DNA of 64,000 bases from contig NZ_LT629969.1 of assembly GCF_900104665.1 (NCBI RefSeq), positions 1 to 64,000 on the forward strand, written 5' to 3'. This document shows, piece after piece, positions 1 to 64,000 of the stretch. The position numbers and the translations under genes are program-made. Each line of letters opens with the position of its first letter. The first letter of the stretch is position 1. The DNA is from Traorella massiliensis (lineage in GTDB: Bacteria; Bacillota_I; Bacilli_A; Erysipelotrichales; Erysipelotrichaceae). Under the pieces are notes generated by a model. It saw only the letters and a list, made by a program, of their open reading frames with translations, ran no database searches and was not told the DNA's origin.

Positions 1-150
1 ATTTCGCCAATGCCTTACGCTTCAGAGAGGAGCAAAAGAAGGAGATGTGAAGGTGCCGGTGGAACCACGCCGCTAGAAAGGCAGGTGGGTATGCAGATAG
101 GGAGTCGCTTATTTGCATATGATTTTGGTTACAAAATCATTTTCTTGTAA
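1..150 (+). other. GC-rich left-edge segment, possible gene end or structured RNA
   Basis: Bases 1-115 are clearly richer in G+C than the surrounding AT-rich DNA. Two readings are possible. First, a short open stretch in frame 3 (ending at the TGA at 48-50, residues FANALRFREEQKKEM) may be the tail of an upstream protein. Second, bases 50-110 may be part of a structured RNA: GGTGGAACCACG resembles a T-box core, TATGCA and TGCATA can pair, and ATGATTTT-GGTTAC-AAAATCAT at about 118-139 forms a hairpin. No gene that a T-box could control follows on this strand, because a terminator comes next. I could not assign it to a known RNA family. Confidence 0.25.
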
Positions 151-152
151 TA

Positions 153-182
153 AAAACCCTTAAATTTAGCTTTAAGGGTTTT
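153..182. terminator. Bidirectional intrinsic terminator
   Basis: A perfect 12-bp stem (153-164 with 171-182) with a six-base loop is flanked by T runs on both strands. It can end the transcript entering from the left edge and that of the minus-strand membrane protein gene. Confidence 0.8.
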
Positions 183-195
183 GTATTTACATCTT

Positions 196-1032
196 TTATA
201 ATAATCCTGTAAAATATTCAACAATGATTAAGCCAATAATGAAAGAAGCACAATTCGCAGCTAGTGAATAAAAAAATGGTTTGGATAAAGGCATATCTTC
301 TGTTTTTAATTTTATTTGATAAAAAATACCTTCTCCTATAGAGACAATAAATTCTGCAATACAATACACGATACAAAAGGTAAAAAAGCCTTCAAAATAA
401 ATAAAGTAGCTCAATACGAGATTTAAAATTATTTGAGTAATGACATTGATAAATGCAATAAATTTCAACTGAGTTATTTTTCTAAAGCCAAAGATGAGAG
501 CTACCAGCAATTCAATAGCAATCGTAGAAATGACACGACAGAAAAAAGAAATAATTTCTTTTATGATTTGCGGAGCTGAAACAACACTTTCCATGACATG
601 ATTAGTTATGGTGACCTTAAAGGAACTTGTGAAAGCATACTGTTCATAAATGTCATTTGAGAGGATGAACAGATCTTCTTCTGGCAGATAGATAAGGATC
701 TTGAAATTCTCTGGTGGAAAATATCCCCATACAAATTGATGTGTTTGAGAACAATCTTCAAAGTATCCTAAAAAATAGTAACCATCTTTATCCTGAAAAG
801 AATTAAATTTATTTGCGATATCAGCCAGTAAAGGATCATCATAATATTCTTCATTGGAGTCCCATGGACCACTTTTTGATGTTCCTAATAAAGTTACATA
901 ATATGTTTCATCCTCTAAGCCTTCAAAGCTGATTTCTACAGAAGGCTTAGGACCCATATCAGCGCTGGCACTTAGTGTAAAAAGTGGCAGACATAGCAAA
1001 ATAGAGAGCATGATATTACGGAATATTTTCAT
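196..1032 (-). CDS. Signal-peptide-bearing multi-pass membrane protein of unknown function
   Basis: The 278-residue product starts with a signal peptide (MKIFRNIMLSILLCLPLFTL, cleavage likely after SASA). An extracytoplasmic domain of about 120 residues with many Asp, Glu, Tyr and Phe follows. From residue 155 to the end there are four or five hydrophobic membrane segments. GAAGGG lies about 9 bases before the ATG and supports this start. The gene stands alone, divergent from the arginine deiminase operon. I recognise the architecture (N-terminal beta-type extracellular domain plus C-terminal membrane bundle) from gut Firmicutes hypothetical proteins but know no function. Confidence 0.75.
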   Translation of the reverse strand: MKIFRNIMLSILLCLPLFTLSASADMGPKPSVEISFEGLEDETYYVTLLGTSKSGPWDSNEEYYDDPLLADIANKFNSFQDKDGYYFLGYFEDCSQTHQFVWGYFPPENFKILIYLPEEDLFILSNDIYEQYAFTSSFKVTITNHVMESVVSAPQIIKEIISFFCRVISTIAIELLVALIFGFRKITQLKFIAFINVITQIILNLVLSYFIYFEGFFTFCIVYCIAEFIVSIGEGIFYQIKLKTEDMPLSKPFFYSLAANCASFIIGLIIVEYFTGLL

Positions 1033-1230
1033 GTTTTCACATCCCTTCTCTTTTCTACTTTTATTTTAACATGAGTTTATTTAGAATAGGAATCAAATAA
1101 AAAATTTACAGAATTATACAATGAAATTTTGAGCAAGTGTCCTACATTTATTTCTAAAAAGTGTAAAATAAAAGTACAGAAAGGGAAAGAAAAAAATGGA
1201 TCAATATGATGTTATATATTTTTTTCTTGC

Positions 1231-1312
1231 AAAGTGTAAGCGCTAACACTTTATTTTTGACATAATTCCCTTTGATCCTATGAAAAAATAGGAGAGAATA
1301 TTAAAAAAGGAG
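1231..1312 (+). promoter_or_regulatory. arc operon promoter with CcpA cre box
   Basis: TGTAAGCGCTAACA at 1235-1248 fits the catabolite-responsive element consensus and lies in a larger near-palindrome (1231-1252). Nine bases further on are TTGACA (1257-1262), a 16-base spacer and TATGAA (1279-1284), followed by an AGGAG ribosome site at 1308-1312. The cre sits just upstream of the -35. CcpA control of arginine deiminase operons is known in other Firmicutes; whether this site represses or activates is not evident from the sequence. Confidence 0.8.
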
Positions 1313-1324
1313 AGAGGTACATTT

Positions 1325-2551
1325 ATGAAAGGTATTAACGTAAAGAGTGAGATCAAGCCACTAAAAAAAGTGCTGCTTCACAGGCCTGGCCGAGAACTTT
1401 TGAATCTTACACCGGATACGCTTCAAGAACTTCTGTTTGATGATATCCCATTCTTAAAAGTTGCTCAAGAGGAACATGATGCGTTTGCCAGAGTCTTGCG
1501 TGCAAATGATGTAGAAGTTGTTTATCTTGAAGATCTGATGGCAGAAGTATTGGATCTTGATCCAGCTATTCGTGAGAAATTTTTGAAACAGTTCATTGTT
1601 GAAGGTGGTATTCGAACAAATAAATATCAGCGTATTATTTATGATTATTTGAATCAAATCAAAGATAATAAGACACTGGTTTTAAAGACAATGGAAGGGA
1701 TTAATGTAAATGAATTAACACGGAATATTGAAAATTCTCTGGTAGATCTTGTGAGTGAAGAAAGCAAGATGGTGTTAGCACCAATGCCGAATTTATATTT
1801 TACAAGAGATCCATTTGCTTCTATTGGGCATGGGATATCACTTAATCGTATGTATTCTGTGACTCGTAATAGAGAAACGATTTATGCTGAATACATTTTT
1901 AATTATCATCCTGATTATAAAGGCATTGTTGAAAAGTGGTATGATCGTTATGATTCATTTCATATTGAAGGTGGCGATATTTTAAATTTAACAGAAGATA
2001 CACTGGCAATTGGTATTTCACAGCGTACGGAGCCGGATGCCATCGACAGTTTAGCAAAAAATATCTTTAATAATCCTAAGTCTGCAATCAAAAAGATACT
2101 TGCTTTCAATATTCCAAATAGCCGTGCATTTATGCATCTGGATACAGTTTTTACGCAGATAGATGTAGATAAATTTACTGTTCATCCTGGTATTTTAGGT
2201 CCACTGGAAGTTTATGAAATAACGGCAGGTGATGATGTTGAAGAAGTAAAGGTACATAAAATTGAGGATACTTTGGAGCATATTCTTGAAGATGCCTTAG
2301 GCATTGAGAAGGTAACTTTGATTAAGTGTGGCGGAGAAGACCGAATTGCGGCAGAGCGTGAGCAGTGGAATGATGGCTCTAACACCTTGTGTATTGCTCC
2401 AGGTGTGATCGTTGTTTATGAAAGAAATGATGTGACCAATGCATTGCTGGAAAAACATGGTCTAAAGGTACTTACAATTCCAAGTGCAGAATTATCAAGA
2501 GGACGTGGTGGTCCTAGATGTATGTCAATGCCATTATGGCGTGAAGATTAA
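1325..2551 (+). CDS. arcA: Arginine deiminase
   Basis: Hydrolyses L-arginine to citrulline and ammonia, the first step of the arginine deiminase pathway. The 408-residue length is normal. Visible family motifs are KKVLLHRPGRELLNLTP near the N-terminus, FTRDPF, the substrate-binding HIEGGDIL, MHLDTVFTQID with the catalytic His, and RGRGGPRCMSMPL near the C-terminus with catalytic Cys399. AGGAG precedes the ATG. It is the first gene of the arc operon and ends 18 bases before argF. It is predicted to be cytoplasmic and carbon-catabolite regulated through the cre box upstream. Confidence 0.97.
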   Translation: MKGINVKSEIKPLKKVLLHRPGRELLNLTPDTLQELLFDDIPFLKVAQEEHDAFARVLRANDVEVVYLEDLMAEVLDLDPAIREKFLKQFIVEGGIRTNKYQRIIYDYLNQIKDNKTLVLKTMEGINVNELTRNIENSLVDLVSEESKMVLAPMPNLYFTRDPFASIGHGISLNRMYSVTRNRETIYAEYIFNYHPDYKGIVEKWYDRYDSFHIEGGDILNLTEDTLAIGISQRTEPDAIDSLAKNIFNNPKSAIKKILAFNIPNSRAFMHLDTVFTQIDVDKFTVHPGILGPLEVYEITAGDDVEEVKVHKIEDTLEHILEDALGIEKVTLIKCGGEDRIAAEREQWNDGSNTLCIAPGVIVVYERNDVTNALLEKHGLKVLTIPSAELSRGRGGPRCMSMPLWRED

Positions 2552-2569
2552 GAAAGCGAGGAGAAAGAA

Positions 2570-3562
2570 ATGCCAAAAAATTTAAGTGGAAGAAATTTTC
2601 TAAAATTATTAGATTTTACAACTGAAGAGATTCGATATTTATTAGATTTATCTAAAGAGCTAAAACGTTTAAAACTGACAAATACCCCTCATCGTTATTT
2701 AGAAGGGAAAAATATTGTCTTATTATTTGAAAAGACATCAACAAGAACACGTTGCTCATTTGAAGTGGCAGGAAGAGATTTAGGTATGGGCGTTACTTAT
2801 CTTGATCCAGGTTCAAGCCAGATGGGTAAGAAAGAAAGTATTGAAGATACGGCACGTGTTTTAGGAAGAATGTATGATGGTATCGAATATCGTGGATTTG
2901 ATCAGTCTATCGTTGAAGAACTGGCTGCTTATGCAGGTGTTCCGGTTTGGAATGGTTTGACTAATGAATTCCATCCAACACAGATGTTGGCAGATTTATT
3001 GACGATCGAAGAAAACTTTGGTTATCTGAAAGGATTAAATTTTGTATTCATGGGTGATGCAGGAAATAATGTCGGTAATTCACTTATGGTTGCATGTGCA
3101 AAAATGGGGATCAATTTTACAGCATGTGGACCAAAGAAACAAATGCCAGATGCTGAATTAATTGAAGTGTGCAAGAAGATCGCAGCTGAAAATGGATGCA
3201 CGATTACATTGAGTGAAGATGTAAAAGAAGCTACAAAAGATGCTCATGTCATTTATACAGATATTTGGGTATCTATGGGAGAACCGGATAGTGTCTGGGA
3301 AGAAAGAATTAATTTACTTTCACCTTATCAGGTAAATAAAGAAGTGATGGAAAATGCTGCAGAGGGTGCTATCTTCATGCATTGCTTGCCTTCATTCCAT
3401 GATTTAAAAACAACTATTGGTAAAGATATTTATGATAAGTTTGGCTTAAAAGAAATGGAAGTTACTGATGAAGTATTTGAGTCAAGAGCTTCTAAAGTAT
3501 TTGACGAAGCTGAAAATAGAATGCATACGATCAAAGCTGTTATGTATGCAACGTTGAAATAG
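2570..3562 (+). CDS. argF: Ornithine carbamoyltransferase, catabolic
   Basis: Splits citrulline by phosphorolysis into ornithine and carbamoyl phosphate; the enzyme is reversible, and the catabolic role is inferred from its place between arcA and arcC. The 330-residue protein carries the carbamoyl phosphate signature [21 protein letters not shown], the [10 protein letters not shown] nucleotide-like fold motif and the ornithine-loop [15 protein letters not shown] site lies just before the ATG. This is the gene usually called arcB in arc operons; sequence alone does not separate the anabolic from the catabolic paralogue. Confidence 0.95.
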
Positions 3563-3573
3563 CAGGAGAACAT

Positions 3574-4509
3574 ATGGCTAAAAGACTTGTAATTGCATTA
3601 GGAGGCAATGCTTTGGGAAATACTCCTGAAGAACAATTAGAGCTTGTAAAAGAAACAGCTTCTACGATCGTAGATCTTGTTGAAGAAGGATATGAGGTCA
3701 TCGTTGGTCATGGGAATGGACCACAGGTAGGCATGATTAATTTGGCAATGGAATATAGTGCCAATAATGGCGGTAATACTCCACTGATGCCATTTCCTGA
3801 ATGTGGTGCCATGAGTCAGGGATATATCGGATATCATTTACAACAAGCCATTCAAAGAGAACTGAAAGCACGTAATATTGAAAAAGAATGTGCAAGTGTT
3901 GTTACACAGGTAGTTGTTGATAAAAATGACGGTGCATTTCAAAAACCTACAAAACCAGTTGGTTCTTTCTATAGTAAAGAAGATGCAGAAAGAATTGAAA
4001 AAGAAAAAGGATATACATTTGTGGAAGATGCAGGACGTGGTTATCGCCGTGTAGTTCCTTCACCAAAGCCATGTAAGATCGTTGAATTAAAAGTAGTGGA
4101 ACAACTGGTTAGTGCAGGAGATATTGTGATTACTGTTGGTGGAGGTGGTATTCCTGTTATTGAAGCTGATGGCGGATATACAGGAGTAGCAGCCGTTATT
4201 GATAAAGACCGTTCAAGTGCTAAGCTGGCATTGGATATACAAGCAGATATGCTTGTGATATTAACGGCTGTTGATCGTGTATGTATAAACTTCAATAAGC
4301 CGGATCAGAAAGAACTTGCAGAGATGAGTGTTGATGAGGCAAGACGCTTTATTGCTGAAGGACACTTTGCTCCAGGAAGCATGCTTCCAAAAGTGGAAGC
4401 CTGTTTGGATTATGTTACCAATACGCCAAATGGAACAGCTCTGATTACTTCTTTGAAAAAAGCTAAATTGGCACTTAAAGGTGAAACAGGAACGATAATT
4501 AAAGCTTAA
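3574..4509 (+). CDS. arcC: Carbamate kinase
   Basis: Transfers phosphate from carbamoyl phosphate to ADP, giving ATP plus carbamate that decays to ammonia and carbon dioxide; this is the energy-yielding step of the pathway. The 311-residue protein begins LVIALGGNALG and has GHGNGPQVGM, VVPSPKP and a GGGGIPV motif, all typical of the amino-acid kinase fold. AGGAG lies seven bases before the ATG. It is 11 bases downstream of argF, so cotranscription is nearly certain. Confidence 0.96.
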   Translation: MAKRLVIALGGNALGNTPEEQLELVKETASTIVDLVEEGYEVIVGHGNGPQVGMINLAMEYSANNGGNTPLMPFPECGAMSQGYIGYHLQQAIQRELKARNIEKECASVVTQVVVDKNDGAFQKPTKPVGSFYSKEDAERIEKEKGYTFVEDAGRGYRRVVPSPKPCKIVELKVVEQLVSAGDIVITVGGGGIPVIEADGGYTGVAAVIDKDRSSAKLALDIQADMLVILTAVDRVCINFNKPDQKELAEMSVDEARRFIAEGHFAPGSMLPKVEACLDYVTNTPNGTALITSLKKAKLALKGETGTIIKA

Positions 4510-4535
4510 TGTACTTTTTAAAGGAGGGAAAAGAC

Positions 4536-5966
4536 ATGATTGAAAAAAAGAGCCGGACATCGTTATCATCATTTAGTATTTTATTGCTTTTGTTAATTGT
4601 TGTAGCAATTATTACCTGGTTTGTTCCAGGAAGTGAAGAGGCACCTATTCAGGGAGCAACACTTTCGATGGTGGCAATGGCTCCATTTAATGGGTTCGTA
4701 AATGCGATTGATGTTTGTATCTTCGTATTAGTATTAGGAGGATTCTTAGGAATTGTATCTAGTACAGGAGCATTGGATTCAGGAATTAAAACATTGGTAA
4801 AGAAACTGCATGGAAATGAATTAAAGCTAATTCCAATTCTGATGTTTATCTTCTCTATTGGCGGTACTACTTATGGAATGCTAGAAGAAACGACACCATT
4901 CTATTTGTTGTTAGCTGCTACAATGGTAGCTGCTGGATTTGATAGCTTAGTTGGTGCAGCAGTTGTCTTATTAGGAGCAGGAAGTGGAGTATTAGGTTCA
5001 ACGGTTAATCCATTCGCTGTAGGAGCAGCTACAAGTGCCCTTGTTGATAGTGGTGTTGTCGTCAATAATGGTATCATTATTATATTAGGTGTTATCTTAT
5101 GGCTAAGCTCTTATGCAATCTCGGTATTCTTTGTCATGCGGTATGCTAAGAGGGTAAAAGCTGATAAGGGTTCAACGATACTTTCTTTACAAGAGCAGGA
5201 AAGCATGAAAGAAAGCTTTGTAGATAAGGAAATCGTTGCCGATGATACTTTAACTAAGAATCAGAAATTCGTCCTTGTATTATTTGCAATGACATTTGTA
5301 ATCATGATCATTGCTTTTATTCCTTGGGCAGATCTGGGTGTTTCTTTCTTTGAAGGATGGAGCAATCACTTGACAGGATCAGACATTGGTACATGGTATT
5401 TTGCTGAAGCAACAACTTGGTTTTTAGTAATGTCAATCGTGATTGGTATTGCAGGAAAATTATCTGAAAAGAAATTTGTGAAAGATTTCATTGCTGGTGC
5501 TGGTGATATGATGAGCGTTGTATTGATTATTGCACTTGCACGTGGTATTAGTGTACTGATGGCTCCGGTTGATGAAGGTGGTACAGGTTTACAGTATTGG
5601 ATTCTATTGAATGCGGCAAATGCTCTTCAGGGAATGAGCGCTGGTATTTTTGCTCCATTGTCATATCTGTTATACTGTTTGCTTTCTTTCTTGATTCCTT
5701 CTTCAAGTGGTCTGGCAACAGCCAGTATGCCAATCATGGGTCCGCTTGCTGCTGAATTAGGTTTCTCACCAGAAGTTATGATCATGATATTTGTTGCCGG
5801 AAATGGTTTGGTAAACTTGTTTACTCCAACTTGTGGAGCTATTATGGGTGGTCTTGAAATTGCTAAGATCGAATACTCTACATGGCTTAAATTCTCAGCT
5901 AAGATCATTCTTTCAATTGCTATTGTCAGCTGTGTAATTTTAACAATAGCAATGATAATGCTATAA
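4536..5966 (+). CDS. arcD: YfcC-family arginine/ornithine antiporter
   Basis: A membrane protein of 476 residues with about 12 hydrophobic segments, of the YfcC/DcuC-like group that serves as ArcD in streptococci. Position as last gene of the arc operon makes arginine uptake in exchange for ornithine the likely role. An upstream in-frame ATG at 4509 overlaps the arcC stop, but AAAGGAGGG at 4520-4528 is well placed for the ATG at 4536, so I use that start. Motifs include NPFAVG, SSSGLATASMPIMGPL and FTPTCGAIMGGL. The substrate assignment is inferred from context. Confidence 0.88.
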   Translation: MIEKKSRTSLSSFSILLLLLIVVAIITWFVPGSEEAPIQGATLSMVAMAPFNGFVNAIDVCIFVLVLGGFLGIVSSTGALDSGIKTLVKKLHGNELKLIPILMFIFSIGGTTYGMLEETTPFYLLLAATMVAAGFDSLVGAAVVLLGAGSGVLGSTVNPFAVGAATSALVDSGVVVNNGIIIILGVILWLSSYAISVFFVMRYAKRVKADKGSTILSLQEQESMKESFVDKEIVADDTLTKNQKFVLVLFAMTFVIMIIAFIPWADLGVSFFEGWSNHLTGSDIGTWYFAEATTWFLVMSIVIGIAGKLSEKKFVKDFIAGAGDMMSVVLIIALARGISVLMAPVDEGGTGLQYWILLNAANALQGMSAGIFAPLSYLLYCLLSFLIPSSSGLATASMPIMGPLAAELGFSPEVMIMIFVAGNGLVNLFTPTCGAIMGGLEIAKIEYSTWLKFSAKIILSIAIVSCVILTIAMIML

Positions 5967-6007
5967 TTTATAATTAGTCAATGACATAATAATCCCCTAT
6001 TTATGGA

Positions 6008-6040
6008 GAAAATGAGCCTCTGCCAGGCTCATTTTCCTGC
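6008..6040 (+). terminator. arc operon terminator
   Basis: A perfect 12-bp stem (6008-6019 with 6025-6036) with a five-base loop lies 42 bases after arcD. It probably ends the arcA-argF-arcC-arcD message. Confidence 0.8.
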
Positions 6041-6111
6041 TTGATTCGAAAAATATCCTTTATATCAATATCACATTATAAATATATATAATATTAATTA
6101 GGAGAATCATT

Positions 6112-6507
6112 ATGAAAAGAAAATATAAAATAATGATAGCCGTCATCATAGGAATCTTATTTGTAGGATACAATTTTGTAGTTATAAAATTAAATCAAAA
6201 GTTAAACATGTTTAAAACAGAGGAACAGATTCTAGGAACCTTTATCACTGAAGATAATACTCAGGTAGATGCACAATATTTTGTTGTGGATCAGAGTGAA
6301 AAAGCCTACTGGTATCAGCAACAAGGATTTTATGAAGAAGGAACGATTGAAAGATTAAATACTGGTAATGTATATAAAGCTTCTTTTGAAGAAAAAGATA
6401 TAATAATTGTTTATTATGAAGATGAATTATTATTTATAGATGGAGATATTGCTGTAAATTATGAAAGAATAAGTGGAGTTCCAGAATTTATAGGGATTGA
6501 AAGATAA
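6112..6507 (+). CDS. Small membrane-anchored extracytoplasmic protein
   Basis: 131 residues with a single N-terminal membrane anchor (IMIAVIIGILFVGYNFVVI) and a predicted outside domain rich in Tyr, Glu and Asp with alternating hydrophobic residues, suggesting a small beta fold. TTAGGAG is six bases before the ATG. It is monocistronic: the arc terminator lies upstream and another terminator follows at 6532. I do not recognise the family and no role can be inferred from the neighbours. Confidence 0.75.
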   Translation: MKRKYKIMIAVIIGILFVGYNFVVIKLNQKLNMFKTEEQILGTFITEDNTQVDAQYFVVDQSEKAYWYQQQGFYEEGTIERLNTGNVYKASFEEKDIIIVYYEDELLFIDGDIAVNYERISGVPEFIGIER

Positions 6508-6531
6508 TAAAAGATAAATAATGATAAAAAG

Positions 6532-6562
6532 GGTGAAATCGTTAATGATTTCACCTGATTTT
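6532..6562. terminator. Intrinsic terminator between convergent genes
   Basis: GGTGAAATC (6532-6540) pairs with GATTTCACC (6547-6555) around a six-base loop, followed by TGATTTTATTT. It lies between the small membrane protein and the convergent DMT transporter. Confidence 0.7.
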
Positions 6563-6602
6563 ATTTATAGAAGATCACTTCTTTCAGTTTTATAAAGTTA
6601 AA

Positions 6603-7481
6603 TTATGAACTGCTTTTTTTGGAGGGAATCTGGGCAACAAGGATACCAATAAATACCAAAGCACAGCCAAAATAGCTTTGCATTGTCATTACCTCATTGA
6701 GTAGTAACGCACTTCCAAGAGCACAGAAAACAGATTCACAGCTGAGAATGATGGCAGCTGTTGTCGAATCAACCCCAATCTGACCAAGAGTTTGCAAGGT
6801 ATATCCAACTCCTACGGATAAGATACCGCCATATAAGATAGGAATTGTGGCATCAATGATGTTTTCAAGAGGGATGCGTTCAAACATTAGCATGCCAACC
6901 GCACTTAAAAGAGTACATGTTATATATTGATAAAAAGAAAAACGAATGGCATAAATGGAAGGAGCAAAATGCTCAACAGCAAGAATATGGAGAGCAAAGA
7001 AGAGTGCACAGGCGAAAATCAGTGCATCTCCAAAATTGATGGAAAAGGAATCCTGCATGCAGAGAAAATAAAATCCAACAAGTGCTAAAAAAGCTCCAAC
7101 CCAAGCACTGCGAGATGTCTTCTTATGTAGGAAGATTCCAAAAATGGGAACCAAGATGATATAGAAATCAGTGATGAATCCAGCTTTCCCGGCATAATCT
7201 GTCAGCATGACCCCATACTGTTGCAGTGTACTAGCTGTAAACAAAAGGATTCCACAAAGCATACCCGTACGCATCGTGTGACGCCTTTTATCTTTATTGT
7301 TTGCCCTTTTTTCAAATATCAGCATAACAGGAATCAGGGAAAGGGAACCTAGCGCAAAACGTATAGCATTATATGTTAGTGAACCAGTTGAATTGCCGCC
7401 TACACGTTGAGCAATAAAGGCAAATCCCCAGATAATAGCTGTTAATGTCAAAAGTATTAACGAACGTGTTTTTTTATTCAT
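6603..7481 (-). CDS. EamA-family (DMT) transporter
   Basis: A 292-residue inner-membrane protein with ten predicted membrane segments in two EamA repeats (about residues 5-135 and 145-285). The repeat signatures are visible as IIWGFAFIAQRVG near the start and LSCESVFCALGSALLLNE in the second half. Family members export or import metabolites such as amino acids, purines or cysteine derivatives; the substrate cannot be told here. The ATG at 7481 follows GGAGGGGA by six bases; an upstream in-frame ATG at 7517 lacks such a site. Confidence 0.88.
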   Translation of the reverse strand: MNKKTRSLILLTLTAIIWGFAFIAQRVGGNSTGSLTYNAIRFALGSLSLIPVMLIFEKRANNKDKRRHTMRTGMLCGILLFTASTLQQYGVMLTDYAGKAGFITDFYIILVPIFGIFLHKKTSRSAWVGAFLALVGFYFLCMQDSFSINFGDALIFACALFFALHILAVEHFAPSIYAIRFSFYQYITCTLLSAVGMLMFERIPLENIIDATIPILYGGILSVGVGYTLQTLGQIGVDSTTAAIILSCESVFCALGSALLLNEVMTMQSYFGCALVFIGILVAQIPSKKSSS

Positions 7482-7601
7482 AAAATCCCCTCCAGCATAA
7501 CGCACATATCTTATCATATTTAAATCTCAAAAATAATGAAATCTATTAAATTTTATACATAATATATTCAAAATAATAGAATTATTAAAAATATCTATAA
7601 C

Positions 7602-7680
7602 TTTACATACTATTTACATATGAGGACTTCTCTATTTTACTTGTTTTTGTTACACTAATCATGTAAAATCGTGGTAAAAT
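7602..7680 (+). promoter_or_regulatory. Candidate PhoP-type direct repeat upstream of the two-component operon
   Basis: TTTACA at 7602-7607 and 7613-7618 form a direct repeat with 11-bp phase, the arrangement known for PhoP boxes (TTnACA repeated every 11 bp) and for OmpR-class regulators generally. A -10-like TAAAAT is at 7675-7680. No good -35 is seen, which fits an activated promoter. Autoregulation by the adjacent regulator is inferred. Confidence 0.45.
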
Positions 7681-7698
7681 AAAAAAGAGGATATTGAT

Positions 7699-8370
7699 AT
7701 GGCAACTATATATATTGTAGAAGATGATTTAAATATTCGTGAAATTGAAACATTTGCATTAAAAAACAGCGGATATAGCGTTGTTGATTTTGAATGTGCC
7801 AAAGATTTTTATAAAAAGCTGGATGAAAAAGTACCTAATCTGATCATATTAGATATCATGCTTCCAGATGAAGATGGTCTTTCTATCGTACAGCGTCTCC
7901 GAAAAAAAGCAGATACTAAAAATGTACCTGTTCTTTTGATCAGCGCAAAGACAAGTGAAATTGATGTCGTTAAAGGATTAGATATGGGCGCAGATGACTA
8001 TTTGACGAAGCCTTTTGGTGTAATGGAACTGATTTCTCGAGTAAAGGCTCTTTTGAGAAGAAGCAGTTATTCAGAAAGTGAAAAGGTTTTATCATTGCGT
8101 GAAATTTTAATGGATGATGAAAAAAGAAGTGTTTATGTGAATGATGAAGCAATTGAACTGACTTTTAAAGAGTATGAACTTTTAAAGTTATTGCTGATCA
8201 ACAGTGGTATTGTATTAACACGTGAAAAACTGATGGAAAAGGTTTGGGGTACTGATTTTGAAGGTGAGTCTAGAACACTGGATATGCATATCAAAACATT
8301 ACGTCAGAAGCTAAAGAGTGCGGGCAGTTATATTAAAACGGTTCGTAATGTAGGATATATGCTGGAGTAA
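7699..8370 (+). CDS. OmpR/PhoB-family response regulator
   Basis: A 223-residue DNA-binding regulator. The receiver domain covers residues 1-118 with acidic pocket E8/D9/D10, phosphoacceptor Asp52 (LIILDIMLP) and the conserved Lys in LTKPFG. A winged-helix domain covers about 127-222 (FKEYELLKLLL, TREKLMEKVWG, VRNVGYML). GAGG precedes the ATG. The kinase gene starts one base after its stop, so both are cotranscribed. The pair resembles PhoP/PhoR (phosphate starvation), but no pst or phoU genes are in view, so the signal is unproven. Confidence 0.9.
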   Translation: MATIYIVEDDLNIREIETFALKNSGYSVVDFECAKDFYKKLDEKVPNLIILDIMLPDEDGLSIVQRLRKKADTKNVPVLLISAKTSEIDVVKGLDMGADDYLTKPFGVMELISRVKALLRRSSYSESEKVLSLREILMDDEKRSVYVNDEAIELTFKEYELLKLLLINSGIVLTREKLMEKVWGTDFEGESRTLDMHIKTLRQKLKSAGSYIKTVRNVGYMLE

Positions 8371-8371
8371 T

Positions 8372-9685
8372 ATGGAAAATAAAATACATCGACAGTTTTT
8401 TCTTATAGCTGCTGTTTCGATCATAGCAAGTCTTTTGCTGACAATGGGTGTTTTCTATAAACGTTTTCAAGATCAGGTGGCCTATGATTTAAAAACATTC
8501 GGGCAGGTCCTTTTAGAAACGCAAGGATGGGAGAAAGCCGGAGAAATTGCAGATGAGGAAGATATTCGTATCACATTAATTGAAGAAGATGGTACTGTGA
8601 GCATCGATAGTGAAGCTGATGTATCAGAAATGGAGAATCATAATGATCGTCCTGAGGTTATTGAAGCCAGAGAAAATGGTGAGGCTACGATGGTTCGCAA
8701 TTCTTCAACTTTTAGTGATACGACAGAATATTATTATGCAATGCGTTTAGATGATGGCAGGGTTTTGCGTGTCTCTCGAGAAGTAAGCTCTGTTTCCAGC
8801 ATCTTTTTTGAAACACTGCCTTTGATATTAGCGTTGGTAATCTGTATCATGATTTTAGCGGTCGTTATTTCGAGGATGCTGACACATTCAATCATGGAAC
8901 CTATCAACGAACTTGCGAGCAATATTGATCATATGCAGGATGTTAAGATTTATAAAGAACTAGTCCCTTTTGTTAATACGATTCAGCAGCAACATGAAAA
9001 TATTATTCGGCAGTCTAAAATGAGACAAGATTTTACTGCAAATGTAACCCATGAATTAAAAACACCATTGACAAGTATCAGTGGTTATTCAGAACTTATT
9101 GAAACAGGTATGGCAAGTGAAAGCGACATAAAGCATTTTGCTCATGAGATTCATAAAAGCAGTGCACGTTTATTGACAACGATCAATGATATCATTCGTC
9201 TTTCTGAATTAGATAGTGAAGGGCACGAATTATATGATAAAGTTGACTTGTATGAAATTGCCAAGGATGCTTTACCATCTTTAGAAGTAAGTGCGAAAAA
9301 ATATCAAGTATCTGTTTATCTGCATGGACAAAGTGAAATTATCAATGCAAGTGAAGAGAGAATGATCGAACTGATTTCAAATCTTGTAGATAATGCTATT
9401 CGTTACAATAAACCTAATGGACGGGTAGATATCACTGTGGATCACGATGAACAGGGAACTTATTTAAGTGTGAAGGATAATGGTATTGGCATTCCAAAAC
9501 GTTATCATGATAGAATTTTTGAGCGTTTCTATCGGGTAGATAAGAGTCGCTCTAAGGCAACGGGAGGTACAGGTTTAGGACTTGCAATCGTTAAACATAT
9601 CGTATTAAATCATCAGGCGGTTCTCTCAATTGATAGTGAAGAAGGAAAGGGAACTGAAATTGTAGTACATTTTAAGAAAAAATGA
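8372..9685 (+). CDS. PhoR-like sensor histidine kinase
   Basis: A 437-residue membrane kinase. One membrane segment (about 9-27) is followed by an outside domain of about 110 residues, a second segment (about 147-168), a HAMP-like linker, the phosphorylation motif NVTHELKTPLTSI, and a Bergerat-fold ATPase with N-box NLVDNAIRYN, VKDNGIGIP and GGTGLGLAIV. All catalytic motifs look intact. It partners the regulator just upstream. The stop codon lies inside the terminator stem that follows. Confidence 0.9.
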   Translation: MENKIHRQFFLIAAVSIIASLLLTMGVFYKRFQDQVAYDLKTFGQVLLETQGWEKAGEIADEEDIRITLIEEDGTVSIDSEADVSEMENHNDRPEVIEARENGEATMVRNSSTFSDTTEYYYAMRLDDGRVLRVSREVSSVSSIFFETLPLILALVICIMILAVVISRMLTHSIMEPINELASNIDHMQDVKIYKELVPFVNTIQQQHENIIRQSKMRQDFTANVTHELKTPLTSISGYSELIETGMASESDIKHFAHEIHKSSARLLTTINDIIRLSELDSEGHELYDKVDLYEIAKDALPSLEVSAKKYQVSVYLHGQSEIINASEERMIELISNLVDNAIRYNKPNGRVDITVDHDEQGTYLSVKDNGIGIPKRYHDRIFERFYRVDKSRSKATGGTGLGLAIVKHIVLNHQAVLSIDSEEGKGTEIVVHFKKK

Positions 9686-9704
9686 GGATTCTTCCTCATT
9701 TTTT
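9677..9704 (+). terminator. Terminator overlapping the kinase stop codon
   Basis: A 12-bp stem (9677-9688 with 9693-9704) with a four-base loop ends in a T run. The TGA stop of the histidine kinase (9683-9685) is inside the left arm, so translation termination and hairpin formation are closely spaced. Confidence 0.75.
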
Positions 9705-9713
9705 GTATATTGC

Positions 9714-9742
9714 TCGACAAAAAGTTTAAACTAACGTATGAT
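9714..9742 (+). promoter_or_regulatory. Promoter of the Ndk-like gene
   Basis: TCGACA (9714-9719), a 17-base spacer and TATGAT (9737-9742) form a good sigma-A-type promoter. The predicted transcription start (about 9749) is only two or three bases before the preferred ATG at 9752, so the message could be nearly leaderless. Confidence 0.5.
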
Positions 9743-9751
9743 GAGGTCAAT

Positions 9752-10225
9752 ATGAAATATAAAACATTATTACTTTTAAAACCTGAATGTTATAAATGGC
9801 ATATTGCTGATGATATCATCACAATATTAAAAAAGAAGGGTTATAAAATTGAAAGTCAAAAAGAAATAATCGTAGATATGAAAGTCATGCAAGTATTTCT
9901 TATGCATTATAAAGAAGTGATTGATAGGTTAGGAGCTGAATTCAATTTTGTAGGGAAATTATTTAACAGTTATTATTTTAATGGACCTCATAAAATAGGA
10001 GTTATATGTATAAGCAGTGAAAAAGAACTTATTGAGGATATACGTAAACTGGTTGGCTCAACTGATCCTCAAAAAGCCACATCCAGTACGATTCGTGCTC
10101 TTTTTTCAAAAGATTCAATGGAAAAAGCAGCTAAAGAAAATAGGCTGATTCAAAATTGTATTCATGCATCGGACTCTGTTCAAAGTGCAAATCGGGAGTT
10201 AGAATTGTGGAAAGATCATCTTTAA
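9752..10225 (+). CDS. Divergent nucleoside diphosphate kinase-like protein
   Basis: The 157 residues match the nucleoside diphosphate kinase family in order: TLLLLKPECYKWH at the start (compare the usual TLxxIKPDAV), VGSTDPQKATSSTIR (compare GATxPxxAxPGTIR) and NCIHASDSVQSANREL with His138 where the catalytic His of NxxHGSDS lies. Family members exchange phosphate between nucleoside di- and triphosphates. The sequence is quite divergent, and the central part is unlike the usual RxMxG region. GAGG is six bases before ATG 9752; an in-frame upstream ATG at 9710 would overlap the terminator region and is less likely. Confidence 0.7.
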   Translation: MKYKTLLLLKPECYKWHIADDIITILKKKGYKIESQKEIIVDMKVMQVFLMHYKEVIDRLGAEFNFVGKLFNSYYFNGPHKIGVICISSEKELIEDIRKLVGSTDPQKATSSTIRALFSKDSMEKAAKENRLIQNCIHASDSVQSANRELELWKDHL

Positions 10226-10287
10226 TTTTCAGGCATTTAACTGGCAGTTTGTACTTAAAAAACATATACTAGAATCAGAGGTAATTT

Positions 10288-11601
10288 ATGACACTAACTA
10301 TTTTTGGAAGTACAGGAGATTTAAGCTTGCGTAAGCTATTTCCTGCCTTGTATAATATCTATTCATTAAATAAAGTAAATGATGATTTTAAGGTTGTAGC
10401 TATTGGCAGAAAAGCATTGACCCATCAGGAATTTATCGAAATGATAAAACCAAAGATTTGTGAATATGCCCGCCTTTCTTTTGATGAGGATATTTTTAAA
10501 GATTTTTCAGCCCATATTTTTTATTATCAGATGAATCTGACAGAAGAATCAGATTATACAAATTTAAATATTTTTTATCATGAACATCAAATCAAAGATC
10601 AAACTTTTTATCTAGCTTTAAGTCCACTTTTTTTTCATTCGGTGATCAAAGGATTTAAAAAACTTGATCATATCGAAAGAAATAATGTGATCATTGAAAA
10701 ACCTTTTGGAATAAGTACTTTGGATATGATTGATATCAATCAAAAACTGATGAAAATATTCCCAAAAGACCATATATATTATATTGATCATTATCTTGGC
10801 AAAGAAATGATTCAAAATATCAAAACAATTCGTTTTAAAAATGCTCTTTTTAAGAATAGCTGGAATCATGAAATGATTGACAGTATTCAAATATCTGCCT
10901 TAGAAGCAGATGGTGTTTTAAATCGTGGTGCATATTATGATTCAAGTGGTGCTCTTAAAGATATGGTACAGAATCATTTGCTTCAGATCCTTACAATATT
11001 AACGATGGAAGAGAGCAATAATCAGCATGAGGCTCAGCTGCAGATATTAAAAAAGCTCAGAATTAATCAAGTTCTTCTTGGTCAATATGAAGGTTATCGT
11101 AATGAAAAGGATGTAGATGAACATTCAACTACTGAAACTTATGCGGAATTGAAATGTTTTATTGATAATGAAAGATGGCAAAATGTTCCAATCTACATTC
11201 GCACAGGAAAGAAATTAAAAAGAAGAGAAATCGTTGTAATTGTGAAATTCAAGGCTTTAGAAGAGAGTCCATCTAATTTATTAGAAATTAGGATTCAGCC
11301 AACAGAAGGCGTTTATCTTCAGTTTAATATAAAAAAACCAGGTGCTAAAGATCAAATAGAAACCGTTCAAATGGATTTCTGTCAGAGCTGTGTAGAAATC
11401 AATCGCATTAATACACCTGAAGCATATGAGCGTTTATTTGAAGAAGTCTTTCATCATCAAAGAGAATATTTTTCCTCTTTCGAACAGATCTTATTAAGCT
11501 CTTCATTAATAGAAAACATTCAAAAGCCAATGCCTTTTATTTATGATAAGACGATTCCATATTCATTAACTGAATGGGTGGAAATTCCACATAGTTATTG
11601 A
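10288..11601 (+). CDS. zwf: Glucose-6-phosphate 1-dehydrogenase
   Basis: Oxidises glucose 6-phosphate to 6-phosphogluconolactone with NAD(P)+, the entry to the oxidative pentose phosphate pathway. The N-terminal coenzyme motif GSTGDLSLRKLFPALYN, the EKPFG motif and the active-site DHYLGKE (with the catalytic His) are visible, as is GAYYDSSGALKDMVQNHL. At 437 residues it is shorter than the usual 480-510, the difference lying mostly in the C-terminal half. AGAGG lies before the ATG and a -10-like TATACT at 10265-10270. Confidence 0.92.
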   Translation: MTLTIFGSTGDLSLRKLFPALYNIYSLNKVNDDFKVVAIGRKALTHQEFIEMIKPKICEYARLSFDEDIFKDFSAHIFYYQMNLTEESDYTNLNIFYHEHQIKDQTFYLALSPLFFHSVIKGFKKLDHIERNNVIIEKPFGISTLDMIDINQKLMKIFPKDHIYYIDHYLGKEMIQNIKTIRFKNALFKNSWNHEMIDSIQISALEADGVLNRGAYYDSSGALKDMVQNHLLQILTILTMEESNNQHEAQLQILKKLRINQVLLGQYEGYRNEKDVDEHSTTETYAELKCFIDNERWQNVPIYIRTGKKLKRREIVVIVKFKALEESPSNLLEIRIQPTEGVYLQFNIKKPGAKDQIETVQMDFCQSCVEINRINTPEAYERLFEEVFHHQREYFSSFEQILLSSSLIENIQKPMPFIYDKTIPYSLTEWVEIPHSY

Positions 11602-11637
11602 CAATCATAAAAAAACATTTAAACTAGACTTGGTGAT

Positions 11638-12297
11638 ATGATGAAAGCTGTATTATTTGATTTTAATGGAACACTTTTCTTTGATACGGATATTCATATT
11701 GATGTGTGGAAAAAATATATCAAAGAGAAGTTAAATATTGAATTTACGACAGAGGAATTTTTAAAACGTATTTTTGGACGTGACAATAATGCAATCATTG
11801 CGGATATTTTTAATACTCATGATTTAGACGAGATTCATCGTATTTCAGAGGAAAAGGAACAAAGATATCGTGATGTATGTTCAACAATGGATATTGCGCT
11901 TACTAAGGGAGCAACTGAGTTTTTTGATTTATTAAAAGAAAAACAGATTCCTTTTACAATTGCGACAGGTGCTAACAAAAGCAATGTTGATTATTATTTT
12001 AAAGTTTTTCATTTAGATAAATGGTTTAACTATGATAAAGTTGTTTATGATGATGGATATTTGCCTGGCAAACCTGATCCAACTATTTATAAACTGGCAT
12101 GTGAGAAACTGGGAGTAGATCCTAAAGATGCAATGGTGATAGAAGATTCGCCGGCTGGAGTAATTGCCGCTAAAAAGGCAGGAATTTCAGACATCTATGT
12201 GATTTCTCCTAAGAAGAAGTTTCCTTTAGAGGTAAAGGGAATCGTTGGTGATTTTGAGGAGTTGAGAGATTTATTATGCTGGAAACAGAAAGATTGA
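11638..12297 (+). CDS. HAD-superfamily phosphatase / beta-phosphoglucomutase-like
   Basis: A 219-residue HAD hydrolase with a helical cap between motifs I and II. Motif I is DFNGTL, motif II IATGA, motif III region includes a conserved Lys (PGKPDP) and motif IV VIEDSPAGVIAAKKAG. In motif I the usual second Asp (DxD) is Asn, which in most HAD phosphatases acts as acid/base. The start can be 11638 or the next codon. TTGACA (11598-11603) and TAAACT (11620-11625) form a likely promoter. It overlaps the next gene by 22 bases. The substrate is unknown. Confidence 0.82.
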   Translation: MMKAVLFDFNGTLFFDTDIHIDVWKKYIKEKLNIEFTTEEFLKRIFGRDNNAIIADIFNTHDLDEIHRISEEKEQRYRDVCSTMDIALTKGATEFFDLLKEKQIPFTIATGANKSNVDYYFKVFHLDKWFNYDKVVYDDGYLPGKPDPTIYKLACEKLGVDPKDAMVIEDSPAGVIAAKKAGISDIYVISPKKKFPLEVKGIVGDFEELRDLLCWKQKD

Positions 12298-12776
12298 TCA
12301 TTCGCTTAGGAAAGAAAGAGGATGTATTAAAATTACTTGAAATTAGAAATAGTTCTTTTGTTATGAAATACAATCCTATGAAAATAGCGAATGAAGAAGC
12401 TCTTTTAAAAGAAATCAGCCATGAATTCGTGTTAGAAAGAAAAAATGATCATAAGATCATTGGCTGTATTGGTGTGCAGAATGATTTTCTTCGTTATGGA
12501 GTAGAATCTAAATGTATTTCATATTATCTTGATGAAAAAGAAACTAGAAAAGGTTATATGAGCGAAGCCTTGAGAAAAGTTCTTTCATATTTATTTGATG
12601 AGGGAGCTGAAGTAGTGTGTGCACGTGTTTTTGTAGGCAATGAGGCTTCAGTTTCCTTATTAAAAAAACTTGGTTTTCATCAGGAAGGTATTTTACGTCA
12701 TGCAGTAAAAAGTCATGATGGTATCATATATGACGATCAGTTATTTTCACTTTTAAAACAAGAATGGAATAAATAA
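12276..12776 (+). CDS. GNAT-family N-acetyltransferase
   Basis: 166 residues with the RimJ/RimL-type GNAT pattern: N-terminal LETERLIIRLGKKEDV, the acetyl-CoA region ETRKGYMSEALRKVLSYLF, and NEASVSLLKKLGFHQEGILR. Such enzymes acetylate protein N-termini or small amines. The ATG lies inside the end of the HAD gene, so the two are translationally coupled. No substrate can be inferred. Confidence 0.85.
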   Translation: MLETERLIIRLGKKEDVLKLLEIRNSSFVMKYNPMKIANEEALLKEISHEFVLERKNDHKIIGCIGVQNDFLRYGVESKCISYYLDEKETRKGYMSEALRKVLSYLFDEGAEVVCARVFVGNEASVSLLKKLGFHQEGILRHAVKSHDGIIYDDQLFSLLKQEWNK

Positions 12777-12804
12777 AGCATCAGGTTGCCCTGATGCTTT
12801 TTTT
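12775..12804. terminator. Bidirectional terminator between convergent genes
   Basis: An 11-bp stem (12775-12785 with 12790-12800) with loop TTGC is followed by eight T on the plus strand and by TTTATTTATT on the minus strand. It separates the GNAT gene from the convergent DUF2207 gene. Confidence 0.85.
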
Positions 12805-14651
12805 TACCAGCTTCCGCCTCCGCCTCCGCCGAAGCCTCCACCTGAGAATCCGCCTCCTGAGAATCCGCCACCGCCAAATCCTCCGCTTGAAGAAGATGGT
12901 GGAGTGATGGAACTAGAGAGTGAATTGAAGGAGTGCATCGTGGAATTAAAATGTGACATCCACAAGATCGTTGTGAAAGTTGACGTATTATAAGAAGTAT
13001 ACCAGTCTGGTGTTGGAATATTAATGGCTTCAAATTTCTTTGACCATACTTCACTGATTCCTAATACATAAGCGTAAGGAAGAATATGATAGAAATAGGA
13101 TGGGTCTTCTTCTGCCAGCATTTCCAGTCTGTCCTGCTCTGCTTCCATAATAAAGTTTTTTAATCCTAATATTTGTCCTAACCAGCGATTTCCAATTTCA
13201 CTGCGTTTGCTGCTTGTCGCAATCATATAAGCCATTAGTAGTGTATAAACTGTCGCAAATATGAAGGCAAATATATTTTCATGTAAGAAAATCAGTGAAA
13301 CAAGCAGAAGTATCAGATGAAAAATACCAGCTAAAACAGTCATTAAAATATTTTTAGATGTTGAATAGACATGTTTTTTACGTGATAAGATGATCCAGAA
13401 AATCATTGAAGCACTTAATAACGGCCACAAGATGATCAATGGCAAAATTGCGATATCCAACATACCGATTTTATGATAATAGGCAGTACATGAGAGCAAT
13501 CCTACAGCTAATCCACCTAACAATGTCATAATGATCTGTAGGGTAAGTGAACCATTGGAATAGATTTTGTTTTCTTTTAAATGAAAGTAGTTAGAAATCA
13601 TTTCCTTGGTACTCTGTATCTGATCACCAAAATACCTTGCCTGAAGATCTTTTATAGTAACTTCATCCGCTTCTTTAAAGATGGCGTTGAAAAAACTTTT
13701 TTCAAATCCGGTACATGAAGGGTCGATGTCTTTCACTTTTTTGATTGTGGTGTCTTCTTCATCTTCATGAATGGTAATATAGCCACGATTTGCGAAATCA
13801 ATAATTAAAGACAAAACATCCTCAGTATTGACCTCACCATCAATGACATAACCTACCCCAGCACTGCTCAATCCTTTTGGAGCCTGAAATTCAACAGTAA
13901 CAGTTGGTTTAACAGATCTTCCAAATTTTAAATAAAGCAAGAAACATGCTAATAAAAGAACTGTGCATATGATCATAGCAGTATTTGTATGATCAGCAAT
14001 CGGTACAAATTCAAAATAGTCTTCTCCAAGTTCCAGATACATTGTCAGTGACTGATAATTGGAAAGAGGAGAGTGAGTTTCTCCATAAATTACATTTCCC
14101 TCTGTTATGACAGAAACATCATCTTGTCCTGTAATCTCTAGACTTGAAGTATCAACAGATGATGGAAAAGTAATAGTGAAGTCTACATGTTGAATCTGAC
14201 AGTCAAAAGAACCGATCAGATTATAATAGAAATAGTCCTGGTCAATCTCTAAATCTCTTGTCTGGACTGTATAACGAATGTCATAAGTCTTAGTACCAAA
14301 GACATATTCATCAGGATCACCAATTTTGATTTGCACACCATCACTATCAGAATCTACTTCATAAGGATCATTTAAGACTTCAATATTAGAAACAGGAAAA
14401 TAATAGGTCTTTTTTCCCATTTCACCCCAGTTCATGTTATATTTTATCGGGATATTACGATAAAAACCATGAACATAATCTGTAAAGGCCATATCTATTT
14501 TTTCATGAATATCCAGACTTCCATCTTCATTCACTTGTATTTCAACACTATAATTGTAGATATTGAAATTTTCTTGTGCCTGAACCTGATATGGTACAAA
14601 GAAAACAAATAGGCAGAGCAGAAGGACGAATACTTTTTTTAAATATTTCAT
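12804..14651 (-). CDS. DUF2207-type membrane protein with Gly-rich tail
   Basis: A 615-residue protein with a signal peptide (FVLLLCLFVFFVPYQVQA), an extracytoplasmic DUF2207-like domain up to about residue 215, a membrane segment at about 222-242, a cytoplasmic stretch, two or three more segments between about 370 and 475, and a C-terminal tail of Gly/Phe/Ser repeats ending GGGGSW. LemA and DUF2207 proteins are often neighbours; their shared function in the envelope is poorly known. The ribosome site is an unusual AAAGGGGAC, which matters for a small RNA hypothesis given below. Confidence 0.88.
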   Translation of the reverse strand: MKYLKKVFVLLLCLFVFFVPYQVQAQENFNIYNYSVEIQVNEDGSLDIHEKIDMAFTDYVHGFYRNIPIKYNMNWGEMGKKTYYFPVSNIEVLNDPYEVDSDSDGVQIKIGDPDEYVFGTKTYDIRYTVQTRDLEIDQDYFYYNLIGSFDCQIQHVDFTITFPSSVDTSSLEITGQDDVSVITEGNVIYGETHSPLSNYQSLTMYLELGEDYFEFVPIADHTNTAMIICTVLLLACFLLYLKFGRSVKPTVTVEFQAPKGLSSAGVGYVIDGEVNTEDVLSLIIDFANRGYITIHEDEEDTTIKKVKDIDPSCTGFEKSFFNAIFKEADEVTIKDLQARYFGDQIQSTKEMISNYFHLKENKIYSNGSLTLQIIMTLLGGLAVGLLSCTAYYHKIGMLDIAILPLIILWPLLSASMIFWIILSRKKHVYSTSKNILMTVLAGIFHLILLLVSLIFLHENIFAFIFATVYTLLMAYMIATSSKRSEIGNRWLGQILGLKNFIMEAEQDRLEMLAEEDPSYFYHILPYAYVLGISEVWSKKFEAINIPTPDWYTSYNTSTFTTILWMSHFNSTMHSFNSLSSSITPPSSSSGGFGGGGFSGGGFSGGGFGGGGGGSW

Positions 14652-14672
14652 AATGTCCCCTTTATTTCGTTT

Positions 14673-15230
14673 CTAAAAAGAAACATTTACATTCTGACGT
14701 TCTGTTTCATTGTCAACTTCAAATAATGGCGCTCTTTCAAAATGGAAAAGAGAAGCAATAATGTTACTTGGCACTTTTTCACACTTTATGTTAAAGTCAC
14801 GGACTAAAGCATTGTAATATTTACGAGAATTTGCGATTTCGCCTTCCATCTGATTTAAATCATTCTGTAAAGACATGAAGTTAGTATTTGCTTTTAAGTC
14901 TGGATACTGTTCAGCAACAGCATTTAAATTAAACATTGACTGTGCCAGTTCCTTTTCAGCAGCAATTTTCTCATCAACACTTTTCGCATTTACGGCATGA
15001 TTACGAGCATCGATCACTGTTGCCAGTGTTTCTGATTCATGCTTTGCATAACCTTTTACTGTTTCTACTAAATTTGGAATTAAATCATAACGCTTTTTCA
15101 AATACACATCCATGGTTGAAAAAGCTTCTTCCACTCTATTTCTAAGAGAAACAAATCCGTTATAAGAAACAATAGCCCATATAACGATTAATGCAATTAC
15201 TGCAACGACAATAATTAAAACCCAATTCAT
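14673..15230 (-). CDS. LemA-family membrane protein
   Basis: 185 residues with one N-terminal membrane anchor (VLIIVVAVIALIVIWAIVSY) followed by the helical LemA domain: NRVEEAFSTMDVYLKKRYDL, IPNLVETVKGYAKHE and NALVRDFNIKCEKVPSNIIA. AAAGGAGG precedes the ATG. It is the first gene of a two-gene unit with the DUF2207 protein 21 bases downstream. LemA proteins are envelope-associated and of unclear function. Confidence 0.93.
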   Translation of the reverse strand: MNWVLIIVVAVIALIVIWAIVSYNGFVSLRNRVEEAFSTMDVYLKKRYDLIPNLVETVKGYAKHESETLATVIDARNHAVNAKSVDEKIAAEKELAQSMFNLNAVAEQYPDLKANTNFMSLQNDLNQMEGEIANSRKYYNALVRDFNIKCEKVPSNIIASLFHFERAPLFEVDNETERQNVNVSF

Positions 15231-15255
15231 ATGTGGTCCTCCTTTGAATAATCAA

Positions 15256-15264
15256 AGTATACCA
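15256..15264 (-). promoter_or_regulatory. Extended -10 promoter for lemA operon
   Basis: On the minus strand the sequence reads TGGTATACT, an extended -10 element, about 26 bases before the lemA ATG. No clear -35 is present, as is common with the TGn extension. Confidence 0.5.
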
Positions 15265-15298
15265 TAGATTCATTGGGTTTACGTAACAATATTGTCAT

Positions 15299-16954
15299 TT
15301 ACAAATTTTCGCAGATGAATAAATGATCGTTCTTTTTAAAATCACCTTTTACCATCATGCTGTTGCGAATTTCATAGGTTCCAAAAGCAATATCGGCACA
15401 GACATCAATTTCTTCAAAATGGTTTAAAAGAGATATTAAAGCCTGTAGATCCGTATAAATACATTCACTGACATATGAATGTTCTTTATTTACAATGATA
15501 TAGGCTTTATCATTGGCATAGATCTCACTGTCCATTTTTTTATAAGGGATCAGATAATCATCATAATAAGCTGAATCACGGATACGCCAGCCATCTTTAT
15601 TTTTAGTAAATCCTTCATACAGTTTCAAAAGATGAGCACTGTCATAACATAATTGTCCATTGAATTCTCCTTGTCTTACAAAGTGAGAAAAGAAATGAGT
15701 ATAGGTTTCTTTAAAACCAAATGGTTTATATAACTCCCAATTATAAGCTTGGATGAGCAAGAAGGAAAACTTTGATTCATTTAAAATATGATTCATGAGC
15801 ATTTTCATATAACCGCATCCCTGATAATAAGGATCTGTAGCAACCCCGACAATAAAAGCAGTATTTTGAATTTTTCCATCTTTAAAAATCTGCATTTCTC
15901 TCATCTGAAGCATACATAATACCTTAAATTCATGAACGACAAGCCATGTGTTTTCAGAACGATAAAGATGACTAAAATAAAATTCAGTACTTGCTTCATC
16001 TTCATCTGGAAAAGATTCGCTCCATAGTTTTTTGATCTGAGCATAATGTTCATCAGTGGCTTGAACGATATTTACTTCGCCCTGATAAGCAAGATATTTC
16101 TTAATCTTGTATATAGGATGCATATCCGTTTTTGCTTTTCGTAATGATTCTAATCCAAGATCATCTTCACGATTAAGATAAATATATTTAGGATCACAGT
16201 TCATCAGTGTATATTTCAAAATAGCAACATATAAGCCTCGTATTGTATGATCTGCCTTTTCCACATGCATCTGAATCATATTTTCTGATAACTCACTATA
16301 CATGGAAAAAGCTTTTAATTCATCATCAATATAGATACAGCCACCCTTGATTTCACATTCATCATACCATTCAAATAACTTCTTGATTCCTTTCATTTCT
16401 CTTTCGATTGCTTCAGGGTCAGCATGACTGTTTTTCCATTTTTCAAGAAAAGCAAAGATCATATCTTGATCTTCTTTTCGTAAAGGACGATAGACAAAAC
16501 GATCTTTATATTCTTTCATGAATGCATTAAAGTGATTACGTCTTTTCTGCATTTTTTTTCCACTTAAAGATCTTTGCATTTCAATATCATAAATGTAATC
16601 CTGTGCATCGATATCATTGTGATAAACAAAAGACAGTCCATGACTTTCACAATAGTCTTTAAGTTTCTGATTCATCCCGTGAATTTCATAAGGAATATGG
16701 TGTTCACAAGAATATCTGTTCATTTCTATAAAGGCTTCTGTGAGATATTTTTCATCGCACAGGGGCATCAGCCATCCAAAACGATGATGGTAATTCACTA
16801 AGATAAGAGCAAAGTTTTCATGTAATTCATAAAATATCTCATATACATGATCCCACATGACCATGGTCACAACATTGGAATTATATTCATTGTATTGAGC
16901 TTTCTTTGAAAATTCTTTTAATTTAGGAAGATCCTCTTTATTTAATTTCTTCAT
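15299..16954 (-). CDS. DUF2156 (PG lysyltransferase-like) / GNAT fusion protein
   Basis: A 551-residue cytoplasmic protein of two acyltransferase-fold parts. Residues 1-290 resemble the C-terminal DUF2156 domain of phosphatidylglycerol lysyltransferases and FemX-like proteins (paired GNAT folds; YLNREDDLGLESLRKAK is typical). Residues 295-430 form a GNAT domain with VGVATDPYYQGCGYMKMLMNHIL as acetyl-CoA motif and an Eis-like YKPFGF. Residues 430-551 resemble a sterol-carrier-like tail seen in Eis proteins. Substrate unknown. It is a single gene, divergent from the lipoprotein gene at 17082. Confidence 0.8.
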   Translation of the reverse strand: MKKLNKEDLPKLKEFSKKAQYNEYNSNVVTMVMWDHVYEIFYELHENFALILVNYHHRFGWLMPLCDEKYLTEAFIEMNRYSCEHHIPYEIHGMNQKLKDYCESHGLSFVYHNDIDAQDYIYDIEMQRSLSGKKMQKRRNHFNAFMKEYKDRFVYRPLRKEDQDMIFAFLEKWKNSHADPEAIEREMKGIKKLFEWYDECEIKGGCIYIDDELKAFSMYSELSENMIQMHVEKADHTIRGLYVAILKYTLMNCDPKYIYLNREDDLGLESLRKAKTDMHPIYKIKKYLAYQGEVNIVQATDEHYAQIKKLWSESFPDEDEASTEFYFSHLYRSENTWLVVHEFKVLCMLQMREMQIFKDGKIQNTAFIVGVATDPYYQGCGYMKMLMNHILNESKFSFLLIQAYNWELYKPFGFKETYTHFFSHFVRQGEFNGQLCYDSAHLLKLYEGFTKNKDGWRIRDSAYYDDYLIPYKKMDSEIYANDKAYIIVNKEHSYVSECIYTDLQALISLLNHFEEIDVCADIAFGTYEIRNSMMVKGDFKKNDHLFICENL

Positions 16955-17038
16955 ACTCCAACATTATAATCTAACTTATAAATAATGCAAGAAATATGCA
17001 AGTAAGAAAAAGTTATTTATTTTTAGATAATTATTTTG

Positions 17039-17044
17039 TATAAT
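17039..17044 (+). promoter_or_regulatory. -10 element before the lipoprotein gene
   Basis: TATAAT lies 37 bases before the lipoprotein ATG in a very AT-rich stretch. No convincing -35 is visible. Confidence 0.4.
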
Positions 17045-17081
17045 ATAATTAATAAAAATGGGAAAAGGAAAGGGAAAAATT

Positions 17082-17648
17082 ATGAAAAAGATGATATCGT
17101 GGATATTAGCAGGATTGTTGTTGATGGGATGTCAGCCAAAAGAAAAAAAAGTGATACCACCGGAAAGTGGACAAGTAGGTAAGATGTGTACTTATGTCGT
17201 ATCTTTTGATGATGATATGTATAATATTTCTATTTATTATGAAACAATGGGTGAATACATTATAGAAAATGAAGAGGATTTTAATATTATTGATGAAATA
17301 AGTCTTAAGTATTCAAAAACAGGGAAGGGTGATGTTAATAAATATTCAATCAGCAAGGAAAGGGTGCTTTCTGAATGTGGCATGAATGATCCTAAATCAG
17401 TATCAACAGTAGTTAATATTAGCAAGGATGATGCCTGGTTTCTAACAGAAGAGCTTAAAGCACATAAATTTTATTTTAGAGTTGAAAAAGAAGGTCAAAT
17501 GTTTGATGTAAAAATGCCAAATACAGTTTATTTTAGAACATCTGATCAAATGAATGATGTTGTTTATTCAAAAGAATTTAGTAAGTATCTTATTTTTAAT
17601 GAAAAAAGTATTGGTATAGATGTCTCAATCTTAGGAGGCAGTTTATGA
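17082..17648 (+). CDS. Putative lipoprotein
   Basis: 188 residues. The N-terminus MKKMISWILAGLLLMGC is a lipoprotein signal with Cys17 as lipid-attachment residue. The exposed domain has alternating hydrophobic and charged residues and no recognised motif. An upstream in-frame ATG at 17058 would place the ribosome-binding purines (AAAGGG) inside the gene, so the ATG at 17082 is preferred. It overlaps the next tiny ORF by ATGA. Confidence 0.78.
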   Translation: MKKMISWILAGLLLMGCQPKEKKVIPPESGQVGKMCTYVVSFDDDMYNISIYYETMGEYIIENEEDFNIIDEISLKYSKTGKGDVNKYSISKERVLSECGMNDPKSVSTVVNISKDDAWFLTEELKAHKFYFRVEKEGQMFDVKMPNTVYFRTSDQMNDVVYSKEFSKYLIFNEKSIGIDVSILGGSL

Positions 17649-17818
17649 AGAAAATTGAATCAAATCTGCATGTACGTATTTTAATGGGAATTTTACTTTT
17701 AGTGTTTATTATGATATTGATTTCCTTTTCAATTGAAATCAATGCAAATATTCAGAATAGTCAGGCTCAGCAGGAAGAATTGATTCCATCAGATTTAGTT
17801 GAAAGTAAAGGAGTTTAA
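17645..17818 (+). CDS. 57-residue single-pass membrane mini-protein
   Basis: The ORF begins at ATG 17645, overlapping the lipoprotein stop as ATGA, with GGAGG six bases upstream. It encodes a short charged N-terminus, one strong membrane segment (ILMGILLLVFIMILISFSI) and a polar C-terminal tail. The coupling and ribosome site make it a real gene in my view. It likely works with the lipoprotein encoded before it; the function is unknown. A terminator follows at 17834. Confidence 0.72.
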   Translation: MKKIESNLHVRILMGILLLVFIMILISFSIEINANIQNSQAQQEELIPSDLVESKGV

Positions 17819-17833
17819 TAGAAAAAAAAGTGG

Positions 17834-17862
17834 AGCAAAAGATGAAAATCTTTTGCTTTTGT
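17834..17862 (+). terminator. Intrinsic terminator
   Basis: AGCAAAAGAT (17834-17843) pairs with ATCTTTTGCT (17848-17857) around GAAA, followed by TTTGT. It closes the lipoprotein and mini-protein unit. Confidence 0.75.
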
Positions 17863-17933
17863 ATTATAATAAAGAGCGATAGTGAAATATCAAAGTTATC
17901 TTGATCGTTGATATTTGGGAAGTGAGGAAGTTA

Positions 17934-19025
17934 ATGAAGAAGTCGTACAAAAAAATAAAGACTGTTTTGGTGCAGTTGTTAATGGGACTTTTTTTGGGAT
18001 TATTTTTAGGCGGTTTTCTGGTTTCTATGTTTGAACTGGAACGTTTTGGTATTGATATCATGATTTATTTTTTGATCATGGCAGTTGTTGCTTATATCCT
18101 TCAAATCATAATTCATGAGGGTGGGCATTGTCTATTTGGTCTTCTTAATGGATTTGAATTTATCTCTTTTCGAATTGGTTCTTATATGTGGGTGAAGGAT
18201 CATGGTAAAATCAAATTTAAACGATATCAATTAACAGGAACAGGCGGACAGTGTTTAATGGAGCCAACACAGCCAGATCTTAAAGCGTATTGTTTATATT
18301 GTGCAGGAGGCGGCATTTGTAATCTTCTTGCGACTTTGATTTTTTTGATACTGGGACTCCTATTTGGTGATATGCTGTTTCGAATTTTCTGTTTCTGTAT
18401 GATTGGGTTAGGATTGCTGACTGGTTTATTAAATCTGATTCCAATCGATGCAGAAGTGCCAAATGATGGGTATAATATTTATTGTATGTTGAAGGAGAAG
18501 GAATCTGTACAGTCTATTTATCAGCAGCTGATGCTGGCAAAAGAGTTTGCGGATGGAAAAAGATGGAATGAGATAGATGGAAAGCTTTTTGAACTTTATG
18601 AGGGTGCTGATTTGACAAATCCTTTGAATACCTGTATTGAAGCGAATAAAGGTTCACGTCTTTTAGCTTTGAAAAAGTATGATGAGGCAAAGGAATGTCT
18701 GGAAAACCTTTATCAAAAGGATATATCAATGATATATCGTTCTTGTGTCATTTATGATCTTGTTTTGATCGAACTTCTGACAAGTCAGGATATAAATGTG
18801 GATAAATATCTGGATGAGAAAATGAAGAAGCGAATGAATAGGGATAAGAGTGATATTTCTTCTTTGCTGGATCAGTACGGTATTGATCTTTTGGTGAATA
18901 AAGATGAGGAACAGGCAAAAGTTGATTTAAAGTATTTTAATGATGCCTGCAAGACTCATCCTTATGAGGGAATTGTTGAGGATACAAAGGAATTTGTGAA
19001 ATTGTTGGAAGAAAGGAAGATGTAA
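17934..19025 (+). CDS. M50-like membrane zinc metalloprotease
   Basis: 363 residues. Two or three membrane segments flank HEGGH at residues 61-65, a zinc-binding HExxH motif, and NLIPIDAEVPNDGYN further on resembles the second ligand motif of site-2 proteases (xPxDG). The C-terminal half is soluble and looks like helical repeats. Such enzymes cut membrane-bound regulators or signal peptides. GTGAGG precedes ATG 17934; an earlier ATG at 17901 lacks a site. It ends two bases before the CobW-like gene, so the three genes to 21041 are probably one operon. Confidence 0.75.
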   Translation: MKKSYKKIKTVLVQLLMGLFLGLFLGGFLVSMFELERFGIDIMIYFLIMAVVAYILQIIIHEGGHCLFGLLNGFEFISFRIGSYMWVKDHGKIKFKRYQLTGTGGQCLMEPTQPDLKAYCLYCAGGGICNLLATLIFLILGLLFGDMLFRIFCFCMIGLGLLTGLLNLIPIDAEVPNDGYNIYCMLKEKESVQSIYQQLMLAKEFADGKRWNEIDGKLFELYEGADLTNPLNTCIEANKGSRLLALKKYDEAKECLENLYQKDISMIYRSCVIYDLVLIELLTSQDINVDKYLDEKMKKRMNRDKSDISSLLDQYGIDLLVNKDEEQAKVDLKYFNDACKTHPYEGIVEDTKEFVKLLEERKM

Positions 19026-19027
19026 AG

Positions 19028-20098
19028 ATGACGAAAGTAGATGTAATTTCTGGTTTTTTAGGAGCAGGAAAAACAACATTGATCAAGAAACTGCTGGAAG
19101 GTGAACTGAAAAATGAAAAGGTCGTTCTCATTGAAAATGAATTTGGTGATGTTGGAATTGATGGCACATTTTTAAGAGAAGCTGGTATTGAAATTAAAGA
19201 GATCAATTCCGGATGTATTTGTTGTTCACTTGTAGGTGATTTCAGAGAAGCACTTGTGAAGGTCGTAGAAGAATATGCTCCTGAGAGATTGATTATTGAA
19301 CCAAGTGGTGTTGGTAAGCTAAGTGATGTTATTGAGGCTATTGAAGATGTGAATCTGAATGTCAATGCACTTGTTTGTGTCGTAGATGTGAAGAAGGCGA
19401 AGATGTATCATAAGAATTTTAAAGAATTCTTTGATAATCAGATTGAATATGCGAAAACGGTAATTTTAAGTCGTACACAGGATGTTAGTGATGAAAAGGT
19501 TGAAGAAGTCGTACACATGATTCATGAATTCAATCCGAATGCAAAATGCATCATTAGTGACTGGAATGAATTGAGTGATCATCAGATCCTAGAAGTAATG
19601 GATGAGCTTCCAAAAGAAGAAGAGCATCATTGCTGCCATCATCATGAAGAAGAACATGAATGCTGTGGACATCATCATGAAGAAGAACATGAATGCTGCG
19701 GACATCATCATGATGAAGACCATGAGTGCTGCTGTCATGACCACGATGAACATGATCACGAATGCTGTCACGATCATGATGATCACGAATGTGGCTGTGG
19801 ACATGGACATCATCACCATCACGGACATCATCATGCAGATGATGATTTTGTAAGTGTAGCTTATGATACAGCACATAGTTATACGAAAGATGAATTGCAT
19901 GATATGCTTGCTCAATTGGATGAAACTATTTTGAGAGCTAAAGGAATGGTAAAGTCAGATGAGGGATGGCTGTTCTTTGATTATGTTCCTAATGAAATTG
20001 ATATTCGTCCAGGAGAGGTGCAGACAATTGGTAAAATCGTTGTGATTGGCAGTGTTGTAGATGAAGAAAAGATCAAAGAGATCTTTAGGATAGGATAA
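19028..20098 (+). CDS. CobW/ZNG-type GTPase with Cys/His-rich metal-binding insert
   Basis: 356 residues. The G3E GTPase core has Walker A GFLGAGKTT (from residue 9), the metal-binding CICC motif (63-66) and EPSG. LSRTQD stands where NKxD is usual. Residues about 200-270 are extraordinarily rich in His and Cys, with three near-identical HHHEEEHECCG units, which can bind many metal ions. A CobW C-terminal domain follows. Such GTPases act as metallochaperones or insertases, often for zinc or cobalt; the metal here is unknown. The partner GTPase gene starts one base after the stop. Confidence 0.9.
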   Translation: MTKVDVISGFLGAGKTTLIKKLLEGELKNEKVVLIENEFGDVGIDGTFLREAGIEIKEINSGCICCSLVGDFREALVKVVEEYAPERLIIEPSGVGKLSDVIEAIEDVNLNVNALVCVVDVKKAKMYHKNFKEFFDNQIEYAKTVILSRTQDVSDEKVEEVVHMIHEFNPNAKCIISDWNELSDHQILEVMDELPKEEEHHCCHHHEEEHECCGHHHEEEHECCGHHHDEDHECCCHDHDEHDHECCHDHDDHECGCGHGHHHHHGHHHADDDFVSVAYDTAHSYTKDELHDMLAQLDETILRAKGMVKSDEGWLFFDYVPNEIDIRPGEVQTIGKIVVIGSVVDEEKIKEIFRIG

Positions 20099-20099
20099 G

Positions 20100-21041
20100 A
20101 TGGCGATACCTGTATATATTTTCTGTGGTTTTCTGGAAAGCGGGAAAACAACGCTGATTCAGACGACCTTAAAAGATGAAGGATTCAATGAAGGTGAGAA
20201 AACACTGCTTCTAGTATTTGAAGAAGGTATTGAAGAATATGATTCTAAATTCTTGAAGGAAACAAATACAGATGTTGAATATTTTGACGATTTAAGTCAA
20301 TTGAACACGGATATCCTTCGTGAATTAGATAATAAATATACTCCTGATCGTGTTATGGTAGAATTTAATGGTACATGGAATATTGATGACTTTTTGGATA
20401 TCGAAATGCCATTAGATTGGATCGTTGTCCAGATATTAAGTACCATTGATGCCTCTACTTTTACCAACTATATCAATAATATGCGTACATTCATGTTTAA
20501 TGTGATCAATCCGGCTGATGTGATCGTATTTAATCGCTGTGATGAAGATACGAAAAAAGCCTATTTGCGTACCAATGTGAAATCGATCAATAAAGGTGCA
20601 CAAATTATTTATGAGATGAAAGATGGTACGATATCACCAATGACGGATGAAGAAATGCCATTTGATCTTCGTGCTGATGTCATTGAAATAAATGATGATG
20701 ATTATGGATTATGGTATATGGATGCATTAGATAATGCTCGTAAATATGATGGTAAGACGGTTGTGATTCAAGGCAGGGTCATGCGTCGGATGGAAGATCC
20801 AGATGATATTTATGTCATTGGTCGTAAGGCGATGGTTTGTTGTGCAGAAGATACACAATTGATTGGTTATATGGTGAAAAGTAAGCATGCAGAACAAATG
20901 GTAGATGGCGACTGGTTACAGTTAAAAGCTAAGATGCATGTTGTCTATGATGAAGAATATCGTGGTGAAGTGCCGATGCTGGAAGAAATATCTTATAAGA
21001 GGATTCCACCATTAAAAGAAGAATTAGTATATTTTAGTTAA
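20100..21041 (+). CDS. CobW-like GTPase fused to a TIGR03943-type C-terminal domain
   Basis: 313 residues. An N-terminal P-loop GFLESGKTTL and a G3E-like fold are present, but the CxCC metal motif of its upstream partner is missing. From about residue 205 the sequence resembles the C-terminal part of TIGR03943/YcgQ proteins (GKTVVIQGRVMRR, GRKAMVCCAEDTQLIGYMV), which usually sit with membrane permeases in metal-linked operons. The two GTPases may act as a pair. Domain assignment of the C-terminal part is from memory of the family. Confidence 0.8.
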   Translation: MAIPVYIFCGFLESGKTTLIQTTLKDEGFNEGEKTLLLVFEEGIEEYDSKFLKETNTDVEYFDDLSQLNTDILRELDNKYTPDRVMVEFNGTWNIDDFLDIEMPLDWIVVQILSTIDASTFTNYINNMRTFMFNVINPADVIVFNRCDEDTKKAYLRTNVKSINKGAQIIYEMKDGTISPMTDEEMPFDLRADVIEINDDDYGLWYMDALDNARKYDGKTVVIQGRVMRRMEDPDDIYVIGRKAMVCCAEDTQLIGYMVKSKHAEQMVDGDWLQLKAKMHVVYDEEYRGEVPMLEEISYKRIPPLKEELVYFS

Positions 21042-21074
21042 AACAGAAATTTGAAACAGATTTCTGTTTTTTTT
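21040..21074 (+). terminator. Intrinsic terminator
   Basis: An 11-bp stem (21040-21050 with 21060-21070) with a nine-base loop is followed by T residues; it begins on the stop codon of the GTPase gene. Confidence 0.7.
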
Positions 21075-21101
21075 GACACATTGGACAATTTGTCGTAATC
21101 A

Positions 21102-21143
21102 TTAGCAGTCTATACTTGACAGTGCTAAAAAGATGACTATAAT
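21102..21143 (+). promoter_or_regulatory. CIRCE operator and promoter of hsp20
   Basis: TTAGCAGTC (21102-21110), nine bases, then CAGTGCTAA (21120-21128) matches the HrcA-binding CIRCE element TTAGCACTC-N9-GAGTGCTAA with one mismatch in each arm. The -35 TTGACA (21116-21121) lies inside it, followed by a 16-base spacer and TATAAT (21138-21143). Repression by HrcA is therefore likely. GTAATC and GATTAC at 21151 and 21172 could form a weak hairpin at the message start. Confidence 0.85.
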
Positions 21144-21206
21144 CATAAGTGTAATCAGGAAGAACATACTAGATTACAGAGATGATATCTAAAGGAGGCG
21201 TTAGTT

Positions 21207-21635
21207 ATGTTACTACCTAGATTATTTGATGATGATTTGTTTGATGATGTATTTGATGACTGGATGCCAAGCAGGCATGTATTTGGAAAACATGAAAGAA
21301 ACTGGATGAAGACGGATATAAAGGATGCAGGCGATTCTTATGAACTGGATATGGATCTTCCGGGATTCAAGAAGGAAGATGTCAAGATTGAATTGGAGAA
21401 TGGATACTTGACGATCAGTGCGGATAAGAACCATGAAGTGGATGATAAGGATGACAAAGGCAACTATATCCGACAGGAAAGATATTATGGATCATGTTCG
21501 AGAAGCTTCTATGTAGGCGAGGATGTAACGCATGAAGATATCAAGGCACGATTTGAGAGTGGAGTCTTGCATTTGAACATTCCAAAGAAAGATCAGCCGA
21601 AGGTAGAGGAAAAGAAATATATTTCGATTGAGTAA
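21207..21635 (+). CDS. Small heat shock protein (Hsp20/alpha-crystallin)
   Basis: 142 residues. The alpha-crystallin domain spans about 33-142 with the usual pattern: YELDMDLPGFKKEDVKIELENGYLTI, RQERYYGSCSRSFYVGEDV and FESGVLHLNIPKK. It is an ATP-independent holdase that keeps unfolding proteins soluble. AAAGGAGG precedes the ATG by nine bases. Transcription from the CIRCE-controlled promoter is predicted to rise on heat or misfolding stress. Single gene with its own terminator. Confidence 0.95.
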   Translation: MLLPRLFDDDLFDDVFDDWMPSRHVFGKHERNWMKTDIKDAGDSYELDMDLPGFKKEDVKIELENGYLTISADKNHEVDDKDDKGNYIRQERYYGSCSRSFYVGEDVTHEDIKARFESGVLHLNIPKKDQPKVEEKKYISIE

Positions 21636-21659
21636 GTCATTGACTTGCTCTTTTTTTTT
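21630..21659 (+). terminator. hsp20 terminator
   Basis: GAGTAAGTC (21630-21638) pairs with GACTTGCTC (21642-21650), with one G-T pair, followed by nine T. The hsp20 stop codon is inside the stem. Confidence 0.75.
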
Positions 21660-21676
21660 GATAGGAGTGAATTACG

Positions 21677-21729
21677 TTGACAAATCAACAAGTTGGAATT
21701 ACAATACAGAAGTTGAATTGTCAACAAGT
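21677..21729 (+). promoter_or_regulatory. MarR operon promoter with twin operators
   Basis: TTGACA (21677-21682), a 17-base spacer and TACAAT (21700-21705) form the promoter. The palindrome TTGA-N4-TCAA occurs twice, at 21677-21688 over the -35 and at 21713-21724 just after the start site. Each copy is followed by the direct repeat TCAACAAGT or lies beside it (21685 and 21721). Twin palindromes over a promoter suit autorepression by the MarR protein encoded next. Confidence 0.65.
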
Positions 21730-21742
21730 AGAGGAGAAAACT

Positions 21743-22195
21743 ATGGTAGATCGTTTTGAACGTTTTTCTTTATTGTTATTTGAAATACTGCGTTATTGGC
21801 ATAAGCTGACAGCAGAGGAAATGAAAAAATATGGTTTAAAAGGTGCTCATTCGATATATCTTTTAACAATGCTGCGTTATCCTGAAGGTATTAGTGCGCC
21901 ACAGCTTTGCGAGTATTGTGGAAAAGATAAGGCTGATGTTTCACGAATGATGGCTTTACTTGAAGGAAAGGGATTAGTGAAGAAAGAAGGGATTCATCAG
22001 AATCTATATAAGGGAGTTTTTAAATTGACTGAAGAAGGAAAAAAAGCAGCTTTGTTTGTTTCCAAGAGGGCTTCTTTAGCGGTGGATCTTGCAAGTAAAG
22101 ATTTGAGTGAAGAAAAAAGAATAGTCTTATATGAAGCTTTGGAACAGATTGTTACCAATCTTCGGAAACTGAATAAGGAGGGTTTACCAGAATAA
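21743..22195 (+). CDS. MarR-family transcriptional regulator
   Basis: 150 residues with the MarR winged-helix fold: an N-terminal dimerisation helix, then a helix-turn-helix at about 40-75 (ISAPQLCEYCGKDKADVSRMMALLEGKGLV) and the wing (GVFKLTEEGKKAALF). AGAGGAG lies before ATG 21743; the TTG at 21677 is part of the promoter and not a start. It overlaps the alcohol dehydrogenase gene by one base. It probably represses its own operon and responds to an aldehyde, alcohol or redox signal. Confidence 0.88.
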   Translation: MVDRFERFSLLLFEILRYWHKLTAEEMKKYGLKGAHSIYLLTMLRYPEGISAPQLCEYCGKDKADVSRMMALLEGKGLVKKEGIHQNLYKGVFKLTEEGKKAALFVSKRASLAVDLASKDLSEEKRIVLYEALEQIVTNLRKLNKEGLPE

Positions 22196-23406
22196 TGAAT
22201 CCTATAGTTAAATGTTTTTGTCGAATTTATCAAGGGGTCTTTCATTTAGCTTTACCTTTATTACCTTATCGGGAACCGGAATTATATTCAAGTATTGAAG
22301 ATATCAAGGATCTTTTAAAGAAACTCAATGTAAGATCTGTATTGCTTGTCAGTGATACGGCTTTAAAAGAAAACAGAAAGCCGTTAGAAGAATTACTTCG
22401 TGATCAAGGCATTCATTATGCACTCTATGATAAGACATGTGCGAATCCAACAGTCTGGAATGTAGAAGAAGCACGTGAACTTTATCTAAAAGAAAACTGT
22501 GAAGCTTTGATTGCTTTTGGTGGCGGTTCTTCAATGGATTGCGCAAAAGGGGTAGGCGCACGTATTGCTTACCCGAATAAATCATTAGATCGGTTAAAAG
22601 GACTTTTACGTGTCTTAAAAAAGATACCACCACTCATTGCCATCCCAACTACAGCCGGAACTGGTAGTGAGGTAACGATAACAGCGGTAATTACGGATAG
22701 CGAGAAGAAACATAAATACACAATGAATAGTTTTACGCTGATTCCAAGCCATGCAATTCTTGATCCGAAAGTTACGTATTCATTACCTCCACATCTAACT
22801 GCAACAACAGGAATGGATGCTTTAACTCATGCGGTTGAAGCGTATATCGGTAACTCTACAAGTAAACAGACAAGAAGATGTTCACTAGAAGCAGTACATT
22901 TAATTTTTAAGAATATTGAAAAAGCTTATACTAAGGGAGATGATTATGAAGCTCGCAAAAAGATGCTTCATGCTTCCTATATTGCTGGTATTGCTTTTTC
23001 AAAGTCATATGTAGGCTATATACATGCAATAGCACATTCTTTAGGAGGACAGTATAATATTCCTCATGGATTGGCAAATGCTGTTTTAATGCCTTATGTA
23101 CTAAAGGATTATGGAATATCTGCTCATAAAAAATTACATGAACTAGGAATTGCAGCAGGAGTTGCATCTGAAAATGATTCGCATGAACAAGGTGCAAATA
23201 AGTTTATCATGGCTATTGAAAATTTAAATCAAAAGATGAATATTCCTACAAAATTTGAAGGAATTTTGGAAGAAGATATACCAGTGATGGCAAGATATGC
23301 CTCTAAGGAAGCAAATCCTTTATATCCTGTACCTAAGCTGATGAATGCAAAAGAATTAGAAAAGTTTTACTACATGGTTTCTATTGGAGGAAAAAATGAA
23401 CATTGA
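22195..23406 (+). CDS. Iron-containing alcohol dehydrogenase
   Basis: 403 residues of the group III (Fe-dependent) alcohol dehydrogenase family. The NAD(P)-binding GGGSSMDCAKG, PTTAGTGSEVT and the metal-binding DALTHAVEAYI and HAIAHSLGGQYNIPHG motifs are visible. It reduces aldehydes or oxidises alcohols, substrate not evident. Together with the aldehyde dehydrogenase that overlaps its 3' end by 11 bases it could interconvert alcohol, aldehyde and acid. Confidence 0.93.
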   Translation: MNPIVKCFCRIYQGVFHLALPLLPYREPELYSSIEDIKDLLKKLNVRSVLLVSDTALKENRKPLEELLRDQGIHYALYDKTCANPTVWNVEEARELYLKENCEALIAFGGGSSMDCAKGVGARIAYPNKSLDRLKGLLRVLKKIPPLIAIPTTAGTGSEVTITAVITDSEKKHKYTMNSFTLIPSHAILDPKVTYSLPPHLTATTGMDALTHAVEAYIGNSTSKQTRRCSLEAVHLIFKNIEKAYTKGDDYEARKKMLHASYIAGIAFSKSYVGYIHAIAHSLGGQYNIPHGLANAVLMPYVLKDYGISAHKKLHELGIAAGVASENDSHEQGANKFIMAIENLNQKMNIPTKFEGILEEDIPVMARYASKEANPLYPVPKLMNAKELEKFYYMVSIGGKNEH

Positions 23407-24769
23407 TGAAATTTTAGAAAAACAGCGTCTTTATTTTCAAAGTGGTGCAACATTATCGGTAGATTTCCGTATAGAAATGTTGAAAAAGTTAAGAAATGTG
23501 ATTACCAAATATGAAAAAGAGATTGCTTGTGCATTAAAAGAAGATTTAGGAAAAAGCGAATACGAAAGCTATATGTGTGAAACAGGTCTTGTACTGAGTG
23601 AAATCAGTTATATGATTCGTCATGTTAGAAAATATGCTCGTAAACACTATGTATATACTCCTCTTTCACAGTTTGCAGCTGTTAGCTATAAACAATCTGT
23701 TCCTTATGGAAATACACTGATCATGAGTCCTTGGAACTATCCATTACTTTTAACGATCGATCCGCTGGCAGATGCAATTGCAGCCGGTAATACGGCTATT
23801 GTAAAGCCTAGCGCTTATTCACCGGCTACTAGCAATCTGATTGATAAAATGATAAAAGAATGTTTTCCTAGTGAATACATTGCTGTTGTGACCGGAGGAA
23901 GAAAAGAAAATGCAGCTCTTTTAGAAAAGAAATTTGATTTTATCTTTTTTACCGGTAGTCAGAATGTTGGAAAAGAGGTGCTGCGTCATGCTGCTGAATA
24001 TCTGACTCCTGCAGTTTTAGAGTTAGGAGGCAAGAGCCCTTGCATCGTTGACAAAAGTGCAAAAATAAAATTAGCAGCTAAAAGAATCGTTTTTGGAAAA
24101 TATTTAAACTGTGGTCAGACTTGTGTTGCCCCTGACTATATTCTTTGTCATGAAAGTGTGAAAGATCAGCTGATTCAAGAAATTTGTCTACAGATCAAAA
24201 AACAATTTGGGGAACAGCCATTAGAAAATCATGATTATGGAAAAATTGTCAATCAAAAACATTTTGAACGTCTTTTAGGTCTGATTGATCAAAAGAAGGT
24301 GATTATCGGTGGTGAGGCAGATCAAAAGGTTCATAAGATTGCACCTACTTTAATGGATCAGGTTACTTGGGAAGATGCAATCATGCAAGAAGAAATCTTT
24401 GGGCCTATTTTACCAGTATTGACATTTAACAAGATAGATGAAGTCATTGATGTGCTTGCTGATAAGCCAAAACCGTTAGCATTTTATATTTTTTCAGAAG
24501 ATAAAGCTGTGATCCAAAAGCTGAGCAATCGCTGTCGTTATGGTGGTGGCTGTATCAATGATGTCATCATTCATTTAGCGACGAGCGAAATGGGTTTTGG
24601 TGGTGTTGGCGAAAGTGGTATGGGGGCTTATCATGGAAAGATTGGCTTTGATGCCTTCTCACATACGAAAAGTATTGTTGATAAGAAAACATGGATGGAT
24701 CTTCCCATGCGTTATCAGCCATATCGAAAAGGTTTGCACGAAAAACTGTTACATTTGTTTTTAAGATAA
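23396..24769 (+). CDS. Aldehyde dehydrogenase (ALDH3/YwdH-like)
   Basis: 457 residues. Motifs include MSPWNYPLLLTIDPLADAI, the coenzyme loop FTGSQNVGKEV, the catalytic Glu in LELGGKSPC and the catalytic Cys in NCGQTCVAPDY. The short N-terminus without an oligomerisation extension is typical of class 3 enzymes. GGAGG stands seven bases before ATG 23396. Oxidises aldehydes to acids with NAD(P)+. The MarR-controlled set suggests aldehyde detoxification or fermentation; a terminator follows. Confidence 0.93.
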   Translation: MNIDEILEKQRLYFQSGATLSVDFRIEMLKKLRNVITKYEKEIACALKEDLGKSEYESYMCETGLVLSEISYMIRHVRKYARKHYVYTPLSQFAAVSYKQSVPYGNTLIMSPWNYPLLLTIDPLADAIAAGNTAIVKPSAYSPATSNLIDKMIKECFPSEYIAVVTGGRKENAALLEKKFDFIFFTGSQNVGKEVLRHAAEYLTPAVLELGGKSPCIVDKSAKIKLAAKRIVFGKYLNCGQTCVAPDYILCHESVKDQLIQEICLQIKKQFGEQPLENHDYGKIVNQKHFERLLGLIDQKKVIIGGEADQKVHKIAPTLMDQVTWEDAIMQEEIFGPILPVLTFNKIDEVIDVLADKPKPLAFYIFSEDKAVIQKLSNRCRYGGGCINDVIIHLATSEMGFGGVGESGMGAYHGKIGFDAFSHTKSIVDKKTWMDLPMRYQPYRKGLHEKLLHLFLR

Positions 24770-24772
24770 AAG

Positions 24773-24805
24773 AAAAGTGTCATCGTTTAATGGCACTTTT
24801 TTTGA
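24773..24805. terminator. Terminator between convergent operons
   Basis: An 11-bp stem with one G-T pair (24773-24783 with 24790-24800) and a seven-T tail closes the MarR-ADH-ALDH operon; the minus-strand genes converge here. Confidence 0.75.
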
Positions 24806-24808
24806 TAA

Positions 24809-25267
24809 TTAGTTTTGAAGATATTCCAATATTTCTTTAGCGTTATTCTCTGGACTTGCTTTTTCAAATGTTTTAATGATCATACCTTCTTCATCAATAA
24901 CATAGGTAGAACGCATGATGCCCATATATGTTTTTCCATAAAGTTTCTTTTCTTTCCATACATCATAAGCTTCAATCACCTTATGATCAACATCGGAAAG
25001 CAGGATAAAAGGAAGATCATATTTATTTTTAAAATTAAGATGAGATTTGGATGTATCTTTACTGATACCGATAACAGCCACATCCAGCTTTTTAAAATCA
25101 TCATAGGCATTTTTAAACGCACAGGCCTGTTTTGTACATCCTGGAGTATTATCTTTTGGATAAAAGTATAAAACAACTTTCTTACCTTTAAAAGAAGAAA
25201 GAGAGATAGGATTACCATTTTCATCTGGCAATGTAAAATCAATGGCTTTTGTATTCACTGCTAACAT
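24809..25267 (-). CDS. bcp: Thiol peroxidase, Bcp/PrxQ type
   Basis: 152 residues. Peroxidatic Cys44 lies in FYPKDNTPGCTKQAC, with the resolving Cys49 five residues later, as in atypical 2-Cys PrxQ/Bcp enzymes. It reduces hydrogen and organic peroxides using thioredoxin in the cytoplasm. AAGGAGG precedes ATG 25267; a longer in-frame start would overlap the upstream gene. It is the last gene of a three-gene minus-strand operon, two bases after the VOC gene. Confidence 0.94.
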   Translation of the reverse strand: MLAVNTKAIDFTLPDENGNPISLSSFKGKKVVLYFYPKDNTPGCTKQACAFKNAYDDFKKLDVAVIGISKDTSKSHLNFKNKYDLPFILLSDVDHKVIEAYDVWKEKKLYGKTYMGIMRSTYVIDEEGMIIKTFEKASPENNAKEILEYLQN

Positions 25268-25269
25268 AT

Positions 25270-25632
25270 TTACCTCCTTGGAACAATTTCTAGCCAATAA
25301 CCATCAGGGTCTTCAATAAAATAAATACCCATTGATGGATTTTCAAAACATACACAGCCCATTTCTTTATGCTTCTTATACGCATTTTCAAAATCATCAC
25401 ATTCAAAAGCTAAATGAAATTCACATTCACCTAAATCATAGCTTTGAGGATGATCATGTAGCTGGGTCAGTTCTAATTCAAAATCACTTTGATCATTTTT
25501 CACATAAACGATCGTAAACGTTTCTGTTTCTTTTCGTCTTACTTCTTTAAGTCCTAAAGCTTCTTCATAAAATTTTAACGAAGCGTCTAGATCAGATACG
25601 TTATAATTTTCATGGATCATCTTAAAATTCAT
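25270..25632 (-). CDS. VOC/glyoxalase I-like protein
   Basis: 120 residues with two beta-alpha-beta-beta-beta units and candidate metal ligands His8 (MIHENYNV), Glu in ELELTQL, His in EFHLAF and Glu in YWLEIVP. This is the glyoxalase I pattern, so detoxification of methylglyoxal adducts is likely, but related VOC enzymes do other chemistry. It overlaps the MBL-fold gene by 11 bases and is followed at once by bcp, which suggests a stress operon. Confidence 0.85.
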   Translation of the reverse strand: MNFKMIHENYNVSDLDASLKFYEEALGLKEVRRKETETFTIVYVKNDQSDFELELTQLHDHPQSYDLGECEFHLAFECDDFENAYKKHKEMGCVCFENPSMGIYFIEDPDGYWLEIVPRR

Positions 25633-26290
25633 ATTCTTTCACCCTTTCTGTATTGACAATATTTTCGCTATTTTTCACTTTCAACAACAATTCTTCCATA
25701 CGGGCAGGATCACTTGAGAAATGCATTGGAAAAATAACTGAGGTATCTGTCCATTCATTAAAGATTTCAAGTCCTTCACAGGCAAGCTCATCACCCTGAC
25801 GAGGATCTAATACAAGAAAAGCTAAGTCAAAATGACGGTCTTTGATTTTTTTCATTTCAGCCATAAAACTGCCACGCATCATTTTTGCTTCCTTTTCACT
25901 ATCATCTTCCCAAAGCCATAGATGTAAATCACCTGCATGATAGATTACTTTATCTTCTACTTCTACAATAAAAGCAACCCCACTGTCTGTAGAGAGCAAT
26001 GTTGAAATGGTCATATCATCGACATGTATCGTTTCATCATGATGCATGTGAATGACATGGATGGGGGTCTGCTTGATCTCATTGGCCAAGATAAACGTAC
26101 GATTTTTGAAATCTTTCGTTTTTTCAAAAACTTCTGGATTGTAATGATCCTGATGTTTATGAGAGACAAACACATATAAGGGTTTGTCACTTTGAATGAT
26201 TGGCAAGTCTTTCATATAATAATCAAATAATAAAATATGATGTTCAAGCTCAACCATGAAACCACTGTGATATATCGGATATATTTTCAT
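25622..26290 (-). CDS. Metallo-beta-lactamase-fold hydrolase
   Basis: 222 residues. VSHKHQDHY is the HxHxDH metal motif, and YHAGDLHLW holds a further Asp ligand; a late MHFSSD supplies another His. It resembles UPF0173-type hydrolases rather than glyoxalase II, although the neighbouring glyoxalase I-like gene invites that idea. GGAGG precedes ATG 26290. First gene of the operon ending with bcp; divergent from the rRNA methyltransferase gene only 54 bases away. Confidence 0.85.
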   Translation of the reverse strand: MKIYPIYHSGFMVELEHHILLFDYYMKDLPIIQSDKPLYVFVSHKHQDHYNPEVFEKTKDFKNRTFILANEIKQTPIHVIHMHHDETIHVDDMTISTLLSTDSGVAFIVEVEDKVIYHAGDLHLWLWEDDSEKEAKMMRGSFMAEMKKIKDRHFDLAFLVLDPRQGDELACEGLEIFNEWTDTSVIFPMHFSSDPARMEELLLKVKNSENIVNTERVKEYEF

Positions 26291-26307
26291 GATTACCTCC
26301 GAACTCA

Positions 26308-26338
26308 TTGTAGCACATTTTTAAAAATATGTTACAAT
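26308..26338 (+). promoter_or_regulatory. Promoter of rsmF-like gene
   Basis: TTGTAG (26308-26313) with a 19-base spacer and TACAAT (26333-26338). The predicted start falls on or next to ATG 26345, and no ribosome-binding sequence is present in between, so a leaderless message is possible. Confidence 0.45.
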
Positions 26339-26344
26339 ACATGC

Positions 26345-27682
26345 ATGAAAACAAATTATTTAGAAAGAATGAGAGATTATTTACAAGATGAATATGAAGA
26401 ATTTCTAATGACCATAGATAAAGAAATGTATAAGGGGCTAAGTGTCAATACAACAAAATGCAGCTCATCTTTTGTAGAGGAAAACTTTCCTTATAAACTG
26501 ACGCCTTCTTCATTTGGTGAGAATTGTTATTTATTTGATGCGAATGTCAAAGCAGGAAGTCATTGGACACACTTAGCAGGACTTTATTATCTTCAGGAGC
26601 CAAGTGCTGCCAGTGTTGTGAAAGCTTTGGATATTCAAGAGGGTGATTGGGTTTTAGATGCTTGTGCAGCTCCAGGTGGTAAAAGTCATCAGATTGCCTG
26701 TGCTCTAAACAATACCGGCTTTCTATTAAGTAATGAGATCGATCCTAAACGAGCGAATATCCTTTTATCGAATATGGAAAGATGTGGGGTTGGCGAGAAT
26801 ATGATCACCTGCTCACCTTTAGAAAGGCTGGCACCTCAGATTCAGGGTGTCTTTGATAAAGTACTGGTCGATGCACCATGCAGTGGAGAAGGCATGATGA
26901 AAAAACATGAGCTGGCATCAGTGGAGTGGAGCGCAGAAAATAATCTGGCATGTCAGAAACGCCAGCTGCGTATTTTAGATGAAGCTGTTTCATGTTTAAA
27001 AGAGGGTGGCATTTTAGTGTATTCCACCTGCACCTATGCAATCGAAGAAAATGAGGCCGTTATCTATGAATTTTTAAAGAGACATCCGGAAATGGAACTT
27101 ATGGATGGCGGCGATCATGTAAAGCGAAGAGGTCTGCCTTATAAAGATCTGGATGTTTCTAAGGTGCGACGTATCTATCCGATGGATGGCGGTGAAGGAC
27201 ATTTCTTTGCGAAAATGCGTAAAAAAGGTGGTATGAAGACAAGTATTTTAAAATATAAGAAAGTAAAGAAAATCAGTCCACTAGCAATTGAATTTATAAA
27301 AGAGCAAAGTGATCTTTCCTTGAATTTGATTGAAATCAACAATAAGGTTTATGCCAGGAAAGAGATGTTTTTAGATTTAGATGTGAATGTACTCAGACAA
27401 GGTATCTATACAGGTGAAGTGGTAAAAAATCGTTTTGAGCCACATCAGCATTTTTATATGTCTTCACTTCTGATGTCGCATTATCGTCATGTAATTGATA
27501 TGAATAAAGAGGAAGCACAGCTATTTTTAAGTGGTAATGTTTTTCCTTATGAGCAAAAAGGTTATGTATGCTGTAGTTATAAGCATATTCCTTTAGGTTA
27601 TGGCAAGGGAGACGGTACTCAGATAAAAAATAAGTATCCGAAAGGCTTAAGAACATTGAAAGCATTTGATAGAACAGATTAG
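26345..27682 (+). CDS. rsmF: RsmF/NOL1-NOP2-sun family rRNA (cytosine-C5) methyltransferase
   Basis: 445 residues. S-adenosylmethionine motif DACAAPGGKSHQIA, the two Cys motifs VDAPCSGEGM and VYSTCTYAIEENE of the m5C RNA methyltransferase family, and a C-terminal extension of about 150 residues with a PUA-like end (YGKGDGTQIKNKYPKGLR), as in RsmF/YebU. It methylates 16S rRNA by analogy. ATG 26345 is chosen because the family N-terminus (LERMRDYLQDEYEEF) starts there. No Shine-Dalgarno sequence is seen. Confidence 0.88.
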   Translation: MKTNYLERMRDYLQDEYEEFLMTIDKEMYKGLSVNTTKCSSSFVEENFPYKLTPSSFGENCYLFDANVKAGSHWTHLAGLYYLQEPSAASVVKALDIQEGDWVLDACAAPGGKSHQIACALNNTGFLLSNEIDPKRANILLSNMERCGVGENMITCSPLERLAPQIQGVFDKVLVDAPCSGEGMMKKHELASVEWSAENNLACQKRQLRILDEAVSCLKEGGILVYSTCTYAIEENEAVIYEFLKRHPEMELMDGGDHVKRRGLPYKDLDVSKVRRIYPMDGGEGHFFAKMRKKGGMKTSILKYKKVKKISPLAIEFIKEQSDLSLNLIEINNKVYARKEMFLDLDVNVLRQGIYTGEVVKNRFEPHQHFYMSSLLMSHYRHVIDMNKEEAQLFLSGNVFPYEQKGYVCCSYKHIPLGYGKGDGTQIKNKYPKGLRTLKAFDRTD

Positions 27683-27711
27683 TTGCTTATTTGGGTCAAA
27701 GAAGCTATACT
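27683..27711 (+). promoter_or_regulatory. Promoter of thioredoxin-like lipoprotein gene
   Basis: TTGCTT (27683-27688), a 17-base spacer and TATACT (27706-27711) lie immediately after the rsmF stop and 16 bases before the next ATG. Confidence 0.6.
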
Positions 27712-27727
27712 TGCGTAAAGGAGACCT

Positions 27728-28393
27728 ATGATGAAAAAACGAATCAGTGCTTTACTGATAGGGATACTTGTGGCAGCATGTGCTGCTCCTTCAGATAGTC
27801 AGAGGGATGCTTTACGTTTTAAAGAGGAATATGAGTCTTTGAACGGTCAAGAAAATACAAGTGGCATTGATTATGTGGATATTTCGATACCAGAAGAGAA
27901 TCCGATCATATATGCAGATATTGATAAACTTATGGAAATCATTGATAGTGAAGGTATCATATATTTTGGCTTTGATGAATGTCCATGGTGTCGGAATGCT
28001 TTACCGGTCTTGATTGAAGCTTTTCAGGAAAAAGAAGTGGAAGAAATCTATTATTACGATATCAAAGAGATTCGTGATGAACTTATATTAAATGAAGAAG
28101 GCATCATTGAGGTTATTAAGGAAAAAAGTGAGGATTATCAGAAAATCTATGATGCCTTATATGAAAGCTTAAATGTTTATGAGGGCTTGAATGATGTGAC
28201 GATAAAACGATTATATGCTCCAAGTGTTTTCTTTATTAAAAATGGTGAAGTAGTGCTTATGCATGAAAGCACTGTTGAATCCCAGGCAGATCCCAGTGTA
28301 ATGATGGGAGATGCTCAAAAACAGAAACTTAAAGATATTTACATACAGGGTCTAAAGAAAATTTCAAATACTTATTGTGATACAAATTGCTAG
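27728..28393 (+). CDS. Thioredoxin-like lipoprotein with CPWC motif
   Basis: 221 residues. The signal ends in the lipobox LVAAC, so it is probably lipid-anchored outside the membrane. The thioredoxin-like domain has IIYFGFDECPWCRNALPVL with the redox-active CPWC, and a later cis-Pro-like YAPSVFFIKNGEV. It resembles bacteriocin-transport accessory (PedC-type) proteins. A probable extracellular disulfide reductase or isomerase. AAGGAG precedes the ATG; a second in-frame ATG follows at once. Confidence 0.85.
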   Translation: MMKKRISALLIGILVAACAAPSDSQRDALRFKEEYESLNGQENTSGIDYVDISIPEENPIIYADIDKLMEIIDSEGIIYFGFDECPWCRNALPVLIEAFQEKEVEEIYYYDIKEIRDELILNEEGIIEVIKEKSEDYQKIYDALYESLNVYEGLNDVTIKRLYAPSVFFIKNGEVVLMHESTVESQADPSVMMGDAQKQKLKDIYIQGLKKISNTYCDTNC

Positions 28394-28395
28394 TG

Positions 28396-28424
28396 CATCT
28401 ATTTTCAGAAATAGATGTTTTTTA
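28396..28424 (+). terminator. Intrinsic terminator
   Basis: CATCTATTT (28396-28404) pairs with AAATAGATG (28409-28417) around TCAG, followed by six T. Confidence 0.75.
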
Positions 28425-28599
28425 TATATTAGGAAATTTCATTTTTTGATTGATAGAAAGAGGATGAAAGAAAATAAAAAAAGTTAAGTGTTATTTATGT
28501 TATGATAATATATATCATTAATTTGAAATTATAGTATCATTATAGTTATTAATATGATATAATATATGTACAAAACATCTCATTTCTGTCAAGGAGGCA

Positions 28600-29172
28600 T
28601 CATGAAAGTCTTTTCTCTTTCCAACCGTTTCTATTACCGCGAATTCCCTGATCTGAAGAACACCGTTCTTCATGATCTTGCTGTCTATAACCGGTAATGC
28701 TGCCTCTTTCTTCCTTGGGAGGATTGAGGCAGATCCAGATCGAATAGACCTTCTTGAGATTTTCATAATGGGAACCTTTGATCTGATCCTCATACTGCAT
28801 GGAAAGCATCCTTCCGCCATAATAGACCCCTCTTGCTGATAAAGGATAGCCGGGATAGAAGTCATCCTGAATTTCGATATTGATGTAGAAGTCGATATCC
28901 TGATCACGCTCAGGAAGATGTGCCATAAAGAAGATATCAAAGACAGCTTTTCCTTCTTCCAGAGTATCATCTTCAAACTGGGTAATGAAAGGTGAAAGAC
29001 GATGAACTTCTTTCTGATTGACAGAGATATCATGGATACACTTGCTGGCAATGATAAAGACATCAACATTACTGAATTCATGAATACAGCGTTTAAGGAT
29101 ATATGAGAGAAAGATAGGACGAGCGAGGATCTGTTTACAAAATGTATCATACTGTTTGTTGAGATTGCTCAT
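28600..29172 (-). pseudogene. Truncated Rpn-family PD-(D/E)XK nuclease/transposase-like gene
   Basis: About 160 residues match the N-terminal half of Rpn (PDDEXK_2) proteins: FDIFFMAHLPE, the ExQ-type active-site region NIEIQDD, SARGVYYGGRMLS and KVYSIWICLNPPKEERGSITGYR. The reading frame then runs into unrelated residues and stops; the usual C-terminal half is missing. ATG 29172 is preferred to the GTG at 29184. Two other Rpn genes in this window are full length (318 and 329 residues), which shows the truncation. Rpn proteins promote recA-independent recombination in Escherichia coli. Confidence 0.75.
28602..28697 (+). pseudogene. Orphan gene start (31 codons) at a rearrangement junction
   Basis: TATAAT (28558-28563), a perfect AAGGAGG (28591-28597) and ATG 28602 form the front of a plus-strand gene, but only 31 codons (MKVFSLSNRFYYREF and so on) remain before TAA. 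The stop falls where the minus-strand Rpn gene loses its homology. I read this as the 5' end of a gene cut off by a deletion or insertion that also truncated the Rpn gene. It could still make a short peptide. Confidence 0.45.
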
Positions 29173-29261
29173 ACACACACCCACTCTTATATATCCATCA
29201 AATCGGCAAATTTCCCAAAATTTAATATAAAAATTATATTTAAAAAATTTAAAAGGCTTAT

Positions 29262-29290
29262 TTGCATTCTATATCATTTTGCATTATCAT
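29262..29290 (+). promoter_or_regulatory. Promoter of bceRS-like operon
   Basis: TTGCAT (29262-29267), 17 bases, TATCAT (29285-29290), 21 bases before the ATG of the regulator. The TGTAAG repeats found before the transporter genes are absent here. Confidence 0.5.
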
Positions 29291-29311
29291 AATAAACAGG
29301 GATGTGAAAAT

Positions 29312-29983
29312 ATGTATCGTATATTAATCGTAGAAGATGATCGAGTTATTGCGAAGCAGATTGAAAATCGTATCAGCAGTTGGGGATATGAGGTAAAATG
29401 TGTCGAAGATTTTCAGAATGTATTTGTTGATTTTGGTGCTTTTGATCCTCATTTAGTTTTGATGGATATTTCTTTGCCATTTTATAATGGTTATCACTGG
29501 TGCAGCGAGATTAGAAAAGTTTCGAAAATTCCAATCTTGTTTATTTCAAGTGCTCCAGATAATATGAATATTGTTATGGCTATCAATATGGGTGGTGATG
29601 ATTTTATTGCGAAACCTTTTGATTTAGAAGTTTTAACGGCTAAGATCCAGGCATTGCTTCGCCGCAGTTATGATTTTACGGCACATAACAATTTGCTTGA
29701 ACATAGAGGTGCTGTTTTAAATACAAATGATACAACTTTGACGTATCATTCCGCAAAGCTTGATTTGACCAAAAATGATTATCGTATTCTTTTGACATTG
29801 ATGGAAAATAAAGGAAAGGTGATTTCCAGAGAAACATTAATGGTCAAGCTATGGGAAAGTGATGAATATATTGATGAAAATACATTGACAGTGAATATGA
29901 CACGTTTAAGAAGAAAACTAGAAAGTATTGGTCTGGATGATTTTATTACGACAAAGAAAGGAATTGGGTATATCATTGAATGA
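29312..29983 (+). CDS. BceR-like response regulator
   Basis: 223 residues. Receiver domain with E8/D9/D10, phosphoacceptor Asp52 (LVLMDISLPFYNGY) and IAKPFD; OmpR-type winged helix at about 130-222. GGGATGTG precedes ATG 29312. The next gene, a short two-segment kinase, overlaps by ATGA, and an ABC transporter of the BceAB kind follows. Such regulators switch on the adjacent ABC genes when peptide antibiotics such as bacitracin are present. The probable binding sites are described at 30964 and 34923. Confidence 0.9.
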   Translation: MYRILIVEDDRVIAKQIENRISSWGYEVKCVEDFQNVFVDFGAFDPHLVLMDISLPFYNGYHWCSEIRKVSKIPILFISSAPDNMNIVMAINMGGDDFIAKPFDLEVLTAKIQALLRRSYDFTAHNNLLEHRGAVLNTNDTTLTYHSAKLDLTKNDYRILLTLMENKGKVISRETLMVKLWESDEYIDENTLTVNMTRLRRKLESIGLDDFITTKKGIGYIIE

Positions 29984-30957
29984 CGCTGTTTTTTAAATAT
30001 ATGTATCAGCATCGTAAGACCATTTTCTTTTATTTCTTATTTTCTGTTATTTTTCTTGTTATTTTTTGGCTTTATCGGCTTCCTTTAGATGCGGTTGGTT
30101 ATGCTTTTCTAATTTGTACCTTTATTGGAAGCATAGGAGCTCTGATAGATTTCTGGCATTTTTATAAGCAGCATAAAACGTTGGTAGATCTTCAAAAACG
30201 GGTGATGCTGAGTATTGATGAACTTCCAGAAGCAACAAATCAAAGCGAAGAAGATTATCAGAAATTAATAAAAGTGATTCATCAGGATAAGATTGATCTT
30301 ATTACTCAAAAAGACCATGATTATGAAGAAATGATGGAATATTATACTTTATGGGCGCATCAGATCAAGACACCTATTGCGGCGATGCGTCTTTTGCTGA
30401 GCGATAAAGAAGAAAGTGAATGTGAAGAAGAACTTTTTAAGATTGAACAATATGTAGAGATGGTCTTGACTTATTTAAAGGTGGATCATCAGGGAAATGA
30501 TTTTCAGTTTGAGTTTGTAGATATTGATTCATGTATCAAACAGTGTATTCGTAAATATGCGAAATTATTTATTCGTAAAAAACTTCAGCTGAATTATGAA
30601 GCAAGATCTTTGCAAGTATTGACAGATGAAAAATGGCTCTGTTTTGTTATTGAACAGCTTCTTTCCAATGCCATTAAATACACACCTTCTGGTTATGTGA
30701 ATATAGAGGTGAAAGATGAAATGCTTATCATTGAAGATAGTGGTATCGGTATTCAGAAGGAAGATCTTCCACGTGTCTTTGAAAAGGGATTTACCGGTTA
30801 TAATGGACGTAAAGATAAAAAATCAAGTGGGATTGGTTTATATCTGGTGAAACAGGTTTGTAATCGTTTGGGACATAAGATCAGTATTGAAAGTGAACTT
30901 GGAAAATATACCCGTGTCATGATTGATTTGCGACATATAGATTTAGAAGTAGAATAA
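29980..30957 (+). CDS. BceS-like intramembrane-sensing histidine kinase
   Basis: 325 residues. Two membrane segments at about 14-32 and 37-58 with almost no outside loop, the hallmark of kinases that sense through their transporter partner. The phosphorylation site is LWAHQIKTPIAAM. The ATPase motifs are QLLSNAIKYTPSG, IEDSGIGI and KSSGIGLYLVK. In Bce-type systems the kinase detects transport flux via the BceB permease and not the drug directly. The ATG overlaps the regulator stop. Confidence 0.9.
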   Translation: MTLFFKYMYQHRKTIFFYFLFSVIFLVIFWLYRLPLDAVGYAFLICTFIGSIGALIDFWHFYKQHKTLVDLQKRVMLSIDELPEATNQSEEDYQKLIKVIHQDKIDLITQKDHDYEEMMEYYTLWAHQIKTPIAAMRLLLSDKEESECEEELFKIEQYVEMVLTYLKVDHQGNDFQFEFVDIDSCIKQCIRKYAKLFIRKKLQLNYEARSLQVLTDEKWLCFVIEQLLSNAIKYTPSGYVNIEVKDEMLIIEDSGIGIQKEDLPRVFEKGFTGYNGRKDKKSSGIGLYLVKQVCNRLGHKISIESELGKYTRVMIDLRHIDLEVE

Positions 30958-30963
30958 AGATGC

Positions 30964-31036
30964 TTACCAATTTGTAAGTTTAACAGGAAAACTGTAAGCT
31001 AAAGAAATGGCTCGCAAATATGATTTCTTGTAGAAT
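30964..31036 (+). promoter_or_regulatory. bceAB promoter with BceR-type sites
   Basis: TTACC-AATT-TGTAA (30964-30977) nearly matches the Bce-type inverted repeat TNACA-N4-TGTAA, as I recall it. TGTAAG occurs at 30973-30978 and again at 30993-30998, exactly 20 bp apart. TAGAAT (31031-31036) is the probable -10, 38 bp from the second TGTAAG, with no good -35, as expected of an activated promoter. The same layout recurs at 34923. Confidence 0.7.
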
Positions 31037-31062
31037 AAGGGTGTCAGTAAGGAGGATAAGTT

Positions 31063-31827
31063 ATGATGATATTAGAAGCAAATAACTTAAAGAAAGTTTA
31101 TACGACACGATTTGGAGGAAATCATGTTCAAGCGTTAAAAAATGTTTCCTTTTCAGTAGAAGAAGGTGAATATGTTGCGATCATGGGAGAAAGCGGTAGT
31201 GGTAAGACGACCCTTTTGAACATTTTAGCTTCTTTAGATAAACCAACAAGTGGTGAAGTACTGTTAAGAGGAAAAAAACTTACTTCGATCAGTGAAAAAG
31301 AAATATCAGCTTTTCGAAGAGAGCATTTAGGCTTTGTTTTTCAGGATTTTAATTTATTGGACACCTTTAGTGTCAAAGATAATATCTTGTTGCCATTAGT
31401 TCTTTCAAGAAAAAGTGTTAAGGAAATGGAAACAAGTCTCATGCCGGTTGCACGCTCATTAGGTATTGAAGATATCTTGGCTAAAATGCCTTATGAAATC
31501 AGTGGCGGGCAACGTCAGCGTGTAGCAGTCGCCAGAGCAATCATTACTCATCCGGATATCGTTTTAGCGGATGAACCGACAGGAGCATTGGATTCTCGCA
31601 ATACGGATGAATTATTAGAACTTTTTAATCAGATCAATGAAGCAGGTCAGACGATCTTGATGGTAACTCACTCTACAAAAGCAGCTTCACATGCGAAACG
31701 AGTGATGTTTATCAAAGATGGTGAGGTATTTCATCAGATTTATCGTGGCGATCAAAGTGCCGCCCAAATGTACCAGAAAATCAGTGATACGCTGACTCTG
31801 ATTGCAACGGGTGAGAAATATGAATAA
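31063..31827 (+). CDS. BceA-like ABC transporter ATP-binding protein
   Basis: 254 residues. Walker A GESGSGKTT, Q-loop FVFQDFNLLD, signature SGGQRQRVAVARAI, Walker B IVLADEPTGALD and H-loop VTHS. All motifs are intact. Forms a resistance or sensing complex with the FtsX-type permease encoded next, removing peptide antibiotics from lipid II-cycle targets in related systems. AAGGAGG precedes the ATG. The permease gene overlaps its end by eight bases. Confidence 0.95.
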   Translation: MMILEANNLKKVYTTRFGGNHVQALKNVSFSVEEGEYVAIMGESGSGKTTLLNILASLDKPTSGEVLLRGKKLTSISEKEISAFRREHLGFVFQDFNLLDTFSVKDNILLPLVLSRKSVKEMETSLMPVARSLGIEDILAKMPYEISGGQRQRVAVARAIITHPDIVLADEPTGALDSRNTDELLELFNQINEAGQTILMVTHSTKAASHAKRVMFIKDGEVFHQIYRGDQSAAQMYQKISDTLTLIATGEKYE

Positions 31828-33796
31828 GTTTTTCTATTTAAAGCTGGCGCTTCAAAATCTTAAGAAAAATTCCAAGATGATCATTCCATATCTTTTGACA
31901 GCCACGCTTTTTTCAATGATGTTTTATGTGATCCTGGCGTTGTCGCTGCATAGTGAATTTTATGGACGGACACGTGGTGTCATGCTTTCTTTGGGAGTTA
32001 TTGTTATTGGTATTTTTGCGTTTATCTTTCTGTTTTATACAAATTCTTTTGTTATTAAGCAAAGAAAGAGTGAATTGGGTCTTTACAATATTTTAGGAAT
32101 GGAAAAATATCATATATCCCGTATCTTGATATATGAAATACTTATTTTAGCACTTATTTCCATTACGGCAGGTATTTGTATAGGAAGTCTTTTTGGGCAA
32201 GGAATCTTTCTTTTATTAGTAAAGATGGTTGGTGATCTGCCAACGATGAACTTTGAAATATCTTTAGATAGCATCAAATGGACTTATCTTCTTTTTGGTA
32301 TTATTTTTCTTTGTACAGCATTCTATAATGTTTCACAGATTCATTTATCAAAACCTATCGATTTATTAAGAAGCAAGAGCGAAGGTGAAAAAGAACCAAA
32401 GACAAAATGGATCATGACCATTTTAGGTATTGCTTGTTTAGCTGGCGGATATTATCTGGCAGTGACAGTAAAAGATCCTATTCAAGCGATTTATTTATTC
32501 TTTATCGCAGTTATATTAGTTATATTTGGAACATATTTTTTATTTACTGCCGGAAGTATTGCTTTATTAAAGCTTATGCGGAAAAATAAAAGTTATTACT
32601 ATAAGACAAGTCATTTTGTATCTGTGTCTAATATGATTTATCGTATGAAGCAGAATGCGGTCGGATTAGCGAATATCTGTATTCTGGCAACGATGGTACT
32701 TGTTATGATTTCTTCTACTGGATCTTTATTTATCGGTGTTAATGATTTAATTAATCGTGAGATCAGCAAAGATGTAGAAGCCTCTTTTGGAAGTTATTAT
32801 CTGGAAGTGAATCAGGCAGTGGATCAAAATGTTATGAATTATTTTAAAGATATTGAAATGACTGATTTTACTAGGAATTATAATTTTTCACTGGCTTTAA
32901 AATTAGAAGATAATACGATGATTCCAAAAGATGAGGATGAAACAAATTATAGTGATTATTATTATGTATATTTTTCAATACAAGAAGATCTTGATTTAAA
33001 AGATCATGAAATTGCTGTTTATTTTGATGATGGAACGATCATAGACCATTTAACGATTGGTTCTCAAACATATCAGGTCAAATATAATTCTGATAATCTG
33101 GAAAATGGTTCTTTAGATAGTATGTTTAATTATAATCCAGGATTTAAAGGACTTGTCTATATTGTCATGGAGGATGAAGCAGCAATCGATCAGATGTCTA
33201 AAAGTATTGATCTCAGCCATTATGGCTATGTAAATTGGCCACAGTACAATTATGGTTTTAACTGTGATCTTAGTGAAGAAGAATTTACAAAATTACAAGA
33301 AGATATTTATCAGATTTATCAGGATACAACAGATCAGTTTGAAGATCTTGAGTTTGATTATGGCTATTCTGTCAACTTTCAATCAGCTTATCGACAGGAA
33401 CTTATGGAATTCTTTGGCAGTTTCTTCTTCCTTGGTATTTTCTTAAGTATTCTGTTTATGATTGCGACAACACTGATCATGTATTATAAGCAGATCAGCG
33501 AAGGCTATGATGATGTGAAACGTTATGAGATCCTTCAAAAAGTAGGTATGAGCCATGAAGAAGTTAAGAAATCGATTCATTCACAAATCATGATCGTCTT
33601 CTTTATGCCACTGATTACGGCCGGTATTCATCTGATGTTCTCGTTCAATATGATCTATCAGATGTTCATGGCCTTTGGTATGACTAATAAGGCAATGTTT
33701 GCTTCTGTCATGGCTATTGTTTATGTGATTTTCTCGATTTTCTATTTCATTATCTATCAGCTAACAGCTAAGGTTTACTATAAGATCGTAAGTTAA
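31820..33796 (+). CDS. BceB-like ABC transporter permease
   Basis: 658 residues with about ten membrane segments and an FtsX-like domain in each half. A large outside domain of roughly 200 residues (about 320-530) between segments 7 and 8 is typical of BceB and binds the peptide antibiotic or its target. The N-terminus FFYLKLALQNLKKNSKMI is standard. GGGTGAG lies before ATG 31820; the upstream in-frame codon at 31802 lacks a site. Completes the sensing and detoxification unit with the three preceding genes. Confidence 0.93.
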   Translation: MNKFFYLKLALQNLKKNSKMIIPYLLTATLFSMMFYVILALSLHSEFYGRTRGVMLSLGVIVIGIFAFIFLFYTNSFVIKQRKSELGLYNILGMEKYHISRILIYEILILALISITAGICIGSLFGQGIFLLLVKMVGDLPTMNFEISLDSIKWTYLLFGIIFLCTAFYNVSQIHLSKPIDLLRSKSEGEKEPKTKWIMTILGIACLAGGYYLAVTVKDPIQAIYLFFIAVILVIFGTYFLFTAGSIALLKLMRKNKSYYYKTSHFVSVSNMIYRMKQNAVGLANICILATMVLVMISSTGSLFIGVNDLINREISKDVEASFGSYYLEVNQAVDQNVMNYFKDIEMTDFTRNYNFSLALKLEDNTMIPKDEDETNYSDYYYVYFSIQEDLDLKDHEIAVYFDDGTIIDHLTIGSQTYQVKYNSDNLENGSLDSMFNYNPGFKGLVYIVMEDEAAIDQMSKSIDLSHYGYVNWPQYNYGFNCDLSEEEFTKLQEDIYQIYQDTTDQFEDLEFDYGYSVNFQSAYRQELMEFFGSFFFLGIFLSILFMIATTLIMYYKQISEGYDDVKRYEILQKVGMSHEEVKKSIHSQIMIVFFMPLITAGIHLMFSFNMIYQMFMAFGMTNKAMFASVMAIVYVIFSIFYFIIYQLTAKVYYKIVS

Positions 33797-33800
33797 AAAA

Positions 33801-33836
33801 GTTCAGTAATACTTTGATGTATTACTGAGCCTTTTT
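33801..33836. terminator. Bidirectional terminator between bceB and an Rpn gene
   Basis: A 12-bp stem with one T-G pair (33801-33812 with 33819-33830), CTTTTTATTT on the plus side and six T on the minus side. Confidence 0.8.
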
Positions 33837-34778
33837 ATTTAAAAGATTTAAGTAATAAGTCTTCTCTTCAATAGGAATCTGTAAGGCATCCATCGCTTCA
33901 TCAACACTTAATTTCAATGTCTTTGTTAAGCTGTGGATTGCCTCTAATCTTTCATGTTCTTTACCCTCAAGGATACCTTCTTTTTTGCCTTGTAAAAGTC
34001 CTTGTTGAATTCCTCTCTGCAATCCCTGAGCAATTCCTTTCTCTGTGCCCATCTTCTCTACATAATCTCCATAGTCGCACATGCTTCTTACCTCCTTTGC
34101 CAGTCCTCCCTTAAGCCTTATATCGTACTTCTCTAATGCCTCATTCTTCTTTTCATAGTCCATCCCATTATCTGCCAATATCCTTAGGATGTTCATCGAA
34201 ATATATTCGCTTTCCTTATACCCTAAGTATAGCACAAGGATCTGCTGCTTATCAAAATATTTTTCTTCCTCGCACGCATTCCCGATAATATGCTCCTCCA
34301 CCATCCGGTAACGGTTGATGCAGTTTTGTTTATGCTTGGGGGCATTGAACACGATCCAGATCGATACCACCTTTACGATATCGTCATACTGCGCATGGTC
34401 GAAGAACTCATTCACCTGCATCGATATATTGCGGGAATTGTAGTAGTTGGCTCTGCTTAAGACATGGCTTCTTCCTTTCAGTTCACCCTGTGCTTCCAGA
34501 TTGATGATCATGGCGATCCTTCCTTTATTATGGGGCAGAGAAGCATAGACAAGCGAATCGAAGACAACACTGACATCATCTTCATTATTCTCATTACGAT
34601 GTCCAGAAATAAGATGCGTATGCAAAGGGACATCACCTTGAGGCTCGATACATTTCATGATTTCACCGATAGAGGAATTTGCATATTCCTCAAGGTGATC
34701 CTTCATGATATAAGCAAGGATCAGCTTGTTCCTTAAGATATTTTTGAAATGCTGATCGAGTAAGATTTTCTGCTTCAT
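33822..34778 (-). CDS. Rpn-family PD-(D/E)XK nuclease/transposase-like protein
   Basis: 318 residues. The N-terminal nuclease-like domain has VVFDSLVYAS (Asp), IINLEAQGELKGRSH (Glu-x-Gln in place of the usual Glu-x-Lys), NISMQVNEFF and VVSIWIVFNAP. A middle helical part follows, then a Gly/Gln repeat stretch (EKGIAQGLQRGIQQGLLQG) typical of this family's C-terminus. It is about 60% like the gene at 52792 by eye. Rpn proteins stimulate recombination in other bacteria; here the role is unknown. No terminal inverted repeats mark a mobile unit. Confidence 0.88.
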   Translation of the reverse strand: MKQKILLDQHFKNILRNKLILAYIMKDHLEEYANSSIGEIMKCIEPQGDVPLHTHLISGHRNENNEDDVSVVFDSLVYASLPHNKGRIAMIINLEAQGELKGRSHVLSRANYYNSRNISMQVNEFFDHAQYDDIVKVVSIWIVFNAPKHKQNCINRYRMVEEHIIGNACEEEKYFDKQQILVLYLGYKESEYISMNILRILADNGMDYEKKNEALEKYDIRLKGGLAKEVRSMCDYGDYVEKMGTEKGIAQGLQRGIQQGLLQGKKEGILEGKEHERLEAIHSLTKTLKLSVDEAMDALQIPIEEKTYYLNLLNKKAQ

Positions 34779-34839
34779 AAAAGAGTACCTCCCTACTCTT
34801 TTATATGCACTTAATTCTCAAATTTCCCACTTTTAAAAA
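34779..34839 (-). promoter_or_regulatory. Rpn gene leader: promoter-like block and hairpin presenting the Shine-Dalgarno
   Basis: On the minus strand AAAAGAGTA-GGGAGG-TACTCTTTT forms a perfect 9-bp stem whose six-base loop is the ribosome-binding site (34779-34802). Upstream, TGGGAA, 18 bases and TATAAA form a block that is also found before the other two Rpn genes. The hairpin could tune translation. Confidence 0.55.
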
Positions 34840-34922
34840 AATTTGTATAAAAATTTACATGGACATGTTTTGATGGAAGAAAACATATAGTATGAAGCAC
34901 CTATCTTTGATTCTTTCAGAAA

Positions 34923-34987
34923 TGTAAGGAATTTAAGAAAATTGTAAGTATTATTAAAGGATTTTTCTAGGTCTTTTCTTTTATAAT
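34923..34987 (+). promoter_or_regulatory. Promoter of the mini-protein operon with BceR-type repeats
   Basis: TGTAAG at 34923-34928 and 34943-34948, 20 bp apart, are followed 39 bp after the second copy by TATAAT (34982-34987) without a -35. The bceA promoter has the same repeat, the same 20-bp spacing and a 38-bp distance to its -10. The bases before the second TGTAAG (GAAAAt versus GAAAAc) also agree. Control by the same response regulator is inferred. Confidence 0.65.
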
Positions 34988-35012
34988 AAAAGCATCAAAG
35001 GAGTGTATGATT

Positions 35013-35102
35013 ATGAAGAAAAGTTTTCAGTATTTATTAATAGGAAGCGGTATCGTACTTGGAGCATTGGTTTTAATAATGAAACAGAAAAGGGGAAGAT
35101 AG
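35013..35102 (+). CDS. 29-residue membrane peptide 1
   Basis: AAAGGAG (34997-35003) is nine bases before ATG 35013; an ATG at 35007 is too close. The peptide has a short basic start (MKKSFQ), one hydrophobic helix (YLLIGSGIVLGALVLIM) and a very basic tail (KQKRGR). It is the first of three small ORFs in tandem. It may be a small membrane regulator or a transporter subunit. The family is not recognised. Confidence 0.6.
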   Translation: MKKSFQYLLIGSGIVLGALVLIMKQKRGR

Positions 35103-35104
35103 AG

Positions 35105-35194
35105 ATGGATTTCGCAAAGGAAATTATATTATTAAGTATTTTGATGGGATTGATGTTTATTGGATTGTATAAGGTGAGTGAGCATGGAAACTAA
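35105..35194 (+). CDS. 29-residue membrane peptide 2
   Basis: Starts two bases after the stop of peptide 1, with GGGGAAGATAGAG before the ATG. It has an acidic/basic start (MDFAKE), one hydrophobic helix (IILLSILMGLMFIGLY) and a polar tail (KVSEHGN). Close packing with its neighbours supports an operon. KdpF has a similar size, but no kdp genes are nearby. Confidence 0.6.
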   Translation: MDFAKEIILLSILMGLMFIGLYKVSEHGN

Positions 35195-35285
35195 TTTGCA
35201 GTTTATATGTATTTTAATAGAAGTAGTGATTTGGGGTATATTGATGCTTTATTTTCACTATCGAAATCAAAGGCAAAAGAAATAG
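35184..35285 (+). CDS. 33-residue membrane peptide 3
   Basis: Overlaps peptide 2 by 11 bases and starts at ATG 35184 after AGGTGAGTGAG. One hydrophobic helix (FICILIEVVIWGILMLYF) is followed by a basic tail (HYRNQRQKK). The tail codons run into the terminator that follows. Three overlapping single-helix peptides under one promoter suggest a small membrane complex. Confidence 0.6.
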   Translation: METNLQFICILIEVVIWGILMLYFHYRNQRQKK

Positions 35286-35300
35286 TCTTTGATTTTTTTT
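35264..35300 (+). terminator. Terminator of the mini-protein operon
   Basis: AAATCAAAG (35264-35272) pairs with CTTTGATTT (35287-35295) across a 14-base loop, followed by a run of T. Confidence 0.6.
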
Positions 35301-35339
35301 ATTATGTTTTTTGTGTTTTTTAAAAAAAAGGAGGTAAAA

Positions 35340-35387
35340 ATGGGTAATTCTGGGCTTATTTTGATGTTTATATGTAAAATGTTATAG
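35340..35387 (+). CDS. Possible 15-residue peptide
   Basis: AAAAAAAAGGAGGTAAAAATG is an ideal ribosome site and start, yet only 15 codons (MGNSGLILMFICKML) follow before TAG. It lies between the mini-protein terminator and the tagG promoter. It could be a leader peptide, a microprotein or the relic of a lost gene. Confidence 0.3.
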   Translation: MGNSGLILMFICKML

Positions 35388-35447
35388 TTAAATTCAAGTA
35401 ATTATTGTATAATTGAAGTAAATTTTGAATAAATTTGAAAGGAAGGC

Positions 35448-36260
35448 ATGAAAATGCTTAAAAGCGTATACTATGTACTGAATGAGAACTTTACAAATCT
35501 ATATCGAATTTTTTGTATCTCTCGATATGAATTGCTTGCGGATATGCGTGATTCTAAGTTTGGTTTATTTTGGAATTTTGCTTCTCCTGCAATTCAGGTC
35601 ATTACTTACTGGCTGGTATTTGGTATAGGAATGAATCGGAAAGGATATGATGGGGTGCCCTATCTTCCTTGGGTCATCGTAGGTTTTGCGGCATGGTGGT
35701 ATCTTCAGCCATGTATTACTCAGGGCTGCAGTGCTGTATTCTCAAAAAAAGATGTCATTACGAAGATGAAATTTCCGATCAGCATTTTGCCGGCAACAGT
35801 ATGTGCTAAAGAATTTTTTAATCATTTATGTATGATGGCAATTACAATCGTAGTACTTTTGCTTTATGGATATCGACCGAATATTTATTGGCTGAATTTA
35901 ATTTATTATGCCTTTTGTGCTTTTATGTTTGTAGAGTCATTATCGTTAGTTACATCTGTTTTAACGATGATGTGGCGTGATGTAAAGAAGCTTGTTGTTT
36001 CTTTGATGCGTATGATTTTATATTTATCACCTGTACTTTGGCCGGCTGCTTTTAGTCAGTTTCCTTTTATGACATTTGTGATGAAATTAAATCCGGTTTA
36101 TTACATTGTTACAGGTTATCGTGATGCGGTGTTTTTTAATAAGAGCTTTTTAAGACATCCAGCCATGGGACTATATTTTTGGATCGTTGTTTTGGTGCTG
36201 TTTGTCATAGGTTCAAGTCTGATGTACCATTTCAAGAAGAAAATGATTGATATGATCTAA
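35448..36260 (+). CDS. tagG: Teichoic acid ABC transporter permease
   Basis: 270 residues with six membrane segments, of the ABC-2 family: ELLADMRDSKFGLFWNFASP, WLVFGIGMNR, and LSPVLWPA with NPVYYIVTGYRDAVFF near the end. With TagH it flips lipid-linked wall teichoic acid to the outer face. AAAGGAAGG lies just before the ATG. TATAAT at 35408-35413 is the likely -10. First gene of the teichoic acid cluster and 10 bases before tagH. Confidence 0.92.
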   Translation: MKMLKSVYYVLNENFTNLYRIFCISRYELLADMRDSKFGLFWNFASPAIQVITYWLVFGIGMNRKGYDGVPYLPWVIVGFAAWWYLQPCITQGCSAVFSKKDVITKMKFPISILPATVCAKEFFNHLCMMAITIVVLLLYGYRPNIYWLNLIYYAFCAFMFVESLSLVTSVLTMMWRDVKKLVVSLMRMILYLSPVLWPAAFSQFPFMTFVMKLNPVYYIVTGYRDAVFFNKSFLRHPAMGLYFWIVVLVLFVIGSSLMYHFKKKMIDMI

Positions 36261-36270
36261 GAGGTGCAAC

Positions 36271-37089
36271 ATGGATAAGAAAATAGAGTATGCTGTGGAA
36301 ATGAATCATGTTTCCAAAATTTATGCGCTAAAACAAAAAGAAAAGAAAAAGAAGAAAGAATATTTTTATGCTTTAAAAGATATTAGTTTTCAAATTGAAA
36401 AAGGTGATGTCGTTGGTATCTTAGGAACGAATGGCTCAGGAAAGTCAACTTTGTCATTGATCTTAGCAGGTATTTCTGATCATGATGGTGGAGAGATGAT
36501 CGTCAATGGTGAACAGGCTTTGATTTCAATCAATACCGGTTTGAATCAGCAATTGACTGGTGAAGAGAATATTAATGTAAAGGGAGCGTTGTTAGGTCTT
36601 TCTAAGAAAAGAATTGCGGAAATTAAAGAGGGTGTGATTGAATTTGCGGAATTAGGTGATTTTCTTTATCAGCCGGTAAAGAAATATTCCAGTGGTATGA
36701 AATCAAGACTTGGATTTTCGATTTCTTTGGCTTTGAATCCGGATATATTTATTGTCGATGAAGCACTATCTGTAGGAGATAAGGGTTTTGCACAGAAGTG
36801 TCTGAATCGGATGATGCAGCTTCGAGATGAAAAGAATAAAACGATCTTCTTTATTTCCCATTCACTTCCTCAGGTGAGAAGTTTCTGTAAGAAAGGAATG
36901 TGGATCGAAGGAGGAAAGCTGATTGAATTTGGAGAAATTAATGAAGTGTGTGATCATTATGCAGCGTATGTAGATCACTATAATTCATTAAATGAAAAAG
37001 AGAAAAAGAAAGTTCGTGATGAAAAATTTAATGAACGTCTTATAAAAGGGGAAATAAAAAAAGGTTTCTGGGAACATATATTCAAATAG
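36271..37089 (+). CDS. tagH: Teichoic acid ABC transporter ATP-binding protein
   Basis: 272 residues. Walker A GTNGSGKST, signature YSSGMKSRLGFSI, Walker B IFIVDEALSVGD and ISHS H-loop. LSVGDKGFAQKCLNRM is typical of exporters of surface polymers. It lacks the long C-terminal extension of Bacillus subtilis TagH, ending soon after the nucleotide-binding domain with a basic tail. Powers translocation with TagG. Confidence 0.93.
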   Translation: MDKKIEYAVEMNHVSKIYALKQKEKKKKKEYFYALKDISFQIEKGDVVGILGTNGSGKSTLSLILAGISDHDGGEMIVNGEQALISINTGLNQQLTGEENINVKGALLGLSKKRIAEIKEGVIEFAELGDFLYQPVKKYSSGMKSRLGFSISLALNPDIFIVDEALSVGDKGFAQKCLNRMMQLRDEKNKTIFFISHSLPQVRSFCKKGMWIEGGKLIEFGEINEVCDHYAAYVDHYNSLNEKEKKKVRDEKFNERLIKGEIKKGFWEHIFK

Positions 37090-37099
37090 CGGAGGTTAT

Positions 37100-37492
37100 A
37101 TGAAAAAGGTTATTACATATGGTACATTTGATTTATTCCATGTAGGGCATCTAAATTTATTAAGACGAGCGAAAGAATTAGGTGATTATCTTATCGTAGC
37201 GGTATCTAGTGATGCATTTAATGCGATGAAGGGAAAGCAATGTGCGATTCCTGATTATGAACGTATGGAGATCGTACAGGCAATCAAATATGTTGATAAG
37301 GTCATTTTAGAAGAATCTTGGGAACAAAAAATATCAGATGTGCAGAAATATGATGTAGATATCTTTGTAATGGGAGATGACTGGAAGGGAAAATTTGATT
37401 TTCTAAAAGATTACTGTGAAGTAGTGTATCTTCCTAGAACGGAAGGAATTAGTACAACACAGATTAAGGAAGAAATGAAAGAAAGTATGTGA
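37100..37492 (+). CDS. tagD: Glycerol-3-phosphate cytidylyltransferase
   Basis: 130 residues. Joins CTP and glycerol 3-phosphate to CDP-glycerol, the donor for the polymerases encoded next. The nucleotidyltransferase motif TYGTFDLFHVGHLNLLRRAK (with HxGH) and the C-terminal RTEGISTTQIKE are diagnostic. GGAGG precedes the ATG. A normal length and a complete active site. Confidence 0.97.
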   Translation: MKKVITYGTFDLFHVGHLNLLRRAKELGDYLIVAVSSDAFNAMKGKQCAIPDYERMEIVQAIKYVDKVILEESWEQKISDVQKYDVDIFVMGDDWKGKFDFLKDYCEVVYLPRTEGISTTQIKEEMKESM

Positions 37493-37500
37493 GGCTTCTT

Positions 37501-38682
37501 ATGAAATCTTTGCAGATTGCTAAAAAAGGGATAGTTTGGATTTTAAAAATTTTATGCCGAATATTTTATGCTGTTGTACCAGTTAAAGACAATTCTATTG
37601 TTTTTATGGCCTATCATGGCAGAGGATACTTAGACAATCCAAAAGCTATTTATGAGGAAATGACAAAAGATCCAAAATTTAAAGATTATCAATTTTATTG
37701 GGTTTTGCGTCATAAAAATGATTGTCCTTCAAATGCCATATCTGTCAAATATATGAGTATACACTATCTTTATATATTTGCCAGAGCTAAATATTGGGTT
37801 GTAAACTGTAAGCTTCCGCAATATATTTATAAAAAAAAGAATCAAATCTATCTTCAAACATGGCATGGAACACCTTTGAAAAAGTTAGGACATGATATTG
37901 AAGTATCAGCAGATATGAAATTTTACAGAAGTGGTCTTAGTCAAAAAGAAATGTTATGTACATATGACGATGATGTAGCTAAATATAACTATTTAATCTC
38001 TCCGAATCCTTTTACCACTAAAGTTTTTCCATCAGCTTTTCATATTAGTCCTGAAAAGCTTATAGAAGTAGGTTATCCGAGAAATGACATATTAAGCAAT
38101 CAAAATGTAGAATTAATTGAAAACATAAAAAGAACCTTAAATTTACCATTCGATAAAAAGGTTATTTTATATGCACCAACCTGGCGTGATGATTCATTTG
38201 TTACAAAAGGCTATACGTTTGAATTAAAAGCAGATTTTAAAAAATGGAAAATACTTTTACAAGATGAATATATTGTGCTGTTTAAACCACATTATTTAAT
38301 CGTAAATAAGATAGATAGTATTCAGGAATTAGACGGCTTCTTATATTCAATTGATGCAGATTTTGATATCAATTATTTATATTTAGTTAGTGATATTCTA
38401 ATTACAGATTATTCGAGTGTCTTTTTTGATTATGCGATTTTAAATCGTCCTATTTATTTTTATATGTATGATCGTAGCAATTATCAGCATCAACTGAGGG
38501 GATTTTATCTCGATGTAGATAAAGACCTTCCTGGCAAAGTATATGAAAATGAAGACGAAATGTTGGAAGATGTTAAAGATAAAAAATTCGATTATCAGAA
38601 ATTAAAAGAATTCAATCATGAATTTAATTGCTTCCAAGATGGTCAGTGTTCAAAAAAAGTTATAGATACGGTATTTTGTTAG
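37501..38682 (+). CDS. CDP-glycerol glycerophosphotransferase (TagF/TagB family) 1
   Basis: 393 residues. The family's motifs are complete: TWHGTPLKKLGHD, YAPTWRDD, FKPHY and SDILITDYSSVFFDYA. Adds glycerol phosphate units from CDP-glycerol to the teichoic acid chain at the cytoplasmic face. GTGAGG is six bases before ATG 37501; the in-frame GTG 37489 overlaps tagD and is less likely. Whether it primes or polymerises cannot be told from sequence. Confidence 0.9.
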   Translation: MKSLQIAKKGIVWILKILCRIFYAVVPVKDNSIVFMAYHGRGYLDNPKAIYEEMTKDPKFKDYQFYWVLRHKNDCPSNAISVKYMSIHYLYIFARAKYWVVNCKLPQYIYKKKNQIYLQTWHGTPLKKLGHDIEVSADMKFYRSGLSQKEMLCTYDDDVAKYNYLISPNPFTTKVFPSAFHISPEKLIEVGYPRNDILSNQNVELIENIKRTLNLPFDKKVILYAPTWRDDSFVTKGYTFELKADFKKWKILLQDEYIVLFKPHYLIVNKIDSIQELDGFLYSIDADFDINYLYLVSDILITDYSSVFFDYAILNRPIYFYMYDRSNYQHQLRGFYLDVDKDLPGKVYENEDEMLEDVKDKKFDYQKLKEFNHEFNCFQDGQCSKKVIDTVFC

Positions 38683-38699
38683 GCGGGAGGAGTCGAAAA

Positions 38700-39809
38700 A
38701 TGTATTGGAAAGAAAAGATTCTTTATATTACACTCAGTTTATTAAAAGTATTTTTTCCTTTTATGAAAATCAGATCTAATAAAATAGTATTCGTTTCATT
38801 GGAAAGCAATAAACTTGAAAATGAATTTAAAATGCTTAGTAAACAATTGATGAGGGATAATCAATATGATTTACAATATGTGCTTTTTAAATTTGATGGT
38901 ACATTATTAGGAACAGTAAAATATTTTTTTGTTTGTATTCATCAATTTTTTGAAATAAATACAAGCAAATTAGTCATACTTGATTATAATAATTATGTTG
39001 TTTCTAAATTTAAACGCAAGGGTGTTCAGGTCTTGCAGCTTTGGCATGCCAGTGGTGCCATTAAAAAGTTTGGAAATGAAACAAAAAGGGACTATCCAAT
39101 TGCCAATTATGATTATGTAATTGCCAATTCAGATCAATTTAAGCCTTATTATGCAAAAGCTTTTGGAGTTTCAGAACAGCAAGTTATAGTAACAGGTATT
39201 CCTAAATGCGACTGCTTATACAATCCTGAATACTTAGAATCACGAAAAATAAAAATAATCGAAAAATATCCTCAAATACAAAATAAAAAAAAAGTTTTAT
39301 ATGCACCTACTTTTAGGGGGCGAATTACAAGCGGATTTAAAAATGTATATATGGATTTAAATAAATTACATGAGTTATTAGGAGAAGAATATGTAATTAT
39401 GTATAAGCTGCATCCTTTATTAAAAAATCATATCATTAGTAATCATCCTAATATTATCTGTTGTAATTCTGAGAATCTTTATCACCTTTTTTCTATAACT
39501 GATTATTTTATATCAGACTATTCAGCTATCATCTTTGATTTTTCCATTATGAATAAACCGATGATATTTTATGCTTTTGATTTAGATAAATATAAAGAGG
39601 AAACGGGTATTTTCCTAGATTATTTGAATGAGATGCCAGGTCCTGTGTGTTATAATGAAGAAGAAGTTGCAAACAGCATTCTTGCTGATGAATTTGATTT
39701 ATCCAAAATAGAAGTCTTTTGCAGAAAATATCATAAGTATAATGATGGTCATTCATTATCCAGGGTATTAACACTAATTAAAGATATTATGTCAAAGGAT
39801 GGTGCATGA
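38700..39809 (+). CDS. CDP-glycerol glycerophosphotransferase (TagB-like) 2
   Basis: 369 residues. Motifs differ from its neighbours: LWHASGAIKKFGNET, YAPTFRG, MYKLHPLL and SDYSAIIFDFSIM. This ASGAIKKF type resembles the priming TagB/TarB group, so it may add the first glycerol phosphate. GGGAGGAG lies before ATG 38700; the longer reading frame overlaps the previous gene's end. The next gene overlaps by ATGA. Confidence 0.86.
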   Translation: MYWKEKILYITLSLLKVFFPFMKIRSNKIVFVSLESNKLENEFKMLSKQLMRDNQYDLQYVLFKFDGTLLGTVKYFFVCIHQFFEINTSKLVILDYNNYVVSKFKRKGVQVLQLWHASGAIKKFGNETKRDYPIANYDYVIANSDQFKPYYAKAFGVSEQQVIVTGIPKCDCLYNPEYLESRKIKIIEKYPQIQNKKKVLYAPTFRGRITSGFKNVYMDLNKLHELLGEEYVIMYKLHPLLKNHIISNHPNIICCNSENLYHLFSITDYFISDYSAIIFDFSIMNKPMIFYAFDLDKYKEETGIFLDYLNEMPGPVCYNEEEVANSILADEFDLSKIEVFCRKYHKYNDGHSLSRVLTLIKDIMSKDGA

Positions 39810-41068
39810 TGAAAAAAATCAAAAGAATGATAAAAAAAATTGGGAAGCAATATCGAATTATAAATAAGTGTATTGACAGCATTCAAGCATACAGAAGAAA
39901 AAGATATTACAAGAAAATGTATCAGACAATGAAAGTGGATGATAAATTAGTTATTTTTGAAGCATTTTTAGGTAAACAGTTTGCTTGCAGTCCTAAAGCT
40001 CTTTATGAGGCAATGCTTCGTGATGAATATTTTAAAGACTTTATATTTGTGTGGGTATTTAGAAATCCTGCTCAAAGAAGAATGGAATTTACTGATCATC
40101 GAACAGTAATTGTGAAATATAATTCACGTAGATATTTTCGCTATTACGCACGAGCAAAATATTGGATTACAAATTGGCGATTATCTGATGCTATTATAAA
40201 AAAGGATAATCAAATTCTAATACAGACATGGCATGGGACCCCTTTGAAAAAAATAGGAATGGATTTAGAAATTGAAGGGAATGCGACAACATCTCAGAAA
40301 AAGGGGCATGCTATGTATCTAAATGATGCAAAAAAATACGATTATTTTATTTCACCTTCTGCGTTTTGTACGAAGGTATTTGCAAGTGCATTTGGATTAA
40401 ATCAATTAAATAAACAAAATATTTTAATCGAAACAGGTTATCCACGAAACGATTTTTTATTTCGTTATACTGAAGAAGACGTAAGAAATTTAAAAAAAGA
40501 GCTTCATTTACCTGAAAATAAAAAAATTATTCTGTATGCACCTACATGGAGAGATAATCAACATCAATTGGGTGTTGGATATACTTTCGATGCTTCAAAA
40601 TATATCAATGATTTCCTTGAATCAATTAGTGATGACTATATGGTTATTTTGCGTCTTCATTACTTGGTTGCTAATCAACTTGATCTTAGTGCCTTTAAAG
40701 GGAAAGCCATTGATTATTCTCGTTTAGATGACATTAATCGCTTATACGTTGTAAGCGATATGCTGGTCACAGATTATTCAAGTGTATTCTTCGACTATGC
40801 AAATTTGAATCGGCCAATGCTGTTTTATATGTATGATTTAGATGAATATCAATCAAACGTACGAGATTTTTATATCGATTTAAAAGAACTTCCTGGTCCT
40901 ATTGTTAAAAATGAAAGAGAACTTCTTCATGCAATTTATCATATTGATGAGATTACAGATAAATATAAAGAACGTTATCAAAAATTTAAACAGACTTATA
41001 ATTATCTGGATGATAAGGATTCAGGAAAGAGGGTCATAGATATTTGTGTGAAAGGAGAGCGTGCGTAA
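39806..41068 (+). CDS. CDP-glycerol glycerophosphotransferase (TagF family) 3
   Basis: 420 residues with a basic N-terminus (MMKKIKRMIKKIGKQYR) suited to membrane contact. The motifs are TWHGTPLKKIGMD, YAPTWRDN, RLHYLV and SDMLVTDYSSVFFDYA. It is closely like polymerase 1 (HGTPLKK, DYSSVFF), so the two may be polymerising enzymes with different acceptors. Overlaps its upstream neighbour by four bases and its downstream neighbour by one. Confidence 0.9.
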   Translation: MMKKIKRMIKKIGKQYRIINKCIDSIQAYRRKRYYKKMYQTMKVDDKLVIFEAFLGKQFACSPKALYEAMLRDEYFKDFIFVWVFRNPAQRRMEFTDHRTVIVKYNSRRYFRYYARAKYWITNWRLSDAIIKKDNQILIQTWHGTPLKKIGMDLEIEGNATTSQKKGHAMYLNDAKKYDYFISPSAFCTKVFASAFGLNQLNKQNILIETGYPRNDFLFRYTEEDVRNLKKELHLPENKKIILYAPTWRDNQHQLGVGYTFDASKYINDFLESISDDYMVILRLHYLVANQLDLSAFKGKAIDYSRLDDINRLYVVSDMLVTDYSSVFFDYANLNRPMLFYMYDLDEYQSNVRDFYIDLKELPGPIVKNERELLHAIYHIDEITDKYKERYQKFKQTYNYLDDKDSGKRVIDICVKGERA

Positions 41069-43836
41069 TGAAAAAAGTTTCCGTTATTATGCCAATCTAT
41101 AATGTTGACAAGTATCTTGATCGAAGTATTGATTCTTTGCTTAGACAGACACTTGAGGACATTGAGATTATTTTGATTGATGATGGAAGTACAGATCATT
41201 CAAAAGAAATCATTAAAAAATATCAGCAACTATATCCTGATAAGATCATTGCTCGTTTTATAAAAAATAGTGGAGCGGCTCATGCGAGAAATATCGGTTT
41301 AGAATTAGCACAGGGTGAATATATAGGTTTTGTTGATAGTGATGATTATGTAGATAGAACGATGTTTGAAAAGCTTTATCAGTTGGCTAAATCTGATCAA
41401 GCAGATATTACGACTTGTGGATATTATCGTATAGATTATAAAGATATTCAGCGTAGGGATATTGCAGCCCATAAATGTTTTGGAAAAAATGTATTTCAAG
41501 CACCAGATTTACTTATAAATAATGTTCCATATATCTGGAATAAGTTATTTAAACGTTCACTTATTGAAAGTACAGGGATAAAGTTTGAAGAAAATCTTCA
41601 TATTTTTGAGGATTTAGTTTTTACGTTCAAATTATTTTTAAAAGCAAATCGTATTTCGAGAGTTAATGAAGCCTTATATAGTTATATATTTTCACGAAAC
41701 GATTCATTGACTTTTACATTTTCAAGTAAAAGATTTGATTTGTTTGCGGCATTCGATTCACTGATTCGTTATTATAAAGAAAATAATTGTTTTTATCATT
41801 TTGATGAAGAGCTTCTTTTTATCTTGATGAATCATATTTATGTGGTATGTGGTAGTGAAGTTTCTTTGTCAAATTTGCCATTAAAATATAAATTTATTAA
41901 TCAAGGTTTTGAGTATATGGAGAAAAACTATCCATATTGGAAAGACTATGTTGTATATTATAGGAAATATAAAAAGAATAAATTTTTATATTCTAAAAAA
42001 ATGTATTGGCGTCTTTATTCACTATTACCAAGAAATTTGCGTATTTTAAAGAAACATTTTAATGCATTTGTGCATAATTTAAATTTTAATCGTGCTGGCA
42101 GTTATTACTATAGGGCATATAAAAACACTAATCTTAAAGAGAAACGTATTTTAGTTAATTCTCAGCATGGTGTAACATTAAACGGTAATATGTTTTATAT
42201 ATTAAAGGAGCTATGCTCTAATGAAGATTATTACAATTATGAAATAGGAATTACTTATAAAAATGATAGAGCATTGAGTCATTTTAAAAAACTGATTGAA
42301 GAATATGGTTTTGTCAATCGAAAACTTGTTTATTTAAAAAATAACAGTAAAGAGTATGCAGGTTTTCTTGCAACTTCTAAGTATTTGTTTAATGATACGA
42401 GTTTTCCGGTTTATTTTATAAAAAAAGAAGGGCAAGTTTATCTTAATACGTGGCATGGAACACCTTTAAAGACATTAGGCAGAAGTACAGCCAATGATTA
42501 TTATGATATCGCAAATTTACAGAAAAACTTTGTGGCTGCAGATTATTTACTTTATCCAAGCTCTTATATGACAAGATGGATGCTCAGGGACTATATGTTA
42601 AGGGGGATAGCTGAAAATAAGATTCTGCAATGTGGATATCCAAGAAATGAAATATTTTTCGATCAGGAAAGGGGAGCATTGCTTCGTGAACAATATGGTT
42701 TTAAAAATAAGCAAGTAATTGCATATATGCCAACATGGCGTGGGAATTTACGAAGCGTCGATGCCGGTCAAAAAGATGAGCTTCAATATATGCTTGATGA
42801 AATAGATTGTAAATTGAATGATGATCAAGTAATGGTTGTAAATTTGCATCCATATGTTAGTAATTCAATTAACTATAATGTTTATAGGCATATTTATAAA
42901 TTCCCGGATCATTTAGAAACATATGATTTTTTAAACTGTTCTGATATTTTGGTAACGGATTATTCAAGTGTATTCTTTGATTATGCTGTATCAAAAAAGA
43001 AAATTATTTTGTTTGCCTACGATGAAGAAGAATATTTCCACGATCGTGGGGTATATATGAATTTTGCGGAACTTCCTTTTGTAAAGGTGAATACTGTAGA
43101 TGATTTAATTGCGGAAATAAATACAAATGAAAACAATGTTGATTATTCTGCTTTTATTGACACTTATTGCCATTATGATAAAAATGATGTTTCAAAGCAG
43201 ATATGTGAGCAGGTGATCCAAAATAAAAAAACATCTCTTCATATAGATCAATTGCAAATTAGTCAAAAAAAGTTGCTTGTTTTTGCGAATGATTTCAGAG
43301 ATGTGCATATCGTAGATCAGTTGAAAGATCTTTTTGCGAATGTGAACATGAACAACGGATTGATTTATTTAACTTACGTTACTAAAGAAATACGTGATCG
43401 TTTATTTCTTAAAGAACTGCCACGAAAGATTAACTATATGGGAGTTTTAAATGCTTTTAGCTGCAATCCACCCATTGACTGTATTTTGTTGAGTTTAATA
43501 GAGAATCATCCAATCATTTACCGAATCTTCAAGCATAGAATTCATAAGGCAATTTTAAGAGAATGGAAAAGAGCTTATCATAATATAAATTTTGATACAT
43601 GTGTAGTATTTGGTTATGAAAGTGTAAAGAATATTCTTATGGCTGTATTGTCAAAAGGGAAAAAGGTACTTTATATTACTGATGCAAATGATTTTAACAA
43701 TCGTGTACCAAAGTCTGTTTATGAAAAGTTTGATTATGTTATTTATAGGAATAAAACTGTAAAACGACAATGTTTATATCAGGGAAATAATGTTTTAGTA
43801 AAGGAATTGTTGTCGTTTGATGAATTTTTTAAATAA
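41068..43836 (+). CDS. Bifunctional GT2 glycosyltransferase / TagF-type glycerophosphotransferase
   Basis: 922 residues. Residues 1-250 form a GT2 glycosyltransferase with VIMPIYNVDKYL, DDGSTD and the DxD-like DSDDY. Residues about 350-690 form a TagF domain with TWHGTPLKTLGRS, YMPTWRGN, NLHPYV and SDILVTDYSSVFFDYA. The last 200 residues are a separate domain I do not recognise; YITDANDFNNRVPK suggests a glycosyltransferase-like fold. It could alternate or couple sugar and glycerol phosphate addition. AAAGGAG precedes ATG 41068. Confidence 0.88.
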   Translation: MKKVSVIMPIYNVDKYLDRSIDSLLRQTLEDIEIILIDDGSTDHSKEIIKKYQQLYPDKIIARFIKNSGAAHARNIGLELAQGEYIGFVDSDDYVDRTMFEKLYQLAKSDQADITTCGYYRIDYKDIQRRDIAAHKCFGKNVFQAPDLLINNVPYIWNKLFKRSLIESTGIKFEENLHIFEDLVFTFKLFLKANRISRVNEALYSYIFSRNDSLTFTFSSKRFDLFAAFDSLIRYYKENNCFYHFDEELLFILMNHIYVVCGSEVSLSNLPLKYKFINQGFEYMEKNYPYWKDYVVYYRKYKKNKFLYSKKMYWRLYSLLPRNLRILKKHFNAFVHNLNFNRAGSYYYRAYKNTNLKEKRILVNSQHGVTLNGNMFYILKELCSNEDYYNYEIGITYKNDRALSHFKKLIEEYGFVNRKLVYLKNNSKEYAGFLATSKYLFNDTSFPVYFIKKEGQVYLNTWHGTPLKTLGRSTANDYYDIANLQKNFVAADYLLYPSSYMTRWMLRDYMLRGIAENKILQCGYPRNEIFFDQERGALLREQYGFKNKQVIAYMPTWRGNLRSVDAGQKDELQYMLDEIDCKLNDDQVMVVNLHPYVSNSINYNVYRHIYKFPDHLETYDFLNCSDILVTDYSSVFFDYAVSKKKIILFAYDEEEYFHDRGVYMNFAELPFVKVNTVDDLIAEINTNENNVDYSAFIDTYCHYDKNDVSKQICEQVIQNKKTSLHIDQLQISQKKLLVFANDFRDVHIVDQLKDLFANVNMNNGLIYLTYVTKEIRDRLFLKELPRKINYMGVLNAFSCNPPIDCILLSLIENHPIIYRIFKHRIHKAILREWKRAYHNINFDTCVVFGYESVKNILMAVLSKGKKVLYITDANDFNNRVPKSVYEKFDYVIYRNKTVKRQCLYQGNNVLVKELLSFDEFFK

Positions 43837-43891
43837 ATTTTCTTTAAAAAAGTGAAAAATCTTAATCTTTGATTTTTTTCATAAATAACTC

Positions 43892-43897
43892 TATAAT
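43892..43897 (+). promoter_or_regulatory. -10 element before map
   Basis: TATAAT, 17 bases before the map ATG, with no clear -35. A weak AT-only hairpin (about 43855-43882) between the teichoic acid cluster and map may be a terminator. Confidence 0.4.
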
Positions 43898-43913
43898 AGA
43901 AACGGTGATAAAA

Positions 43914-44783
43914 ATGATATATTCAAAAAATGGTGCCTGCTGGTGCGGTAGTAAAAAGAAATATAAGCATTGTCATTATGAGTTTGATCAAAAACTGATA
44001 CAGATGAAAATGCAAGGATATGAAGTTCCTCCAAAATCAATCATTCGGAATCAAAAAGATATTCAGATCTTAAGGGAAAGTGCCAAGATCAATACGGCAG
44101 TATTGGATGCAGTTGCAAAAAAAATTTGTGAAGGAATGAGTACTCAGGAAATTGATGATATCGTAACAGAGGTAACGCATGCACATCATGCGAAATGTGC
44201 TCCTTATCGCTATGAAGGATATCCTAAGAGCGTTTGTACGAGCATTAATGAGGTCGTTTGTCATGGTATTCCTGATAGTAAACGTATCTTAAAGAGTGGG
44301 GATATTGTCAATGTTGATGTATCGACAATTTTTAAAGGATATTTTTCAGATGCAAGTCGTATGTTTATGATCGGTGAAGTCAGTGACAATGCCAGAAAAT
44401 TAGTTGAAGTTACCCGTCAGGCCTTACAGGCAGGCTTAGATGCCTTAAAACCTTGGGGTACACTGGGAGATATCGGTCATGCCATTCAACAGGTAGCAGA
44501 AAGCAATGGCTATAATGTCGTGCGTGTTTTTGGTGGCCATGGGGTTGGAAAAGAGTTTCATGAAGAACCTTTTGTAGCACATGTGGGAAGACCTAATACA
44601 GGAATGGTAACAGCTCCAGGAATGACTTTTACGATTGAACCGATGATCAATGAAGGTACGTATGATGTGGAGATCGATCCGGAAGATGGATGGACAGTAA
44701 CAACGAAGGATAAGAAGCTGAGCGCTCAATGGGAAGTCATGGTATTAGTTACCGAAGATGGTTATGAAATACTGACACAGTAA
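43914..44783 (+). CDS. map: Type I methionine aminopeptidase with N-terminal SEC-C zinc motif
   Basis: 289 residues. Removes the initiator methionine from new proteins. The metal ligands lie in VDVSTIFKGYFSDASR (two Asp), GHGVGKEFHEEP (His), FTIEPM (Glu) and QWEVMV (Glu). An added N-terminal zinc-binding SEC-C segment, CWCGSKKKYKHCH, may aid ribosome binding. ATG 43914 follows GGTG; the longer frame lacks a site. Normal for clostridial-type MetAP. Confidence 0.94.
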   Translation: MIYSKNGACWCGSKKKYKHCHYEFDQKLIQMKMQGYEVPPKSIIRNQKDIQILRESAKINTAVLDAVAKKICEGMSTQEIDDIVTEVTHAHHAKCAPYRYEGYPKSVCTSINEVVCHGIPDSKRILKSGDIVNVDVSTIFKGYFSDASRMFMIGEVSDNARKLVEVTRQALQAGLDALKPWGTLGDIGHAIQQVAESNGYNVVRVFGGHGVGKEFHEEPFVAHVGRPNTGMVTAPGMTFTIEPMINEGTYDVEIDPEDGWTVTTKDKKLSAQWEVMVLVTEDGYEILTQ

Positions 44784-44792
44784 GGAGAGAAA

Positions 44793-45314
44793 ATGAAAGA
44801 ACTATTATTTGTCGTGGATATGGTCAATGGTTTTGTGAAAGAAGGTAGCATGCATGATGCGAAGATCATGGATATTGTAGAAGTGATTCAAAAAGAATGT
44901 GAAGCCCATGAAGATCGTTTATTTATTGCTGATACACATGAAAAAGAGGCAATGGAATTTAGAAGTTTTCCGCCTCATTGTATCAAAGGAACTTCTGAAT
45001 CAGAAATCATTGATGAATTAAAGCCTTATGTAAAAGAAGTGTTAGAAAAAAATTCTACGAATACTTTTCATGTCTTAAATAAAGCAATCTTAAAAGATTA
45101 TGATTCTTTTAAGATCGTAGGCTGCTGCAGCGACATCTGTGTGATGCAGCTAGCTCTTAGTCTTAAGACTTATCTAAATCAGATGAATATGACGCAGCCT
45201 GTTAGAGTTGTAGAAAAAGGAATTGCAACTTATGATGCACCATATCATCCAGCAAAGCAATATCATCAAATAGCTCTTCAGCTAATGGAACAGGCAGGAA
45301 TTATGATTGAATAA
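44793..45314 (+). CDS. Isochorismatase-family cysteine hydrolase, nicotinamidase-like
   Basis: 173 residues. Catalytic Asp in VVDMVNGF, the HCIKGTSESEI loop typical of nicotinamidases and the catalytic Cys in CCSDICVMQLALSLKTY. The probable reaction is nicotinamide to nicotinate for NAD salvage. The first-motif DMVNGFV and FPPHC support this over isochorismatase. AAGGAG before the ATG, nine bases after map. Confidence 0.85.
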   Translation: MKELLFVVDMVNGFVKEGSMHDAKIMDIVEVIQKECEAHEDRLFIADTHEKEAMEFRSFPPHCIKGTSESEIIDELKPYVKEVLEKNSTNTFHVLNKAILKDYDSFKIVGCCSDICVMQLALSLKTYLNQMNMTQPVRVVEKGIATYDAPYHPAKQYHQIALQLMEQAGIMIE

Positions 45315-45336
45315 AGCGAGTTTTCGCTTTTTTTTG
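45313..45336 (+). terminator. Intrinsic terminator
   Basis: AAAGCGA (45313-45319) pairs with TCGCTTT (45324-45330), followed by further T. Confidence 0.7.
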
Positions 45337-45353
45337 TATACAAAAAGATAATC

Positions 45354-45438
45354 CAACTGACAGTTGAGTAAAATACAACGAAGCGTTGATAGATTCAACT
45401 GGCAATCTGTTCTCTTTTTCTCTTCTTAATTCTATAAT
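45354..45438 (+). promoter_or_regulatory. Candidate operators and -10 before the XRE operon
   Basis: Two inverted repeats, CAACT-GAC-AGTTG (45354-45366) and GTTGA-N5-TCAAC (45385-45399), lie upstream of TATAAT (45433-45438). They share the CAACT/AGTTG half-site and lie 31 bp apart, so they may be operator sites for the XRE protein encoded next. Confidence 0.4.
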
Positions 45439-45463
45439 GAAGGCATGAAAGGTGGTAGAAACT

Positions 45464-45556
45464 ATGAAATACTATTATCATGAAGAAGAAGTCAGAGATG
45501 AATTGAAAAGAGAACAGGAAAAAATGATCGCAGCTCTTTTGAGAAAGGAAAGATAG
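45464..45556 (+). CDS. 30-residue charged mini-protein
   Basis: ATG 45464 with AAGGTGG nine bases before. The sequence is almost wholly charged or aromatic (KYYYHEEEVRDELKREQEK, then a short LL helix) and predicted to be helical and soluble. It ends two bases before the XRE gene, which suggests cotranscription and maybe coupling. The family is not recognised. Confidence 0.5.
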   Translation: MKYYYHEEEVRDELKREQEKMIAALLRKER

Positions 45557-45558
45557 CC

Positions 45559-46053
45559 ATGAAAACACTAGGAACAAAAATTGCCGAATATCGCAAGCTT
45601 AAGAAAATGACACAGGAAGAATTAGCTTCTAAGCTGAATGTCTCCTCACAGGCAGTCAGCAAGTGGGAGAATGATCTAAGCATTCCCGATCTGCCGATTC
45701 TGATCGAATTATCGGATATTTTCAATGTATCTTTGGATGAACTGATCCGCCAGAAAGAGAATGCAGAAATAGCAAGAGTCGTAGAGCCCCAGCTAAGAAA
45801 GGATCCGGAGCAGATGATGGTGAAGATCGTGATCAATTCAAGCGATGGAGATAAGGTGAGGATCAATCTTCCCATTCCGCTTGTCAAGGCAGGGATGGCG
45901 ATTGGAATGAGCATGCCCCAGGTAAACGGCAAGGACGCATTGCAGGGGATTGACTTTGAACAGATCATGAAGCTGGTAGATCAGGGACTGGTAGGAAAGC
46001 TGATTGAGATTGAAAGTGCAGATGGAGATCACATAGAGATCTTTGTGGAGTAA
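45559..46053 (+). CDS. XRE-family regulator with C-terminal SHOCT/LiaX-like domain
   Basis: 164 residues. An HTH_3 domain at 5-60 (MTQEELASKLNVSSQAVSKWEN) is joined to a C-terminal domain with KIVINSSDGDKVRINLPIPLV and IESADGDHIEIFV, similar to domains found in envelope-stress YvlB/LiaX-type proteins, from memory. The gene is richer in G+C than its neighbours, with codons such as CCC and CTG, which may mean recent transfer. The next gene shares the C-terminal domain. Confidence 0.8.
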   Translation: MKTLGTKIAEYRKLKKMTQEELASKLNVSSQAVSKWENDLSIPDLPILIELSDIFNVSLDELIRQKENAEIARVVEPQLRKDPEQMMVKIVINSSDGDKVRINLPIPLVKAGMAIGMSMPQVNGKDALQGIDFEQIMKLVDQGLVGKLIEIESADGDHIEIFVE

Positions 46054-46054
46054 T

Positions 46055-46309
46055 ATGAAAATCTATATACATGAACCAGAAGAAGAAAAGGACATACGGC
46101 TTACAATCCCCAATGGAGTGATCTTCAACAAATTAGGAGCCATGATCGCCGGCAGAGTCATTGAAGAGAATACTCAAGAAAATACGATCACCAAAGAACA
46201 GCTAAAAAGACTGATGAAAGAAATAAAGCGATATGTCAAACAATTTGGACATTTTGACTTGGTACATATCGAAACAAGTGATGGCAATTTTCTAAAAATA
46301 TGTTTATAA
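46055..46309 (+). CDS. Small partner of the XRE regulator (shared C-terminal domain)
   Basis: 84 residues starting one base after the XRE gene stop; GTGGAG precedes ATG 46055. RLTIPNGVIFNKLGA matches RINLPIPLVKAGMA of the XRE protein, and HIETSDGNFLKICL matches EIESADGDHIEIFV. The product is thus a stand-alone copy of the regulator's C-terminal domain without the DNA-binding part. It may pair with the regulator. Confidence 0.7.
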   Translation: MKIYIHEPEEEKDIRLTIPNGVIFNKLGAMIAGRVIEENTQENTITKEQLKRLMKEIKRYVKQFGHFDLVHIETSDGNFLKICL

Positions 46310-46367
46310 TTCATGTTTTTAATCGTAGAAACTAATAATTTTTGTTAAAATAGTATTGAGGTGAGAA

Positions 46368-47528
46368 ATGATGAATAAGCATTATGATCATTGGCTAGAA
46401 TGCGATAAAAGTTTTGAAATATATGATTGTTTACAGGATCAAGAGGCATATTGGGTAAAAACAAAAGATACGATCTTCTATGTAGAAGGCGGTGGCATGG
46501 AGAGAGATACAGGAACGATCAATGATGTAGAAGTAGAAGATATTTATTATGAAAATGGCTTTTATTATCATAAGACACGTGTACCACTCACAGGAATGGC
46601 CCATATGAAAGTAGATGTTGAACAACGTATCTGGAAAGCGCAGATTCATAGCGGTTCACATCTGCTTTGCGGATGGATCAATAAAAAGTATCATGCGAAA
46701 ACGATTGCCTTTTTTACTCATGAAGATATGAGCGGGTGTGAAATGGAATTCACTTCTATGGATGATTCATTGATGAATCAGATTGAAAGAGAAGTCAATG
46801 AATACATCGTTCAAGATCTGCCGATCCATATCATATATCCTACTGCTCAGGAAGCTAAAAAACATGTTTCTGACAGCAAATTAGATCATGATGAGCTTCG
46901 TGCTGTCTTAATTGGAGATATCGACTATAATATGTGCGGTTGTATCCATGTGCCTTCATTACGTTATCTGCAGGCAATGAAGCTGTTGAGCTATGAGAGA
47001 ACAACTCGTGGATATAAGTTATTTTTTGTCTGTGGCAATCAGCTTTTAAAAACATATGGTCATCAATTAAATATTTTGGATGCATGTGCTAAGAATTTTA
47101 ATACAGCACAAAGCGAAATTTATCCGAGCCTTTTAAAGCTTCGTCAAGATATGAAAGAGCTAAAGGCAAGTGAAGCAGCATGGAAACAACGTTTCCTTGA
47201 TCTGCGCATTCAAATATTGGGGGAAAGTCAAGAAGTCTATATCGTAACAGAAATGGATGATTTAGATATCAAATCTTTTCAAATATTATGTTCAACGGTT
47301 GTTCGGAATTATCCAAAAGGACTTTTCTGTGTATGTAAAGATCATGACCGATGTCATGTCATCATTGCACACCATCCTTCATTATCTTTTAAATCAAATG
47401 AGCTATTTAAATCTCTTGCGGAAAAGTTTCATCTTCGTGGCGGCGGAAATCCTGGAATGGCTCAGGGTGGCGGGACTTACGATGCCAACATCCTAGAAGA
47501 ACTAAAGATAATTGTTGAAAATCTTTAA
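46368..47528 (+). CDS. AlaX-type alanyl-tRNA editing protein with DHHA1 domain
   Basis: 386 residues. Deacylates mischarged tRNA(Ala). Zinc ligands are in HSGSHLLCG (HxxxH) and CGCIHVPSL (CxxxH), and the C-terminal RGGGNPGMAQGGG is the DHHA1 motif. This is the long AlaX form. ATG 46368 follows GAGGTGAG. It is followed by 600 bases without a protein gene. Confidence 0.85.
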   Translation: MMNKHYDHWLECDKSFEIYDCLQDQEAYWVKTKDTIFYVEGGGMERDTGTINDVEVEDIYYENGFYYHKTRVPLTGMAHMKVDVEQRIWKAQIHSGSHLLCGWINKKYHAKTIAFFTHEDMSGCEMEFTSMDDSLMNQIEREVNEYIVQDLPIHIIYPTAQEAKKHVSDSKLDHDELRAVLIGDIDYNMCGCIHVPSLRYLQAMKLLSYERTTRGYKLFFVCGNQLLKTYGHQLNILDACAKNFNTAQSEIYPSLLKLRQDMKELKASEAAWKQRFLDLRIQILGESQEVYIVTEMDDLDIKSFQILCSTVVRNYPKGLFCVCKDHDRCHVIIAHHPSLSFKSNELFKSLAEKFHLRGGGNPGMAQGGGTYDANILEELKIIVENL

Positions 47529-47530
47529 AT

Positions 47531-47585
47531 CACACAATTTAACACGTTTTAAATAAAATTATCCGATAAGAATCGGATATATTAT
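47531..47585 (+). promoter_or_regulatory. Promoter of small RNA unit 1
   Basis: CACACAATTTAACA (47531-47544) lies 49 bp before TATTAT (47580-47585). There is no -35. An extra inverted repeat ATCCGAT-AAG-AATCGGAT lies just before the -10 in this unit only. Confidence 0.6.
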
Positions 47586-47588
47586 AAG

Positions 47589-47711
47589 TGTACAAGGAAA
47601 TACTTGTACATTGAAAATAAATGTCCCCTAAATTTATTTTCATTCATATTCTATCCCCTTATATATAATTTAATTTATTACAAAGAACATGCTCCCCCTA
47701 GCATGTTTTTT
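47589..47711 (+). ncRNA. Predicted C-rich-loop small RNA 1
   Basis: About 123 nt. Hairpin 1: TGTACAAG (47589-47596) with CTTGTACA (47603-47610). Hairpin 2: TGAAAATAAAT (47612-47622) with ATTTATTTTCA (47632-47642), loop GTCCCCTAA. A single-stranded TATCCCCTTA follows. Hairpin 3 is the terminator: AACATGCT with AGCATGTT, loop CCCCCT, then six T. Three copies of CCCCU are exposed, as in base-pairing small RNAs that bind ribosome sites. No ORF is present. Confidence 0.75.
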
Positions 47712-47730
47712 GTTTGCAAGTATTGTGTTT

Positions 47731-47785
47731 CACATAATTTAACACTGTTATCATATATTCATTTGATTTAAAAAAGATATATTAT
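47731..47785 (+). promoter_or_regulatory. Promoter of small RNA unit 2
   Basis: CACATAATTTAACA (47731-47744) lies 49 bp before TATTAT (47780-47785). No -35 is seen. Confidence 0.6.
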
Positions 47786-47788
47786 AAA

Positions 47789-47906
47789 TGTACAGAAAAA
47801 CATCTCTGTACAAGAATAATTTTTTTCATTCATATTTTATCCCCTTTTAAAAACATGACAAAAGATCATGACAAAAAATGTGCGTATCCCCTAACGCACA
47901 TTTTTT
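47789..47906 (+). ncRNA. Predicted C-rich-loop small RNA 2
   Basis: About 118 nt. Hairpin 1 is TGTACAGA (47789-47796) with TCTGTACA (47805-47812); compared with unit 1, two base pairs are changed on both sides, which keeps the stem. Hairpin 2 is degenerate and lacks the CCCCT loop, but CATGA (47854) and TCATG (47866) can pair. TATCCCCTTT follows CATTCATATTT. The terminator is a 13-bp stem (47873-47885 with 47894-47906) with loop ATCCCCTA. Confidence 0.72.
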
Positions 47907-47923
47907 GATATAAAAATTCATTT

Positions 47924-47978
47924 CACATAATTTACCATGAATTCTAGGCATTTATTTGAAGGCTTTCATGTATATTAT
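47924..47978 (+). promoter_or_regulatory. Promoter of small RNA unit 3
   Basis: CACATAATTTACCA (47924-47937) lies 49 bp before TATTAT (47973-47978). No -35 is seen. Confidence 0.6.
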
Positions 47979-47981
47979 AGG

Positions 47982-48107
47982 TGTACAAGGAAATACTTGT
48001 ACAGTTGAAAATAAAGAACCCCTAATTTATTTTCATTCATATTCTATCCCCTTTAAAAATAATAATTGAGTAAAAGATGTGTGTCCCCTAGCACATCTTT
48101 TACTTTT
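47982..48107 (+). ncRNA. Predicted C-rich-loop small RNA 3
   Basis: About 126 nt. Hairpin 1 is TGTACAAG (47982-47989) with CTTGTACA (47996-48003). Hairpin 2 is TGAAAATAAA (48006-48015) with TTTATTTTCA (48026-48035), loop GAACCCCTAA. TATCCCCTTT follows. The terminator is GTAAAAGATGTG (48070-48081) with CACATCTTTTAC (48092-48103), loop with GTCCCCTA, and TTTT. The stem sequence is unrelated to those of units 1 and 2 while the loop is kept. Confidence 0.75.
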
Positions 48108-48138
48108 GTCTTATAATAGAAAAAAGGAATGAATATGT

Positions 48139-48690
48139 ATGAAAATAGAACCCAAAAGATGTACTTTAAAAAATGGTAAAGAAGTATTATTGGCAAGTCC
48201 TACAGCTAAAGATGCTGCCCAGCTGATTGCTTATATGAAAAAAACTGCAGAAGAAAGTGAAAATTTAGTTCGTTATCCAGAAGAATTAGTGTTAACACTT
48301 CAGGATGAAGAGAGAATGCTTGAAAATATAGAGAAAAATGAAAGAGAGTGTTTTGTTTCAGCATTCATAGATGGGAAAATTAAGGGGAATGCTTCGTTAA
48401 GCTGTATTGGAGAACGTATAAAATTAAAACATCGCTGTGGTCTTGGAATGGCTGTATTTGAAGAGGTACAGGGAATTGGATTAGGGTCTTTGCTGATGGA
48501 TGAGATCTTAGATCATGCAGTGAAGTTTGGATATGAACAAATCGAACTAGAAGTTCGTGCAGATAATGAAAAAGCTCTTTCTCTTTATAAGAAAAAGGGC
48601 TTTGAGGAATGTGGACAAATTTATCATGGGTTTAAATTGAAAAATGGAGAGTATGTAGATTTGCTCATGATGATTTGTCGATTAAAATAA
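48139..48690 (+). CDS. GNAT-family N-acetyltransferase
   Basis: 183 residues. The acetyl-CoA region EVQGIGLGSLLMDEILDHA and NEKALSLYKKKGFEECG are typical GNAT motifs, resembling the YhhY group. AAAGGA is somewhat far (12 bases) from the ATG. TATAAT at 48112-48117 comes directly after the terminator of small RNA 3, so it has its own start. The substrate is unknown. Confidence 0.85.
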   Translation: MKIEPKRCTLKNGKEVLLASPTAKDAAQLIAYMKKTAEESENLVRYPEELVLTLQDEERMLENIEKNERECFVSAFIDGKIKGNASLSCIGERIKLKHRCGLGMAVFEEVQGIGLGSLLMDEILDHAVKFGYEQIELEVRADNEKALSLYKKKGFEECGQIYHGFKLKNGEYVDLLMMICRLK

Positions 48691-48726
48691 TTGTCATTTC
48701 GACTATTTCCAAGGAAATAATTTCTT

Positions 48727-49539
48727 TTATATCAATTTTAGCTGTTGAAACATGTCATAGATGCTGTCTTCATAAGAGGGCCCACAGATCATATCAGCAG
48801 CTTTTTTTAATTGATCAGCACCATTTTCCATACAAATGCCAATGTTGGCAAATAACAGCATATCTAAATCATTCATACTATCGCCAAAAGCAATCGTATC
48901 TTCTTGTTTCATATTAAAATATTCAAGCATCTTTTTAATACCACTTGTTTTATTGACATGATTGATGAGTAATTCACACATAAAATGAGTATCATAGTCC
49001 TTTTTACCATGTTCAATACAAGTATATTTAGATTTCCATTTTTCCTGGAAGGCTTTTAGATCTTCTTTTGACTGATAATAAAGGGTAGCCTTACTGATAT
49101 GAGCCTTTTCTAAATGAAACTCATTCATTGAAAATAAAGCTTCTGAAGAAAGAACTCCGGTTATTTTTTTTACCATATTTCGGCGTTTGAAAACAAAGGA
49201 ATCTGCAAAGCTTTCTTCTTCACCTTCAAGCTTAAATCCAAAATGATAAGTAGTAAAATCATCGATGAGCAGTTTTAAATCATCTTCAGGAATGCATATA
49301 TGATATAAAAGCTTATTCTTTGTTTCAAGCATGGCACCAGCTCCATAAATCTGTCCATCTGATTCAAAAGGAATCATTCCTTCAAGGACATTACTTTTAG
49401 ATCTTCCGGTACATAAAATGATTTTATGGCCATTGGCTCTTGCTTTTTGAATAGCCTCAATGGTAGAATCTAAGACACGGTGGTAGCGAATATGATCTAA
49501 AAGCGTGCCATCTATATCCATAAATATGATTTTAGACAT
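48727..49539 (-). CDS. Cof-type HAD phosphatase
   Basis: 270 residues of HAD subfamily IIB. Motif I MDIDGTLLD, motif II CTGR, motif IV AFGDSMNDLDML; the C2 cap lies between. Probably a sugar-phosphate or flavin/pyridoxal phosphate phosphatase; the substrate cannot be told. GGAGG lies before the ATG on the minus strand. Divergent from the PfkB-type kinase gene. Confidence 0.9.
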   Translation of the reverse strand: MSKIIFMDIDGTLLDHIRYHRVLDSTIEAIQKARANGHKIILCTGRSKSNVLEGMIPFESDGQIYGAGAMLETKNKLLYHICIPEDDLKLLIDDFTTYHFGFKLEGEEESFADSFVFKRRNMVKKITGVLSSEALFSMNEFHLEKAHISKATLYYQSKEDLKAFQEKWKSKYTCIEHGKKDYDTHFMCELLINHVNKTSGIKKMLEYFNMKQEDTIAFGDSMNDLDMLLFANIGICMENGADQLKKAADMICGPSYEDSIYDMFQQLKLI

Positions 49540-49622
49540 CTTTTACCTCCAAAAAACATGATTATTATACACGAATCGTGAAAAAAGTGGTAGAGTATAG
49601 GAGTAAGAAAAGGAATGAGAAT

Positions 49623-50537
49623 ATGATCTATACATTAACATTTAATCCTTCTATTGATTATGAAATGAATCTGGCACATCTTTCTTTATCTCATACGAAT
49701 CGAAGCACGCATGAAAGCTATCGTTTGGGTGGTAAGGGTATTAACGTATCACATATTCTTCATGAGCTTGGTTTTGAATCGGTGATCCTTGGTTTTCGTG
49801 GCGGCTTTGTCGGTGATGAAATTCAAAGACTCATCTATCAGTTTGGACTCAATGAAAAACTAATTGAGCTTGAAGAAGGAACCTCACGTATTAATGTCAA
49901 AGTACTAGGAAAAGTAGAAACAGAGATCAATGGAGAAGGACCGTTGATTGGCGGCAGTGATATGAAACAGCTGTATGATCAGCTGGATATGCTAGGCAAA
50001 GAGGATGTATTAATACTTTCCGGAAGTATTCCGAAATGTTTAAATGATAATATTTATGAAACAATTTTATCGGTGCAAAATGCCAAAGGGGTCTTGTGTA
50101 TCGTAGATGCGACAAAAGATCTTTTAGTCAATACGCTGAAACATCATCCGTTTCTGATCAAACCGAATGTTGCGGAATGTGAAGAAATTTTAAATGAATC
50201 ATTATTGACTACCAAACAAGTCGTGGAAGCAGCAAAAAAACTGCAGGAAATGGGAGCCCGTAACGTCATGATTTCCAGAGGAAAAGAAGGGGCAGTACTG
50301 GTAGATGAAAATGGTGGTATATTTGAAAGTAAAGGACTAAAGGGTGAATGTATTTCTTCTGTTGGCTGTGGGGATTCTATGGTAGCCGGATTTGTCGCAG
50401 CTTATTTGAAGTGTTCAAATTATGAAGAAGCCTTTAAGCTGGCAATGGCTTGTGGAAGTGCCACGGCTTTTAGTGAAGATCTTGCGAAAATAGAAATGAT
50501 TGAAAGATGTTATAACGAACTGGAGGTAAGAAAATGA
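49623..50537 (+). CDS. PfkB-family hexose kinase (1-phosphofructokinase-like)
   Basis: 304 residues. Substrate motif [25 protein letters not shown] and the catalytic [14 protein letters not shown] belong to the FruK/LacC group, which phosphorylates fructose 1-phosphate or tagatose 6-phosphate. No PTS genes are near to decide. AAAGGA precedes ATG 49623; the frame's earlier start has no site. The end overlaps metK by four bases. Confidence 0.88.
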
Positions 50538-51706
50538 GTAAAAAGTTTTTCACATCGGAATCGGTGACGGAAGGACATCCAGATAAGATCTGTGATGCGA
50601 TCAGTGATGCCGTATTAGATGCGATCTTAGAAAAAGATCCAATGGCAAGAGTGGCCTGTGAAACATGTACAACAACAGGTATGGTACTCGTAATGGGTGA
50701 AATTACGACAAATTGTTATGTGGATATTCCAAAGATTGCCAGAAATGTAGTTTTAGAAATTGGTTATGATCGAGCTAAATATGGTTTTGATGGTAATACA
50801 TGTGCTGTGTTAAGTGCTATTGATGAGCAGTCAGGCGATATTGCGATGGGTGTTGATGCAGCTTTAGAAACAAGAGAAAGTGATGATCATGAAAATGGTG
50901 CCGGTGATCAGGGAATGATGTTTGGTTATGCCTGTGATGAAACAAAAGAATTGATGCCAATGCCGATCATGTTAGCACATAAACTGGCAAGACAGCTTGC
51001 GAAAGTAAGAAAAGATGGTACCTTGAGCTATTTAAGACCAGATGGTAAGAGCCAGGTAACAGTAGAATATGATGGTGATGAGGTCAAACGTATCGAAGCA
51101 GTTGTTATTTCAACACAACATTCAGATGCTGTTGAATTAAGTCAGATCAGAGAAGATATCATTCATCATGTCATCAATGAGATTATCCCAGCAGAACTTA
51201 TGGATGAAAATACGAAGATCTATGTAAATCCAACAGGCCGTTTTGTGATTGGTGGTCCACAGGGAGATAGTGGATTGACAGGAAGAAAACTGATCGTTGA
51301 TACTTATGGCGGTATGGCCCGTCATGGCGGTGGTGCCTTCTCAGGAAAAGATCCAACAAAAGTGGATCGCTCTGCAGCCTATGCAGCACGCTGGGTTGCT
51401 AAAAACTTAGTAGCAGCCAAACTGGCAAAGAAAGTAGAAATCCAGTTAGCTTATGCGATCGGTGTAGCTCATCCATTAAGTATCCATGTAGATACTTTTG
51501 GTACAAGTACATACAGTGAAGAACAGTTGATCGAAATCATCAACAAAGTCTTTGATCTAAGACCAAGTGCAATCATTGATACTCTTGATCTTAGAAGACC
51601 GATCTATCGTCAGTTAGCTGCTTATGGTCATTTTGGAAGAGATGATCTAGATATTCCTTGGGAAAAGACAAATAAAGTTGAAGAAATCTTAAATTGTTTG
51701 AAATAG
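50534..51706 (+). CDS. metK: S-adenosylmethionine synthetase
   Basis: 390 residues. Makes S-adenosylmethionine from methionine and [23 protein letters not shown], the [12 protein letters not shown] loop, [18 protein letters not shown] and [19 protein letters not shown] are the standard motifs. GGAGG lies eight bases before the ATG. Overlap with a sugar kinase gene is unusual but both look complete. No SAM riboswitch precedes it. Confidence 0.97.
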
Positions 51707-51726
51707 GTTCGAAAGAACCTTTTTCT
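51705..51726 (+). terminator. metK terminator
   Basis: AGGTTC-GAAA-GAACCT (51705-51720) with a GNRA-type loop, followed by TTTTC; the stem starts on the last bases of the stop codon. Confidence 0.65.
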
Positions 51727-51790
51727 TTGCCTTCTTGACACTCATAGTACATGATTTTATAATGATAAAGGAATAAAAAAGGAGTCAATT

Positions 51791-52750
51791 ATGAGATATA
51801 AACACTATAAAAATGCAAATGTTGATGTGAGTGAATTTGCTCTAGGAACATGGGGATTAGATGATTCAAGATGGAATGGACATGGAGGTATCAGTGAAGC
51901 CTTAGAAGCCATGAAAGCCTTAATTGATCAAGGTGTCAATCTGATCGATACAGCTGCCAATTATGGTAATGGAACAAGTGAAAAAGTAGTAGGAGAATTG
52001 TTGAAAAGTGTCGATCGTTCCAAGATTCTTATCTCTACGAAATTCGGTACTCAAAATGATCTCTTTACAGGTGGTGTTTACCGTGATGCCCGCTTTGGTA
52101 CGGTTATGCGTGAATGTGCGGGTTCATTAAAAAATATGAAAACAGACTATATTGATTTTTACTTTATGCATTGGCCAGATGTTTCTACACCAATTGCGGA
52201 AACGATGTGTGCCTTGAATTTCTTAAAGGAACAGGGTAAGATCCGTTATATTGGTCTTTCAAATACAGAACTTCCATTATTAAAAGAAGCATTAAAATAT
52301 GGACAAGTCGATGTCATCCAGCCACCTTTCTCCATGATCGATCAGCGTTATAAAGAAACAATGGAATGGGCAAGTGAACATGGTATCGATGTCATGGCCT
52401 ATGGTTCAATGGGCGGCGGTATATTAACAGGCAAATATCGCAGCATTCCAAACTGGCCAGCCCATGATGTCCGCTATACGTTCTATAAAGGATTTAGCGA
52501 ACCTGCCTTCAGCAAAGTCATGGAACTGATGAAAACACTAGATGATATCGCAGCTGCTCATCAGGCTACCGTATCACAAGTAGCCATCAACTGGACATGT
52601 CAGAAAGATTATGTCAGCAGTGCCTTGATTGGTGTTACCAGCATGCGTCATGTGCAAGAAAACATGGATGCCTTTAAATGGCAATTAACCAGTGATGAGA
52701 TGAAACGTATTGATGATCATTTACATGAATTAGGACTTGATCAAATATAA
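51791..52750 (+). CDS. Aldo/keto reductase
   Basis: 319 residues of a (beta/alpha)8 NADPH-dependent reductase. Catalytic residues appear as IDTAANYGNG (Asp, Tyr), ISTKFG (Lys) and FMHWPD (His). It resembles the YhdN/IolS-type group. Reduces carbonyl compounds or sugars; the substrate is unknown. AAAGGAG precedes the ATG. Ends in a good terminator. Confidence 0.92.
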   Translation: MRYKHYKNANVDVSEFALGTWGLDDSRWNGHGGISEALEAMKALIDQGVNLIDTAANYGNGTSEKVVGELLKSVDRSKILISTKFGTQNDLFTGGVYRDARFGTVMRECAGSLKNMKTDYIDFYFMHWPDVSTPIAETMCALNFLKEQGKIRYIGLSNTELPLLKEALKYGQVDVIQPPFSMIDQRYKETMEWASEHGIDVMAYGSMGGGILTGKYRSIPNWPAHDVRYTFYKGFSEPAFSKVMELMKTLDDIAAAHQATVSQVAINWTCQKDYVSSALIGVTSMRHVQENMDAFKWQLTSDEMKRIDDHLHELGLDQI

Positions 52751-52778
52751 AAATCGTGAAATAATCACGATTTTTTTT
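52749..52778. terminator. Intrinsic terminator
   Basis: AAAAATCGTGA (52749-52759) pairs with TCACGATTTTT (52765-52775), followed by more T. It lies between the aldo/keto reductase and the convergent Rpn gene. Confidence 0.8.
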
Positions 52779-52791
52779 GCGGTCATATCAT

Positions 52792-53781
52792 TTATTCTTT
52801 TACTTGATTCATCATTTGAAAATACTGTTCATATTCACTTTCAGGAATATTCAATAACTTCATGGCTTCCTGTAAATCAATCTTCATATTCTTCATCAAT
52901 GAACATAAAGATGAATAAATTCCTTGCTCAATTCCTTGTTCTATTCCTTGTTCTATTCCTTGCTCAATTCCTTGCTCAATTCCTTGCTCAATTCCTTTTT
53001 CTATTCCCTGCTCAAATCCTCTTTTTAATCCTTTCTCCATGTATTTCTGTTCTAGATAAACGCTATAGTCACACATCTCTTCTACCTCCTCTGCTAGGCT
53101 TTCTGTCAGCTTAAAATCATATTTTTTTAGTTCCTCTTTTTTCTTTGCTGCTGTCATGCTCTCATCAAGCAAGATCCTTAACACATTGGATGAAATCGAT
53201 TCGTTTTCCTCATACCCTAAGTATAGCACAATGATCTCTTGTTTATCAAAATATTTCTCATCTTCGCACACATTTCCCAGTATGTGCTCCTCTCTCATCC
53301 GATAGCGGTTGATGCATCCCTGCTTGTACAAGGGTGCATTGAACACGATCCAGATTGATACGACCTTTACGATATCGTCATATTGTCCATGGTCAAAGAA
53401 TTTCCCTACCTGCATAGAAATATTTCTGCTGGTATAATAATTTCCTCTGCTCAGCACATGGCTTTTTCCTTTTAAAACGCCTTGTGCCTCAAGATTGATA
53501 ATCATAGCGATCTTTCCATGATCCTGTGGTAAAGAGGCATAGACAAGAGAATCAAAATAAATGCTTCTATAATCCTCGTTGTTTTCATTTCGGTGCCCCG
53601 GTGTCAGGCGGCTATGTAAAGGTACATCTCCTTGAGGTTCGATACATTGTTCGATTTCCCTCAAAGAGTAGGGACTATATTCCTCAATAAGTTCCTTCAT
53701 GAGAACAGAAAGAACAGGTTTTTCTCTTAGGATTATCTTGATGATTTGATCGATAGGGATTTTATTTTTTTTAATCTTCAT
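52792..53781 (-). CDS. Rpn-family PD-(D/E)XK nuclease/transposase-like protein with EQGI repeats
   Basis: 329 residues. Same layout as the gene at 33822: IYFDSLVYAS, IINLEAQGVLKGKSH, NISMQVGKFFDH, KVVSIWIVFNAP, EEHILGNVCEDEKYFDKQ. The C-terminal part has a run of EQGI repeats encoded by a 12-bp tandem repeat. GGAGG lies in the loop of a short GAATA/TATTC hairpin before the ATG. Complete copy. Role unknown. Confidence 0.88.
   Translation of the reverse strand: MKIKKNKIPIDQIIKIILREKPVLSVLMKELIEEYSPYSLREIEQCIEPQGDVPLHSRLTPGHRNENNEDYRSIYFDSLVYASLPQDHGKIAMIINLEAQGVLKGKSHVLSRGNYYTSRNISMQVGKFFDHGQYDDIVKVVSIWIVFNAPLYKQGCINRYRMREEHILGNVCEDEKYFDKQEIIVLYLGYEENESISSNVLRILLDESMTAAKKKEELKKYDFKLTESLAEEVEEMCDYSVYLEQKYMEKGLKRGFEQGIEKGIEQGIEQGIEQGIEQGIEQGIEQGIYSSLCSLMKNMKIDLQEAMKLLNIPESEYEQYFQMMNQVKE
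52919..53038. repeat. 12-bp tandem repeat inside the Rpn gene
   Basis: About ten units of 12 bp with consensus ATTCCTTGCTCA (plus strand), the last ones degenerate. Each unit encodes EQGI or a variant on the minus strand. Because the unit is a multiple of three, slippage changes protein length without a frameshift. Confidence 0.85.
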
Positions 53782-53835
53782 TGAATACCTCCTACTATTC
53801 TATATGCACAAAAATGATAAAATTCCCAAAAATCT
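53782..53835 (-). promoter_or_regulatory. Rpn upstream promoter-like block, third copy
   Basis: TGGGAA followed by TTTTATCATTTTTGTGCA and TATAGA, the same layout as the blocks before the Rpn genes at 33822 and 28600, about 20-30 bases before the ribosome site. Confidence 0.5.
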
Positions 53836-54013
53836 TTAAAATTTTGAAAAGAAAGAGTACATCTGTTTTGAAAATATATTACTTAAACCTTTGTGATAAC
53901 GATCTTAATATCAGTATTAACATATCAAATTTTTTCTTATGAAACTCGATAAATCTTGTCTGCATTTAGAACAAATGAGCAAATTTATAGTATAATTTAT
54001 ACAGAGCTCCATT
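53836..54013. other. AT-rich intergenic stretch
   Basis: No ORF with a ribosome site. TATAAT at about 53991 could be a second promoter for the peptide gene, upstream of the ATTCAGCCGAA box. Nothing else is seen. Confidence 0.4.
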
Positions 54014-54060
54014 ATTCAGCCGAAAAATTGATATACATTCTAAAATTACTGCACTAGAAT
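54014..54060 (+). promoter_or_regulatory. Regulator box 1 (ATTCAGCCGAAAA) and -10 of peptide gene
   Basis: ATTCAGCCGAAAA (54014-54026), a near-palindrome around TTCAGCCGAA, is 41 bp before TAGAAT (54055-54060). GCACTAGA at 54051 is also found after box 2. The same box occurs at 55596 and 57444 and nowhere else that I saw in the window. Confidence 0.65.
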
Positions 54061-54082
54061 AATTAAAAATGGAGGAATATTT

Positions 54083-54289
54083 ATGAAAAAATTATTTATT
54101 TTATTAACAACTTGTGCATTTGTATTTGCACTAATACCCATAAAAGCCCAAGAACCTGAAACGGAAGTATGTGTTCTAGAATACAATGAAGATGGAACCA
54201 TCAAAAATGAAGAGGAATATCTTCAATGCTTAGAAGAGATGGGGCAGGTGGATACTCATGATGGCAAGTGGAATAAACCTAAAGGATAA
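54083..54289 (+). CDS. Secreted 68-residue pre-peptide, candidate signal
   Basis: A signal peptide (KKLFILLTTCAFVFALIPIKA) is followed by about 46 polar residues with two Cys (30 and 49) and the C-terminal GQVDTHDGKWNKPKG. AATGGAGG is well placed before the ATG. Its position directly before an HTH-TPR regulator is that of PapR, SHP and NprX-type signalling peptides. The active form could be a C-terminal fragment. Signalling is inferred, not shown. Confidence 0.7.
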   Translation: MKKLFILLTTCAFVFALIPIKAQEPETEVCVLEYNEDGTIKNEEEYLQCLEEMGQVDTHDGKWNKPKG

Positions 54290-54306
54290 ATAAAATGGGA
54301 GATATA

Positions 54307-55563
54307 ATGAAACAAATGAGTAATCTGTATAATGAACAAATTCTAATAGGAAAAATATTAAATGTTGAAAGGAAAAGCAGAGATATTAGATTACAGGATT
54401 TAACTGCATCGGGAAAAACGATTCAGTATATTTCTGAAATTGAGAATGGGAATAAAAAAATATATGAACCAACAATTTCAAAATTGTTTTCATTAATTGG
54501 AATTGATTTTAACTATAATCAAACAACATTAGATGAAGTTTATGTATTATTTGAGGAAATGATCCATGTTTATCTTAATCAGGATCTAAAAAAGCGAAAA
54601 GAATATATGGTGAAACTTACCAGCAATTCTGCTTGGGAGTTTTCCTATGCCTACCCTTTAATACAACTAACTAAATTTATGGCAACTGTTCTAGATGAAA
54701 TTGATTTTTTTTATGATGATATTAATGCAAAGTGTGAAGAGTTATTTACTATTTTTAATAATCACGAAAAAAGTATATATTTACTTATGAAAGCAATATA
54801 TGAATTTTATGATCTGGGAAAATTTGAATTGGCTAAAGATAATCTGAAAAAATCAATTCAATATTCGCCTGAAGCAGCCATTACTGGTTTTACTTACAAT
54901 CAATTAGGAAATTTAATAACTCTTGATTATCATTTAAGTATGGCTTTAGAATATCAAAAAAAAGGTATAGAAATACTAAAAAAGTACGGTTATTATCGAA
55001 GGTCTATTCAATTGGAATTAACGGTTGGGAATATTTTAGCTGAGTTAAGAAGATTTGATGAAATGAAACAGCAATATCTGAAAACCTATGATTTTGCGAT
55101 TACATATAATAATGATGATATCAAACGAAAATCTTTATATAATTTAGCTTATTATTCAATGTATGGAAGACGTTATGAGGATGCAATTACATATGCAAAT
55201 CAAGTAATTAAGATGAATTATTACCTTACAGAATGTTATTATATTCTCGCATGGGTGTACATGGAAATGGGAGATAATGTAAATTTTGAAAAATATTATC
55301 ATTATTTAGAAAAAACAAATAAACATGATGATTATATTATTGATCATTATGAAAAGTGTTTAAAAGCAAAATTAAATAATAAAGATAAGACATATTATAA
55401 GACACTTGTTGATCTATATAAGAAGTTAAATAAAAAGGGCTATGCTTTTGATCGGGTCATGGCACTTGAATATATTATTGAATATTGCGATCAATACGAA
55501 TTAATCAATGAAGGATATATGTATCAAAAAGAATTATTAAAAATTCTTCAAAAAAAACATTAA
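54307..55563 (+). CDS. Rgg/PlcR-like regulator (HTH plus TPR repeats)
   Basis: 418 residues. N-terminal HTH-like part (about 8-70: ILNVERKSRDIRLQDLTASG, QYISEIENGNKKIYEPTISK) and some nine helix pairs of TPR type, with NQLGNLITLDYHLSMALEYQKKGIEILKK as a clear repeat. This is the RRNPP architecture, whose TPR part binds short peptides. GGGAG lies before ATG 54307. It follows the secreted peptide gene by 17 bases. It probably binds the ATTCAGCCGAA boxes. Confidence 0.8.
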   Translation: MKQMSNLYNEQILIGKILNVERKSRDIRLQDLTASGKTIQYISEIENGNKKIYEPTISKLFSLIGIDFNYNQTTLDEVYVLFEEMIHVYLNQDLKKRKEYMVKLTSNSAWEFSYAYPLIQLTKFMATVLDEIDFFYDDINAKCEELFTIFNNHEKSIYLLMKAIYEFYDLGKFELAKDNLKKSIQYSPEAAITGFTYNQLGNLITLDYHLSMALEYQKKGIEILKKYGYYRRSIQLELTVGNILAELRRFDEMKQQYLKTYDFAITYNNDDIKRKSLYNLAYYSMYGRRYEDAITYANQVIKMNYYLTECYYILAWVYMEMGDNVNFEKYYHYLEKTNKHDDYIIDHYEKCLKAKLNNKDKTYYKTLVDLYKKLNKKGYAFDRVMALEYIIEYCDQYELINEGYMYQKELLKILQKKH

Positions 55564-55595
55564 TTTTATGGTGTTTTTCTAGAAAATGTAGCTTT

Positions 55596-55648
55596 ATTCA
55601 GCCGAAAAGAGAATTATCACGCACTAGATAAATAAATACTATTATAAA
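55596..55648 (+). promoter_or_regulatory. Regulator box 2 and -10 before the ABC exporter
   Basis: ATTCAGCCGAAAA (55596-55608), followed by GCACTAGA (55621) and TATTAT (55640-55645), 44 bp from the box start. Same order as at box 1, with the GCACTAGA 12 bp nearer to the box. Confidence 0.6.
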
Positions 55649-55687
55649 TACTAAAATATACGATGATATTAAATGGGGTAAGAATAT

Positions 55688-57301
55688 ATGTTTAAGAAAA
55701 TAGAAAAAGAAATAAGAAAATATGCATGGATTGCAGGAGCATTATTTTTACTGAGTCATACAGTAAATCTTATTACACCGACGATCATGCAGTATGTTGT
55801 TGATGAAGGTATAGCAAATCAAAATATTAATCAGATCATATTAGGTATCTTATCTTTTGTTCTGATACCTTGTATTTTTGTTTTGATTACTTCTCTTTTT
55901 AATTATGTAACGATCGTTTTTGCCAGAAATAAAGGGAATGAATATTCTATAGATCTTATGAGGCATCTGTTGTCACAACCATTATCTTTTTTCGACAAAG
56001 AAAATTCAATTGAATTAATGACCCATTCTGGACGTGAAATATCGAAATATCTGAATTTCAAGATTAGTGATATTCCGAAATATTATGTGACAATTGTCAT
56101 TTCAGTTTTTCTTTTAGTCATTTTATGCTTTTATCATCCATTACTGGCAATATTACAGCTATGCTTTATTCCATTAGGTATTTTCCCAGTAAGAAAATTT
56201 CAGAAAATAGTTAATGATAAAGTGATGAAAGTAATGGAATATAACGCTTCTATGAATCAGTCAAAGGCGGATACTTTTCAGGCTGTTGCTTTTGTGAAAA
56301 GCAATCAGCTGGAAGAAAAAAGAATTGAAGATATCAATCATATCAATCAGAAGATCGTAAAGCTATGGGGACAGGTTGCTTTGCTTGATTCTTTGAGTGG
56401 CATGTGGATGAGTGGTTTTGTAACCTCTTTATTTACGGGAATGAGTTTTGGGCTTATTGCTTATTTGATTGTTTCAAAGATTCATCTTTTCAGTTATGGA
56501 GAGATGTTTTCGATCATGAGTTATTGTGCTTTATTATATAGTGGTTTCTGTACAATTTTTATGACACAACTGCAGAAAACGAAGATTGAAAGTGAATTTA
56601 CTAAGACATTTAGTTATTTTGACCAGCTTTCTGAAAGAAAACAGTTGGAGAAAGTTGAAATCAAAGATAAAATCGTATTTGATCACGTTGATTTTGCTTA
56701 TAATGAAGAAGTCAAGGTCTTAGATGATTTTTCATGGACATTTGAAATGAATAAATGGAATGGGATCGAAGGAGAAAGCGGAAAAGGAAAAAGTACGATT
56801 CTAAAGCTTATTGAAAAATTTTATGATATTGATAAGGGAGATATTTTGATAGATGGAACATCGATTTCTAGAATCTCTACTGAATCTCTATATTCACAGA
56901 TTACTTATGTAGCCCAGAAACCTTCCTTATTTCCGATGACTATCCGTGAAAATCTTTATCTTGGTAAAAATAATGCCAGTGATGAAGAGATTAAAGAAGT
57001 TTTAGAAGCTGTAGGACTTTATGATGCGATTATGGCATTACCTCAAAGTTTAGAGAGTGATATCAAGGAAGCGGGCAAGCTTTTATCAGGTGGACAGCAG
57101 CAACGTCTTAGTATAGCAATCGCTTTATTAAGAAATACCAAGATTTATTTACTGGATGAAATCTGTGCAAATGTAGATAAAGAAAACGCTGAAAAAATAC
57201 GTCAGTATTTTGCGGATATGGTAAAAAAGGGAGTAACAATCATTAGTGTAAGTCATGATCATGCTTTTCATAAAGAAGTAGATTCCCTTTTAAAGTTATA
57301 A
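55688..57301 (+). CDS. ABC exporter, fused membrane and ATPase domains
   Basis: 537 residues. Six membrane segments (about 12-285) and a nucleotide-binding domain with Walker A GESGKGKST, VAQKPSLFP, LLSGGQQQRLSIAIALL, YLLDEICANVD and VSHDH. No C39 peptidase domain, so it would not trim a leader itself. The box upstream links it to the peptide regulator. It may export a peptide or give immunity. Substrate unknown. Confidence 0.88.
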   Translation: MFKKIEKEIRKYAWIAGALFLLSHTVNLITPTIMQYVVDEGIANQNINQIILGILSFVLIPCIFVLITSLFNYVTIVFARNKGNEYSIDLMRHLLSQPLSFFDKENSIELMTHSGREISKYLNFKISDIPKYYVTIVISVFLLVILCFYHPLLAILQLCFIPLGIFPVRKFQKIVNDKVMKVMEYNASMNQSKADTFQAVAFVKSNQLEEKRIEDINHINQKIVKLWGQVALLDSLSGMWMSGFVTSLFTGMSFGLIAYLIVSKIHLFSYGEMFSIMSYCALLYSGFCTIFMTQLQKTKIESEFTKTFSYFDQLSERKQLEKVEIKDKIVFDHVDFAYNEEVKVLDDFSWTFEMNKWNGIEGESGKGKSTILKLIEKFYDIDKGDILIDGTSISRISTESLYSQITYVAQKPSLFPMTIRENLYLGKNNASDEEIKEVLEAVGLYDAIMALPQSLESDIKEAGKLLSGGQQQRLSIAIALLRNTKIYLLDEICANVDKENAEKIRQYFADMVKKGVTIISVSHDHAFHKEVDSLLKL

Positions 57302-57320
57302 TAAGATTATAAATATTTAT

Positions 57321-57350
57321 AAAGCATTTTCTAGATGAAGATGCTTTTTA
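57321..57350 (+). terminator. Terminator of the ABC exporter gene
   Basis: An 11-bp stem with one T-G pair (57321-57331 with 57337-57347), loop TAGAT, then T run. Confidence 0.75.
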
Positions 57351-57443
57351 TTATAAAATATTTAGAAAATAAATATGGATCATTGGTTAAATTATGTAGT
57401 AATTATATAGTAAAGAAATAAGAATATTCATTTTATATTGAAA

Positions 57444-57491
57444 ATTCAGCCGAATAAAATGTTTACAAAAAAATATGAAAACGATTATAAT
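57444..57491 (+). promoter_or_regulatory. Regulator box 3 and -10 before the 28-residue ORF and Vex-like genes
   Basis: ATTCAGCCGAA (57444-57454) is 42 bp before TATAAT (57486-57491). No -35 is present. The spacing agrees with boxes 1 and 2. Confidence 0.65.
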
Positions 57492-57546
57492 GATTTTGAA
57501 AAATAAACTCATATTAAGATATATTAGATAAAATGAGGGATTGGGG

Positions 57547-57633
57547 ATGCTTGAATTTTATCTATATATTGGAGTTTGGGAGGATAGAGCAATGATTGAA
57601 CCAGTAACAACAGAGGATAAAGTTAATGCTTAA
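57547..57633 (+). CDS. 28-residue ORF, candidate peptide
   Basis: GAGGGATTGGGG precedes ATG 57547. The product begins MLEFYLYIGVWEDRAM and ends in a polar EPVTTEDKVNA. A second possible start is ATG 57592 after GGGAGG, giving only 13 residues (MIEPVTTEDKVNA). It is the first ORF after box 3 and before a permease-ATPase-permease set, the same relative place as Pep27 before vex123 in pneumococcus. No sequence likeness to Pep27. Confidence 0.4.
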   Translation: MLEFYLYIGVWEDRAMIEPVTTEDKVNA

Positions 57634-57727
57634 CTTTGCCCAAGTAAAAAAATCCTAGCATAATATGAATAAATTGCTATGAGTGGAAATGATTTAACAG
57701 TTATGGACAACCGACTGGGAGAATTTT

Positions 57728-59095
57728 ATGACATTAGTTAAAAGAATCATACTTAGTATCACTCGAAGGCCAATAAAAAGCCTATTACTGCTCGTTTTAT
57801 CATTTGCATTAGGTACTTTTATTGGTTCTTCTTATTTGATTAGTAGGGCAGTAAATGGATTGGAAACAAATATCAAAGATAATTTAGATACTTATGTTGT
57901 TATAAGCTATAAAGATATAGATGAATATAAAAATTTAAATAATTTAGAGTATAAAGATAATCAAAATAAATTTTTAGAGAAATATAATGAAATCTCAATG
58001 AAAGAATATGTTGATAATAGCAGCCTTCTTCAATATACAAAGTATACTTCTTTTTCTTCGTGGAATAGTAATATAAGCCACCCTTCAATTAGTTTTTTTG
58101 TGGATTATTTAAAATATTCTGTATCAATTATGGGAACAGACTTACTGTTTTTTGATTTTTATGAAGAAACTATTGATATAGTAGAAGGAAGATGTATTAA
58201 CAAAGAAGATATTGAGAATCAAAGATATGTAACCATCATTGATAAAGATTATACTTATCCTGATGGTTCGGAAATTCAAATTGGAGATATAGTAAAAGTA
58301 GAATATAATAAATTTGATCTTGAAACTGATGGAACTGTTACGCAATTAAATTCTTTGGAATATGAATTTGAAGTAATCGGAAAATATGAAATGAAAGATA
58401 TTGGACGTAATAAATTTTTAGATGAAACATATCTTATGTATCCGTTATTTATTCCAAATAATCTTTTTAGTCAAATAAAAAATGAAATAGAAACTACCAA
58501 TTTAAATAAAAATTTAAACTATGAAAATAACACTTTTATTTATTTAAATGCTTTATTTAAGCTTGATTCTGTAGACTCAATAGAAGATTTTAGAAATGAT
58601 TATTTAAGACTTTTTAATGATAGTGATCATTATGAAGCAATAACAACTGGAGATGAATATTATTATGATATAAAAGGCAGTTTAGATAATATGTCCATGA
58701 TTTCTAGTGTTACAATGTTCATTGCGGGGGTTACAAGTATCTTTATTGGTACATTGATAATTTATCTATATTTGAAAGATCGAACAAAAGAAATCGGGAT
58801 ATTGATATCGATGGGTGAATATAAGAAAAAGATTATAATTCAACTTGTTTGTGAAGTTGCGATATTGGGATTGATCGGTTTATCTTTATCACTTATTGCA
58901 AGCAGCATATTAGGAAATGTGATCATGGATCATGGATTAAATATACCTTCTGCAATAATAGAAGATTATTCAGTAAATATTGATATCATTTATATCTTTT
59001 GTATGTATGGTATCGGTGCTGTAGTGATAATAATTTCAAGTATCATCCCTGTTTGGCATCTTCTTAAATCCAGGCCAAAAGATATTTTGTTGTAG
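57728..59095 (+). CDS. FtsX/MacB-type ABC permease 1 (Vex1-like)
   Basis: 455 residues. One N-terminal membrane segment (about 17-38), an outside domain of about 270 residues, then three segments (about 325-347, 370-395, 420-445) in an FtsX domain, with EIGILISMGEYKKKIIIQLV at the typical loop. GGGAG lies before the ATG. It is followed by an ATPase and a second permease of the same plan. Substrate unknown. Confidence 0.85.
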   Translation: MTLVKRIILSITRRPIKSLLLLVLSFALGTFIGSSYLISRAVNGLETNIKDNLDTYVVISYKDIDEYKNLNNLEYKDNQNKFLEKYNEISMKEYVDNSSLLQYTKYTSFSSWNSNISHPSISFFVDYLKYSVSIMGTDLLFFDFYEETIDIVEGRCINKEDIENQRYVTIIDKDYTYPDGSEIQIGDIVKVEYNKFDLETDGTVTQLNSLEYEFEVIGKYEMKDIGRNKFLDETYLMYPLFIPNNLFSQIKNEIETTNLNKNLNYENNTFIYLNALFKLDSVDSIEDFRNDYLRLFNDSDHYEAITTGDEYYYDIKGSLDNMSMISSVTMFIAGVTSIFIGTLIIYLYLKDRTKEIGILISMGEYKKKIIIQLVCEVAILGLIGLSLSLIASSILGNVIMDHGLNIPSAIIEDYSVNIDIIYIFCMYGIGAVVIIISSIIPVWHLLKSRPKDILL

Positions 59096-59105
59096 GAGAA
59101 AAACT

Positions 59106-59783
59106 ATGAAAATATTAGAAACAAAAAATTTATCATTTGCATATAAAGATGGCGAACAAAACCGACAAATTTTAAACAATGTCAATACTTCTTTCGAAAC
59201 GGGTGTATTTTATACTATTCTTGGTGCATCTGGATCAGGAAAATCAACTTTTTTATCACTTATCGGTGCTTTAGAGATTCCTCAGCAAGGGTGTATTGAA
59301 TATATGGGTAAAAATATTAATGATATAGGATTGGATAAATATCGACGCAAAAATATTGCGCTAATCTTTCAAAATTATAATCTGATTACCTATATGACAG
59401 CTATAGAGAATGTATTACTTGCGATGTCGATCAGTAAGGAATCAGCTAAAATTGAAAATAAAGAAGCCTATCACTATTTAAGTCAGGTAGGAATAGATCA
59501 TTCTAAAGCAAATCGCCTCGTCACCAAATTGAGTGGCGGAGAACAGCAGCGAGTTGCAATTGCAAGAGCTTTAAGTACAGATGTAGATATTATTATCGCA
59601 GATGAACCAACAGGGAATGTCGATCAGCAGACGAGCAGGCAAATTGTAGAGATCTTTAAAAACTTAGCCCATAATGAAAATAAATGTATTATTGTAGTGA
59701 CTCACTCTAAAGAAGTTTCTGATGAATCTGATGTTGTTTTGTTTCTTGACACATCGATTCAAAACTTTGTTATTCAAGTATGA
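59106..59783 (+). CDS. MacB/LolD-type ABC ATP-binding protein (Vex2-like)
   Basis: 225 residues. Walker A GASGSGKST, LIFQNYNLITYMTA, LSGGEQQRVAIARAL, IIIADEPTGNVD and VTHS are complete. Ten bases after permease 1, and it overlaps permease 2 by ATGA, so the three form one transporter. Confidence 0.93.
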   Translation: MKILETKNLSFAYKDGEQNRQILNNVNTSFETGVFYTILGASGSGKSTFLSLIGALEIPQQGCIEYMGKNINDIGLDKYRRKNIALIFQNYNLITYMTAIENVLLAMSISKESAKIENKEAYHYLSQVGIDHSKANRLVTKLSGGEQQRVAIARALSTDVDIIIADEPTGNVDQQTSRQIVEIFKNLAHNENKCIIVVTHSKEVSDESDVVLFLDTSIQNFVIQV

Positions 59784-61189
59784 GCTTCGTAAAAAGATTA
59801 TGGCTAAGTATTACAAGAAGATTGACAAAGTCGGTTATTTTATTTCTTATTGTTTTTTTACTAGGAAATGTTTTATGTGCCTCCATTGCTATCGCAACAT
59901 CATTAGGGGCTCTACAGAAAAGTTTTATGACTCAATTAGGTCTTAAAATAGATATTGTACAGGATGAACAAGATAATTATCTGGATTATGAAGCTATTAA
60001 GGAGAGTATTGATGGTTTATTAGACAATATCAATAGTATGGCTAAGAAAAATTATTTTCAGTATAATGATGCACAATTTTTAATGACGGGATTCATTTCA
60101 GAAAATCTGTCCTTTTCAAATAAGTATCTGACAAATCAGTTTTGTGACAAGCCGGGTTCACTATATTTATATGGTGTAAGTGAGTCACAGTTTGTAGATG
60201 CTAATGAAAAAATTGTAGAAATCATTGAGGGCAGATATTTTACAGAGGAAGAAATCACTCATGCGGAAAATGTTATTTTATTAAGTGATAAGTTTACTTA
60301 TAAACAGGATGAAATTAAACCAGGTGATGTCATTCAGTTAGAACGTGTAATCTATGATGCTAAACTTAATGAATTTTATCGAGAATCTGTAAACTATACG
60401 GTTGTAGGTATCTTTTCTAAAGTGCAAACATTAGTAAATCATGATAGTTATGATATAAATAATTATGAAACATATGTTTATCTTCCTTCTACAACTTTAT
60501 TTAATGAATATAGTACAATGAAAAACTTGTATCAACAATATCAAGGAGCTACTGATTTTACAAATATACAATTAAAACATATAAAATTAAAACTCAAGCA
60601 TATAAACTTAAAAGAATCATTTGAAAAATCATTAGATATGAAAAATCCATTGCTTGCGAAAAATATGAGTGGGAAATCATTATATATTATAAATACCAGT
60701 GAAGATTTATATCAAAAATTAGCAGTACCACTAAAATCACTCGAAAATATAGCTTTCTTCCTAAGAATGTCATCATCTGTAGGTGTTACAGTATTATTAG
60801 GATTAAGTGTATTTATTTTTTTGAAAGATAGAAGATATGAAATTGGAATTTTATATTCAATGGGACAAAGGAAAGTGAAGATCATTACCCAAATTCTTTT
60901 AGAAGTCTTAATCATTGGGATGAGTGCAATTACACTTGCGATGTTTAGTGGTCAAAAAATTGGTGATATGTATGCTGAAAAGATTGTTCAAAATGAAATT
61001 GAAGCAAATCAATATGTTTACATTGATGGTTATTCGCAAAAAGAATTATTGGAGGAGTATGATGTAGAATTTAGTGTTTCATATATCATAAATATATACA
61101 TAAGTGGTTTTACAATTATTTGTGTGTGTTCTGTTATACCAATAGCATATATCTTAAAATTAAATCCTAAAAAAAATCTGCTTCAATAA
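59780..61189 (+). CDS. FtsX/MacB-type ABC permease 2 (Vex3-like)
   Basis: 469 residues with the same plan as permease 1: an N-terminal segment (about 15-38), a large outside domain, and three C-terminal segments, with EIGILYSMGQRKVKIITQIL as the FtsX loop. The starts of the two permeases are similar (RLWLSITRRLTKSVILFLIVF against RIILSITRRPIKSLLLLVLSF), which suggests an old duplication. ATG 59780 overlaps the ATPase stop. Confidence 0.85.
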   Translation: MSFVKRLWLSITRRLTKSVILFLIVFLLGNVLCASIAIATSLGALQKSFMTQLGLKIDIVQDEQDNYLDYEAIKESIDGLLDNINSMAKKNYFQYNDAQFLMTGFISENLSFSNKYLTNQFCDKPGSLYLYGVSESQFVDANEKIVEIIEGRYFTEEEITHAENVILLSDKFTYKQDEIKPGDVIQLERVIYDAKLNEFYRESVNYTVVGIFSKVQTLVNHDSYDINNYETYVYLPSTTLFNEYSTMKNLYQQYQGATDFTNIQLKHIKLKLKHINLKESFEKSLDMKNPLLAKNMSGKSLYIINTSEDLYQKLAVPLKSLENIAFFLRMSSSVGVTVLLGLSVFIFLKDRRYEIGILYSMGQRKVKIITQILLEVLIIGMSAITLAMFSGQKIGDMYAEKIVQNEIEANQYVYIDGYSQKELLEEYDVEFSVSYIINIYISGFTIICVCSVIPIAYILKLNPKKNLLQ

Positions 61190-61211
61190 TAAATAATACT
61201 AACAATGAATA

Positions 61212-61240
61212 TTTACATGAATATAGGAAAGGTTTATAAT
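61212..61240 (+). promoter_or_regulatory. Promoter before the membrane-anchored protein
   Basis: TTTACA (61212-61217), a 17-base spacer and TATAAT (61235-61240). No ATTCAGCCGAA box is present, so control may differ from that of the ABC genes upstream. Confidence 0.65.
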
Positions 61241-61296
61241 TGATGTATAAAGATCAATTCATTCATTTTGCGATAGTATAGGAGTAAGAATTAGAT

Positions 61297-61878
61297 ATGA
61301 AAAAGAAGTATATATTTATAAGTATAGTTATAATATTATTATTTTCATGTGGCTATTATTATTTACAATTTAATAGGGAAATTGAAAATATAGAGTTTAG
61401 TTACAATGGGATTAATGGGGTAACATTTGAATATGAATTAGATACAAACTTAAATTGTAGATTAGAGAATAAAGAAACTATTTTTAATGGCGATACTGTA
61501 AATTTTGAATGTTCTGATCCATACTTATCTTTTATTAAGGAAAATGTTAAGTTTGAAATTACAGATCTATTTAGTAATGAAATCAATTTGGATGTAATAA
61601 AAAAATCTAGTATCGTAATGGATTCTGAGATGGTTTATATAAATGATGGAGACTATATAAGTATTTATATTTTGGATCAGCAAGATACTGAGAGTTATCA
61701 GGCACGATTATATGAAAATTTATATGTTAATAACGATAAGCTAATACAATATGTAGATGATGATATGATTAGTGATGTTCATGAAATGAAAAAAGTCCAA
61801 ATAGATCATATTGCAAATGAATATTTATCAGATTATATAACTCTTTTTGAAAATCAAGGGTTTCAACGCATGAAATAA
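61297..61878 (+). CDS. Membrane-anchored extracytoplasmic protein
   Basis: 193 residues. An N-terminal hydrophobic segment (YIFISIVIILLFSCGYYYL) that could be an anchor, or a lipoprotein signal ending at Cys18 (the lipobox is poor). The rest is outside, rich in Asp, Asn and Ile. No known domain seen. AGGAG stands about 14 bases before the ATG. Lies between the Vex-like set and a lipoprotein. Confidence 0.7.
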   Translation: MKKKYIFISIVIILLFSCGYYYLQFNREIENIEFSYNGINGVTFEYELDTNLNCRLENKETIFNGDTVNFECSDPYLSFIKENVKFEITDLFSNEINLDVIKKSSIVMDSEMVYINDGDYISIYILDQQDTESYQARLYENLYVNNDKLIQYVDDDMISDVHEMKKVQIDHIANEYLSDYITLFENQGFQRMK

Positions 61879-61921
61879 TGTTAGATCATTATATAGGAAT
61901 AATGAAGGGGAGGAGTTGATT

Positions 61922-62407
61922 ATGAAAAGAATATTACTTATTATCGTAGTGCTTTTATCAGGCTGTGTTGAAAAATCGAATATATCGTTGGATCATGTGT
62001 TATCTGTGATTCAAAGTGAGGATTATGAGGGTGTGGGTGAATATGTATATGAACCAACAACGTCTGATTCATTTACTTTTACAACATCAGAGGAAGAAAA
62101 TGATATGTTTGCTTTGCCAAATGATGAGGTTGTGAAAGCTATTGAAGAATTTAAAACGCAGTTAATGGCAGTATTAGATGAAACAGAGTATACATCTATA
62201 GACATAGATAAGAGCAAGACTCCAATAAATGATTTGTTTCTTAATTTTAAATATAGTGAAGATGGTAATGAGGTTGTAGTTCAGTTTTTTAGAGATGGTT
62301 ATCTGAGTATTTCTGGTTATGGAGAAAATGCAATGTATCAGTTTGATGAAGATACTGTGTCAAAGATCGTTGATTTATATGATGATTATACAGACAAGGT
62401 TCAGTAA
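61922..62407 (+). CDS. Putative lipoprotein
   Basis: 161 residues. Signal MKRILLIIVVLLSGC with lipobox LLSGC. The exposed part is acidic, with an FTTSEEEND stretch and an aromatic C-terminal third. GGGGAGGAG precedes ATG 61922; the TTG six bases earlier is less likely. Function unknown. A terminator follows. Confidence 0.75.
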   Translation: MKRILLIIVVLLSGCVEKSNISLDHVLSVIQSEDYEGVGEYVYEPTTSDSFTFTTSEEENDMFALPNDEVVKAIEEFKTQLMAVLDETEYTSIDIDKSKTPINDLFLNFKYSEDGNEVVVQFFRDGYLSISGYGENAMYQFDEDTVSKIVDLYDDYTDKVQ

Positions 62408-62433
62408 ATAGAATATTTAAATTTTTATGATAA

Positions 62434-62471
62434 AAAAGAGATGATAGATATGAGCGCTGATCATCTCTTTT
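62434..62471 (+). terminator. Intrinsic terminator
   Basis: AAAAGAGATGAT (62434-62445) pairs with ATCATCTCTTTT (62460-62471) over a 14-base loop that can pair further. Confidence 0.75.
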
Positions 62472-62539
62472 GTGTTGTTGAATGACAAAATACTTTTTTT
62501 CGGTTTAAAAGTTTTGTATAATCAAGTGGGTGATAAAAA

Positions 62540-63292
62540 ATGGATTGTAATCAGCTGGCACGTGCTGCGACAAAAGCAGGGGAGATTCTTTTGGAAAGTG
62601 GTGCAGAAACATATCGAGTAGAAGATACGATGAAACGTATCTGTTTTGCTTATGGGGCAGAGGTGGTGGATGCTTATGCAACACCAACGATGCTTTTGAT
62701 TTCTTTTTCGATTCATGGTGAGCTTTGTCATAATATTAAACGTACTCAAATCAAAAGTGTAGATTTGAGTAAGATCGATAAAGTGAATGATCTTTCAAGA
62801 AGTATTCTTGAAAGCAGTATGTCTTTAGAAGAATTTTGTTTTCGGCTTGAAAAGATCAATCAGGAAAGTCCTTATCGTTGCCGGATCATTTTATTAGGGG
62901 CAGCTATATGTACTTTTGGATTTGCATTCTTTTTTAAAGGAACAATTAAAGATGCACTATGTGCTGCCGTGCTAGGTGTAGCCCTAAAATTTATGATGAT
63001 TCAAATGGATCGAATTGATTTTAATTCATTTTTTAAATATTTAATTGGGGGTGCATTTGCAACGCTTTGTGCTATCTTGGCATCTAAACTGGGTTTGTGT
63101 CATTCGATCGATACACTGATCATATCGGTCATCATGCTTTTAGTACCGGGACTGGCGATTACGAATGCCATTCGTGATACGGTTAGCGGAGATCTTGTCA
63201 GTGGCCTGGCAAGGACGGCAGAGGCTCTTTTTGTGGCTGTAGCGATTGCTTTAGGAAGCGGACTTGTGTTTACGCTTTTAGGAGGATATTGA
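62540..63292 (+). CDS. Threonine/serine exporter, N-terminal component (DUF1212/YjjP-like)
   Basis: 250 residues. A soluble front part (ESGAETYRVEDTMKRICFAYG is the family signature) and five membrane segments from about residue 115, with LLVPGLAITNAIRDTVSGDLVSGLAR. In ThrE of other bacteria this and the next part are one protein; here they are two genes. GTGGGTG precedes the ATG. Confidence 0.92.
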   Translation: MDCNQLARAATKAGEILLESGAETYRVEDTMKRICFAYGAEVVDAYATPTMLLISFSIHGELCHNIKRTQIKSVDLSKIDKVNDLSRSILESSMSLEEFCFRLEKINQESPYRCRIILLGAAICTFGFAFFFKGTIKDALCAAVLGVALKFMMIQMDRIDFNSFFKYLIGGAFATLCAILASKLGLCHSIDTLIISVIMLLVPGLAITNAIRDTVSGDLVSGLARTAEALFVAVAIALGSGLVFTLLGGY

Positions 63293-63293
63293 T

Positions 63294-63734
63294 ATGTTGA
63301 ATGGATTGGGTGCAGTGCTTGCTTCGCTGGGTTTTGGAATATTATTTAATGTAAGAGGGGATAAATTACTCGTAGCCGCCTTGATTGGCGGTATTGGCGG
63401 TGTTATCTATTATGTCTGCCTGCAATTTGGAAATAGTGAGGGAATGAGCTTGTTTCTGGCTAGTATCATGGTCTCTTTGCTTTCGGAAATCTTTGCCCGT
63501 TTATTAAAATGTCCGGTAACGACTTTTCTTATTTGTGCGATCATTCCTTTGGTACCGGGTGGTGGAATGTATTACACGATGCTAGAAGTTATTTCAAATA
63601 ATATTGATGGAGCGATCATACTGGGATTTGAAACGATCATTCAAGCTTGTTGTATTGCAATCGGCTGTATTCTTGTTTCAAGCATGACTCGTGTTTTTTC
63701 ACAGATGAAAAGGAGACAGATATGTCAAAAGTAG
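63294..63734 (+). CDS. Threonine/serine exporter, C-terminal component (DUF3815/YjjB-like)
   Basis: 146 residues with four or five membrane segments. The IPLVPGGGMYYTMLE motif mirrors the VPGLAITNAIRD motif of the partner. Starts one base after the partner's stop, with AGGAGG before the ATG. The two proteins together make the exporter, by family knowledge. Confidence 0.92.
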   Translation: MLNGLGAVLASLGFGILFNVRGDKLLVAALIGGIGGVIYYVCLQFGNSEGMSLFLASIMVSLLSEIFARLLKCPVTTFLICAIIPLVPGGGMYYTMLEVISNNIDGAIILGFETIIQACCIAIGCILVSSMTRVFSQMKRRQICQK

Positions 63735-64000
63735 AACTGTTATGCCCGGCAGGAAGTTATGAAGCTTTTGAAGCGGCTTTATATAATGGTGCCGATGCAA
63801 TTTTTTTAGCGGGAGAAATGTATGGAGCACGAGCAAATGCTACAAATTTTACTCTTGAAGAAATGAGAAAAGCAGTTTCTTTGGCTCATTTATATGGTGT
63901 CAAGATTCATGTGACATTGAATACGCTGATTCATGATGATGAGTTAGATCAATGCCGTGCTTATCTTAAGGAACTTGAAGCAATGGGGGTAGATGCGATC
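63722..64000 (+). CDS. Peptidase U32 family protein (start only)
   Basis: 93 codons lie in the window; the gene runs off the right edge. ELLCPAGSYEAFEAALYNGADAIFL (shown here in two parts: ELLCPAGSYEAFEAAL and YNGADAIFL) and GARANATNF are the U32 N-terminal signature, shared by collagenase-like proteins and tRNA/rRNA hydroxylation enzymes (TrhP, RlhA). Which group cannot be told from the fragment. AGGAG precedes ATG 63722. It overlaps the exporter gene by 13 bases. Confidence 0.9.
   Translation, partial: MSKVELLCPAGSYEAFEAALYNGADAIFLAGEMYGARANATNFTLEEMRKAVSLAHLYGVKIHVTLNTLIHDDELDQCRAYLKELEAMGVDAI

Follow-up and report, generated by a model that had tools for sequence, protein, structure and literature searches.

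RRNPP-type peptide quorum sensing is described by a signature, used here for the assignment, in which a propeptide of 10–100 aa is secreted through Sec and is encoded next to a receptor of 250–500 aa with a TPR fold; the validated reference propeptides are 21–50 aa long (PMC10075063). The RRNPPA receptors split into five-TPR and nine-TPR folds, with TprA in the five-TPR clan (PMC12700828). In S. pneumoniae, the TprA/PhrA propeptide/receptor pair is tied to a lantibiotic cluster and to CcpA/cre (PMC6753895). Within the collection of papers searched, none names RRNPP together with Erysipelotrich-.

The window analysed here is a stretch of 64,000 nucleotides from the 2.6 Mb genome of Traorella massiliensis (G000). 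The island within it lies 3' of metK and an aldo/keto reductase gene, both named from reading the translations, and comprises the following features, with the transporter genes labelled by their putative role as cargo:

54014..54024, + strand: box 1, ATTCAGCCGAA, with the −10 TAGAAT at 54055–54060 and a weak −35; conserved in L016, L017 and L018
54083..54289, + strand: pre-peptide, 68 aa, with a Sec signal, an acidic two-Cys core and the variable tail MGQVDTHDGKWNKPKG
54307..55563, + strand: receptor/regulator, 418 aa, with an HTH and nine TPRs; alternative ATG at 54295
55596..55606, + strand: box 2, ATTCAGCCGAA, with the −10 TATTAT at 55640–55645; retained in relatives without the exporter at the locus
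55688..57301, + strand: ABCB-type half-exporter, 537 aa, putative cargo, with a membrane domain and an ATPase and no peptidase domain
57321..57347, + strand: terminator-like hairpin past the exporter
57444..57454, + strand: box 3, ATTCAGCCGAA, with TTTACA at 57462–57467 and TATAAT at 57486–57491
57508..57580, + strand: leader RNA hairpin, predicted both here and in G002, where the stem sequence is largely different
57592..57633, + strand: tiny ORF of 13 residues, MIEPVTTEDKVNA, with the ATG at 57592 behind GGGAGG
57728..59095, + strand: FtsX/MacB-type permease 1, putative cargo
59106..59783, + strand: ABC ATPase, putative cargo; best NCBIfam match TIGR03608, under its cut-off
59780..61189, + strand: FtsX/MacB-type permease 2, putative cargo
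61297..62407, + strand: two genes, for a 193 aa membrane-anchored and a 161 aa lipoprotein-like protein; island membership uncertain

All five elements of the signature were found, namely a propeptide of 68 aa, a Sec leader, a receptor of 418 aa, RRNPP-fold TPRs and adjacency of the two genes. Judged from its sequence, the locus appears to be a genuine RRNPP-type system, new but of a known kind; its propeptide is unusual and its predicted operator well supported. The reading that we consider probable is a chromosomal peptide quorum sensing system of this type, in which the receptor most likely activates the three boxed promoters.

The secreted 68-residue peptide that the first-pass annotation had placed beside the regulator was borne out, both by the signal-bearing ORF, with a predicted cut after IKA (residue 22), and by the adjacency, which is conserved in relatives. 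The pre-peptide was found in five copies, one each in G000, G002 and G003 and two in G001. It lies directly 5' of a receptor gene in four of the five genus genomes and in the second pair of G001 (5/5 copies); in G000 the two genes are on the same strand with a gap of 5–17 bp. Every copy starts with KK or RK followed by a hydrophobic stretch, and the x-x-A cut sites read IKA, VKA, VLA, VHA and TYA. The predicted mature part has 45–48 residues, a charge of −7 to −13 and, in all five copies, two Cys exactly 19 residues apart. Across G000, G002 and G003 the core CVLEYNEDGTIKNEEEYLKCLE is nearly invariant, while the last 16–17 residues vary and end in K-G or K-K; this tail, MGQVDTHDGKWNKPKG in G000, is the candidate pheromone region. 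The reference propeptides are shorter, and a conserved two-Cys core is not described for them, whereas the 68 aa found here include such a core. Beyond the genus, the search gave weak partial matches only, most of them falling on the signal peptide of a long ORF, and no relatives at 1e-5 were found among 395 genomes of the class; the family appears, by these searches, within this genus only.

For the regulator, Pfam gave weak HTH_3 and TPR matches, with the HTH at E 0.004, under the cut-off. The AlphaFold2 model from 11 family sequences (pLDDT 91.4) consists of N-terminal HTH helices and 18 helices forming nine TPRs. In the fold comparison with VIA-align, the best 20 of 50 rows were all Rap, NprR or AimR (Z 20.6–26.3). 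Since the next rows, of the TPR protein LGN, score just under these receptors (Z 20.5), the fold by itself is not decisive. Structures of Rgg, PlcR, ComR and PrgX were not among the 50 fold matches listed, and the regulator may still be akin to them. In addition, a seven-sequence profile matched NprR over profile positions 109–415 (E 1.4e-8), as well as Rap105/RapF. The nine-TPR model, the best folds and the NprR profile match together uphold the initial description of an HTH-TPR regulator of the RRNPP kind. Of the four other genomes of the genus, three have a relative, with 54% identity in G002, 38% in G003 and 32% in G001. A related-locus search of genome contigs with the regulator as query found none, and the plasmid, phage and viral-contig searches gave no relatives.

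The locus resembles NprR/NprX and other HTH-9TPR receptors in having an HTH followed by nine TPRs, an adjoining secreted propeptide and a match in both profile and fold. It differs from NprR/NprX in its identity of only about 12% over the fold alignment, its operator and its bacterial family. The HTH plus nine TPR architecture is that of the NprR subfamily, although Rap and AimR score similarly.

The sequence ATTCAGCCGAA occurs on the + strand at 54014–54024, 55596–55606 and 57444–57454, giving three copies within 3.4 kb, each before a gene unit. The identical boxes first noted at the three promoters are thus exact matches, and the reported spacing of 41–44 bp to each −10 agrees with the distances measured from the box start, which are 41 bp (TAGAAT), 44 bp (TATTAT) and 42 bp (TATAAT). 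Since the −10 begins 30, 33 and 31 bp past the box end at promoters 1, 2 and 3, the box would lie at about −43 to −52, immediately upstream of the −35. The −35 hexamers of promoters 1 and 2 are poor, and the core of promoter 3 is near-consensus (TTTACA-18-TATAAT, 11/12). The box is a near-palindrome, wTCnGCnGAw, with the dyad form TTCrGCyGAA in G000. Within the window, ATTCAGCCGAA was the sole 11-mer with at least five G/C and at least three copies per 4 kb once tandem repeats and clustered repeats of low complexity were set aside, and zero 11-mers of that G/C content and clustering appeared in 30 Markov-shuffled 64-kb windows. The genome-wide motif search, which had been suggested along with the boxes, returned four exact copies in G000, a single one of them beyond the island. 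This fourth copy sits within an unrelated response-regulator CDS and was rejected as a further operator.

Dyads were found at three matching places in G002, G003 and G001: before the pre-peptide, just past the regulator and 120–140 bp beyond. Those of G002 and G003 read TTCrGCyGAA. In G001, the most distant of the three relatives, the letters have changed (ATCAGCAGAw), and the dyads are ATCTGCTGAT, ATCAGCAGAA and ATCAGCAGAA. A −10 with at least five matches lies 29–34 bp past the box at 9/12 sites of the four genomes, where orthologous sites are not independent, against a background of 16% of positions in this intergenic DNA. The recognition helix is near-identical in G000 and G002 (QYIS[ED]IENG), where the box is identical, and altered in G001 (QYLHEIEKG), in step with the altered box. 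Short of experiment, this co-change of helix and box across genomes is the best evidence for the predicted binding. The box is very probably a genuine operator, and the comparison supports one predicted operator common to the three promoters and kept with the receptor gene across the genus. Between both promoters of the second G001 pair, no convincing shared box was found.

The exporter and the FtsX transporter appear to be exchangeable cargo, as relatives retain the boxes without them. In G002, no clear gene lies behind box 2, and behind box 3 come two secreted proteins rich in cysteine together with an ABC ATPase; in G001, the boxes precede a remnant of a cysteine-rich secreted protein and two ABC/permease proteins; in G003, there is no such cargo after the boxes. 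Since box 2 persists in all three without an obvious gene behind it, its role would go beyond driving the exporter. An exporter serving the signal had been proposed at first, but the signal carries a Sec leader of its own, and the exporter is missing from the locus in three relatives that retain the pair, so that it is not needed for export. What stands of the quorum-sensing circuit as first drawn is the RRNPP peptide/receptor pair in one operon with its shared operator, and not the exporter's service to the signal.

The output of the cargo would most likely be export of, or protection from, peptide antibiotics. The ABC ATPase scored 189.7 bits against TIGR03608 (Lactococcin-972-type exporter ATPase), below the cut-off of 254.85, and PADLOC matches of the ABC ATPases were discounted as general ATPase similarity. 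Elsewhere in the family, related regulators and transporters adjoin bacteriocin-type genes. The second G001 pair adjoins a radical-SAM/SPASM enzyme, a 30-residue precursor-like ORF and an ABC exporter; a relative in G013 has a weak match to bacteriocin-associated membrane proteins alongside; a relative in G052 adjoins an ABC exporter; and G004 has FtsX proteins 3' of a split TPR gene.

The leader hairpin of the third unit has z values of −2.0 in G000 and −2.9 in G002, and the Rfam search of the island gave no match. The 13-codon ORF after the hairpin and GGGAGG reads MIEPVTTEDKVNA in G000 and MMEPGIVEDKVRT in G002, and a third copy, MIEPVKLKHAY, was found in G088 with no receptor nearby. The 28-residue ORF originally annotated here (57547–57633) is an in-frame extension of it. 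Because an in-frame stop in G088 excludes the longer frame, the 28-residue ORF is probably mis-started; the 13-residue ORF, in the same frame, is what G000 has in common with two other genomes, and the longer ORF was rejected as a Pep27-like peptide in favour of this 13-residue frame. The transporter trio resembles Vex123-Pep27-VncRS of S. pneumoniae in its order, FtsX permease–ATPase–FtsX permease, and in the tiny ORF nearby. However, a VncRS-type two-component system was not seen by eye in the ORF list between 50.5 and 64 kb, the tiny ORF is unrelated in sequence as far as known, and the trio is not conserved with the island; with no adjacent two-component system, a probably mis-started ORF and variable operon content, the Pep27/Vex-type interpretation is not supported. 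A cre-like sequence, recognized by eye against the consensus, lies over the −10 in all three tiny-ORF copies (TGAAAACGATTATA in G000). The locus shares with TprA/PhrA a propeptide/receptor pair linked to an antimicrobial-type gene cluster, but TprA is of the PlcR type with five TPRs, the cargo here consists of transporters, and CcpA control of the tiny-ORF promoter is suggested here by the cre-like sequence alone.

In the proposed mechanism, the pre-peptide would be secreted through Sec and cut by signal peptidase I, and a short peptide from the variable C-terminal tail would build up outside the cell. An oligopeptide permease would re-import it (the G000 genome encodes two OppA-type binding proteins), and the peptide would bind the neighbouring receptor in its TPR domain. 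Through its HTH, the receptor would bind the wTCnGCnGAw dyad, immediately 5' of the −35, at the three promoters and, most likely, activate them. Promoter 1 would then give more peptide and receptor in a positive feedback, and promoters 2 and 3 would drive the exchangeable cargo, in G000 the ABC exporter and the operon for an FtsX-type ABC transporter, a type of operon that is found next to bacteriocin-like genes. The computation shows the peptide/receptor pair, the receptor fold, the conservation of the operator and the variability of the tail and receptor block; processing, import, binding to the boxes, the active peptide, the sign of regulation and the function of the cargo are what we infer.

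The sign of regulation could be the opposite one, with the receptor repressing from the boxes and the peptide relieving repression, as in repressor-type RRNPP members; the class includes both activation and repression. The strong core of promoter 3 suits a repressed promoter, and with such a near-consensus core it could run without an activator or be repressed. Nevertheless, the box precedes the −35 at near-fixed spacing and does not overlap the core promoter, and this placement, together with the poor −35 elements of promoters 1 and 2, favours activation, so repression is regarded as a credible but rather unlikely alternative. It is very unlikely that the boxes serve a different transcription factor, encoded at another locus, while the HTH-TPR protein uses other sites or protein contact. 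Regulators acting in trans are common, and between G000 and G002 many positions of the HTH domain differ though the box is the same, but the single exact box outside the island, within a CDS, argues for a local regulator, and the boxes accompany the receptor gene in four genomes, with letters that change together with the recognition helix in G001.

The 68-residue protein might instead be a secreted effector, for example a small acidic disulfide protein or a bacteriocin, in which case the TPR regulator would respond to another cue. The length beyond that of the validated propeptides (PMC10075063) and a core more conserved than the putative signal in the tail count against the pheromone assignment, and the two invariant Cys suggest a folded secreted domain. 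This reading is nonetheless improbable, given the position directly 5' of the receptor gene in every copy, a tail that varies together with the receptor, and the strongly acidic character of the pre-peptide. Most bacteriocins are not strongly acidic. Finally, the repeated 11-mer could be a coincidence of chance or repeats without function. Its 10-bp core, TTCAGCyGAA, is indeed found 7–22 times per strand in each genus genome, with 15–38 strand hits per genome, including G004, which lacks the system; this core alone is unspecific, so only clustered copies placed at promoters were counted. The clustering, the promoter spacing and the retention of all three sites in synteny in three further genomes contradict chance, which was rejected on the four exact genomic copies, the zero count in shuffled windows and the syntenic conservation, and its probability is negligible.

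The divergence between G000 and G002 was compared along the locus. The flanking genes have a DNA identity of about 0.9; identity is about 0.8–0.87 over promoter 1 and the pre-peptide as far as its core extends, 0.46–0.70 from the tail to receptor codon ~290 and about 0.8 thereafter. Protein identity follows with 97% in the core, 38% in the tail (aa 53–68), 43% in receptor residues 1–290, 78% in residues 291–418 and 93–99% in the flanking genes. This pattern is as expected for a changing signal specificity and would fit it. The diverged block takes in the HTH, and silent-site counts are small (27 vs 14 sites), with recombination and diversifying selection inseparable. In the staphylococcal agr system, signal and sensor parts co-diverge as a specificity block. 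The likeness is by analogy only, in that both parts diverge together between conserved flanks here as well; the sensor of agr is a membrane histidine kinase and its signal a cyclic thiolactone peptide, and AgrB, AgrC and AgrA were not found at this locus. Tentatively, and with less than even confidence, the locus may define a new Traorella RRNPP subfamily. Its pheromone would be part of a secreted scaffold that is conserved and possibly closed by a disulfide, and tail and receptor would be swapped between lineages as a pherotype cassette that sets specificity, with the operator kept constant and bacteriocin-type cargo interchangeable.

Erysipelotrichaceae are common in the gut, and the locus provides a candidate system whose operator, receptor and signal region are defined well enough to be tested. 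Silent bacteriocin-like genes might also be switched on by this route, as the second G001 pair adjoins a radical-SAM peptide cluster. If the diverged block sets specificity, related gut strains would be different pherotypes, as with agr in staphylococci.

A GGGAGG motif followed by an ORF of 11-13 codons (M[IM]EP...) is conserved in G000, G002 of the same genus and a further genome, G088, with a hairpin preceding it in two genomes. No receptor lies near the G088 copy. Upstream of this tiny ORF, cre-like sites overlapping the -10 were found in all three genomes, matching TGWAANCGNTNWCA at 13-14 of 14 positions when scored by eye.

GGGAGG and M[IM]EP ORF region, G000, window 57508-57633
GGGAGG and M[IM]EP ORF region, G002, L016 1375-1314
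GGGAGG and M[IM]EP ORF region, G088, L074 5843-5898
cre-like site (by eye), G000, window 57471-57491
cre-like site (by eye), G002, L016 about 1467-1450
cre-like site (by eye), G088, L074 5807-5822

From these sites, catabolite control of the tiny ORF promoter is possible, a likeness to TprA/PhrA, for which such control was reported (PMC6753895). Downstream of box 3, the third copy of the probable operator, G002 carries two tandem Cys-rich secreted paralogues (L016 511-1248) with identical signal peptides and no family match except a weak zinc-ribbon hit.

Upstream of the island, the ORF at 52792-53781 showed a weak, below-cut-off match to an Rpn-type nuclease/putative transposase (TIGR01784) and a tandem IEQG repeat close to the C-terminus. 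Since it is missing from the corresponding place in G002, it is probably an insertion separating the aldo/keto reductase gene from the island.

A paralogous FtsX/ATPase/FtsX set in G000 (L114, C6, 5386-11697; first permease, 37%) is interrupted by an inserted transposase-like ORF and adjoins a secreted C39-peptidase-like protein and a secreted 154-aa protein. In G004 (L115, C24, 2139-6871), an overlapping ORF pair immediately upstream of an FtsX-FtsX-ATPase set looks, when joined, like a frameshifted TPR regulator, its HTH part being recognised by eye only.

G001 holds a second pre-peptide/HTH-TPR pair (L069, C9, 7850-12779). Divergent from it are a 30-residue precursor-like ORF (MSKLIRRSSQNKNGLTTSCANLVHCAFFVH), which the inverted repeat ATAGCGGTTTGATT flanks on both sides, together with an enzyme of the radical-SAM/SPASM type and an ABC exporter. 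The locus is likely a peptide-antibiotic cluster controlled by peptide.
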